Part shown: one piece after another, positions 1 through 64,000 of the stretch
Layout of the letters: the number at the start of each line of letters is the position of its first letter
How positions within the stretch are numbered: position 1 is the stretch's first letter
Assembly (NCBI RefSeq): GCF_030463535.1
Contig: NC_132878.1
Coordinates: 96,415,873 to 96,479,872, forward strand
Reading direction: 5' to 3'
DNA: 64,000 nt
DNA from: Salminus brasiliensis
Taxonomy: Eukaryota; Chordata; Actinopteri; Characiformes; Bryconidae
The notes under the pieces: model-generated
Seen by the model: the letters and a program-made list of their open reading frames with translations, nothing else
The model's database searches: none
What the model was told of the DNA's origin: nothing
Position numbers and translations under genes: made by a program

Positions 1-103
1 CCTCACAGCAATGCTCCTCCAGAATCTAGTAGAAAGCCGCCTTCCCTTGATTTCTGAGGAAAAGATGAATGAGCAGGTGTCCCAATACTTTTGTCCATAG
101 ATT
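1..103 (+). mobile_element. MITE family A 3' end at the window edge
   Basis: CCTCACAGCAATGCTCCTCC to GTGTCCCAATACTTTTGTCC; the 5' part lies outside the window. Confidence 0.65.
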
Positions 104-365
104 ATACTAATACTCATTATCTATGTTAAATGCTGATTACACAGTGGTTGTTTATTTAAGCTGTGTGCTGAAGAGCCATGTGATTGGATGGGTGTTCAGA
201 CTGGGTTTAGGTAGATGATCGTTACCTCCACTAGAACACGATGGTTATCTGTAGTCCAGTGTACGTGTTGGGCGTCCATCCCATCCATTTGTATTTGCGT
301 ATCAGTGGTGAAAATAATGAGAGTGAATGATTTGTTTGTTGATGGTGCTTGTCTTGTGTTTGCAG

Positions 366-2275
366 ATGACAGACTGGAGCAGAATCACAGTCTCTTTAAT
401 GACTACAGAGATCCATGCAGGGCTGGACCTGGCAAAGAGAAGCCTTGGGTTATAGGTAAGAGCCTCTGACTCACACTCACCAGAATCGGGATGCGGAGTG
501 AACCCAAATAGAGTCAATTTAAAAGTTTATCATTTATTTCTTTTTTTAACTGAATTAAGTTTAGGATTAGTATACCACAGTATTTATTTATTTATTTATC
601 ACAATTATGACGTATCAATGTGTCAAATATTTATTCTGCATCTATCTAATACACAGCCAGATAAGCTCATTCCCCCCATGTGCATTTAAGAGAGCCACAG
701 GGTGGGGGCGCTGTGGGAGCCAAGCGAGTTTAGCATTGCAGAGTTCGACTAAAAGACAAATCAAGCAAACCTGGATGACCGGAGTCGACTAAATGAGCCT
801 GAAAACAGTGGAAAACACCCCTAACACCCGACTCCGTGCTCTCAGATATGAGGCTTTACCCTCTAAACACATGGATTTGAGCCTCAGTTATCTGGAATAC
901 GGCCTGTGCTGTGGTGTTTAGCCTGCTAGCTCACTTATCTAAGCCAGCTTATCTGTTCCTCCCAACTCCAGTCACTCGACTTCGCTCTTTTATGGCACCT
1001 GTGTCTGTGCTCAGTCTCTCGCTCCGGTAATACCATGGTGTTGTTTTGAGATGGTATAGAGGTTTGAAAAACGTGGATACCGCCCTACCTATCTGCTCAT
1101 AAAACTCACCCAAGAGCTGTTCTAGGCCTTGTTTTATTTATGCTGAACTTCTGTAATAACAATAATGGCAGTATTAACACTAGTGATCATCATTTTATTA
1201 GTTATTATCAATAATAATATCTAAATATTAAAATAGTTTTGTAATTATTGCAATTTCCAATCACATAATTGCTAATTCTGCTACAAATGAATTCACCTTT
1301 TTATATCATAATATCCTATCGATATCTCCTTATCCTCTAAATTGGAAAAATATTGTGATATAAATGTATCAGCCATATATCATTGAGTTATGAATGTATT
1401 TTTACATTTGTCAATTTTGACATTCTGGATATTTCGATTCAAATGTAAGATGTATATTTTGGATACTTAAACATAAGATAAGATAATCCTTTATAAGTTT
1501 CACAGTGGGGAAATTCTCAGTGTCACAGCAAGACAGCAAGTCAGATGCAACATATGTTGGAATTGTGAATCAAATTTGATCATATTGGATATTTTCAGAC
1601 TATTTTGTCAAAAAATAATATTTATTATATATTTTTAATATTATTTTTTTCTTATTTTATTTTATATTTTGCATATTTATATATAAATGTTGACTTGTTT
1701 TCTAAATATGTGTTTTTAATTTTAATATTTATTAATATTAATATTAAATATAATTTTCGTATTTATTTTCATTATTATATTAGATATATACATATAAAAA
1801 ACACACACACACACAGACACACGTGTATATATAGCATATCAATATCTCTTTATATAAATATGAGATCATAATGCCTATCCCGGGCATCCTGACCTCACTA
1901 ACTAACACTCAATCCTCACAGCAATGCTCCTCCAGAATCTAGTAGAAAGCTGCCTTCCCTTGATTTCAGAGGAAAGAATGAATGAGCAGGTGTCCCAATA
2001 CTTTTGTCCATATATTATACTATTAAAATGAGAATATAATCTTTATCTATGTTAAATGCTGATTACACAGTGGTTGTTTATTTAATCTGTGTGCTGAAGA
2101 GCCATATGATTGGATGGGTGTTTATTATATAATTTTAATATACTTTTTTTGTTATTTTATTTTTTATGTTGCGTATTTATATATAAATGTTTACTTGTTT
2201 TCTAAATGTGTTTTTAATTTTAATTCTACTACGTATTTATTTTCATTTTTATATTATAAACATATATACGTATAA

Positions 2276-2306
<31 letters not shown>

Positions 2307-4489
2307 GCATAATATCTCTTTATATAAATATAAGATCATAATGCCTATCCCGGTCACAAACCCACTGCACAACCTAACACTTGCACCTCTGTCCTGCAGG
2401 CACTCTCTTGCAGCAGCCGACCCTGTATGACGAGAATGTGAAGACTCCAGATAATCTGCAGAGGTAACCCCGAGCAGCTCGTTTCTCCACATGCTTCCGC
2501 CTTTTCACGGATCTCCACTAACCTGTTTCAGCTTCATGCTTTTACAGTGAGAGGACCGAGGCTGAGGTTTCCCCTCGTCTTTTACTAAGGCCCTGTTCAT
2601 GCCTGCTGTCCGAGGCACCTGTGCAGTACAGTTAGTATAAATGGGGGAACCTGTATTTTACACAGTGTGGCAGGTGGAGGACTGAGCCGGTGTCTTGACA
2701 CATCCTGCCCCCCCGACTGTCCCATTGGTTAAAATCACACACGTGATTAATTGTACATCTTCACATGGCTGTCAATTAAAATATATTAAAAGATATTTAC
2801 TGATCATTACTGATTATTACTAATTACATTATCTGGATAAAGCGTCGCTATTATTTATCACACTGTGGGGGGGGATTCTAGTTAGATTCTTAAACGTCTT
2901 TTTCCTGTGTTTCTGCAGGACGCTGGAGGATGAGGAACTGCGTAAAGTGTATCTTGCCCCTCCTGTAGCTCAGGGCAGTGCCGCCCTCGTGTATCCTGAA
3001 CCTGGCGAGCCGTGGGTGGGCCGTCGTCTTGACTACCTCCTCTACCGAGAGAGTACGCTTACAGACCAGTGCCGGACAGTAAGTGTCCCCACACAAACTT
3101 ACATTCATAGACACCTCTCTTTACCTGATACACACACACACTTATACACACACACACACACACACACACATATGTAAATACATACATTTCTGCAGACTCC
3201 CTTCCCACAGAACTATTAAAAATCATAGATTGAAGATCATATCAAACTATACGAAATAAGAGTAGTGCGTATTCAGTATCCACTATGAATTATTCAGTAT
3301 CCACTATGAATTATTCAGTATCCACTACGAATTATTCAGTATCCACTATGAATTATTCAGTATCCACTACGAATTATTCAGTATCCACTATGAATTATTC
3401 AGTATCCACTATGAATCTTTCAGTATCCACTATGAATTATTCAGTATCCACTACGAATTATTCAGCATCTACTATGAATTATTTATTGTCTACTATGAAT
3501 TATTCAGCATCCACTATGAATTATTTATTGTCTACTATGAATTATTCAGTATCCACTATAAATTCTTTAGGCTCCAGCATGAATTATTCAGTATCCACTA
3601 TGAATTATTCATTGTCCACTATGAATTATTTAGTATCTACTATGAATTATTCATTGTCCACTATGAATTATTTATTGTCTACTATGAATTATTCAGTATC
3701 CACTATGAATCTTTCAGTATCCACTATGAATTATTCAGTATCCACTACGAATTATTCAGCATCTACTATGAATTATTTATTGTCTACTATGAATTATTCA
3801 GTATCCACTATGAATCTTTCAGTATCCACTATGAATTATTCAGTATCCACTACGAATTATTCAGCATCTACTATGAATTATTTATTGTCTACTATGAATT
3901 ATTCAGTATCCACTATAAATTCTTTAGGCTCCAGCATGAATTATTCAGTATCCACTATGAATTATTCATTGTCCACTATGAATTATTTAGTATCTACTAT
4001 GAATTATTCATTGTCCACTATGAATTATTTATTGTCTACTATGAATTATTCAGTATCCACTATAAATTCTTTAGGCTCCAGCATGAATTATTCAGTATCT
4101 ACTATGAATTATTCATTGTCCACTATGAATTATTTAGTATCTACTATGAATTATTTAGTATCCACTATGAATTATTCAGTATCCACTATGAATTATTCAG
4201 TATCCACTATGAAATATTTAGGCTCCAGTATGAATTATTCAGTATCCACTATAAAATATTTAGGCTCCAGTATGAATTATTCAGTATCTTGGTCATTGAT
4301 CTTGAAATCATGGCCTGTTCAGTGGTGCCTGTGCTTCGTGCTCTGGGTTCAGGTCTGTGTAAAGGAAAGTGTTTGATGCAGTTTGGTGTTTTTGTGCTGT
4401 AGGAGGTGGAGGAGTTTACCTACGTGACCCAGCTGGCTGGCTTAACGGATCACATTCCTGTCGGCCTGAGACTCAACGTCACGCTGTGA
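366..4489 (+). CDS. smpd5: Neutral sphingomyelinase, SMPD3/SMPD5 group (3' four exons only)
   Basis: The C-terminal part of a neutral sphingomyelinase, which hydrolyses sphingomyelin to ceramide and phosphocholine with a DNase I-type Mg-dependent fold. Coding exons are 366-455, 2400-2463, 2919-3078 and 4403-4489 (TGA at 4487). All junctions keep frame with GT-AG introns. The joined peptide contains HSLFNDYRDPCR, then GPGKEKPWVIGTLL, a TPDNLQ segment, GRRLDYLLY and finally EEFTYVTQLAGLTDHIPVGL. The Asp-His pair in LTDHIP is the catalytic histidine site of this superfamily. The protein ends soon after that motif, without the short acidic tail I recall for SMPD3, and similarity to SMPD3 looks only moderate. 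I therefore favour SMPD5 (a mitochondria-associated paralogue in fish) over SMPD3, but only tentatively. The N-terminal exons are upstream of the window. Family assignment is firm; the paralogue is uncertain. Confidence 0.82.
1470..1535. mobile_element. 3' tail fragment of a fish non-LTR retrotransposon
   Basis: The segment ATAAGATAATCCTTTATAAG followed by CACAGTGGGGAAATTC is nearly the same as a segment at 48404-48455. Such short tails ending in ATAAG-type repeats are typical 3' ends of 5'-truncated retroposons. Family not determined. Confidence 0.4.
1886..2020 (+). mobile_element. MITE family A 3' fragment in the sphingomyelinase intron
   Basis: CATCCTGACCTCACTAACTA through CTCACAGCAATGCTCCTCCA to GTGTCCCAATACTTTTGTCC. 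It shares flanking sequence with the copy at 1-103, so it arose by local duplication and not by a new insertion. Confidence 0.7.
3268..4290. repeat. 21-bp minisatellite, last sphingomyelinase intron
   Basis: About 1 kb of tandem 21-bp units built on ATTCAGTATCCACTATGAA plus two bases, with variants (TTATTGTCTACTATGAA, TTTAGGCTCCAGCATGAA). Larger blocks of several units are themselves repeated, which indicates higher-order amplification. Since 21 is a multiple of three and no unit has a stop in one frame, the array gives a false 363-codon open frame of MNYSVST heptads. It lies wholly within the intron 3079-4402. Confidence 0.95.
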
Positions 4490-4874
4490 AACACAGCTCC
4501 ACACTTTTCCAGTTTGAGGAACTGTTCAACCTCAACGAGTTGAAATGGAGAGGACCATTTTAAAAATCTCAGCTTTGCTGCTTGAGTTCTGTATAAAGTT
4601 AATTGGTTAAAATTGACATCAAATCAAAGCACTTTGTAACTGAACTAAAAAGTGCTACATAAAACTGATTAAATATGAATTATTATTATTATTAAATTGA
4701 ATCTTCACAGATGTTGCAGATGTTGCATTCCTATCGTATGGATGGTGCTGGTTGGACTGCCTCGTCCATAATCCACATGCAACAGTTACTGGAGTTTGTA
4801 ATTCCTAAAAACGTTTGTTACTTTACACAACTTGACTTTTTCATATCATATAAATGATTCTGGGAATCTGTTTT

Positions 4875-4880
4875 AATAAA
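4875..4880 (+). promoter_or_regulatory. Polyadenylation signal AATAAA of the sphingomyelinase gene
   Basis: Canonical AATAAA about 385 bases after the stop codon at 4487-4489, followed by GT/T-rich sequence. It is the first canonical hexamer in good context downstream of the gene. Confidence 0.55.
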
Positions 4881-5129
4881 ATGTGAGTTTTCATCCACGG
4901 TGTGAATTCTTTTTTTATTCTTTAATTATGTTTTGAATGATAATAATAACAATATAAATAATAATAATATAATAACTTTTTGATCAGCATGGAAACGAGT
5001 CTGATAATATTAAAAATATTCCCTTTAATAAAAACCTTCTGGAGGTCTGATCTTCATGTGATCACTGAGAGATGGAGGTAATCTAATAAACTCTGACGAA
5101 ACGTCTTCAATCAATATTTATAAAATGGA

Positions 5130-5165
<36 letters not shown>

Positions 5166-5913
5166 CTATTAATTCCAATTTTTATATATAAATATACCAC
5201 CCCCCCCCCCCCGGCTAACATTTATTATGTTTATTTGTTATTTTATGTTTATTTATTATTATTCCTTCTAATGTATAGAATCAGAACATCAGCTGCAGAT
5301 GATCAGAACATGGTTGGAGAGGATTATTCTGGAGGAGTCTGGAGTCTTATTTAAACCTCAGACGTTTAGTCTGGTCTGATCTTGATTGATGGTTGAAGTG
5401 AGGGCTGAAGAAGATCACCATCATGGTCAGATCCAGAGAGCTCTCTGAGGCTGGAGATGCAGAGGAGTCGGATCCCAGAACAGTTAGAAATCAGCCGTTC
5501 CCTCCAGATCAGACCGTCCTAGCAAGTTCAGCCCAAAATATCATCACGGGCCTACAGGTTGTCTCACCACAGCTGATGCTAAAGTACAGCATCTACCCTC
5601 AGAACCAGCCACTGCAGCCTCAGCTTTCTGTTCTTGGCTGATAGAAGTGGAACCTGATACCCTGAGGCTTCTATTGTTATTGAAAATAATCTGAAAATAA
5701 TCATTAATAAACATAATGATATTATGTTTATTAATGTTAAAATTAAAATCTCAGTGGCATCAACTGAGATTTCTTTACAGCGGTGGTGAATGGAATCAAG
5801 CATCACACATGACACAAAAATAATTATTTATGACACAGATTACTAACCAAACTTGCCAGTGAATCACTGCCAGTTTTATATAGTGTTTTAAAAAAATAAA
5901 TTTAATAAAAAAA

Positions 5914-5964
<51 letters not shown>

Positions 5965-6185
5965 GTATTTTAAAATAGAGTAAAATAATTTATTTGAAGA
6001 CTATTTATTTGTTTTGTATGCCATTTTAATTTATCGTTAAATGTTATATTTAAATATAATAAAATAATTTTTAAATAAATATATAATATTTAAATTTTTT
6101 AAAAATAATTTAGAAAAAAAGTCCAGCTTTCTCTGAGGGAGCTTTTTAAATGTGAATTTAGAAAATTAGGCTCGTCCCGCTTTGG

Positions 6186-6234
6186 GACTTTTATTTTGAA
6201 ATGCTTCGCTTTCCGGCAGCGTCTCATAACAAAC
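6186..6234 (+). promoter_or_regulatory. gpatch3 proximal promoter or 5' UTR with GACTTTTATTTTGAA motif
   Basis: GACTTTTATTTTGAA at 6186-6200 ends 35 bases before the gpatch3 ATG, followed by CGCTTTCCGGCAGCG, which contains an ETS-like CTTTCCGG core. The same 15-mer and close variants recur eight times upstream of sacm1l. A regulatory role is inferred from position and recurrence only. Confidence 0.4.
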
Positions 6235-9200
6235 ATGGCGGGCTGTGAGGAAGAAGGGGTGTACGTCGCTGTGAACAACATCCCGCCCCGGTTCCGATCC
6301 GCAGACCTGAGGAACTACTTTAGCCAGTTTACAGAGAGCGGAGGGTTCCTCTGCTTTCACTACCGGCACCGGCCGGAGGTCCGGGTGAACTCGGCCGAGT
6401 CCGGAGGGTCAAAGCAGCCCCCCCAGACAGACCCCCAGACCGACCCCCAGACAGACCCCCAGACCGCGGACAGAGGGCGGAGGGCGGAGGGGTCGTGCTG
6501 CTGTGTGGTGTGGGTGAAGGGTGGAGAGGCTGGCCGCTTTCTGAAGATGTATTCGGGGAACCAGTGGATCGACTCCCAGGGGAACTGGCTGGCCAAGCGC
6601 TGTGTCCTCCAGAGGGTCAAGCTGTCTGACCATGCAGGTGAGCAGGGTGGTCCAGCAGGGACAGGTGTCTCCTCTCCATTGAGATTGTGGGGGGTTTAGT
6701 CAGCCCAGGGTGGTCCAGCAGGTTTGGGACAGGTGTCTCCGGTGTCTCCATTGAGATTGTGGGGGGTTTAGTCAGCCCAGGGTGGTCCAGCAGGTTTGGG
6801 ACAGGTGTCTCCGGTGTCTCCATTGAGATTGTGGGGGGTTTAGTCAGCCCAGGGTGGTCCAGCAGGTTTGGGACAGGTGTCTCCGGTGTCTCCATTGAGA
6901 TTGTGGGGGGTTTAGTCAGCCCAGGGTGGTCCAGCAGGTTTGGGACAGGTGTCTCCGGTGTCTCCTCTCCATTGAGATTCTGGGGGGTTTAGTCAGCCCA
7001 GGGTGGTCCAGCAGGTTTGGGACAGGTGTCTCCTGTGTCTCCTCTCCATTGAGATTGTGGGGCGTTTAGTCAGCCCAGGGTGGTCCAGCAGGTTTGGGAC
7101 AGGTGTCTCCTGTGTCTCCTCTCCATTGAGAGTCTGGGGGGTTTAGTCAGCCCAGGGTGGTCCAGCAGGTTTGGGACAGGTGTCTCCTGTGTCTCCTCTC
7201 CATTGAGATTCTGGGGGGTTTAGTCAGCCCAGGGTGGTCCAGCAGGTTTGGGACAGGTGTCTCCTGTGTCTCCTCTCCATTGAGATTGTGGGGGGTTTAG
7301 TCAGCCCAGGGTGGTCCAGCAGGTTTGGGACAGGTGTCTCCTGTGTCTCCTCTCCATTGAGAGTCTGGGGGGTTTAGTCAGCCCAGGGTGGTCCAGCAGG
7401 TTTGGGACAGGTGTCTCCGGTGTCTCCTCTCCATTGAGATTCTGGGGCGTTTAGTCAGCCCAGGGTGGTCCAGCAGGTTTGGGACAGGTGTCTCCGGTGT
7501 CTCCTCTCCATTGAGATTCTGGGGGGTTTAGTCAGCCCAGGGTGGTCCAGCAGGTTTGGGACAGGTGTCTCCTGTGTCTCCTCTCCATTGAGATTCTGGG
7601 GGGTTTAGTCAGCCCAGGGTGGTCCAGCAGGTTTGGGACAGCAGCTACCAGATTCAGGTGTGGTAGGAGTGGATCTCCATGAACATGGACTGACCTGGAC
7701 TAGACCGGACTGTGATAGGCTTTCTCGAGTGGGCAGGGTCAGCTTTTCCATGGCTTCCCGCGGTCGTGCCGCCTCCCTTCTCCAGCCAGCTTAGCATTAG
7801 CTTTCAGCCTTTCTGCCTCACTTCTGTGTTCTCCTGAAGTCCTCGAAAGGCTTTCTCGGGTGGGCGGGGTTCATGTAAATTCCAAGTGGGCTCAACACAA
7901 CTAGGAATCTGTTACTGGGCAAATTTTACGCTTAATTCTACACTTACTTCCTAAATTCTGCTTATTTATTTATTTATATCCAATATTTACCCATTTTCTC
8001 CCCAATTTGGGCCGCCAGTTACCCAACTTGTAATAATCTATCCATCCTGGAGAGATCAAGGCCGATTGTGCTCTCTCAGGCCTTGGCTGGCGATGGCTAG
8101 CACCAGGATTCGAACCAGCGATCCTCTGCTGGACCACTCGGGGCCCCAAATGATGCTAATAGTTTCTGTAGTAAGCACTATTAAGAGCGTACACCCTAAG
8201 GCCCGGTTTCCCAGACAGGGATTAAGTCTCCATTGTAAGACAGATATAGTCCAGGACTAGTCTGGGAGACCAACCCTATGGGGCTGGAAGTTGAGAGGTG
8301 TAAAAATTAATTAATTAATTAAATTAAATTTAATTAATTAAAAAAAAAAAATATTATTTTTAAAATAATTATTTTATATTTTAAAAAAATATTTATTTTA
8401 TTAATTAATAGATTGACTGTTTTCTAAAATTGAATAAAAAAATCAGTATATCGCCTTAATATTAACCCCAGTATCGCATTATGCATCATAACGCCAGATT
8501 TAGAACAAACAGCCCAAACTTTAAGCTATTCCTCACTCTCATAACCACAGTTTTACATGTTTAATTGATAGTAATTAATTAATTAATTAATTAATAACCT
8601 GTAATAACCGAATATTACTCCCTCAGTCCTAATCCCTGTCTCCCTGTCTGTAGATCCCAATACCTTCCCATATAAAACGAAGGCCGAACTGAGGCGCCGG
8701 CCCGCGAGCTCCGACCGCTTCACCAAGGCGGACCTGAAGGCGCTGCCGGAGATGAACCCGCCCCCTCTCATGCCCAGGGGCAACGTGGGCACCCCTGTGA
8801 GTGTGTTCCTGCAGCTCATCCAGTCCTGCCGCCTGCCCCCCCGGCTCATCCGCAAACTCGGCCTCACCTTCCCCAAGACGGGCTCCCACCGTCGCTACGG
8901 CAACGTGCCCTACCAGTACCACAACAGCAGCAGCGTGGCGGCGGGGGCGAGCGAGGAGAGCGTGTTCACCGCGGGAGGAGCCGAGATCATCGGGCCTGGG
9001 GGCGTCCCTCCACCCAAAGCTACGGCTGAACCCAAGCCACGCCCATTCGGCCAACCTCCAATTGGGGGGGAGACACCAGAGGTGGAGAGTGAGGAGGACC
9101 AATCGGGACCTGATGATGTGAGTCAGATTGATTGGTGTGTAAATGGGAAGTGTGTGACTTTGGTTGGGGTGAAAAATGCTCAGATGCCTCAGAAGCCTGT

Positions 9201-12200
9201 TTACCACCCTGTTATTTTACCACCCTGTTATTTTACCACCCTGTTATTTTACCACCCTGTTATTTTACCACCCTGTTATTCCACCACATAATAAAACAGG
9301 CTGATTTTCCCTTTAAGGAGGACTCCTGGGATAACAACAGAGCTTTGCTTTTATTGGCTGGTTTATGTCACCACAAAAGCTCACAGGAGCAACGTAGCAT
9401 AGCATAGTCTAGCCTAGCCTAGCATAGCTTAGCATTGTAATAAGAAATCCACACCATGGTAATTATTTAATGTAATTACTCCCGACTTTTAATGGGGAGT
9501 GTTGCTGTCTTCTGGGTATTCTCTCAGCACGCTGGGTTAGCTTTTAGCCTTGCACCCGCTTACCAGCCTTACCAGCTTTTCCATGGCATCTCCCTTCTGC
9601 AGTCAACCTAGCATTAGCTTTTAGCCCTTTTTGCCTCACCTCTGTACTTCTGGATTTCTTTAATGTATAGTAATGGTGTGTGTGTGTGTGTGTTGTAGGA
9701 TGATGACCGCTGTGAGGAGTGGGAACGCCATGAGGCTCTTCATGAGGACGTGACGAGTCAGGAGCGCAGTAAGGAGCGGCTGTATGAGGAGGAGATCGAG
9801 CTGAAGTGGGAGAAAGGAGGGTCGGGGCTGGTCTTCTACACGGACGCTCAGTACTGGCAGGAGGAGGAGGGAGGTGCGGCACGCTTCTACTCTGCTTTAA
9901 CAGAAACAGACGTGTAGATGGATATATTTGTAGATACACTACGGGTCAAAAGTTTTAGAACACCCCCTTTTTCCAGTTGTTATTTAACCACTTAACTCTA
10001 CAAGGCTAAAATTCAGAGATCCTCTAATCTTAGACTCTACTAAACACAAGTCAATATGCAGACCATGATACTCTTCTCTTAACCTGAGTACTTTGAGATA
10101 AGGAGGGTCTTCAGTCTGGGTTTGAGGACAGCGAGCGTTGGACTCTGCTGTTCGGACACCCAGGGGAAGGTCGCTCCACCACTTCGGTGCAGGACAGAAA
10201 AAAGTCTGGACGCTCGTCTTCCGTGGATCTTAAAGGATGGCGGGTCGAGCCGAGCCGTACTTGAACACACTAAGGTGTATTACTCAGTAACTACAGGCAC
10301 ACGTTTTCAGAAAAAAAAGATCCTTTTAGAGACTGACCTTCTGACCTCTTACAGTCCAGAGGTCAGTGTGGGACCGTCGTATGATTAGGACAATATTTAA
10401 GACCAGAAAACCAGATGTTTGGAATTTTTTTATTAATGGAAAAAATAAATAAATAAAATAGAAAAAGAGAAACTTTGTAAGATTATTTTATTAAAAATGA
10501 AAAATTTAAAGTAACAAGTTAAGAAAAAATAGCTTAGTAGAATTTATTTTATGTGACTCCTCAACGAGATGTTGGCTGTAAAAGATTATTAGTATTATTT
10601 ATCCTACGAGAAACTGCAGGTAAACTTCATGTGGCAGCGTAATCGGTTTTCTTTATTATTTTTCTTTATTATAAATTATTGGATTTTTTTTACCCATGTT
10701 CTTCCCATCTACCCCCCCTGGAGGCCAGTTGTGCTCTCTCTGGGCCCCGGCTGCCGATGGCTAGCAGCATCCTCTGGTCACAGTGACCGCGCCTTAGTCT
10801 GCCGGACCACCCGGGGCCATTGATCATGATTTTAATGATGTGTAATAAGCAGTGCAGTGATCTGGGAATCGTGGGGCTGAGTCTCTTTCTCTTTTCCTCT
10901 GGGTAGATTTTGACGAGCAGACGGCGGACGACTGGGACGTGGACATGAGCGTGTACTACGACAAAGGTATGTTATCACCCGGCCTCCAAACAGAGCAGTC
11001 ATGTAGTGCTGCATTATGTTGTGGCCTCTGAAATGCTTCCAAACAGCTGAGCGTCTCGGGATTTTTGCGTCTTTTATACCTGAACTGAGGTGTGATGTTA
11101 GAGGGGAAAAAAACAAGGATTAAAGGATTCAAATTCATTTATTGTCATTTGCATTACATGTGAAACAAAACTGAGATCTCAAGGTCCCAGTTACACTCAA
11201 AGAACATTTATTAAATAATATATATATATTATTTATAAGTGTATATATAAGTGTGGACTTTAATTTTGGTATTTACCAAAATTATAAACGACCACCCTAC
11301 ATGATCAGTTTTTCTGTTTTTACTAGTTATAGGTGGTGTGTTTTTAAACAGAGTACTAACCTTTGAACTTTGAGAGCATTCAGAAATCACTATGGTGAAA
11401 TACTATATAAATAAAAACTATAAAATAATCACTCTATAATATAAACACTCTAAACACTTTTAATTAACACTTTATAAAATAAACACTATTAATACTATTA
11501 ATTAACACTTTATAAAATAAACACTCTGTAAACAAACACTATATAAAATAAACACTATATAAAATAAACACTATAAACAAACACTATATAAAAGAAACAC
11601 TATAAAATAAACTTTTAATTAACACTTTATAAAATAAACACTATTAATTAACACTTTATAAAATAAACACCATATAAAATAAACACTATTAATTAACACT
11701 TTATAAAATAAACACCATATAAAATAAACACTATTAATTAACACTTTTATAAAATAAACACTATTAATTAACACTTTTATAAAATAAACACTATTAATTA
11801 ACACTTTATAAAATAAACACCATATAAAATAAACACTATTAATTAACACTTTTATAAAATAAACACTATTAATTAACACTTTATAAAATAAACACCATAT
11901 AAAATAAACACTGTAAATAAACACTATAAAATAAACACTCTATAAACAAACACTATATAAAATAAACACTTTGTAAATAAACTTTTAATTAACACTTTAT
12001 AAAATAAACACCATTAATTAACACTATTAATTTACACTCTATTAATTAACACTCTAAATAAACACTCTATAAAATAAACCCTCTATTAATAAACACTCTA
12101 GAAATAAACACTATAAAATAAAAATCAGAAATAATAAACAAATCAGAAATACTTACATAAATGTACTTATATAAATTATATGAACATGGAAAATGATTGC

Positions 12201-12983
12201 CTCCTGTAGAGGGCGTCAGTGCTCTTAGCCCAGTCTAGTTTATTGTATATTGTATATTGAGGTTATAGAATATAAGACTGTGTAAGATGTTTAATGCACT
12301 GTGTTTGTAATTGTGCTGTTCTTGGTCAGACGGAGGCGATATGGACTCCAGAGATTACGTTCGCATGCGATACGAAAAAAGGCGGCGAGACGGTCTGGAG
12401 GAGACGTCCAGCCAGCAGAAGATCGGCACCTTTGAGAAGTTTACAAAGGTAAGAATAAAGACGGCCTGCAGCTGGAAGATCCACTGTGGTGTCAGATGTT
12501 TGTGGACACCCCTTTGTGGACAGCTTGTCTAGTCCCTGTAGTGAAGAAGTACTGCCAGTAGAAAAGGACTCTCTGCAGGAGCAGATAAACATCATGACCC
12601 GATTGGCACCATGCTGCCTAACAATGCCAGGCGTGGGCTAGAGGGGTATGAAGCCCCCCAGCATTGAGGAGCTGTGGAGCAGTGGAGGAACTGTGTTCTC
12701 TGGAATGATGGTGGAGGAGCTCCATCCAGTACTTTTGAGATGAGATGGGGAGTTGGGGAGTTGGAGTCCAACATCCTGACCTCACTAACACTGTTGTCCC
12801 TGAATACAATCAAATCCTCACAGCAATGCTCCTCCTCCAAAATCTAGTAGAAAGTCTTCTTCTCTGGACAGTAGAAACAGTTACTGCAACAGAAGCAGGA
12901 TCAGCTCTTTTTAATACCCTTGAGCAGGTGTCCCAATACTTATGTCCATATAGTGTCACACATAGTATTGCTTGGTGCAAACA

Positions 12984-13032
<49 letters not shown>

Positions 13033-14550
13033 GGTGTAGGCCGGCGTGTGATGGAGAAGCAGGGCTGGAGGGACGGAGATGGACTCGGACACACCCGTAC
13101 TGGGATTTCAGAGGCTTTAGAGAATGAGGGGCAGCACCCCAACTGTAAGAGAGGGTTTGGGTGAGTGGTTTTTTGTTTTCTGTTTGTTTTGATGGGTCAG
13201 GCAGTGTAAAGTCCTGTAGTGCTACTCTACCGCTTCAGTCCACATGCTTCTCTACCTCAGCTTGTCCAGAAATGCAAGTGTACGGCTGACCATTAGGGGC
13301 GATACATTTTTAAAATTTGCAGTAGTGGCAGAAAATTGAATTACACTCCCCAACTGTAGGGGGAGCCCAGGAGCCAGACTCACTAATTGTCACATAATGC
13401 TGCTTTAAGTGTACAGGAACTTTTAAGCGGTGGTTAAAATGAATTTGTGTCTCAAGTTAGTTTAACATTTTAGACTAATACGTTGTTTCAACCCTTTAAA
13501 GTCTGAACCATCAAATAATTGCTACTAAAATTTGAATTCTGCACTTTGTATAAATGACTTTTTTTGTATCATATTTGACACGTCAGGAATTTATTTATTT
13601 ATTTATTTATTTATTTTTCTTAACAAACTAAAACATATGGACCACAAAACCATTTAAACCATTATCTGCCTTTAATTTTTTATTCAGGTATCTTTTTACT
13701 TTTTAAAATTTAATGTTTAAGTTTCTGGTGCTTCAGTGCACAAAACTTGCATCTGATTTAATTTCCTTATTTATGTTATGTTGAATGTCTTTGTTATTAT
13801 TTAATACATATTTTACTATTATTTGTTTATTTTTGTCTTTGTTATTATTTATTCTTATGTTTGATTTATTTTATGTATTTGTTAATATTCAAATAATTAT
13901 TAAATAATATTTGTTTAATTCTTTTATGTCTTATTATTTAAGTAATAACACCCATTTAAAATTAATATCAAAATAATTATTAAATAATAACAGACATAAA
14001 ACAAATTAAACAAATCAAATTAATAATTGTTAAATAATAACAAAGACATCAAATAAATCAAACAAATAAGAATCAGTAATAACTAAGACTTGTTATTGTT
14101 GAAATATTATTTACAATTATAATTAATTCATTATTAATTATCTAATCGTCACACTGATGATGTAGAGGTCTAAAAAAAACTCATCAGACCTCGAGTATCT
14201 AACGTAATGTTAAACACAACCGTAGTTTGAAGATCAGTAACCTTAATGACCTTCTGAAGTGACCATGATCATGTGTGATTATATCATCTTCATTTTAATA
14301 TGTAATATAATAAAGCGGTGAGAAATTCAGCGTGTGATTACAGCAGTGCCCTTTTCTCCTCAGGTATCACGGAGAGAAGCTCAGCTCCTTCCAGCCGCTC
14401 AAAAAACCCCGAGCCGATTTTCACATTTCCACTGTTTACGACCAGCCTAAAGACACTGACCGGGGGGACGGCCTGCTGAGACGCCAGCCGAGCACCAGCA
14501 TGAAGTACAGAGGCTGGCGCCCAGGGGGCAGCACTGAGCCGAGCAGCTGA
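6235..14550 (+). CDS. gpatch3: G-patch domain-containing protein 3
   Basis: Seven coding exons: 6235-6637, 8654-9117, 9699-9873, 10907-10966, 12330-12448, 13033-13160 and 14364-14550 (TGA). They join in frame to 511 aa, close to the roughly 525 aa of human GPATCH3. The N-terminus MAGCEEEGVYVAV runs into an RNA-binding-like region (NIPPRFRSADLRNYFSQF, then FLCFHYRHRPE) typical of this protein. The middle is acidic and ends GLVFYTDAQYW. The G-patch spans exons 5-7 (KIGTFEKFTKGVGRR, GWRDGDGLGHTRTG, KRGFGYHGEKL), a glycine-rich module that usually activates DEAH-box helicases. GPATCH3 is reported to restrain RLR-MAVS antiviral signalling; that role is knowledge of the family, not visible here. 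Exon 1 has four tandem 12-bp units encoding Pro-Gln-Thr-Asp (6419-6464). The start is chosen for good Kozak context (AACATGG) and match to the family N-terminus. Confidence 0.93.
6638..7642. repeat. 72-77-bp minisatellite in gpatch3 intron 1
   Basis: About 13 tandem units with core GGTGGTCCAGCAGGTTTGGG, a GTGTCTCC block, CCATTGAGATT and GGGGGGTTTAGTCAGCCCAG. Two length forms occur: 72 bp (one GTGTCTCC arrangement) and 77 bp (with CTCCTCTCC). The first, slightly divergent unit begins at the exon 1 splice donor itself (GTGAGCAGGGTGGTCCAGC), so the array abuts the coding exon. Confidence 0.95.
7965..8155 (-). mobile_element. tRNA-derived SINE
   Basis: On the minus strand it starts with a tRNA-like head (CCCCGAGTGGTCCAGCAG as A box, GGTTCGAATCC-type B box read at about 8110), continues with a body containing GAGAGAGCACAATCGGCC and ends in an AAATAAATAAAT tail. 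Related copies lie at 10700-10818, 17400-17480, 22345-22530 and 23915-23960. Confidence 0.65.
8160..8653. other. AT-rich remainder of gpatch3 intron 1
   Basis: Contains TTAATTAA-type simple sequence at 8308-8410 and 8572-8598 plus unremarkable intron. No gene or element recognised. Confidence 0.5.
9200..9290. repeat. 17-bp tandem repeat (TTACCACCCTGTTATTT), gpatch3 intron 2
   Basis: About five units of TTACCACCCTGTTATTT. The unit is the reverse complement of the core (AAATAACAGGGTGGTAA) of the 42-bp minisatellite in and beyond the serine protease homologue around 50-52 kb. Confidence 0.85.
9944..10450. mobile_element. Tc1-like terminal fragment with a nested L2-type 3' fragment
   Basis: It begins TACACTACGGGTCAAAAGTT, a terminal sequence typical of fish Tc1/mariner non-autonomous elements. 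It encloses about 10090-10265, which matches the 3' part of the minus-strand LINE fragment at 19.5-19.7 kb (GGAAGGTCGCTCCACCACTT, then GTCTTCCGTGGATCTTAAAG). No intact opposite terminus was found, so the outer boundary is approximate. Confidence 0.45.
10700..10818 (-). mobile_element. tRNA-derived SINE fragment
   Basis: Minus-strand relative of the 7965-8155 SINE. It shares GTGCTCTCTC, GGCTGCCGATGGCTAGCA and the CCGGACCACCCGGGGCC head, with an internal change at the B box. Confidence 0.55.
11123..11200. mobile_element. Retroposon 3' tail-like fragment
   Basis: The stretch ATTCAAATTCATTTATTGTC followed by ATTTGCATTACATG resembles the conserved 3' tails of fish non-LTR elements. Too short to classify. 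Confidence 0.3.
11400..12130. repeat. AT-rich minisatellite in gpatch3 intron 4
   Basis: Tandem and nested units of AAATAAACACTATTAATTAA plus CACTTTTAT and the variant CACCATATAAAATAAACA, about 28-48 bp per unit, over about 0.7 kb. It gives a spurious minus-strand open frame rich in INSVYFI repeats. Confidence 0.9.
12494..12956 (+). mobile_element. MITE family A copy (Tc1/mariner-type ends)
   Basis: Near full-length copy between GTTTGTGGACACCCCTTTG and AGGTGTCCCAATACTTATG. Internal landmarks shared with the other copies: AGTCCCTGTAG, GGCACCATGCTGCCTAA, GGGCTAGAGGGGTAT, CCCCAGCATTGAGGAGCTGT, CTCCATCCAGTACTTTTG, CATCCTGACCTCACTAAC and CTCACAGCAATGCTCCTCC. Confidence 0.75.
12986..13030. repeat. 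(GT)n microsatellite directly at the acceptor of gpatch3 exon 6
   Basis: About 22 GT dinucleotides run into the AG acceptor of exon 13033-13160, replacing the usual polypyrimidine tract. Confidence 0.95.
13161..14363. other. gpatch3 intron 6, AT-rich
   Basis: AT-rich intron with a TTTA simple repeat (13590-13616) and degenerate AAATAATTATTAAATAATA-like sequence at about 13.85-14.15 kb. No gene or element recognised. Confidence 0.5.
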
Positions 14551-14728
14551 CAGTGCGTGTATGACAGACATTCAGAAATTCACTAATTCTGTAGTGAGGG
14601 CTGCTCAGCTTTAACGGAGCCCACAGGAGGTCTTGTATTTTCACAAGTGTAAAACCCAAACCCGGTTCCTTCGTGATGAAGGATGTTCTGATCCGGTTTG
14701 TTGCTACCAGGTGTTTTTTTATGCTTTT

Positions 14729-14734
14729 ATTAAA
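14729..14734 (+). promoter_or_regulatory. Polyadenylation signal ATTAAA of gpatch3
   Basis: ATTAAA about 180 bases after the stop codon, followed by GTCTGGTTTTATTTGTTTGG, a T/GT-rich downstream element. Confidence 0.5.
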
Positions 14735-14813
14735 AGAGTGTGAACAGAAACGTCTGGTTTTATTTGTTTGGGATGTAACACGCAACCATTAATTACAGGA
14801 TTGATTTGGGCAA

Positions 14814-15753
14814 GACTTTTAACTTGAAAGCATTTGTGGGAAACGGAATGACTTGGTTTACCTTTTAATGATTCATTTAATTGGAAAGATAGATTGACTT
14901 GTAAAAGGGAGACTTTTAATTTGAAAATATTTATGTGTGTGTGTATGTGTGTATTTATGTGTGTGTGAAAATATTTATGTGTGTGTGCGGTCAGGGGTAT
15001 AAGCTAACATATCTAATTATGCAGCTTTAATGTGTTTTTTTTGGGGGGGACTTTTATTTTGAATGTTTTTGTGTGGAAACTGAACAGCTTAAATGACTTG
15101 GTTTATATAGTTTGAACAAGTTTCGTTAAAACAGCAACGATAAAAGACGTAAATCTAGATATTACAGATATTCTTTATCGAAATTCCTTTTCTTTATATT
15201 TATTTTTTAATTACGTTAATTTGTGGGAAACTTAACGACAATAATATTCAGAAAATTATTTATTTATTTATTTGTTTGTTTGTTTGGTAAAATGTAGGCG
15301 GAATCCCCTGTAAAGGGAGAGATCCTTTATTAAATGACAGCAATTTTATACACATATTTTAAAAATTCTCCTTGATAAAAATTTCGTTTGATTTAATTAT
15401 AACAAAAGATTTAGGAACATATTGTTCAGATTTTTTTTTTTTATACATATTTTTAATTGGTGGAATTCCCAATTAAACTCTTTTGAGGAAGCTTTTATTT
15501 TGAAAGCATTTGTTTAAAGACAGATTGAGTTGTAAAAAGGAGAAAGTCTTTTGCGAGACTTTTAATTTGAATATTAAAAATATTTCTGTGTATTTGTGCA
15601 GAGGGAGGGGAAAGCGCTGCAAAATAGGAATGTAATTATGTTAAAATAAAATTGGGTGAGACTTTTAATATGAAACTATTTATTGGAAACCGACTGGTCG
15701 ATGCTTTTATTTTGAACGCGCCGTAAAGGCCGCGTGGGGACTTTTATTTTGAC
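14814..15753 (+). promoter_or_regulatory. sacm1l upstream region with eight GACTTTTATTTTGAA-like motifs
   Basis: Copies on the same strand at 14814-14828 (GACTTTTAACTTGAA), 14911-14925 (GACTTTTAATTTGAA), 15049-15063 (exact 15-mer), 15491-15504 (GCTTTTATTTTGAA), 15557-15571, 15660-15674, 15703-15716 and 15739-15753 (ends GAC). The last lies 80 bases before the sacm1l ATG. Several are followed by GCATTTGTGGGAAAC-like sequence, so part of the series may be an old degenerate repeat. The rest of this 1.2-kb intergenic interval is AT-rich. Confidence 0.45.
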
Positions 15754-15990
15754 AGTCTGCGCGCGCTCCGCTGCGTTGGGTTGCTGCATTGATGCCGCTG
15801 AATCCGCTGACACGTCACGAAGGTCGGCGCAATGGCGAGCACCTACAGCAGCCTGAGCCTGTAAGTGTGCGGCTAATCACTCCTCTACCGCGGCCGAGGC
15901 AGCGCAGCCGCCCGGCCCGGGGTCCGAGCTCACCCCGGGGTGTGCGGCTCAGACTGTGCGGGGTGGTCGGGGGGGGGGTGGTGCGCCAGA
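15717..15990 (+). promoter_or_regulatory. CpG-rich promoter of sacm1l
   Basis: The sequence changes abruptly from AT-rich to CpG-rich here (CGCGCCGTAAAGGCCGCG, GCGCGCTCCGCTGCG, then CCGCGGCCGAGGCAGCGCAG in the start of intron 1). This fits a housekeeping CpG-island promoter spanning exon 1. No TATA box is apparent. Confidence 0.55.
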
Positions 15991-18900
15991 TTGGGCTGGA
16001 AGGAGAAAACAAGCTGCTGCTGTAGTTTCATATACATTGATAAACTGTGCTTTTAATGAGATCACGCGCTTAAATAGTGCATAAGAGTGTATATGTGAGT
16101 GTATAGTGTCACTGTAGTGCAGCTATAGACTATAAATATATATATATAAATATATAAATATATATACACAATGTACAGCAGCCCTGTATTTACTTAAATC
16201 TGTCCAAATACTTATGGACACCTTTTCTAATGCATGCATTCCGCTGCTCTAAGCTGCACCCATTGCTTGCTTGTCTAGCCCCTGTTGCCCACCATGCTGC
16301 CTAATAAGCCAGGCATGGGCTAGAGGGGGGTATACAGCCCCCCAGCATTGAGGATGGTGCTGGAGCTCCATCCAGTACTTCTGGGATGAGTTTGGGATCC
16401 AACATCCTGACCTCACTAACCTCACTAACCTAACTCTTTCTGGTTGCTGCATGCAATCAAATTCTCACAGCCATGTTCCTCCAAACATTTTCCCTTTCTG
16501 CTCCAACAAAGGCAGGATAAGGAAATGAGCTCTTTTGAATATTGTTGTTTTCAGAGGAGACTGCAAGTGAGCAGTGTCCCAATACTTTTGTCCATCTGTC
16601 TGTAAGTTGATTGGGCGGCTGCTTGTCGCTGAGGTTCGGTGCCGTCGCAGTCGTGGTCACGTGGTTTCTCTCGGTTCCCCCCGCAGGCACACCACCCCTG
16701 AGAAGTTCTACGTTGAGGCCTGCGATGATGGCGCTAATGAAGTCCTCGCCATTGACAGAGTGTCCACCGAGATGACCCTCATAGGTACTGCTGGGGGGAG
16801 GCCGTGTGGTTGGTCATGAGCGGCTGCGGATCTGGATTATATATTATTAATATTTAAAAAAAAATATATATATATATAATATTAATAATAAATTATTATA
16901 ATTATGATTAATATTTTAATTAGCTACAAACGATACGCCAATATGTTGAGGATCTGGCAACCCACCATAGTGCTTTATTCCTGTGCTTTTTGTTGGGAGG
17001 GTTTCAGCTGTTGTTTTTTTTTATGCTGTGATCGATTATAATCAATTATGATAATATTCAATTAATTACGTCTTTTTTTAGGTCTTTTTTTTTTTTTTAC
17101 TCATTTTTAAAGTAAAAAAATTAAAATGTCAAATCAAATTTCCCCCTTTTCCCCTCACTTTGGTACTGCCAGTTGACCCAGTTGACTGCCGGTAGCCCCC
17201 CCTAGCACTAGCAATGCCCCGAGGGTAAGGACTTAACACTAGGCTCCTCCCATACACATAATTCCAGACCCCGCCTCTTTTCCAGATGGTGCCGGGCAGC
17301 CGTTGCGCTCGGAGAAAAAGTGCCGGGTGCTGCTGACAGATGCCTTGGTGGCTAACAGTAGATTAACACTTGCTTTAGATTAGAGATTAGGGGAGAGAGA
17401 GAGCGCCATCTACCCGCCTGGAGTAGCACGGCCGATTGTGCTCTCTCAGGCTCCGGCTGCTGATGGCAAAGCGGCACTTTTTCGGAGGCTGTGTGGCTGT
17501 GACTGAAAGGTCTCCCTGTTTAAGTTTCAGGCCGCTAAGGAATAGGCTGACCATTTTTGTCCGAGTCTCTGAATCGTAAAGAGGAATTCGAGCAGCTTGT
17601 AGGGCACTACAATCCCCCACAATGCACTGGTAACTTAGTAAACATCGTACCTCACCACATGAGCTGAATGTGGACCAGAATGCATTGCAAGTGTTTTAGT
17701 TACTAAGCCACAGACTAGTTGAGACAAACTGGAGCTGACGTTGTTGGTTAATATAATAAGCAACTGGATGCCGTAGTTCATTAACAGTAGGTTTAGGTTG
17801 CTCAGCAGCTGGTAACTGAATCAAATCTAATGAGGCACTGAATCGATTCCTGAAGAATCGAAACTGAAACCGAGTCGTTTGAAGGTCAGAGAGTCATGTC
17901 TGTGGCATTTCTTGCTTCTGGGCTCCCCCTACAGGTAGGGAGTGTAGTTCACTTTTACTCCACTGCAGTAAATTCACATCACGCTTTGAGCGCCCCCTTA
18001 TGGACATGCTGTACACATGCATTTCTGGATTCTGCATTTCTGAAGCTGCAACGATTTTAAGGAACAGCTGCTACATAATGATGATGTTGTTTTAATGGAT
18101 GTGTTGCAGGGAGGAAGGACATCCCTCCTTCAGCTGTGACCCGACAGATATGCGGCATTATGGGAACCATTCGCCTGGTAGCAGGTCAGTGCTGAACAGC
18201 TTGAAGAGTGTCATCTGCAGAATGCTAACCACCAGTCAGCCATAACATTAACACCACCAAAAATGTACAAGGACAAGCGTAAGAATCTGAGACACGTTCT
18301 AGACAATGACTGGGTCAGAACATCTCCACCAGAACATCAGGCCTTGGTCTTGTGGGGTGTTCCCGGTATGCAGTGGTCAGTACCTACCAACAGTGCAGGT
18401 GCCCAAAGCTCACTGAAGCTCATGGAGGCCTTGGTGCTAGATAGATCCCACGGGACCCCTTCAGAGGAGGTGGTTTTAATGTTTTGGCTGATAGGTGTAT
18501 TAGATCAGGCTGCAGGATGAATGTGTGTACTGTTTTTGTGATGTCACACAAGCTAATTAATTAATAACGTAGACATTAATACAGCTTGCTTTATGTTAGG
18601 GGTGTAAGAAAATATCAATGTATCGAAGTATCGCGATATTATGTTTAGCGGTACTGTATCGATTCTCAGAAGCTCGCTAACAACAGGAAAATCTTACCTC
18701 TAGCTTTTTGATTAAAGTTATAATATAATTGTTAATAAGATACATTTATATATTAATAACATCTAATAGGTTAATAACATTAATAAAGGAAGATTTTGTA
18801 TTCATAACACTAATAGATTAGCATTAATAAATATATATAAATTAAAATATGTTAGCATTGATCAAATCAAGCTCAGAAAGTAGCGTAAATAAAGGTCATA

Positions 18901-21656
18901 AATTAGCGTTAGGATGGTAGTTAACATTAACAAAGATAACGTAAGCACCCAAAAAAAAGTGAAGTTAACGTTAATAAAGTAAATATGTTAATAATAAATT
19001 CATTATTGTAATTAATTAATAAATGTGGTGATTTAGCTTTAATAAAGGTAATAAAAGCAATAATAAATAATGTGTAAATGACACACATTTCAGATTAGCA
19101 GTGGTTCATTTAACGCTGAGTTTAAACCCCGACCACTAGAGGGCAGTGTTGTACCCTGCCTTCAGATCTCGCTGTTCTGATTGGATAGGAACTCAACTTT
19201 TGCTTTTTAGATTTTATGCAAATTGATTGATTTTATGCAAATTGCTTCCAGTATGACAGTATATCGCAATTCGGAATCGTAAGTCCGGTATCGTGATGCG
19301 TATCGTATCGGCAGGCTCTTGCCCGTACACATTTACATTTTACATTTACATTTACGGCATTTAGCAGACGCTCTTATCCAGAGCGACTTACAAAGTGCTT
19401 TGCTATTTACCCAAGAAAAGCCTCAGCTAGTTAGAATAGACTAATAATTCAAAAGATACCTCTAAGCTTAGACATTACTAAACACAATACAATAAGGCAA
19501 CCATAGAACTATTCGCCCAAGTATTCTCTGAAGAGGTGGGTCTTCAGTCTGCGTTTGAAGACAGCGAGTGACTCGGCCGTTCGGACACCCAGGGGAAGCT
19601 CGTTCCACCACTTTGGTGCCAGGACAGAAAAAAGCCTGGACGCTTGTCTTCCGTGGATTTTGAGGGATTGCGGGTCGAGCCGAGCCGTACTTGAAGCTCG
19701 AAGGGCTCTTGGTGTGGATCAGCTTTTGACCATTGCCATCAGATACGGAGGTATGGTCCGTTCTTGGCTTTGTAGGCCAGCGTCAGGGGTCTGAATCTGA
19801 TGCGGGCAGCAGCTACAGGAAGCCAGTGGAGAGAACGCAGCAGTGGAGTGACATGGCTGAATTTAGGAACATTGAAGACGACCCGTGCTGCTGCATTCTG
19901 GATGAGTTGCAGGGGTCTGATGGTGCGCAGAGGGAGACCAGCCAGAAGAGAGTTGCAGTAATCAAGTCTGGACGTGACGAGAGACTGAACAAGCACCTGG
20001 ACGACTCTCTAGAGAGGAAGGGTCGTATTCTCCGGATGTTGTACAGAAGAAATCTGCAGGACCGAGTTACGTTTGCAACATGACTTGAGAACGATAACTG
20101 ATCATCCATCACTACACCAAGGCTTCGGGCTTCAGTAGAGGGAGTGACCAGTGAGTTCTCAAAGGTGATGGCAAGATCGTTTCTTGGTCCAGCAGGTACC
20201 GGGATGTACAGCAGCTCCGTCTTGCTGGGGTTGAGTTTGAGTACACAGCTCCTGTATATATATACGGCCATGCAAATAGCCTATGCTAAGCTAGTTAGCG
20301 AGTTAAATATCAGATATGGGCCCTTTAAAGACGTGTGGAGCTTTTCCCACCAGCTTGACCCCCCCCCCCCCCCCCCCCCCCTCTGTTTCAGGCATGTACC
20401 TCATTGTGATCACAAAGAAGAGAAAAGTAGGGGATCTGCTGGGTCATGTGGTCTGGAAGGCGGTGGAGTTTGACGTGATCTCCTATAAGAAGACCGTTCT
20501 TCACCTCACTGACAACCAGGTTTGTGAAGAACCTTTAAATATGAAGGCCTTCGTCCCTCAGTTAGTCAGTCATACAAGTTACACTATATCGACAAAAGTA
20601 TTGGGACACCTGCTCATTCATTTGTGTTTCTTCTGAAATCAAGAGTCTTAAAAGTAATGAATTGTGTGAATTAATTGGAGGTTTGTCCACATGTTTGCTA
20701 CAACCTTCTGCAACGGCTTGAGAACATTGCTGTGAGGTGGTTCTGATTGCATTCAGCCTCCTGAGAGCATCAGTGAGGGAAGGTACTGATGTTGGATGAT
20801 TAGTAGGACTCATTTCAAAGGTTCTGGATGGAGCTTCATCACTCCAGAGAACCCCACAGTCCCATGTTTGGCACTGTTTGCACTATATTGATGAAAGTAT
20901 TGGGACAGTCATTGTTTTTTCCCCAAAATCAAGAGTATCTCTGTCTAGAGAAGAAGACTTTGGATGATCACCACCCCAGCTCATCCTCAGCTCCTCACAA
21001 AAGTGTTGGATGGAGCTCCATTTAGAGCTGGTCAATATGTGTATTGTGATAAATGTTATTAGATACAGTTTGCTCCATCCATCATTACAGAGAACACAGT
21101 TCCTCCACTGCTCCACAGCTCCTCAATGCTGGGGGGCTTTATACCCCTCTAGCCCACGCCTGGCATTAGGCAGCATGGAGCCGATAGGGTCATGATGTTT
21201 ACCTGCTCCAAAGAGTCCTATTCTATTGGCAATACTTCTTTGCATTTATTAAAAGGGGTGTCCACAAACTTCTGGAACGACTCTGAGCTCAGCTGATGGC
21301 TACATTGGGGGTAACAGATGAAATGTGATTGTACGCTGGGAAAGTCCAGGTGGTGTTTAATCACCTGACCCTGTCTGTTCTTCTGTGCTCTTCAGATGCA
21401 GGACAACAAGGCCTTCCTGGGTATGATCAATAACGTCCTGAACACTGACGGCTTCTACTTCGCCACGGACTACGACCTCACACACTCACTGCAGCGGCTC
21501 GCCAACACCAGCCCCGAGTTCCAGGAGATGAGTCTGCTGGAGAGGGTGAGCACGTGGGGCGAGAGAGAGAGAAATGATGATGGAGAGAAATGATGATGAT
21601 GATGGAGAGAGATAGAGAGAGAGGGAGAAATGGAGAGAGATTGATGGTGAGAAAGA

Positions 21657-21697
<41 letters not shown>

Positions 21698-22113
21698 TAG
21701 ATAGAGATGGAGAGAGAGAGAGATGATGATGGAGAGAGAGATAGAGATAGATAGAGAGATAGAGAGAGACTGATGGTGAGAAAGAGATGAGGGAGAGAGA
21801 GATAGAGAGAGTGGGAGAGAGAGAGATGATAATGGAGAGAGAGAGATTGAGAGAGAGAGATAGAGATAGAGTGAGAGAGAGTGAGAGAGAAAGAGATGAT
21901 GATGGAGAGAGAGAGAGAGATGGATGGTGAGAAAGAGATGAGGGAGGGAGAGAGATAGAGTGAGAGAGAGAGAGAGAGATGGATGGTGAGAAAGAGATGA
22001 GGGAGGGAGGGAGAGAGAGAGAGAGATAGAGAGAGAGTGAGAGAGATAGAGAGAGAGAGAGAAAGAGATGATGATGGAGAGAGAGATGGATGGTGAGAAA
22101 GAGATGAGGGAGG

Positions 22114-22145
<32 letters not shown>

Positions 22146-24852
22146 TCGAGAGAAGATTCAAAGATTCCGGGGGGCTTTTTACCCCTCTAGCCCTTGTTTG
22201 GCACTGGGCACAGTGACCTTAGGCTCTGCAGTAGAGCTTTCCGTTCCATTGGTCAGTCCTTTTTTTATGGAGAGCACCTGTATGAGTAATTGGTGCACCT
22301 AAAAGTAGACCAGTACACTCATTAGAAGGGCCGTCTGAATACTTTTGGATTATGAGTTGGTCGCTGGTTCGAATCCCGATCCTGCTGCACAGTTGGCCTT
22401 GCTCTCTCCAGGGTGGCTAGATGCAGTGCTGGCTGGCTGTTTTCACACTCCCAGTGTCGGGATCAGTGTCGGGATGGGGAGAGTATGTATGGGTTAAATA
22501 ATGGGTAAAAGTGTGAATAATAAATAATCCAGATCCTGCTGATTAAAAAAACACTCATTTGATTAGTTAGAAGACTCATTTGCATATTGTAGCCTCCTGC
22601 TGAATCAACAGTGTCCAGGCCAGTGTAGCAGTAAAGACTACCGACCAGTCTTTTTGTGCAGCCCAGCTCTGACGTCCAGCAGAGATCCTCATTTAAGGCC
22701 TTTCTTGTGTTTTGTGGCTTTACAGGCTGATCAGAGGTTTGTGTGGAACGGCTATCTGCTCAGAGACTTCAGCACACAGCCTGAGGTAAGCCAACACAGC
22801 TTTAGCATCACTGGATCCTAAAGGAGCACCAATCACTGAGACCAGCAGGCCATCATTTAAGGTTATGAAGAAAATCATTTATAGCAGATACTGAAGAATC
22901 ATTTGTATTAGATACTGAATCATTCACAGCAGATACTGAATCTTTCACAGCAGATATTGGATCATTCATATGAGATACTGAATAATAAATCATATTAGAT
23001 ACTGAATCATTCATGGGAGATACTGAATCATTCATAGCAGATACTGAATAATAATTTATAGTGCATACTGAATCATTCATAGTGCATACTGAATCATTCA
23101 TAGTAGATACTGAATCATTCATAGTAGATACTGAATAATAATTCATAGTGGAAACTGAATCATTCATAGTAGATACTGAATCATTCATATGAGATACTGA
23201 ATCAGTCATAGTAGATACAGAATAGTTTATAGTGGAAAAGGAATCATTCATAGTAGGTACTGAATCATTTATAGTAGATACTGAATCATTTATAGTTGAT
23301 ACTGAATAAAAAAAAAAGCATAGTGGATAGTGAATCATTCATAGTAGATACTGAGTCCATCATAGCAGTAACTGAATCATTCCCAGTAAATACAGAATCA
23401 TTTGTAGTAGATACTGAATCAATCATAGCACACAATGGCCGTAAGCTGTGATATTAATATGTAAATGAATCGCTAAAGGAAGCCTGTAGTTTAGCTTGTC
23501 TGACCTCAGTATCTATCGATGTTCTGGAAGAATACGTTAGTAGGTGGAGGGCGGAGAGGACATGCTGTATGTCTGTTCCTTCATTGCTGGCGTTTCTAAT
23601 TGAACCCTGTGTTTCTCTCACAGCTGCACCGCTTCGCCTGCCCTGTAGTCCACGGCTGTATCCTTTAATGAGCTTCAGCTGCTGTCCTCATGTCTGGCTT
23701 GTGTGTACAGTTACCCAGAGTAAACAGAAGCAGGGTTGAAGGCGTGGCTCTGGTGGCTTTCCAGGAGCAGTTATTACTCCATTACGAAATGTTTACACAA
23801 GCTGAGTCACAGAGGTATGAATCAACCCGCGTAAAGAGCCGTCCCACCCCAGCAGAGCTGCAGTTACCTGTCCTGAACATCTGTAGAGAAATGATCAGAG
23901 GAGCAGCTGGATGATCTGCTGTAGGAGGGCCAGTGGTGCTCTCTCAGGCTCCGGCTGCTGATGTGTGATAAAACAGAGAACACCAGTTTCTTTCTAAGAA
24001 CCGTTCCAGCGAACAGAACCCCCTGTCTGAGTGTGGAGCTCTGGTGGCAGTGGGGTCTGATCATCAGTATCGTAGTGATGATTACTTTACACGCCAGATA
24101 ATCTCCCCTTTAAGCCAAACACATTTCCTAAATCCGTGGTTTCTCACCGGATTCCGGGGAATATTTTTAGCCGCATGATTAAACAACATCTGCTGTCTTC
24201 AGTATGTGTGAATTACACAGAGCACAGCAACGCTGCTCTCTCAGCAAGCTGGAGGCAGAATGTCTGGTCATGTATTTATTTATTTATTTATTTGTATAAT
24301 ATGGACCAGTGTACCATGAACACACCTCCACCTCCTTTTTTGTTTTTATTACTAATTTAATTGATGGACAGAAAGTTATTACACCTAATGGTTATGAATA
24401 CACTGCCTGATGAGTTCTGAGAAGAGTTTGGATCTAAATATTTTTTTAATTTTTAAATTAAGATTAATTAAGATAAAAATATTCAATTAATTAATTAAGA
24501 AATATATATATCTATAATTATTAAATTAAGATTAATAAAAATATTCAATTAATTAATTAAGAAAAATATATATATAATTTTTAAATTAAGAATAATAAAA
24601 ATATTCAATTAATTAATTAAGAAATATATATATATATATATATATTTAATGATCAATCGGAGTAATCGAATATATGTGTATATATATAATTATATAATAA
24701 ATAATAATATTATTGTAATATAATTATTACAATAATAATTATTAATATAGTTATTAATAATATAATTAATAATTATATATGTAATTATTTAAAAATACAC
24801 ACATATATATGTAATAATAAATAATAATAATAAATGATTCTAATATTAATTT

Positions 24853-24883
<31 letters not shown>

Positions 24884-27800
24884 GATTTTGCCATCTGGTT
24901 CCATTTACCATCACTGTATATGTATATATATATAAAAAAGAAATTCTGACTGTAAGTCTGTCAGTTTCTGTAAAATTTACCATTTCACACCAAACCCACT
25001 CTGATTATCTACGTCTGCAGCTGAAACACTGACCTGTGCAGAAATTCTAAAAAACTGGTGGAACTCCCCTATAAGGTCACCCAGGTCTGTTTGGGTGGGC
25101 GGGTTGTTTAGTTGAAGCTGACTGCCTGAGGAAACCCCTCCGGCGGTCGAGCTGGTGAGAATCTAGAGGTTCGAGGTGTTGGCTCTGAATTCTTCTTAAC
25201 TCGAGCTGCTGTCAGTCATCGTCATGAAGTCCTGCTGCATCAACGGCAAAGTGTTCGACTGGAACATCATCTCCAGGAGGAGCTGCTTCCGCGCCGGCGT
25301 TCGCTACTACGTTAGAGGTACTGAAGAATCATTCATAACAGATACTGAAGAATCATTCAAATTAGATACTGAAGAATCATTCAAATTAGATACTGAAGAA
25401 TCATTCAAATTAGATACTGAAGAATCATTCATAACAGATACTGAAGAATCATTCATAACAGATACTGAAGAATCATTCATAACAGATACTGAAGAATTGT
25501 TCATAACAGATACTGAAGAATCATTCAAATTAGATACTAAAGAATCATTCATAACAGATACTGAAGAATTTATAGCAGTTAATAAATAATTTATAGTAGA
25601 GACTGAATCATTTATAGCACATACAGACTGAATCGTTACTGAATCGTTCATAGTAAAACTACTATACAGCTACTAAAACAATTATAATATGAATGAATCA
25701 TTTATAGTAGATACAGAATCATTTATAATACATTCATGAATCAGTTTCTGAATCGTTCATAGTGAATACGGAATCATTCATAGCAGAAAATGACCTAAGC
25801 TGAAATATTAATTTGTAAGTGAATCACTAAAGGAAGCCTGTGGTTTAGCTTGTCTAAACTCAATAGCTAAGCTATTTATCTAAATCTAAATCTAAGCTAT
25901 TTATTTAGTTATTTATTATTTAAATACATATTTTAATAAATCTTCTAATAGATCTTCTAATTGGAGATAATTTATTGGAGATAACAGAAAAGCTCATTAT
26001 AACTTACATATTAAAAATGTGTAGTGGGTGTGTAAACCAGTAAAAAAACATTTTTCCAGTAAAACAAATTGTTGTTTGACACAGGGGTGCTTAGACTTTT
26101 GCATATGAGCGTACGTTATTTTAGTAATGTGGCCAAAATCTGATGTTCTTCTGGACGGGTCGCTGAACTATTTATAGCAGTTACTGAATCGTTCATAGTA
26201 AAACTACTATACAGCTACTAAAACAATTATAATATGAATGAATCATTTATAGTAGATACAGAATCATTCATAGTAGATTCTGAATAATTTCTAGCAGTTA
26301 CTAAATCATTTATAGTACAGACTGAATCATTTATAGTACATTCATGAATCATGTCTTTTAATGAATCATTTTTAGTTTATTTTTTTAGTATATTTATAAT
26401 AATTAGTTAAGAATATTTAGTAGATTCTAAATAATTTATACTAGTTACAAAAACATTCATAGTATATACAGGATCATTTATATCATTTATATATAATATA
26501 TGAATCATTTATAGCAGTTACTAAAACATTACTGATTCATTTCTAGTGGATATGGAATCATTCATAGTAGATACTGATTCATTTTTTAGCAGGTACTGGA
26601 TCATTCATAGTAGATACTGAATCATTTATAGCAGTTACTGAATCATTCATAGTAGATACTGAATCATTTATAGCAGTTACTGAATCATTCATAGTATATA
26701 CTGGTTCATTTATAGCAGTTACTAAAACAGTTATAATAATGAAACATTTTAGTAGATACAGAATTTGCAGCACCTCCAGTTACGTTAAAACGATTCCTGC
26801 CAAAGAAATACTTCAAATAATGAGCTTATTGTCTTGGATCATGGTGAAATTTGAAATGTCCTGTCATTTACACCCCTGACCTTATATTCTGGCTCCTGCA
26901 GGCCTGACCTGGGTGATAAGTGATGCGTGTGTTCTTGGGATCACTGTAGTACCCGACTCAGGAGTGTCTAGAACCTATTTGGGAGTTTTTTTGGTGCTTT
27001 AAAAGCTTAAATAACTCCCAGATCAGCTGATAATGATCTGTTTGTCCTGTTCAGGAATTGACTCTGAGGGTCACGCTGCCAACTTTGTGGAGACGGAGCA
27101 GATTGTTCAGTATAACGGTGGCAAGGCTTCATTTATACAGGCAAGTCTCTGAAAACCAAACCACTTATAACCTCCTTCATGAGTCATGAGTTTCCATACA
27201 AACGCTGTGCTAGACTGGATACAGTGCAGTAGGTTATGTTTGTATTGTGGAATACAGCAGCGTCTGTTAGCTTATTACACTGTTTTCCATCCGTTTACTT
27301 ATTCATCCATGCCATAGAGCAGGGCTGCCCTCAGGACAGACCCTCTGACCCAATGAGAGAAGACATTTTATGCTTAATATAATTTAATAGATAATTGTTT
27401 TCTAAAACTGCAGTTTAATGATAAAATATAGGTGTATAAAATCATTTGACATCTACCTGCATTCTTGTATTTTATCTTCTTGGCTTCTGACCTGCCATAA
27501 ATATTGCACTTTGTCCGCCCGAGACAAAACTGAATCATTTATAGCAGATATTGTATTATAATTGCAGTTGCAGAATCATTTCATAGTAGACACTGACTCA
27601 TTTACAGTAGATACTGAATCATTTGTAGCAGTTACTCAATCATTCATATTAGATACTGAATCATTTATAACACAATCAATCATGTATAGCATAAACATTT
27701 TCTTTTTAGTGGATACGGAATCATTCCTAGTAGATACTGATTCATTTTTTTAGCAGGTACTGTATTATTTCTAGTGGATACTGAATCATTTGTAGCAGTT

Positions 27801-30800
27801 ACTGAATCATTCATAGTATATACTGAATCATTTATATGATTAAATGAATCATTTATAGCAGTTACTGAATCATTCGTAGTATATATGGAATCATTTATAG
27901 CAGTTACTGAATCATTCATGCTAATTAATGAATCAGTTTTAGTAGATTCTGAACTATTTATAGCAGTTACTGAATCATTCATAGTAAATGCTGAATCATT
28001 TATAGCAGTTACTGAATCATTCATAGTAAACTACTATATAACTACTAACACTATTAGAATGAATGAATCATTTATAGTAGATATAATTTATAGCAGATAT
28101 TTTTTAATCATCTTTAGCAGTTAATGAAACATTTATAATAATTAATTAATCATTTTAGTAGATTCTGAACAATTTAAACCAGTTACTAAATTATTCATAG
28201 TATACAATGAGTCATTTATAGCAGTTACTGAATCATTCATAGTATATATTGAATCATTTATAGCAGTTACTGAATCATTCATAGTATATACTGAATCATT
28301 TATAGCAGTTACTAAAACAGTTACAATTACTTAATCATTTATAGTAGATACTGAATCATATGTAGTAGATTCTATAGCAGTTACTAAAGCATTTGTAATA
28401 TTAATGAATCATTTCTGGTTGATACAGAATCATTTATATCATTTAATGACTCATTACTGAATAACTGCTATAATAACTAGTATTAAAACTAAAACTGGGC
28501 TAAAATAAGCTCTGGGTTCTAGACGTTAACAGAGCTATTCTGAATTCTCTGTGTCTCTCCTGACCTTCTCTAGACTCGAGGCTCCATTCCTTTCTACTGG
28601 TCCCAAAGACCAAACCTCAAATACAAACCCAAACCTCAGATCAGCAAGTCGAGCCATCACGTAAGCTTCCTTCATTCATACATAACATTTTGTATAATAC
28701 CATGCATTCTTTTGTATATACATTCATCTGAGCACTTTATTAGGAACACCTGTGCACCTTTTCATTAATGCATAATGATCTAATCAGTATGAATATATAT
28801 ATATATATAATCTCAGTGATTTTGAGCGAGGTGAGATTTTCAGCCCAGCAGTCTTTAGAATTCCTCAGACTGGTAGAATACAAAAACTACATCCAGTGAG
28901 CAGCAGCTCCTCAGTTCTGCAGACGGAAACACCTTGTAGATGAGCGAGGTCTGCAGAGAACGGCTGCTCAGACTGGCTGGAGCTGACAGAAAGGCTACAG
29001 TAGCTCAGATCTCCACTCTGTACAACTGTGGAGAGCAGAGAAGCATCCCAGAGTGAACAGCGCCACCACCAACCCTGAGGAGGATACAGAGCTACAACAG
29101 CAGAAGAACCACGTCAGGTTTCACTTCTAGCAGCTAAGACCAGAAAGCTGAGGCTGCAGTGGATCAGCACAGCACAGCACAGGCTCACCAACACTGGACA
29201 GCCTGTGTAGCCTGGCCTGATGAGTCTGGATGTCTGCTGAGGATCAGCAGCATGAATCCATGGACCTGACCTGCCTTGTGTGAAAAGTCCAGGCTGATGG
29301 AGGAGAAGGAGGTGGTGGTGGTGTAATGGTGTGGGAGATGTTTTCTTGGCTCTCTTTGGGCCTTTTAACACCAATCACTCATCGTCGCTTGAGTGCCACA
29401 GACTGACTGAGCGAGTTGCTGACCATGTTCCTCCCTTCATGGCCGCAGTTCACCACCTTCCACCGACTACCTCCATCCATCATAGTTCTTCTGTTTATGC
29501 CCTTAGGAACTGAGGATGCTCTGAGAGCAGAAGGAGGCCCTACCCGGTGCTGGTGTAGTGTTCCTAATAAAGTGCTCTACAGTGACTACAGGATGACCTT
29601 TCTTTTTTTGTGTGGAATTTTATATGGTAACTTGGTGAGAATGCCACGTCTTCATGAACATCTGTCTCTTGTTCCTCACAGCTGGACGGTTTCCAGAGAC
29701 ATTTTGACTCTCAGATCATAACCTACGGCAAACAAGTCATTTTAAACTTGGTAAGTACTTCTCTCCACCTCGGCCTGTCCGCACTCAGACCGGGGAAGCA
29801 GGCGTGAACGGGGTGCCGTCATAGCCATAAGACATGGTCCTCCATTGTTGTTCGCTTAAGTGCTAACCATAAACAGCAAAAAGGGTCATCACCCTGGGGA
29901 ATTGGCGGGTTTGGTAATTGGTGGGTTCGGTAATTTGGGAACTGGGTAAGTGGCGGGTTTGGTAATTGGCGGGCTGGGTAATTGGGGAACTGGGTAAGTG
30001 GCGGGTTTAGTAATTGGCGGGCTGGGTAAGTGACGGGTTTGGTAATTGGCGAACTGGGTAAGTGGCGGGTTTGGTAATTGGGGAACTGGGTAAGTGACGG
30101 GTTTGGTAATTGGCGGGCTAGGTAATTGGGGCACTGGGTAAGTGACGGGTTTGGTAATTCGCGGGCTGTGTAATTGGGGAACTGGGTAAGTGGCGGGTTT
30201 AATAATTGGCAGGCTGGGTAAGTGACCGGTTTGGTAATTGGCGAACTGGGTAAGTGACGGGTTTGGTAATTGGCGGGCTGGGTAATTGGGGAACTGGGTA
30301 AGTGGCGGGTTTAGTAATTGGCGGGCTGGGTAATTGGCGGGCTGGGTAATTGGCGGGCTGGGTAATTGGGGAACTGGGTAAGTGACGGGTTTGGTAATTG
30401 GCGGGCTAGGTAATTGGGGAACTGGGTAAGTGACGGGTTTGGTAATTTGGCGGGTTCGGTAATTTGGGAACTGGGTAAGTGACGGGTTTGGTAATTGGCA
30501 GGCTGGGTAATTGACAGGCTGGATAATTGGTGATCCAAATTGGGGAGAAAATGGGTAAAAAATCATAAATAAATGTATTTTAAAAAGCAGTGTGGAACTG
30601 GTGTGGTTGGATCTTAGAGCTAACTTAGCAATTAGAATGCTGGCTAACTGGCCTACAGTAAACAGTGAAATGATCTGGTCTTCTAAACCGGTGGGGAGGA
30701 AGCGGTAGCGCTTATACCCTGCTAACATTAGCATTAGCATGGTTGTGTGTTGGGTATGCTAATCTGTGAGTGTGTGTGATTTGTTCAGATCAATCAGAAA

Positions 30801-31247
30801 GGCTCGGAAAAGCCTCTAGAGCTCGCCTTCGCCAAGATGGTGGAGAACCTCGGCAACGGCATGATCAAGTGAGTGACTCTCCAAAGGGGGGGTAGAAAGT
30901 GGAGGGTGGTGGCTAAGCTAATGCTAACGACGCTCTTACCCGGGCGGGGCAAAATGTGCTGCTCTCTGCAGGTACGTGGCCTTCGACTTCCACAAGGAGT
31001 GCAGTCGGATGAGATGGCACCGGCTGCAGATACTGGTGGACACGGTGGCTGATTTACAGGAGGAGTTTGGGTGAGTCCCTCATGAGTCGTTACAGGAGCG
31101 TCTTCCTCTCAGTCAGACCAAAAATAAACACACTCAGTTTCCTCATTTAGATTAACTCTGAAGCCACTGTGCAGAAGAAAACGTGTCCTCTCAGTAAAGC
31201 AAACTCAGCCCAGTGAGAGAGAGACAGGTGGAGAGAGACGGGTAAAT

Positions 31248-31278
<31 letters not shown>

Positions 31279-31580
31279 GACAGGTAAATCGAGAGAGAGA
31301 GGGAGACAGGTAAATAGAGATGGGGAGAGAGAGGGGGGGCAGGTAAATCGAGAGAGAGAGGGAGACAGGTAAATAGAGAGAGAGAGGGAGACAGGTAAAT
31401 AGAGAAAGAAAGAGAGAGGGAGACAGGTAAATAGAGAGAGAGAGAGAGACAGGTAAATAGAGAGAGAGAGAGAGGGAGACAGGTAAATAGAGAGAGAGAG
31501 AGACGGGTAAATAGAGAGAGAGAGGGGGGGGGGGACATGTAAATCGAGAGAGAGAGGGAGACAGGTAAATATATATTTAT

Positions 31581-31627
<47 letters not shown>

Positions 31628-31809
31628 CAGGTTAATAGAGATGGGGAGAGAGAGGGGGGGACAGGTAAATAGAGAGAGAAAGAGAGAGGGAGACAGGTAA
31701 ATAGAGAGAGAGAGGGGGGGGAGGTAAAGAGAGAGAGAGAGAGGGGGAGACAGGTAAATAGAGAGAGAGAGAGAGAGAGAGGGACAGGTAAATCGAGAGA
31801 GAGGGAGAC

Positions 31810-31857
<48 letters not shown>

Positions 31858-34398
31858 AGAGAGGGAGACAGGTTAATAGAGATGGGGAGAGAGAGGGGGG
31901 GAGACAGGTAAATAGAGATGGGGAGAGAGAGGGGGGGGCAGGTAAGTTGAGAGAGAGAGGGAGACAGGTTAATAGACATGGGGAGAGAGAGGGGGGGCAG
32001 GTAAATTGAGAGAGAGAGAGCGAGAGAGAGAGAGAGACAGGTAAATAGAGAGAGAGAGGGAGACAGGTAAATAGAGAGAGAGAGGGAGACAGGTAAATAG
32101 AGAGAGAGAGGGAGACAGGTAAATAGAGAGAGAGGGAGACAGGTAAATAGAGAGAGAGGGGGAGGTAAATAGAGAGAGAGAGAGGGAGGTAAATAGAGAG
32201 GGAGAGAGAGGGGGAGGTAAATAGAGAGAGAGAGAGAGGGGGGGTAAATAGAAAGAGAGAGAGAGAGGGGGGGGGTAAATAGAGAGAGAGAGAGAGAGAG
32301 GGGGGGGTAAATAGAGAGAGAGAGAGAGAGGGGGGGTAAATAGAAAGAGAGAGAGAGAGGGGGGGGTAAATAGAGAGAGAGAGAAAGAGAGAGAGAGAGG
32401 GGGAGGTAAATAGAGAGCGAGAGAGAGAGGGGGGGGGAGGTAAATAGAGAGAGAGACCCGGATCTTTTTTAAGATGAAGTGCCCGTTGTTGCCATAGAGA
32501 TTAAGAGGAATCCTGTGATGATGCTCTGTGTCTGTGCACAGGTACTTCCTGGTGGACGCAGACGGAACGGTCCAGGTGCAGCAGGAGGGGACGTTCCGCA
32601 GTAACTGCATGGACTGTCTGGACCGAACCAACGTGGTCCAGAGTCTGCTGGCCAGGCGATCGCTGCAGTCTCAGCTGGAGGTGAGGCCTCTGCCATGTTC
32701 ACATCATATCAGCACAGGCAACTAACAGTCCACCCCCCCCCATCTGATCTGTGATATACAGGAGTTACAGAAGTGGGCGGAGTCGGGTTTGGTGTTGTTG
32801 ATGTGGAGCTGAGACGTTTCAGTTCAGTAATGAAATAAAAATAAATCTATTGCTCTTTTTTTTCATTCAGAATCAGAATCAGAATCGGACTTTATTGGCC
32901 AAGTATGCTTATATACACATACAAGGAATTTGTTTTTGGTTGCAGTAGCTCACGGTGCACAATAACTGACATTACAGAAGTAACAAACACACCCAACCTT
33001 CACACAAACACACACACACACACACACAGTGACATACACGCACAGACACACCTGTAAACTTAACATGTGCAGAGTTGTATATTTAAAGTAAAGTGCTGAG
33101 TGCAGCAGTAAAGAACAGTGCCGTCTGGATTAAATAGATATAAATATGGAGAACAGAGGAGTCACTGCTGTTACTGCTGTTGCTACTATTTTTTCTATTT
33201 TTTAATGACTATTATTATTTTGTTGTTTTATGACTAGTATTGTGTATTCATGAATTTATTGATTTTGAATATTGAATATGTTGAGAATTATAATGTGGTA
33301 CTGGAAAAACATCACTGAATCCTGGCTGTTCTGGAGGCACAGAGTAGGTTGCTGGCTCTGTTTGAACAACAGCACAGCAGGAGTTATACATGGAGTCAGG
33401 AAAGGAGTTGTAATATCATTTATTAAAGGAGTTATAAATGGATTTGTATAATAATTTATAAAAGGAATTATTAATGGAGTTATAAATGGTTATAAATGGA
33501 GTGATAAAAGGATTTGTATAATAATTGATAAAATCAGTTCAATTAAAGGAGACTCCAGATGGTTAATGAGAATATCAGAACTAGAGCGGTGAGGCGAGGC
33601 GGAGAGTGAGGCGGAGAGTGAGGCGGGCAGTGAGGCGGGCAGTGAGGCGGGCAGTGAGGCGGACAGTGAGGCGGACAGTGAGGCGGGCAGTGAGGCCGGC
33701 AGTGAGACATTGCCCCAGTGCTGCCGTTTCTGCTCATCTCTCACTTTCTGCTGCTCTGCCCACAGAGAATGGGAGTCCTCCACGTTGGCCAGAGGATTGA
33801 AGATCAGACTGATTTTGAGAAGATCTACAAGAATGGTGAGAGCCTGTGGACACTGTTGGACCCACCTGGAACCCACCTGGAACCCACCTGGAACCCACCT
33901 GGCCCACGTTCCACCCATGTGAACCCCACGTCAGCATGTTGGCTGGGTGTTCTGAATGGGATCATATTGTGGTGTTTTTGGTGCCGACTGGAAATTTAGG
34001 GTTTAATTACCGTGGCGACGTAACGTCCCCGATCAACCAGTCCAACCCGACAGGGTTCTAGTTTATGGGCTGATGTTTCTGCCTAGATAAATTATATCTA
34101 GAACGTCTCTCATAGGATCTTTTTCTCTCTCTCTCTCTCTCTCTTCCTAGCCTGGGCTGACAACGCCAATGCCTGTGCCAAGCAGTACGCCGGTACAGGA
34201 GCGCTGAAGACCGATTTCACACGGTGAGTGTCCGTATGTCCCGCCAGGGCCTCGGCCATCAGCGTAAATGAGATGGTTGGGATGAAAACCTAGGATGACC
34301 CTTAGTGGATAAGACTGGACACTCGGACGGTCCTAAAACTGACGTAAACAATAAGCAAATTCATGTTATTTGAGTAAGTATGAGTAAATTATTTTATG

Positions 34399-34444
<46 letters not shown>

Positions 34445-36448
34445 GTGTGTGTGTTCAGAACAGGGAAGAGGACGCAGTGGGGGCTGCTGATGGATGGCTG
34501 GAACTCTATGATCAGATACTACAAGAACAACTTCTCCGATGGCTTCAGACAGGTACTGACATAAGCAGAAAATTCACAATACTGAAATCTAAACTCCACA
34601 CAGGTGGGGGGCCTGGGGGCCGGGGGCGGGGGGTCTTCAGAGGTTCTTGTGTAGGGGCAAAGGAATGCCCACTTTAGGAATTAAAAATTGTAAAATGAAC
34701 TAGGCTTCTTTGGTCTAACTGTTGAACGTTTCCAACATTTCCACTGTGTGTCCAAATGTTTGTGGACACCCCTTCTAAGGAATGTATTCAGCATTCATCA
34801 TGAAGCTATTGGCACCATGCTGCCTAATGCCTGGAGTGGGCTAGAGGGGGGATATAAAGCCCCCCAGCATTGAGGAGCTGTGGGGCAGTGGAAGAACTGT
34901 GTTCTCTGGAATGATGGATGGTGGTGGAGCTCCATCCAGTACTTTTTTGGGACGAGTTGGAGATGATGAGGTGGGGTGGTGATCATTATCATCCAACATC
35001 CTGACCTCACTAGCGCTCTTGTCGCTGAATGCTGTCAATCAAATCCTCACAGCAATGCTCCTCCTCCAAAATCTAGTAGAAAGTCTTCTTCTCTGGACAG
35101 TAGAGACAGTTACTCCAACAGAAGCAGGATCAGCTCTTTTAATAACCTTGATTTTAGAAGAAACAGTGAATGAGCAGGTGTCCCAATACTTTTGTCAGTG
35201 TAGTGTATTGTACAATATGTTAAACTAGGTGGAAAAATACATAAAATTCAGACATGTCGGACTGTCTGTCATCAGTGTTCTTCAATTATGTTTGCGCTAC
35301 ATAGACCGATCTGTCAAAATCATGTCAAAATCGGACTGAATTCATGTAGTCTGATCTCGGGATTAGGCCCGTACTCACCAAACTCTCTCTCTCTCTGTTC
35401 CAGGACTCCATTGACCTGTTTTTAGGGAACTATGCAGTGGATGAGGTCGACATGAGCACTCCTCTCCATGAACCCAAAGACTGGAAGTTCCTCACGGTGA
35501 GAGAATCACACACACTCTCTCACACACACTCTCACACACTCACACACAGAGTCTGTTAAACCCTCTTATAATTTTCCTAATACCTCCCGCAGTTGCCGAT
35601 CATCATGGTGGTGGCGTTCTCCATGTGCATTATCTGTCTCCTCATGGCTGGTAAGAGAACTCCTTGTGATCCTGACATTACATTTGTAAATATTGGGGGC
35701 CATATTGCCCCCTACGCTTCCTGTAGTGTATTACAGTCTGTCAGAATGAGTGTGTGGATCATATAAACATTATAGAGCGCCCCCTACGCTTCCTGTAGTG
35801 TATTACAGTCTGTCAGAATGAGCGTGTGGATCATATGAACATTATAGAGCATTATAGAGCACCCCCTACGCTTCCTGTAGTGTATTACAGTCTGTCAGAG
35901 TGAGCGTGTGGATCATATCAACATTATAGAGCATTATAGAGCGCCCCCTACGCTTCCTGTAGTGTATTACAGTCTGTCAGAATGAGCGTGTGGATCATAT
36001 GAACATTATAGAGCATTATAGAGCGCCCCCTACGCTTCCTGTAGAGTATTACAGTCTGTCAGAATGAGCGTGTGGATCATATGAACATTATAGAGCATTA
36101 TAGAGCGCCCCCTACGCTTCCTGTAGTGTATTACAGTCTGTCAGAATGAGCGTGTGGATCATATGAACATTATAGAGCATTATAGAGCGCCCCCTACGCT
36201 TCCTGTAGTGTATTACAGTCTGTCAGAATGAGCGTGTGGATCATATGAACATTATAGAGCGCCCCCTACGTTTCCTGTAGTGTATTACAGTCTGAAACTC
36301 TTGTTTCCCAGGGGACACGTGGACGGAGACGCTGGCGTATGTTTTGTTCTGGGGCATGGCGAGCGTCGTCACGTTCGGCGTCATCCTCTTCAACGGCCGG
36401 GACTTCGTCGACGCACCCAAGCTGGTCCAGAAGGAGAAGATGGACTGA
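15832..36448 (+). CDS. sacm1l: SAC1 phosphatidylinositide phosphatase
   Basis: SAC1 is the ER/Golgi membrane phosphatase that dephosphorylates PI4P (also PI3P). Twenty coding exons: 15832-15860, 16687-16784, 18110-18184, 20392-20519, 21396-21545, 22726-22785, 23624-23657, 25216-25317, 27055-27140, 28574-28660, 29682-29750, 30789-30868, 30972-31070, 32542-32680, 33766-33835, 34151-34223, 34459-34552, 35404-35496, 35593-35650, 36312-36448. They join in frame to 586 aa (human 587). The N-terminal Sac domain begins [13 protein letters not shown]. The CX5R catalytic loop [12 protein letters not shown] gives Cys388 and Arg394. Two membrane segments follow, from about 523 ([20 protein letters not shown]) and 550 ([20 protein letters not shown]). 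The C-terminus KEKMD is a KxKxx COPI retrieval signal. Intron 7 is U12-type and intron 9 is GC-AG. The start ATG is set by homology; an upstream out-of-frame ATG lies at 15792. Confidence 0.97.
16199..16602 (+). mobile_element. MITE family A copy in sacm1l intron 1
   Basis: Runs from GTCCAAATACTTATGGACACC to GTGTCCCAATACTTTTGTCC, with the internal AGCATTGAGG, CTCCATCCAGTACTT and CATCCTGACCTCACTAAC landmarks. The middle is shortened. Confidence 0.65.
17110..17480 (-). mobile_element. SINE fragments in sacm1l intron 2
   Basis: Two related pieces: CCCCTCACTTTGGTACTGCC... (about 17140-17350) and the GATTGTGCTCTCTCAGGCTC...GCTGCTGATGGCAAAG segment (17425-17470) shared with the tRNA-SINE body. The order is rearranged and boundaries are approximate. 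Confidence 0.4.
18231..18499. mobile_element. MITE family B copy (GTCAGCCATAACATTA ends)
   Basis: Left end AGTCAGCCATAACATTAACA plus CCACC; right end GGTGG plus TTTTAATGTTTTGGCTGATA: imperfect terminal inverted repeats about 270 bp apart. A longer relative lies at 38408-38845, sharing GACTGGGTCAGAACATCTCC and CAGTACCTACCAACAGTGC. Confidence 0.75.
18600..19326. other. AT-rich part of sacm1l intron 3
   Basis: AT-rich intron with scattered TTAATAA-type simple sequence. Nothing recognisable as a gene. Confidence 0.5.
19327..20256 (-). mobile_element. 5'-truncated L2-clade LINE (RT C-terminal end and 3' tail)
   Basis: Reading the minus strand from about 20256, the translation gives [18 protein letters not shown], then [20 protein letters not shown] and [17 protein letters not shown], followed after a frame change near 19.99 kb by [20 protein letters not shown] and [12 protein letters not shown]. 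This is the distal reverse-transcriptase region of L2-type LINEs. The 3' end near 19327 carries GGCATTTAGCAGACGCTCTT. The N-terminal endonuclease and most of RT are absent and there is a frameshift, so it is a dead 5'-truncated copy in intron 3 of sacm1l. A shorter relative lies at 10090-10265. Confidence 0.85.
20361..20381. repeat. Poly-C tract forming the acceptor tract of sacm1l exon 4
   Basis: About 21 consecutive C residues end 11 bases before exon 20392-20519 (then TCTGTTTCAG). Confidence 0.95.
20580..21275 (-). mobile_element. Two MITE family A pieces, minus strand, sacm1l intron 4
   Basis: 20580-20880 starts ACACTATATCGACAAAAGTA followed by TTGGGACACC. 20881-21275 starts CACTATATTGATGAAAGTAT and ends GGGGTGTCCACAAACTTCTG, with the reverse complements of the AGCATTGAGG, GGGCTAGAGGGG and GGCAGCATGG landmarks between. 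They look like a rearranged or nested pair. Confidence 0.65.
21555..22150. repeat. Polypurine (GA)n tract with GATGGATGGTGAGAAAGAG units, sacm1l intron 5
   Basis: About 0.6 kb, nearly pure purine on the + strand: GAGAGA runs interspersed with GATGATGGAGAG and GATGGATGGTGAGAAAGAGA blocks. It gives a false 227-codon Ser/Leu frame on the minus strand. Confidence 0.95.
22345..22530 (+). mobile_element. tRNA-derived SINE, sacm1l intron 5
   Basis: The B box GGTTCGAATCC at about 22374, then CTTGCTCTCTCCAGGGTGG and a body ending GGGTTAAATAATGGGTAAAA. It matches the minus-strand SINE at 7965-8155. Confidence 0.6.
22853..23440. repeat. 21-bp minisatellite family, inverted, sacm1l intron 6
   Basis: Units based on AATCATTCATAGTAGATACTG, the reverse complement of the 3268-4290 family, with 18-24-bp variants. 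The array fills much of the intron between exons 22726-22785 and 23624-23657. Confidence 0.93.
23658..25215 (+). other. U12-type (minor spliceosome) intron 7 of sacm1l
   Basis: The donor is GTATCCTTT (23658-23666), an exact match to the minor-class consensus. CTTAAC at 25195-25200 matches the core of the U12 branch site (TTCCTTAAC) and puts the branch A about 16 bases before the AG at 25214-25215, within the usual short range. The boundary falls in phase 1 of a conserved Gly-Phe codon pair (HG|FIVM). Intron content includes a SINE scrap (23915-23960) and AT-rich simple sequence (24.4-24.9 kb). Confidence 0.8.
24430..24880. repeat. AT-rich simple repeats with three tandem ~60-bp units
   Basis: The block TTAAATTAAGATTAATAAAA plus ATATTCAATTAATTAATTAA is repeated three times (about 24455-24625), followed by TA/TAATAA microsatellite DNA. 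Confidence 0.75.
25318..25800. repeat. 24-bp and 21-bp minisatellite starting at the sacm1l exon 8 donor
   Basis: About ten 24-bp units of GATACTGAAGAATCATTCAT plus AACA or AATT variants, then 21-bp family members. The first unit starts with the donor itself (AGAG|GTACTGAAGAATC). The exon 8 frame stays open through the array to 25589. Confidence 0.93.
26160..26770. repeat. 21-bp minisatellite family, sacm1l intron 8, second block
   Basis: Degenerate units such as GAATCATTCATAGTAGATAC and GAATCATTTATAGCAGTTAC alternate. A 90-bp piece (GTTCATAGTAAAACTACTAT... ) repeats one at 25638-25720. Confidence 0.88.
27141..28573 (+). other. GC-AG intron 9 of sacm1l
   Basis: Exon 9 ends ATACAG and the intron starts GCAAGT, otherwise a perfect donor (CAG|GCAAGT). 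It ends TTCTCTAG before ACTCGAGGC. The spliced peptide SFIQ|TRGSIPF matches SAC1, so the boundary is well fixed and no GT alternative keeps frame nearby. Confidence 0.88.
27530..28470. repeat. 21-bp minisatellite family, sacm1l intron 9
   Basis: Alternating GAATCATTTATAGCAGTTAC and GAATCATTCATAGTATATAC units, so the effective period is often 42 bp. It lies within the GC-AG intron 27141-28573. Confidence 0.9.
28731..29576. mobile_element. Non-autonomous DNA transposon C, sacm1l intron 10
   Basis: Perfect 19-bp terminal inverted repeats: AGCACTTTATTAGGAACAC at 28731 and its reverse complement ending at 29576. The 846-bp interior has no transposase frame that I recognise. Confidence 0.85.
29900..30535. 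repeat. ~48-bp minisatellite, sacm1l intron 11
   Basis: Tandem units of GGTAATTGGCGGGCTGGGTA, ATTGGGGAACTGGGTAAGTG and CGGGTTT. It produces a false 283-codon minus-strand frame rich in [11 protein letters not shown] repeats. It may have grown from the tail of a SINE (GGGGAGAAAATGGGTAAAA at 30542). Confidence 0.93.
31200..32457. repeat. 1.25-kb polypurine array with CAGGTAAATAGAGAG units, sacm1l intron 13
   Basis: (GA)n blocks joined by repeated GGGAGACAGGTAAATAGAGA, with TA runs at 31569-31580 and 31813-31853. Many units contain the donor-like CAGGTAAAT and one contains CAGGTAAGT (about 31939). Confidence 0.95.
32872..33060. mobile_element. Retroposon 3' tail fragment plus (CA)n, sacm1l intron 14
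   Basis: ATCGGACTTTATTGGCCAAG and following AGTAGCTCACGGTGCACAAT resemble a widespread fish non-LTR 3' tail. A CAGAAT-type repeat precedes it and a CA microsatellite follows. Confidence 0.45.
33590..33705. repeat. 12-bp minisatellite GAGGCGGGCAGT, sacm1l intron 14
   Basis: About nine units of GAGGCGG(G/A)CAGT and GAGGCGGAGAGT, ending about 60 bases before exon 15. Confidence 0.9.
34400..34453. repeat. (GT)n microsatellite at the acceptor of sacm1l exon 17
   Basis: About 26 GT dinucleotides with one GC interruption run to within five bases of the AG acceptor (GTGTTCAG) of exon 34459-34552. Confidence 0.95.
34746..35207 (+). mobile_element. MITE family A copy, sacm1l intron 17
   Basis: Near full length from GTCCAAATGTTTGTGGACAC to GTGTCCCAATACTTTTGTCA, then GTGTAGTGTA. 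All internal landmarks of the family are present. Confidence 0.8.
35660..36295. repeat. ~82-bp minisatellite in the last sacm1l intron
   Basis: About eight units with core CGCCCCCTACGCTTCCTGTA, GTGTATTACAGTCTGTCAG and GCGTGTGGATCATATGAAC, plus one or two CATTATAGAG segments (72- and 82-bp forms). The last partial unit ends about 15 bases before the acceptor of exon 20. Confidence 0.95.
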
Positions 36449-36889
36449 ATGTGTGTGTGTGGAAAGCAGCTGGGTCCCGCCGACTCTTCGTCCTCATCCT
36501 CGTCCTCGCTCCTCCCCTATGCTCGTCTGCGCCAGGGCTGGAGCCTGTACTGATGTCATCTGCGTCTTATGGCCATCGTCATCATCGCCGTCACCCAAAG
36601 TGAGGAAGAGCGAGGAAGGAGGAGGAGGAAGAAGAGCAGGGGTCAGGCGGGGCCACAGGGGTGTGTGTCTGAGAGACAAGTGCGTTGACCGCACACACAC
36701 ACGCACATACTGAGACTCAAAGCTGCACACACTCGCTGCTCTCCACACGGTAGTTTTTTTGGAGGACCAGTCCGTCTCTTGCTGGACAGAAGGGGGCGCT
36801 GTTCCTCAGCTCATCCGTCTTCAGACCTGGAGAGCAGCTCCAGACCTAAGGTTTCAGGCCAGCATGACGCTTGGGTACCTACCCTCTGA

Positions 36890-36975
36890 AAAAGAACGGT
36901 GCTACAGAGGGTTCTTTGAGCGAAGAACCTTTACTACAATTTCTGTAACCTTTTAAAAGGTTCTTCACACACTTT
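36890..36975. mobile_element. Short MITE family E (AAGGTTCT ends)
   Basis: An AAAGAACGGTGCTACAGAGG...CCTTTTAAAAGGTTCTTCAC segment. Relatives occur at 38155-38295 and 60838-60925, all with GGTTCT/AGAACC inverted motifs. Confidence 0.5.
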
Positions 36976-36978
36976 TAA

Positions 36979-37525
36979 GTCCAAATATTTGTGGACACCC
37001 CTTCTAATGAATGCATTCGGCTATTAAGTGGCCTCTGTTGCTGACACAGATGTGCAAATGCACACACACACAGCTTGTCTAGTCCCTGTAGAGAAGAAGT
37101 ACTGCCAGTAGAATAGGACTCTCTGGAGCAGATAGTAAACATGATGAACCTATTGGCACCATGCTGCCTAATAATGCCAGGTGTGGGCTAGAGGGGTATA
37201 AAGACCCCCAGCATTGAGGAGCTGTGGAGCAGTGGAAGAACTGTGCTCTCTGGAATGATGGATGAGTTGGTGAGTTGAGGATGATGAGGTAAGGTGGTGA
37301 TCATAATCATCATCATCATCATCATCCAACATCCTGACCTCACTAACACTCTTGTCGCTGAATGCAATCAATCAAATCCTCACAGCAATGCTCCTCCTCC
37401 AAAATCTAGTAGAAAGCCTTCTTCTTCCCTGGACAGTAGAGACAGTTTCTCCAACAGCTCCAACTTTTAATACCCTTGATTTCCGAAGAAGTAGTGAACA
37501 AACAGGTGTCCCAATACTTTTGGCA
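36979..37525 (+). mobile_element. MITE family A copy
   Basis: GTCCAAATATTTGTGGACAC to AGGTGTCCCAATACTTTTGG, full internal landmarks plus an ATC trinucleotide expansion at 37305-37325. Confidence 0.8.
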
Positions 37526-37904
37526 AATAGGATTACTAAGTTATTTGCTTAAGACAGGCTAACCAAACGATAAAACCGAATTCTCCAGTAAACCAGGAGA
37601 CCTTCACTCCTCAGCCCCCAACCTTCAGGTCTGAAATTGCTGCTGGCTCTCCGGGTCTGCAGATGGACGACGTTGAGGAACACCCTGGTGAGGCCAGACC
37701 CCTAAAAACCCTTTAAACACTTTCAGGACTTCCCACAAACACTGGTGTGTTTTGGAGAGTCAGTCCTGATTGCGTCTGCTCTGCTTCACAAGAATAGCAG
37801 CACATCTACAAAAACAGTGGCGCCTCATGAGAATGTGAGAAAACCTTGTATCTCCAAAATGGGAGCTTTAGGTCTTAAGGTCTTCAATTGACGTTTTTTT
37901 TTTT

Positions 37905-38295
37905 TTAGAGTACTCTACTGTTCAAAAGTTTGGAATCACTTTTTTGTGTTTTTAAGAGTATGAAACCTGTTGGTTTTGGGAAACTGTTTGGGAAACTGTA
38001 TGAAATAAGGTTTTTAATAATGAGCAGAACATGAACAGAGCTCTAGAGAAAGCTGTAGGACGTTAAGAATGCTGCAGACGTCATTAATGACCAGAATTCC
38101 TCAATTTTCAGAAGTTGAGGAGCTTTCAGAAAACTTGACGAGCAGCAAAGCTCCACACTCTTAAAAGTAAAGGTTCTACAAAAGGTTTTTTTGGGGCTTT
38201 AGTGGTTCTTTGTGGAATTTAAAGTGGTTCCTCTAAGGTACTGCCTGAAGAACCCTCTGTGGCACCTTGATTTTTGTAGTTTTTGAGAGTATGGT
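37905..38295. mobile_element. Tc1-like terminal fragment and an adjoining family E element
   Basis: TACTCTACTGTTCAAAAGTT at 37909 is a Tc1/mariner-type end. 38155-38295 has CTCTTAAAAGTAAAGGTTCT...GAACCCTCTGTGGCACCTT...TTGAGAGT, a small inverted-repeat element. Confidence 0.45.
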
Positions 38296-38407
38296 ATATA
38301 AATAAATAAATCCATCTCCCCAAAGTACTCTAAATATTGAGTAAAACATCTAAAAATACCATTTGATGTAAAGTGAATAATCTAGAAATATGCATTGTAC
38401 GACTTCC

Positions 38408-38845
38408 ACCGATCAGCCATAACATTAGTACCACCATCTTTCACCAAGTGAAAGGCTTGATTATCTTCATCTACAGTGGAGGATCTTCATATCAGGACAA
38501 CAGGTGAACAGTCAGGTCTGGAAGGTGATGATGGTCAAGCCGAAGAGCCAAACTGAGATGTTCTTGACGACTGGGTCAGAACATCTCCACCTGAACTTCA
38601 GGCAGGTGTTCCCAGTATGCAGTAGTTGGCCAGTACCTACCAACAGTGCTCCAAAAAAGGTGCAAAGGTGACGGGGGTCACTGATGCTCATGAAGGCCCC
38701 GCCCACCTCACAACTTACAGAACCTACTCTTTGAAGGTGTTGCGGATATCGCAGGACGCAAGGCCTTCTGAGGTCTTGTGGAGGCCAGGCCTCCTACCTA
38801 CTCAGAGTTAGGCAGGTGGTACTAATGTTTTGGCTGATCAGTGTA
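38408..38845. mobile_element. MITE family B copy (long form)
   Basis: Left end CCGATCAGCCATAACATTAG plus TACCACC; right end GGTGGTACTAATGTTTTGGC plus TGATCAGTG. The terminal inverted repeats of about 27 bp are nearly perfect. Confidence 0.85.
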
Positions 38846-40379
38846 GAATTGAAAATGCTACATAAATTAAAACTACGAAATAATACTACAGGTGATTCCA
38901 AACTTTTGGTGCATTGGACCACCTGTCGGTCCACTGATGGACAGATGGAGTTGGAAGGTTTTCGTATGACAGTGATGGAGGATGCAGGTACATGGTCTTC
39001 TGTTTTTGCCTCAAGGTTCTTGGCCCCCCACCTTCCTGGCACTTGCACGCCACATGCAGTCGCTGATGGATGTCCAGTCTGCTGATTCATGCGTTTTTCC
39101 TCAGTTGTCTGCCAAACCTCTGATTCTGTGTCTGTACTGAAAATGCCTTTGTGTCCTCCACCGCTCTCAGCTTGTATTCAGCTAGCTGCAGGTCGTCACA
39201 CCATCAAGCATTGCTAAGGTCAGCAAACTGACCTCAGCCCGAGATGAGACACGTCTTAAATGGTTAAAGTGTTATTTAATGAGCTATATTTACATTATTT
39301 GCCTCTTCATTTTTTTTTTATTTGTAAAGAAATCCGGGGGGTTGGTGAAGCGTAAGGGTAGTGATTCCCAGGCTGGGCAAGCCCACCAAGCTACACTAGT
39401 GACTGTAGAAAGCATGGACAGCGCAAAATCGTCTCTCTCAGAAGTGAAGCCACCACTGATCTAGCGTCTCTGCTGGCCGGGCCATTTTTAATTTCCCCCT
39501 AGAAAGCAGTTTTTAACCCTTACTCTGCTCAGTCATAAGTAGGCGTGGCTATGCTGATGAATGAAGTGATTGACAGACAGCCTTGGCTGGAGGATGCCGG
39601 TCATCTGCAGCAGGACCTGCATGGCATCCTTACTGTTCATTTCATGGAGGAGCTGAGCTGCACTTTTACTATTGGAGCTGTTGGCTAAAGCTCAGTGAAG
39701 ACGGTCTGAGACACTCAGGCTTGGTGTGGAATAATGGAGTGGGGCTACCAAATGAGTATGTGATGCCTCTGGCTCTGCCTCTGGTCTCTACAAATTTGTC
39801 AACATGCCGGACAGTTTTGGCTTCGTTTCTGTAGAACGGATGGGAACGGAACCACAGCGTCCATGTCTTCTACAGTCGTTGTGCTAGTAGTGTCCTTGGG
39901 CCAGACCCCTAATTCTACGCTCACCTACCTGTGTAACTTTGTGGAAGTCGTAAATGTGACGGTCTTCCTCCTTCTCCTGTACTTTGTCTGCTTTTGATTC
40001 TGCAGAGGTTTAATCCGAGGTCCAGCAACGTCGTGACCTGGTGGATGGACAGCCAGGTCAGGGTGGAGCGGTTAGAACCTGTCCTGGACCGCGAGACTCA
40101 TACCCGAGACTTATTATTTGAACAACACAAAGCGGGACCAAGCGTCTAAAGAAATACCCTGGTCAAGAAATCCAGTGGACACTTTCACCCTCTGGGGTCT
40201 TTAGGTTGTGCTGGAGCAGTGAGGCCTTGCAGCTCCTCTGACTAATCTGACTGACTACGTTTATTCATAAATGAGGGGGTAAAGTGTGTAAATGAGATTT
40301 TCGGCCTCAATAGTGCTGTGGTAGTGATGTTATAAGCCCTACCCTGCTGTAAACTCCAGCTCAAGCTCAGGACCAGGTT

Positions 40380-42039
40380 TTGCTGCTTTCAGATGATCCA
40401 AACTGGTTTTGATGGTCAGGGTGGTTAAAAAAGGTGGCTGCAAAGCTGGTCATCCAGGTGCAAACATACTCTATACTGGTAAACTGGCTGCTTAAGCTGA
40501 CCAGTTTAGCTTTTGACCAGCATTGTGTATGTTTCATATGGGTTTGATGGACTTGCTGGTCTTACCAAGCTGGTCTTACTGGTGGACTAGCTTGATTATG
40601 ATGGTCATTCTGGTCCGTCAGCTTTGGCGTGCTTGTCGGCCAGCATGGTAATGCTGGACTTGCTGATCAACCATCATGCTCATTTTGGCCAAGCTGGTCA
40701 AGCAAGCTGGTCATACCTGTTGATTAGTTGGGTAATGGTGATGGCCCAGTTTGGCCAAACTGGTCAGGCTGGTGCACTGGTTTGACAAAACATGGCCATT
40801 GGGCATGGTAGTTGAACGGCATGGTAATGCTGGACATGCTCATCAACCATCATGCTCATTTTGGCCAAGCTGGTCATCACTGTTGACTAATTTGGTAATG
40901 GTGATTGCCCAGTTTGGCCAAACTGGTCAGGCTGGTGCACTGGTTTGACAAGACTTGGCCATGCTGGTCAATCACCTTGGGCATGGTAGTTGAACAGCAT
41001 GGTAATGCTGCTGGTCATGCCTATCAGCCAGCACGGCAAACTTGACCAAGTTGGTCATCAAGCTGGTCATACTTACATGGTTGACTAGCTTGGTAAAAGT
41101 GGTCAAGCTGGTCAACCAGCATGGTCATGATGGTCGTGCTGGTCAACCTTCTTGGGCATGCCAGTTGAACAGCATGGTAATGCTGGACTTGCTGATCAAC
41201 CATCCTGCTCATTTTGGCCAAGCTGGTCATCACTGTTGACTAGTTTGGTAATGGTACTTGCCCAGTTTGGCTGGTTCACTGGCCATGCTGGTCAATTACC
41301 TTGGGCATGGTAGTTGAACAGCATGGTAATGCTGATCAGTCAGCACGGCCTTCTTGACCAAGTTGGTCATCAAGCTGGTCATACTTGTTGACTAGTTTGG
41401 TCATGCTGGTCAACCCCCATGGTCATGATGCTCAGTCATTTCGGTCATACTGGTTAACTAGTTGGTCAAGCTGGTAAACCAACTAATGGAAAACACCCTA
41501 TGCTGCTGATTAGTTGGTCATCTCACCAGCTTGACCAGCTCGAGCTGGCCGGGCTGCTTGTTTTTGCAGCAGGGTAGTATCGCCTATGGTTCCGTTGAGT
41601 TTACTGAGTGGCTGATGATGTTAGCCGCTAATCCGTGCCACAATTCTTCCCCGAATTTTAGTTTGTCCTTATTGTTAAGATGTTTTCGGACGTTTGCTTT
41701 GGGATTTTGCTCGTAGCCTTGTCAATTCCGCCGTGGGATCTGCCTTAAGCTGGGAAAGGGATACGTGTACATAAAGAGCATCACTCTGTGCTTTAGCGCA
41801 GGACTTCATTTGTATGTCTAGGATCTGCCTTATCAGAGAATGTAAAATCAAATATCTGTTCATATTGTTATTAAAATGAGAATCGCCTTTTGGTTTGGTG
41901 TTTGCTTTACAGTAATGGGCTAGTGGTGTCCTTGGGCCAGACCCCTAATTCTACAGCAACGGCGTGACCTGGTGGATGGACAGCCAGGTCAGGGAGGAAG
42001 GGTTAGAACCTGGCCTGGACTGCCAGGCTCATACCTATG

Positions 42040-42074
<35 letters not shown>

Positions 42075-42585
42075 GATAAAATGACATATATAAATAAATA
42101 AAATACATTGATTAATATATTTAAATCCATACTCTGATGGTCAGGGTGGTTGAAAAGGTGGTTGTAATGCTGGTCATCCACCTGAAAGCGTACCATATAC
42201 TGGTGAACCAGCCTGGTGCATGTTTTCATCTGGGTTTGATGGACTAGCTTACCCAGCTGGTGATACTGGTCAGCTAGTGTGGTAAAGCTGGTCATACTGG
42301 TGGACTAGCTTGGTTAGTTATGATGGTCATGCTGGTCCATCACCTTTGGCATGCTTGTTGACCAGCGTGGTAATGCCGGACGTGCTCTTCAACCGTCACG
42401 ATCATTTGCTTAGAATTGGTCCTGCACTGTGGTCATATCTGAGACTTATTATTATTCTTATTATTATTAGATAAATTACATATATAAATGAATAAAATAC
42501 CTTAATGAATATATTTAAATCCATACTCTGATGGTCAGGGTGGAGGGGTTAGAACCTGGCCTGGACCGCCAGACTCATACCTATG

Positions 42586-42617
<32 letters not shown>

Positions 42618-43010
42618 GATAAAATTACATATATAAATGAATAAAATACCTTAATGAATATATTTAAATCCATACTCTGATGGTCAGCGTGGTTGAAAAG
42701 GTGGTTGTAATGCTGGTCATCCACCTGAAAGCGTACTGGTAAACTGGCTGCTTAAGCTGACCAGCCTGGTGTATGTTTTCAACTGGGTTTGATGGACTAG
42801 CTTACTGGTCAGCTAGTGTGGTAAAGCTGGTCATACTGGTGGACTAGCTTGGTTAGATATGATGGTCATGCTGGTCCATCGCCTTTGGCATGCTTGTTGA
42901 CCAGCGTGGTAATGCTGGACGTGCTCTTCAACCGTCACGATCATTTGCTTAGAATTGGTCCTGGTCTGTGGTCATATCTGAGACTTATTATTATTATTAT
43001 TATTATTATC
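40380..43010. repeat. Degenerate CTGGTCAT minisatellite with higher-order duplication
   Basis: About 2.6 kb built from AGCTGGTCATACTGGT and CATGCTGGTCAAC-like pieces. Within it, 42035-42480 is repeated at about 42580-43010 (shared CATACTCTGATGGTCAG, a (TTA)n run and CGTCACGATCATTTGCTTAG). The GACCTGGTGGATGGACAGCC block at 40035 recurs at 41970. Confidence 0.8.
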
Positions 43011-43481
43011 AGAAAAAGTTATTCATAAATAAAAAAATAGTACATTGATTAAACTATATAAAATCCACACTTTGTTGTAATAATATTAATAATATTAATG
43101 CATAATTCAACTTTTTAATATTTTATTATGTATTTAGTATTTATTATTTAATAATAAATACTAAATACATAATATTTATTTTAATATTGAAAATTTTGAA
43201 TATTGAATTTTACCCTCTGTCCTACAAGACCACCTACCTACCCACCCTCAGCTGGTGTTTACAAAGAAACAAAAGATAAACATTATAAAGCATAAATAGC
43301 ACTTTCATATTCACATGCATATATAAACACAATTATTAATAAAATAAGGAGACAGCGGCAGGATATATATTTGGAGTATATACTAATATGTAAATCTGGT
43401 GCTTGATCGATTAAAAAGCCCGAGCCCATAAAGAAAAGTATTAAGACATTTCTGGAAATAAATATTAATATTAATAATAAT

Positions 43482-43518
<37 letters not shown>

Positions 43519-43649
43519 TGCACAGATATGTATTTACACATTTCTCATTATATTTCATAGCCTAATAATAAAATAGTATATATTGTAGGTATAAAATCTG
43601 AAAATAAATGTGGCTTTAAAGGGGCAATATACAGATTTCATACAATAAT

Positions 43650-44107
43650 ATACACAATATGTCCAAAAGTTTGTGGACACCCCTTTTAATGAATGCATTC
43701 TGCTACTTTAAGCTGCACCCATTGCTGACACAGCAGTACTGCCAAATGAATAGGACTCTCTGGAGCAGATTGAGGAGCTGTGATCTCTGGAATGATGGAT
43801 GGAGGAGCTTCATCCGGTACTTTTGGGATGAGTTGGAGAGTTGGGGATGAAAAGGTGAGGTGGGGTGAGGTGGGGTGGTGACCTTCGTCATCCAACATCC
43901 TGACCTTATTAACTTTTATCTTGTTGCTGAATGCAATCAAATCCTCACAGCAATGCTCCTCCTCTAAAATCTAGTAGAGGGTCTTCTTCTCTGGACAGTA
44001 GAGACAGTCACTCCAACAAATGCCGGATCAACTCTTTTTAATCCCCTTGATTTAAGAAGAAACGGTGAATGAGCAGGTGTCCCAATACTTTTGTCCATAT
44101 AGTGTAT
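43650..44107 (+). mobile_element. MITE family A copy (best terminal repeats)
   Basis: Left end TACACAATATGTCCAAAAGT plus TTGTGGACACC; right end GGTGTCCCAA plus TACTTTTGTCCATATAGTGTA. The ends form an imperfect ~30-bp inverted repeat with TA at both outer edges. It has no coding capacity. Confidence 0.8.
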
Positions 44108-44285
44108 ATTTTAATAGCCATGCCCAGAATATTACAAACCTTTAATCTTATAAAACTGACGATTATTTATTTAATTGTTTGTTTGTTTGTTTATTTGTTT
44201 GTTTGTTTATTTGTTTGTTTGTTTGTTTGTTTGTTTTCAGTTTGGCGCCCTTCTGGTGTAAACAGTGTTCTAGAACGCGGACGGG

Positions 44286-44290
44286 CCAAT
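44286..44290 (+). promoter_or_regulatory. CCAAT box upstream of the protease homologue
   Basis: GGCCAATCAGAGCG in a locally CpG-rich stretch, 62 bases upstream of the ATG at 44352. This matches the NF-Y site consensus and supports 44352 being close to a real 5' end. Confidence 0.5.
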
Positions 44291-44351
44291 CAGAGCGCAG
44301 CGCGGTTTAACCGTCACCGGGCTCGTTGTCTGGCTGCTCTGGGGGGCAGCG

Positions 44352-47300
44352 ATGGTCCGAGGCCTGCAGGTGTTTGTTGGGGGGATTCTGGTGCTGATGG
44401 TGGTCTTTGTGTATTTGGGGGTGAAAGAGGAGCCGGTGAGACCCGAGTGTGAGTTCACTGCTCTCTGTACCTCACCAGCCTCGCCTCAGACACCTCCGCT
44501 TAGCTTCAACAGAGCAGAGCTTAGCTTAGCTTAGCTTAGCTTAGCTTAGCTTAGCTTATCTTAGCTTATCTTAGCTTTGTTTAGCTTATCTTAGCTTATC
44601 TTAGCTTAGCTTAGCTTAGCTTAGCTTAGCTTATCTTAGCTTATCTTAGCTTTGTTTAGCTTATCTTAGCTTATCTTAGCTTAGCTTAGCTTAGCTTAGC
44701 TTATCTTAGCTTAGTTTAGCTTAGTTTAGCTTATCTTAGCTTATCCTAGCTTAGCTTAGCTTAGCTTAGCTTATCTTAGCTTTGTTTAGCTTATCTTAGC
44801 TTATCTTAGCTTAGTTTAGCTTAGCTTAGCTTATCTTAGCTTAGTTTAGCTTATCTTAGCTTATCCTAGCTTAGCTTAGCTTATCTTAGCTTATCTTAGC
44901 TTTGTTTAGCTTATCTTAGCTTATCTTAGTTTAGCTTAGCTTATCTTAGCTTATCTTAGCTTATCTTAGTTTAGCTTAGCTTGGCTTAGTTTAGTTTAGC
45001 TTCGCTTGGCTTAGTGTAGTTTAGCTTAGCTTATCTTAGCTTATCTTAGTTTAGCTTAGCTTGGCTTAGTTTAGTTTTGCTTATCTTAGCATATCTTAGT
45101 GTAGTTTAGCTTAGCTTGTCTTAGCTTAGCTTAGCTTAGCTTAGTTTAGTTTTGCTTATCTTAGCTTATCTTAGTTTAGCTTAGCTTGGCTTAGTTTAGT
45201 TTAGCTTCGCTTAGCATATCTTAGTGTAGTTTAGCTTAGCTTGTCTTAGCTTAGCTTAGCTTAGTTTAGCTTAGTTTAGCTTGGCTTAGCTTAGCTTGGC
45301 TTAGTGTTGTTTAGCTTAGCTTGTCTTAGCTTAGCCTATCTTAGCTTAGTTTTGCTTAGCTTAGCATGTCTTAGTGTAGTTTAGCTTAGCTTGTCTTAGC
45401 TTAGCTTAGCTTAGTTTAGCTTAGTTTAGCTTGGCTTAGCTTAGCTTGGCTTAGTGTAGTTTAGCTTAGCTTATCTTAGTTTTGCTTATCTTAGCATATC
45501 TTAGTTTAGCTTAGCTTAGCTTATCTTAGCTTATCTTAGCTTGGCTTGGTTTAGTTTAGTTTAGTTGAGTTGAGTTGAGTTGAGTTTAGCTTAGCTTAGC
45601 TTGGCTTAGTTTGGTTGTTTGTTGCAGGTTTCAGGATGTTCCAGGATGCTGGTGTTATTAAATATGAATTATTTTACTATTTCTAACTATAACAACTAAT
45701 TCTTTTAAATGGTAAATTTAGTATCTGTAGCTATATTTTCGGTGAATTTGCTTTAGTGTTTGAAAATAATCAAATGCGAATTATTGTCTTCACATTTTAA
45801 TGCAGTATCTCTAAATAAAGTCTTTAGCTGCTTTATTAAAGTTACCAGCTACTTAATTTCAAGGAAGCAGTTATTTCGAGATGAGTTATGTGTAAATGTT
45901 AAATATAAATAGCATTTAAATAATATTTCATAAATATTATATCTACATTTGTATGTAATGGTTGTTATTATTTTGACGCTGTAAGTTTTAAGTTTGAGTT
46001 TAAATATTGAACAATCTTCCTATTTTAATAAGAAATAATATCTATCATTATAAGATATGTTGAAATAATCTTTTTAAAGTAGTAACGCAAAAATAAGAAC
46101 ATTATGATTTGTAATAAGTTTAAGTATTGAAAAATCTTAAAGTATATTTATAAATGATATAATGTTTAAATAATGTATTTCATTAATTCATGTTATTATT
46201 TCCACATTGTAAGTCTTCACTTTGAGATACTAACTTAAAATAATGACTAATTAAAAGTACAGTATTTATTTCAAGATTGGGTAATGTTCAAAAGTCTTTA
46301 AATACTATTTTAATAATGTTTAAATAATAACTATCGTTAGAAGTAGTTATTTCGACATACTAACACTAACATAAGGACTTAAAGAACATTATAAGTTTAA
46401 ATATTGATTTCTTAAATAATATTTTAATAATGTTTAAATAATATATTTCATTCATTCATGTTATTTCAACATAAGTCATTGCTTTGAGATACTAACTTAC
46501 AATAATTACTTATTAAAATAAGTATTTATTTCAAGATTTCAAATGTTAATGTTAAAAAGTCCTTAAATACTATTTTAAATAATATGTGTAAATAATATTT
46601 TTTATTAAAAGTTATTATTTCGACATCATAAGTCATTATTTTGAGTAATTCACAATAATGGCTTAAAGAAAATTATTTTGAGCAAGATTACGTTTAAATG
46701 TTGAGAAATCTTGAAATAATATTTCTGAAATATTGAATGAAATTATTCATTATTACAAAATAATGAATACAAAATATTAATGCTACTTTGGAAAGCCATC
46801 TATTCTCCAATGTCTGCTTTACAGGGCTGCTAGCTCTCCACAACATGGGTCTAATATGCAGTAAATGTAAAGTTTAAATGAATATATCAGTGCTATGTAA
46901 AATAAAATAAAATAAAATAAAATAAAGTACATAAACTCAGAAATCAGAAAGCAGCACCTAGAAATAATAACTAGAAAAGTCCAAGAAAGTCATTTTTACA
47001 TTTTAAATATTATTAATGGTGACAAAATATTGAAATAATATTTTAATGATTTTTAAAAATTATTATTATTATTATTTCTTTATTGTAAGTCATTACTTTG
47101 AGATAATTCCTCTGTATTTATTGATCATATAGGAATTATAGAGATTCAATGTTAGAAAAAAGAAATGGCTGAATCTCTTATTATTCAGCTTCTAACTGGA
47201 GATTTATCATTAAACGTCTGGATGTTCAGCTTTTATTAGGATCTTAGTCCTGAATCAGCAGGTTTAAGGCCGGTTACACAGAGACTGGTAGCTGTATGTA

Positions 47301-47613
47301 AGGAGTGCTGGTTGGTGGGTCCGCTGAGCTCCAGCCTGATCTTGTGGCTCTTACAGTGGAGTGTGGAAGGAAACCAGCGAGGCCGGAGAGGGAGAAGCGT
47401 CTGGTCGGAGGAACCGATGTCTCTGCTGGCGTCTGGCCGTGGCACGTGGCCGTTCTTCACCGGCCTAATTCATCAGCCCCGTTCAGGCATCACTGTGAGG
47501 GAACCATCATTGGCAGGATGTGGGTGGTTTCAGCTGCGGCGTGTTTCTACAGTGAAGAGCATGTGTGAGGAGACCTTCATTGATTCTGCGTTCTTCTATA
47601 TGTGTGTGTTTGT

Positions 47614-47646
<33 letters not shown>

Positions 47647-47697
47647 TTTGGACTAAGTTGGGGTTTAAGTGTTGCCTAATCAATGTTAACACTCAGA

Positions 47698-47732
<35 letters not shown>

Positions 47733-50700
47733 GTGTATATATACTGTATGCATAGTGTTTGTATAGTGTAGGTATAGAGTATGCATAAAATATGTTTAGT
47801 GTATGTATAGGGTATGTATATTGTGTGTATAACATGTGTATAGCATATGAATAGAGTTTGTAGTGTGTGTATAGAGTATGTATAGATTATAGAGTGTGTA
47901 TAAGGTGTGTGTATAGAGTATGTATATTGTGTGTGTATAGTGTATGTATAGAGAAAGTAGCGTGTGTATATAGTGTATGTGTAGTGTGTGTGTATAGTGT
48001 ATGTTTAGAATATTGTGTGTATAGCTTATGTATAAGAGTATGTAGTGTGTGTATAGTGTATGTGTAGTGTGTGTATAAGGTGTGTGTATAGAGTATGTAT
48101 AATGTGTGTATAGTGTGTGTATAGATTATATAGTGTGTATAAGGTGTGTATAGAGTATGTATAGTGTGTGTATAGATTATAGAGTATGTATAGTGTGTGT
48201 ATAGAGTATGTACAGTGTGTGCATAGATTATAGAGTATGTAGTGTGTGTATAGTGTATGTGTAGTGTGTGTATAAGGTGTGTGTATAGAGTATGTATAAT
48301 GTGTGTATAGTGTGTGTATAGATTATATAGTGTGTATAAGGTGTGTATAGAATATGTACAGTGTGTGCATAGATTATAGAGTATGTATAGTGTATGTATA
48401 AGATAAGATAAGATAGTCCTTTATTAGTCCCACAGTGGGGAAATTCACAATGTTTTATAGAATGTTGTATAGATCATAGAGTGTGTATAAGGTGTGTATA
48501 GAGTATGTATAGTGTGTGTATAGTGTATGTATAGATTATATAGTGTGTATAAGGTGAGTGTATAGAGTATGTATAGTGTATGTATAGATTATAGAGTGTG
48601 TATAAAGTGTGTGTATAGTGTATGTGTAGATTATAGAGTGTGTATAAGGTGTGTGAATAGTGTATGTATAGATTATAGAGTGTGTATGAGGTGTGTGTAT
48701 AGAGTATGTATAGTGTGTGTATAGAGTATGTATAGATTATAGAGTGTGTATAAGGTGTGTGTATAGAGTATGTATAGTGTGTGTATAGAGTATGTATAGA
48801 TTATAGAGTGTGTATAAGGTGTGTGTATAGAGTATGTATAGTGTGTGTATAGAGTATGTATAGATTATAGAGTGTGTATAAGGTGTGTGTATAGAGTATG
48901 TATAGTGTGTGTATAGAGTATGTATAGATTATAGAGTGTGTATAAGGTGTGTGTATAGAGTATGTATAGTGTGTGTATAGTGTATGTATAGATTATAGAG
49001 TGTGTATAAGGTATATGTATAGTGTATGTATGGATTATAGAGTGTGTATAAGGTGTATAATATGCACCTACCTTTTCCCCTTTTGATTTGACTCGTGTTG
49101 CTTCTCTCCTCTCAGGATCAGAAGTAACCTCATAGTGAAAGCTGGAGCAGGGAATCTGAAAGCTGACGAGCCCGAGACCCAGACTGTGGAAATCGCTCAG
49201 ATCATCCGACACAAAGACTTCAATCCCATCTCCTTACAAAACAACATCGCCCTCCTCAGACTGAGCGCCCCTCTGAAGTTCAGCGACGCTGTTTATGACG
49301 TCTGCATCCCAGACGAGTTTACAGGCAGGCACTCCTTCACAGACTGCCACATCACTGGCTACAACAAACTCGGAATTCTTCAGGAGGGATCTGTGGAGCA
49401 AATTCCCAGATTAAAGTGCAACATGCGAACATGGTGGAACTTCAGAGTCACCACTGACATGATTTGTGCCGGCCAGTACGGAGGAGGAACGGACGGTTGT
49501 AAGGTAGTGTTTCGTTTTTAGTCTCAGTTATTATTATTTTTAATTGACAGTAGACTGTGTTTATACAGTATAACATCCTTCATACATTTATGAGTGTCCT
49601 AGAACATCAGACTCTGTGTATCTGGTCATGGTTGAATAATGAGAGGTCAGTAGATGGAGGAGACAAACCGTGGCCCTTAAACACTGCTGTTCCTCCTTCA
49701 GAAGAACCTCCAGCAGAACCAGGACAGAGCTGAAAAACAAGCCAGTTCCTAAACCCCAAAACTGTTACATCACAGTCTTGACTTGTCATATTTACCCCAC
49801 CAACATTTACATGAACCTCGTCCACAAGATAAAGCTCTAGTCAAAGCTGGAGTAGCTGTAAAATGTGAGGGTGACCTCAGGAGAATATGGTGGTGTTGAC
49901 ATTTGAGAGCAGCTCATCATTTCCTGACTCTGTTATTATGTAAAATAACAGGGTGGTAAAATCAGTGTGTTTAGTTCTGAGGTAAAATAACAGGGTGGTA
50001 AAATCAGTGTGTTTTATTCTGAGGTAAAATAACAGGGTGGTAAAATCAGTGTGTTTTATTCTGAGGTAAAATAACAGGGTGGTAAAATCAGTGTGTTTAG
50101 TTCTGAGGTAAAATAACAGGGTGGTAAAATCAGTGTGTTTAGTTCTGAGGTAAAATAACAGGGTGGTAAAATCAGTGTGTTTTATTATAAGGTAAAATAA
50201 CAGGGTGGTAAAATCTGTGTGTTTTATTCTGGGGTAAAATAACAGGGTGGTAAAATCAGTGTGTTTTATTATAAGGTAAAATAACAGGGTGTTAAAATCA
50301 GTGTGTTTTATTCGGAGGTAAAATAACAGGGTGTTAAAATCAGTGTGTTTTATTCGGAGGTAAAATAACAGGGTGGTAAAATCAGTGTGTTTTATTCTGA
50401 GGTAAAATAACAGGGTGGTAAAATCAGTGTGTTTTATTCTGAGGTAAAATAAGAGGGTGGTAAAATCAGTCTGTTTTATTTTGGGGTAAAATAACAGGGT
50501 GGTAAAATCAGTGTTTAATTTGGAGGTAAAGTAACAGGGTGGTAAAATTACTATTTATACATCAAACAATAACTTACACAGTCAGTAAATATTTATACGT
50601 CTCCAGTCATAATTAGCAGCTCAGATTGCAGATGAAATTTAAGTAAACCTCTCTGTTTGCTCTCGTCTCGTTTACAGATTAATATCGGAGGCCCTCTGAC

Positions 50701-50845
50701 GTGTCTCCTGCCTCTGCAGCAGAGATACTACATTTCTGGAATCCGAATTGTCGGGGATTTGTGTGGTGTACCCAGACGACCCAATATTTACCTGAACACC
50801 ATGCAATACTATCTGTGGTTGGAGAAATATTTGATGGCCAGTTAA
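44352..50845 (+). CDS. Trypsin-fold serine protease homologue lacking the catalytic triad
   Basis: Four exons: 44352-44448, 47357-47564, 49116-49503 and 50678-50845 (TAA), 286 aa, all with in-frame GT-AG junctions. Residues 7-23 are hydrophobic (signal peptide or type II anchor). A propeptide ECGRKPARPEREKR precedes LVGG, the chymotrypsin-fold N-terminus (Leu48 for the usual Ile16). His57 is Ala94 (SAAACF for TAAHCF). Asp102 is Asn145 (NNIALL). Gly193-Asp194-Ser195 are Ile232-Asn233-Ile234 (CKINIGGPLTC). The S1-site Asp189 is kept as Asp228, as are the Cys42-Cys58 pair (Cys79, Cys95) and the Cys1-type and Cys122-type cysteines (PECG-like and DVCIP). No stop or frameshift is present. It cannot be a conventional peptidase; a binding or decoy role is inferred. 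Mammalian relatives with altered triads exist (for example PRSS50), and the PRSS cluster lies in the same human region as SACM1L and ELP6. Confidence 0.87.
44510..45605. repeat. (TTAGC)n / TTATCTTAGC satellite, protease homologue intron 1
   Basis: About 1.1 kb of the pentamer AGCTT/TTAGC with interspersed 10-bp TTATCTTAGC and TTAGTTTAGC variants. It begins about 60 bases into intron 1 (44449-47356). Confidence 0.97.
45660..47120. repeat. Diverged ~170-bp AT-rich tandem repeat, intron 1
   Basis: The recurring string is TAAGTCATTACTTTGAGATA-like, followed by AAATAAT and TTTAAATAATATTTCATTA (near 46205, 46465, 46625 and 47090). The copies are heavily diverged, so this is an old repeat. A run of AAATA at 46900-46925 is included. 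Confidence 0.55.
47600..49060. repeat. TGTATAG-based minisatellite, protease homologue intron 2
   Basis: A (GT)n start is followed by units such as GTATAGAGTATGTATAGTGT plus AGATTATAGAGTGTGTATAA. Around 48660-48990 the period is about 62 bp and very regular. A retroposon tail (48404-48455) interrupts it. Confidence 0.93.
49936..50545. repeat. 42-bp minisatellite, array 1 (protease homologue intron 3)
   Basis: About 14 units of GGTAAAATAACAGGGTGGTA plus AAATCAGTGTGTTTTATTCT and GA, 130 bases upstream of exon 4. Confidence 0.95.
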
Positions 50846-51053
50846 GTGTCATCCACCAGTCGTCATTGTTTTCTGCCTCTGTATTAAAGAATGTAAATGG
50901 ACTAATTTTAAGGTTAAATCTACATAATTCTTCTTCTAAAAGTGTTCACATTCTATATAAAAATCCTCTTAATCCTTAAAGTATTCATATGTGTAGATTA
51001 TTAAAGCTAGCATGTGTAGCATGTGTAAATAATTTGTCATTGAAAACATTGAG

Positions 51054-51059
51054 AATAAA
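51054..51059 (+). promoter_or_regulatory. Polyadenylation signal AATAAA of the protease homologue
   Basis: AATAAA 209 bases after the stop codon, followed by T-rich sequence. It supports transcription termination here. Confidence 0.5.
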
Positions 51060-51305
51060 ATATTCTTCTAAACTGTAGCTTTTTTATATTTATTACATTT
51101 TTGTTTCATAATGGATGTGCCTTACATTTCTAAATGTGTGCATTACAGAGGTGTAATAACCACTTCTATTCTCTTATAAATTGCTTATGAATGATATAAA
51201 ATCAGCATTACTAATAGACAGTACTAATACTGTAGATTTCCTAACTTTGTCTAAATTTCATGGGTTTTAAATGTCTTATATTGGAGTGTAGTGCAGGTGG
51301 AGGTG

Positions 51306-52044
51306 TGGTAAAATAACAGGGTGGTAAAATCAGTGTGTTTTATTCGGAGGTAAAATAACAGGGTGGTAAAATCAGTGTGTTTTATTCGGAGGTAAAATAA
51401 CAGGGTGGTAAAATCAGTGTGTTTTATTCTGGGGTAAAATAACAGGGTGGTAAAATCAGTGTGTTTTGTTCTGAGGTAAAATAACAGGGAGGTAAAATCA
51501 GTGTGTTTTATTCTGGGGTAAAATAACAGGGTGGTAAAATCAGTGTGTTTTATTCTGGGGTAAAATAACAGGGTGGTAAAATCAGTGTGTTTTATTCTGG
51601 GGTAAAATAACAGGGTGGTAAAATCTGTGTGTTTTATTCTGGGGTAAAATAACAGGGTGGTAAAATCAGTGTGTTTTTTCTGAGGTAAAATAACAGGGTG
51701 GTAAAATCAGTGTGTTTTATTCTGAGGTAAAATAACAGGGTGGTAAAATCAGTGTGTTTTATTCTGAGGTAAAATAACAGGGTGGTAAAATCAGTGTGTT
51801 TAGTTCTGAGGTAAAATAACAGGGTGGTAAAATCAGTGTGTTTTATTCTGAGGTAAAATAATAGGGTGGTAAAATCAGTGTGTTTTATTATAAGGTAAAA
51901 TAACAGGGTGGTAAAATCAGTGTGTTTTATTATGAGGTAAAATAACAGGGTGGTAAAATCAGTGTGTTTTATTCTGAGGTAAAATAACAGGGTGGTAAAA
52001 TCAGTGTGTTTTATTCTGAGGTAAAATAACAGGGTGGTAAAATC
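51306..52044. repeat. 42-bp minisatellite, array 2 (downstream of the protease homologue)
   Basis: About 17 units identical in kind to array 1. Exon 4 and the 3' UTR sit between the two arrays. Confidence 0.95.
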
Positions 52045-52199
52045 AATAATAATAAACAACTCATTCTACTAATGTTTTTAAAATGTTTCATTCACAGCAT
52101 TATAGAAGCAAACCTGACCCAGGCTTCTCTACATAAACACAATCATAACCTTCAGTCGACCTCAGTTTTCATTTGTGTGGAGTTCTGTGTTTTCAGCCC

Positions 52200-52353
52200 C
52201 TGGTGTGCAGCCTGTGAGTGGTCTACGGGGGGCAGCAGAGCGCTGGAGTGTGTGCAGTGCGGCAGGAGAAGAAGAGCTGCAGCAGTGGAGGGTGCTGTGT
52301 GGTTCCAGAGGTCCAGATCTGAACTGAGCTCCCAGGAAAGCAGAGGATCATTC
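52200..52353 (+). other. GC-rich unique segment, possible 5' non-coding exon of elp6
   Basis: A GC-rich, non-repetitive block that begins after TTTTCAG and ends TTCAG followed by GTACGG, so it has acceptor- and donor-like flanks. No family match in any frame. It could be a 5' UTR exon or simply unique intergenic DNA. Confidence 0.2.
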
Positions 52354-52739
52354 AGGTACGGCTCAGATCTCCAGCCTCACTCTCCAGGCTGACTGGTTTA
52401 CTGATCCGGTCTGGTGGCTGTGGTGCTGCTGGAGTCACGTGCTGAGGTCTGACTCAGAGGCCTGGTCTTTGTAGTCCCCAAACTTCCAGGGCTGCTGTGC
52501 TGAAGCTTGATCAGGGCCTTTCAGTGAGTGGAGTGTGTGGATGCTTCAGCCACGCTCTGCTGTGTGTATAGGTAGTCAGAACCACTGTTACTATCTCCAT
52601 GTGACATCATTTGCATAGTTTTGCCATAATGTGAATCTGGCAGTTGTTCTTTACATTGTCTCAGAATTTCAGGATGTACGGACCAATAGATATGCTCCAA
52701 AATACCAAGGAGAAACAAGGTTTATGCCCGATATATATA

Positions 52740-52767
52740 TGTGTGTGTGTGTATGTATTAATGTATG

Positions 52768-52830
<63 letters not shown>

Positions 52831-52890
52831 GTATGTATGTATGTATGTGTACATATATATAATGTAATATATATATTTAATGTATGTATG

Positions 52891-52954
<64 letters not shown>

Positions 52955-53050
52955 CATACATTAATACATATACATACATACATTATATATATGTACACAC
53001 ACACACATACATACATACATACATTATATTATACATACTGTATATATATT
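52740..53050. repeat. (TA)n / (TATG)n microsatellite block
   Basis: Two long TA runs (about 52769-52828 and 52905-52952) with TGTA/TATG spacers; all open frames across it are simple-sequence artefacts. Confidence 0.97.
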
Positions 53051-53405
53051 TGTGGACACCCCTTCTAATGAAAGCATTCAGCAACTTTAAGTTGCACCCA
53101 CACAGAGTTAAGTTGCTGACACAGATGTGCAAATGCACACACAGCTTGTCTAGTCCCTGTAGAAAAGAAGTACTGCCAATACAATAGGACTCTCTGGAGC
53201 ATCATAAAGCTACTGGCACCATGCTGCCTAATGCCAGGCGTGGGCTAAAGAGGGGTATAAAGCCCCCCAGCAGCATTGAGGAGCAGTGGAGCAGTGGAAG
53301 AACTGTGTTCTCTGGAATGATGGTGGTGGAGCTCCATCCAGTACTTTTGGGATGAGTTGGGAATGATGAGGTGGGGTGGTCATCATCATCATCATCATCA
53401 TCCAA
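53040..53405 (+). mobile_element. MITE family A copy, 3'-truncated
   Basis: From TTGTGGACACCCCTTCTAAT through the AGTCCCTGTAG, GGCACCATGCTGCCTAA and AGCATTGAGGAGC landmarks to an ATC trinucleotide run and CATCCAAC, where the match stops. Confidence 0.7.
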
Positions 53406-53648
53406 CAAAAATGAGCAATAAAAATGCTCAAACAATAAAATACGAAAAACACAGATAAAACGTAAAACCATAAAAAATATAGAATAATAATATTTTATTA
53501 TTTATTTATTATTATTATTATTATTAACATGAGGCTATTAACACTAAATGTCTCTGTAATGTCATTTCTCTCCACCATAGGGACTCATCCCGGCCTCCAG
53601 AGTTCACCGTGGATTTGCAGCGTTCCTTGTCCATGTCTAAGAAGAGCA

Positions 53649-61765
<8,117 letters not shown>

Positions 61766-64000
61766 CAGCTGTTACCAAAAGGACCTCACTCTCTCTTTTC
61801 CCGCAGCTCTGACGCCACACTCCGCTGTCTTTACACTTTGTTTACATCAGGAATATCAACTTGGGTTGCTTCTGGCCCAAAGCTCTGCAGCAGGAGTGCC
61901 CAGGCCAGGCTCTGTAGCTGGATCATATCCAACACACCTGGCTCTAAATGTTCCTATGCCTTCCTGAAGGCCGTAGATACCTGGATCAGGTCTGTTGGAC
62001 CAGGCTGGATGTGTGCTGGTGAGCTCTGCAGAGCTGTGGCCTGGGAGGAACCCAGTTTGACACACCTGGGTTATTGGATAATGTGGGCTAATGGAGAAAG
62101 TGGGGGTGGTCTGGATCTCCTTTCCAATGATCTGTAACTCTCTTAATACTGCAGATCGTCTGACAGAGGAAGGTTAGATAGCCAGCGATTCAAGTAAGTG
62201 TGAGCACAGTAAGCAAAGTAAGCATCAGAGTAGATTGAATTTAGCAGATTTTTGATCTTGTTAACAGTAAATCTGCCATCTGACCGACATCTGACATCCA
62301 TAATTTTACATCTAATCCACTTTAAATAAATTATAATCCAGTCAATTAAGGATTTGTGTCTCGTTGGACTTCCAGAAACTACAAAAGAGTGAATTTCACA
62401 AGGGAATGAACTAGAATATCTATAACGCAGCTCTCTCTTATGATTGGATCAGCACATATTTACAGTCTAGAGTGAATAAAATGAGCTTTATGAGCTAGAA
62501 GACTCTTGTAAACCTTTACAGAAGGCCTAATACTTTCTTGGAACAACAAAATAAATGTCATTTTTTTATTTATATAAATCCAATAGGTTTTGTAGTCCTA
62601 CTCTTTCAATTGTCAATTTTTATTGGAAAAAAAGGGGATTAAAGTCTTCACTGTCCAATCAGCATTGCCTCTTTGCAGTATCTGGGCAGATTCCAGCTAA
62701 GCAAGCTCTCCCATTGGTCAGACCTTTTAAAAAGTTTGTGAACTTTGAGCCTTTTCCCCTTAAAAAAATTAAAATAATAATTAAAGTGCCACAAAATGCA
62801 TCACTACAAGTCATGTGACCTGAGCTGTTTGGGGTGCGGGCTCCGTGGAACCACGTTTCCTTCTGCTGGGACTCCAGAGGTGCCCCAACAGGCTACTACA
62901 GGGCATTCGTTTATAGCTGTGGTAATTATCTGGACAGCGTACCAGGGTAACACCCAGGCAAACATACAGGTGGAGTACATCTCATTAGTGGGTCAGATCA
63001 AGGTCAGATTACATTCTCACCATAAACTGTATGTATTTTTCTGGAACCTGCAGCGCACAGGTAATCCACCAGGGGGTGCAGACAACATGTATCTGATTTT
63101 AGTGTCTCATTGATGTTATTAATTTAATTTATTTAATTCATAATATAATAGTTATTATTTAGAAGTACTGTATGTCCAAATGTTTCCGTTCACAGCTGTG
63201 GTAATTATCTGGACGGCGGACCAGGCTAACAACAGTATTAAGCCACCACTGCCTCAAACCCCCCCTATAAAAAATAAAATAAAATAATATATATATATTA
63301 TAATATATATTATGTAAAAAAACAATTATTTTTTATATAAAATAAAAAAATTCTTAGTTTATTTTATATATTTTAAATCTAAAAAATATTCATGTTTTTA
63401 TGTTTAAAATATGAATATTTTTAGATTTAAAATATATCAAATAAACTGAGAGTTTATTAAATAAACCTATATAAAGTTTAGAAATTATTAAACTATTAAA
63501 TTATTTTCATAATTTCATAATGTAATAATATTTTTTATTTTAAGTTTAAATATTTATTTAAAATTCAAGTGCTTTCATGTTCAAACTATGAATATTTATT
63601 TTTTGATTTAAAATATATAAAATAAACTGTAAGAATTTATAAAATAAACCTATATAAGGTTTATAAATACAAACTTATATAAGGTTTATACATTATTATA
63701 CTATATACATTTGATAAATTATTAAACTAAATTGTCATAATTTTATAATGTAATAATATAATATTAATTTATTACGATTATTATTATTTTTTTAATAAAG
63801 TGTATAAACCTATATAACGTTTAAAAACCTATATAAAGGTTATAAAAATGTATAAATATAAACCTATATAAAGTTAACATAGATTATTAATCTAATATAA
63901 ACTTTATAAAATAAACCTATATTAAGTCCCAGGCATGCAAATCAAACCAAATAAAATAAAAATAAAAAATATAAGCCATGAAATGACCAAAATCACCCTA
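61766..64000. other. elp6 3' flank: repeats and AT-rich DNA
   Basis: 61885-62075 resembles a common fish interspersed repeat (CTGGATCAGGTCTGTTGGAC...). 63030-63190 duplicates 61165-61330, sharing CTGCAGCGCACAG and TCCACCAGGGGG plus the TATGTCCAAAT start of a family A element. TAGCTGTGGTAATTATCTGG at 62914 recurs near 63194 (CAGCTGTGGTAATTATCTGG). From 63260 the sequence is AT-rich with diverged ATAAACCTATATAAAGTTTA units. An AATAAA at 62475-62480 could end the elp6 transcript. No gene recognised. Confidence 0.55.

Follow-up and report, generated by a model that had tools for sequence, protein, structure and literature searches.

PRSS37, a mammalian testis serine protease homologue, has lost its catalytic triad, and additional domains stand at the N-terminus of HGF, MST1, haptoglobin and protein Z; in haptoglobin, a complement-control (sushi) domain precedes the protease-like domain. 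According to sections of PMC13194640, these last four proteins and PRSS23 employ the trypsin fold for binding and not for cutting. In its discussion, that article classes serine pseudoproteases as ligands, cofactors or scaffolds, and the region of the pseudo-active site is described as binding the receptor in both HGF and MST1. Reports on PRSS37 describe interactions with ADAM3, PDILT and CALR3 and a requirement for it in ADAM3 processing in mice, and a role as a chaperone has been suggested (passages of PMC10349139). TMPRSS12, a vertebrate testis protease, has in turn been reported to affect ADAM3 maturation in mice; it is a type 1 protein with a C-terminal membrane segment, and its HDS triad is conserved among mammals (passages of PMC7401031). 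Serine pseudoproteases are already known as a kind, and the fish gene described here makes a good example, though one with precedents, whose main interest is the completeness of its active-site loss. Among the papers listed on TMPRSS12, fish or serine pseudoproteases, none described a fish gene of this kind; since subscription papers and gene databases lie outside that scope, an annotation of the gene, perhaps as TMPRSS12-like, may exist already.

The gene lies in a 64-kb stretch of the Salminus brasiliensis genome (the window; C1:96415873-96479872 of 1.07 Gb in 103 contigs). Judged from its sequence, it is best explained as a single-copy S1A pseudoprotease, a paralogue much diverged from a TMPRSS12-like protease with intact catalytic motifs in the same genome, that has probably been kept for a non-catalytic job, a reading to which we give a probability of about 0.75. 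Its four exons join into 861 nt, comprising 286 codons and a stop, through three introns that are all GT-AG with phases 1, 2 and 0 (Table 1). Frame 0 of the joined coding sequence is open, with 14 and 9 stops in frames 1 and 2, which bears out the original prediction of an open, spliceable four-exon gene. A donor at 44437, which would end exon 1 at 44436, was dropped because the reading frame continues into exon 2 from the GTGAGT donor at 44449 alone. The CCAAT box and the AATAAA that had been predicted were both located, and the former may act as a promoter element of the gene.

Table 1. Features of the pseudoprotease gene, in window coordinates
Feature	Position	Strand	Remarks
CCAAT box	44286..44290	+	66 nt 5' of the ATG; GC-richer stretch 44250-44460 (59% GC)
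Exon 1	44352..44448	+	start codon; hydrophobic segment, residues 6-24; ends in phase 1 with a GTGAGT donor
Exon 2	47357..47564	+	C35 (Cys1); basic site REKR47↓LVGG; C79 (Cys42); Ala94 at His57; C95 (Cys58); ends in phase 2
Exon 3, 388 nt	49116..49503	+	Asn145 at Asp102; shortened 140s loop; D228 (Asp189) kept; ends in phase 0
Exon 4	50678..50845	+	INIGGP for GDSGGP; IV for SW (214-215); Asn267 for Gly226; stop codon
ATTAAA	50883	+	sequence reading
AATAAA	51054..51059	+	candidate polyadenylation signal, by sequence position

The surroundings of the gene are rich in repeats. Much of the early part of intron 1 consists of an array of the unit AGCTTAGCTT (about 1.1 kb, 44518-45609), and a 42-bp minisatellite unit occurs in the last intron (49940-50548) and again just downstream of the gene (51307-52045). 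Farther downstream lie a long open frame that encodes transposase domains of the Sleeping Beauty/Tc1 type (58175-59242, +) and exons of ELP6 (Elongator complex protein 6; 59696-60864, +; Pfam PF09807, 1.4e-23 for the best of three matching frames), and a UnaL2 LINE 3' element was also detected. At the other end of the window, two frames that we take to resemble GPATCH3 (6109-6696 and 8608-9288, +) gave no Pfam match across 6109-9288, and a 77-bp repeat array at 6664-7641 lies between them.

The 286-aa product matches the Pfam Trypsin domain at 5.3e-36 over residues 49-279, with a below-cutoff DUF1986 as the only other domain, and its best match among 525 distinct PDB chains is factor XI (5.1e-36). 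The Trypsin profile together with the standard disulphide cysteines identifies it as a homologue of the S1A (chymotrypsin/trypsin) proteases. Ten cysteines are kept, which correspond in position to five standard pairs (35-165, 79-95, 179-240, 203-219 and 230-260, paired by homology), as are Asp189 (D228), Gly196-Gly197 and Gly216, so the predicted retention of the structural cysteines and Asp189 holds. Unlike HGF, MST1, haptoglobin and protein Z, the protein has no extra domain by Pfam, and haptoglobin itself was ruled out as its identity by the missing sushi domain. Residues 6-24, whose hydropathy averages 2.46 over 19 residues, are by motif a probable signal peptide or signal anchor; the best 19-residue hydropathy at the C-terminus is 0.42, and the type 1 topology of TMPRSS12, with its C-terminal membrane segment, is absent. 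There is a single N-glycosylation sequon (NSS at N70) and a single furin-type motif, REKR47↓LVGG, where the closest relative in the genome, a gene on C14 discussed below, has GSR↓ILGG.

All three residues of the catalytic triad are replaced, His57 by A94 (GCG), Asp102 by N145 (AAC) and Ser195 by I234 (ATC), and Gly193 and Asp194 have become I232 (ATT) and N233 (AAT). These residues and codons confirm the replacements originally listed; the damage, however, is wider than that list, extending to Gly43 (E80), Trp141-Gly142 (Y184-N185), Ser214-Trp215 (I255/V256) and Gly226 of the S1 pocket (N267), as well as to the 140s loop, which has 7 residues fewer than in the C14 relative. An intron present in the C14 gene at this loop is also absent: exon 3 covers two exons of the relative, so one intron is missing from the pseudoprotease gene. 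With the triad and Gly193 gone, the product lacks the defining residues of an active S1A peptidase, and activation by cleavage followed by an Ile/Leu16-Asp194 bridge likewise fails, for REKR↓LVGG is present but Asp194 is N233. Among the 24 in-genome relatives, Asp102, Gly193, Asp194 and Ser214 occur in 24 of 24, His57 in 21 and Ser195 in 20. Partial loss of the triad is seen in protease-like domains at three other loci of the genome, C5:25143447 (L009, AAIN and GDSGG), C5:15825919 (L015, AASN and GDAGG) and C17:30669214 (L014, AGRN and GDAGG), all three of which keep Asp102.

A protein search of the fish's own genome, in which 136 of 156 candidates were scored and 53 matches obtained, found no second copy, duplicate or allelic, at that sensitivity. 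Besides the gene's own exons it returned only pieces of 25-52% identity, which speaks against a recent duplicate or allelic copy. The fetched loci formed 38 gene groups, the window gene included, and the 25 with at least 195 residues, again counting the window gene, were kept. The closest of the 24 relatives (34.6% identity over 257 positions, E 2.5e-51 in a two-sequence comparison) is the C14 gene, at about 7.176-7.182 Mb, which we take to be TMPRSS12-like. It has AAHC, NDVAL and GDSGG intact and a C-terminal hydrophobic tail, the layout reported for TMPRSS12 in passages of PMC7401031. The C14 gene is like the pseudoprotease gene in its Trypsin domain and in its phase 2 and phase 0 introns, at the same places by eye; it is unlike it in its intact motifs, its hydrophobic tail, its single-Arg activation site and its domain spread over four exons (the first exon was not sought). 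Kinship with TMPRSS12 itself is suggested through the C14 gene: both proteins consist of one S1A domain plus a hydrophobic segment, although that of the pseudoprotease is N-terminal and its triad is gone. PRSS37 is likewise an S1A relative, a mammalian one, and the likeness is drawn without a claim of orthology. In humans, SLC11A2, ATF1 and DIP2B are neighbours of TMPRSS12.

In an in-genome tree of 25 rows, none of them a named TMPRSS12, the C14 gene and the pseudoprotease are sisters with support of 99/96. Their branches measure 0.54 and 2.67 respectively (the latter 2.45 with the correct C14 junction), and because the pseudoprotease branch is the second longest in the tree, its placement is not secure. 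It is conceivable, if rather doubtful, that the pseudoprotease did not arise from a TMPRSS12-like protease but from another S1A branch, for instance that of the C1:76.04 Mb gene, and that it acts in blood, egg or epithelium instead of the male germ line. Exon 2 alone matches the C1:76.04 Mb gene better by E-value (1.1e-7, 41%) than it does C14 (2.8e-6, 36%); the tree takes in 25 of the 38 gene groups, and the fetched loci do not exhaust the Trypsin matches of the genome, of which there are at least 173 counted exon by exon. Grouping with the C1:76.04 Mb gene also kept a p-AU of 0.062 when the C14 row differed by a few residues at one junction. With the correct junction, however, the value is 0.0089 and the grouping is rejected, and it is the C14 gene that has the highest overall identity, the 99/96 support, and the C-x11-G spacing after GGPL and CN.R.W that it shares by eye with the pseudoprotease. 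Groupings with the genes at C18:16.33, C26:30.37 and C4:38.07 Mb were rejected, with p-AU values of 0.003, 0.0007 and 0.029 computed with the slightly differing C14 row; the alternative groupings were named after inspection of the tree.

The pattern of conservation bears on whether the gene is constrained or decaying. Thirty-nine columns are at least 80% conserved among the 24 in-genome relatives (chymotrypsin numbering assigned by the analyst), and the pseudoprotease keeps 25 of them and replaces 14 (E80, A94, F137, N145, D163, I166, N185, I232, N233, I234, I255, N267, T272 and L279). The columns judged structural are kept in 25 of 30 cases and those judged to belong to the active site in 0 of 9, a set picked post hoc; the five changes outside it are Y137F, P163D, L166I, V272T and I279L. 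Fisher's test of active-site against other conserved columns gives p = 9.2e-4 for a strict six and 9.4e-6 for the nine, chosen after the data were seen, and p = 4.1e-3 with the inclusion of four near-site positions that were retained. If the ancestral catalytic codons are assumed to be CAY, GAY, GGN, GAY and AGY, at least 8 of 11 nondegenerate nucleotides have changed, three for His57 to GCG and two for Gly193 to ATT. An exact neutral two-rate substitution model, started from the modern coding sequence and run at two kappa values and 11 distances (22 settings), puts the chance of a stop-free frame at 0.18-0.21 for 0.05 changes per site, 4-6e-3 for 0.2 and 0.7-1.3e-4 for 0.5, and the chance of at least 8 of 11 changes at 4e-9, 8-9e-5 and 1.3-1.5e-2 for the same distances. 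Over all 22 settings, the joint chance of both is at most 1.9e-6; a 4,000-fold simulation with indels gives a maximum of 1.4e-6, with a resolution floor of about 1 in 4,000 at larger distances. The catalytic changes are thus very unlikely to be those of a neutral, free-running pseudogene, and the frame seems to have been maintained during remodelling of the active site; whether selection at that site was relaxed or positive is not distinguished by the model.

These figures weigh against a unitary pseudogene in early decay, in which a dispensable enzyme would still have its frame open by chance. The long branch, the intron and 7 residues missing relative to the C14 gene, and the five conserved columns changed beyond the active site would fit such decay, but the survival of ten cysteines, of the splice sites of three introns and of 25 of 30 structural conserved positions would not, and we consider it improbable. 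Column pattern and neutral model together point instead to a long-standing, structurally constrained pseudoprotease and not a decaying gene, as had been proposed, with constraint deduced from a single genome. The gene has the attributes of a serine pseudoprotease, namely an S1 fold, catalytic loss and maintenance, the last as far as neutral model and column test show within that genome, and it probably encodes an expressed protein with a non-catalytic function. That its product retains or regains activity, through an unusual mechanism or an alternative exon, is scarcely credible. Such activity would be in keeping with the retained Asp189, Gly196-Gly197 and Gly216, but the protein has lost its nucleophile, base, acid and oxyanion glycine, and Gly226 is Asn. 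Furthermore, a six-frame scan of the window yielded zero GD[SAT]GG, AAHC or ND[IVL]AL motifs, and looser GD[SAT]G matches were none of them in a serine-protease context; the alternative exon 4 with GDSGG, named beforehand as counter-evidence, was not found in this motif scan.

Because the cutting machinery is lost and the trypsin-like shape is kept, the most likely mode of action of the pseudoprotease is binding to other proteins, as in several known pseudoproteases; its furin site, topology and binding role are suggested by motifs. The N-terminal hydrophobic segment would direct the product into the secretory pathway, to be either secreted or anchored as a type II protein, and a furin-like protease may cleave REKR↓LVGG to give two chains joined by Cys35-Cys165. 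Since Asn at 194 makes a bridge from residue 16 to Asp194 impossible, we propose that a zymogen-like state persists. Without nucleophile, base, acid or oxyanion glycine the protein would not cut, and the aliphatic residues at 193, 195, 214 and 215 could make the old cleft a hydrophobic surface for the binding or packing of a partner protein. Given that HGF and MST1 bind their receptors through the pseudo-active-site region, the same face is the foremost candidate site for binding a partner. The effects of mouse TMPRSS12 and PRSS37 on ADAM3 make a role in gametes the leading guess, at low confidence; by kinship with these two proteins, reproduction would be the most likely setting, but that is only a guess. 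A more specific version, which we put forward tentatively, is that of a fish-lineage pseudoprotease derived from a TMPRSS12-type germ-line protease, its catalytic and zymogen-activation apparatus replaced, its cleft made aliphatic and its activation site turned into one of furin type, which would serve as a constitutively processed two-chain binding protein, for instance a gamete recognition or chaperone factor like PRSS37.

Taken together, the gene could show how a protease fold becomes a binding protein, as the whole catalytic machinery has been lost while the cysteines and most structural positions are kept, and a relative with intact motifs is present in the same genome. It is also a gene that homology-based annotation could wrongly label as an enzyme.
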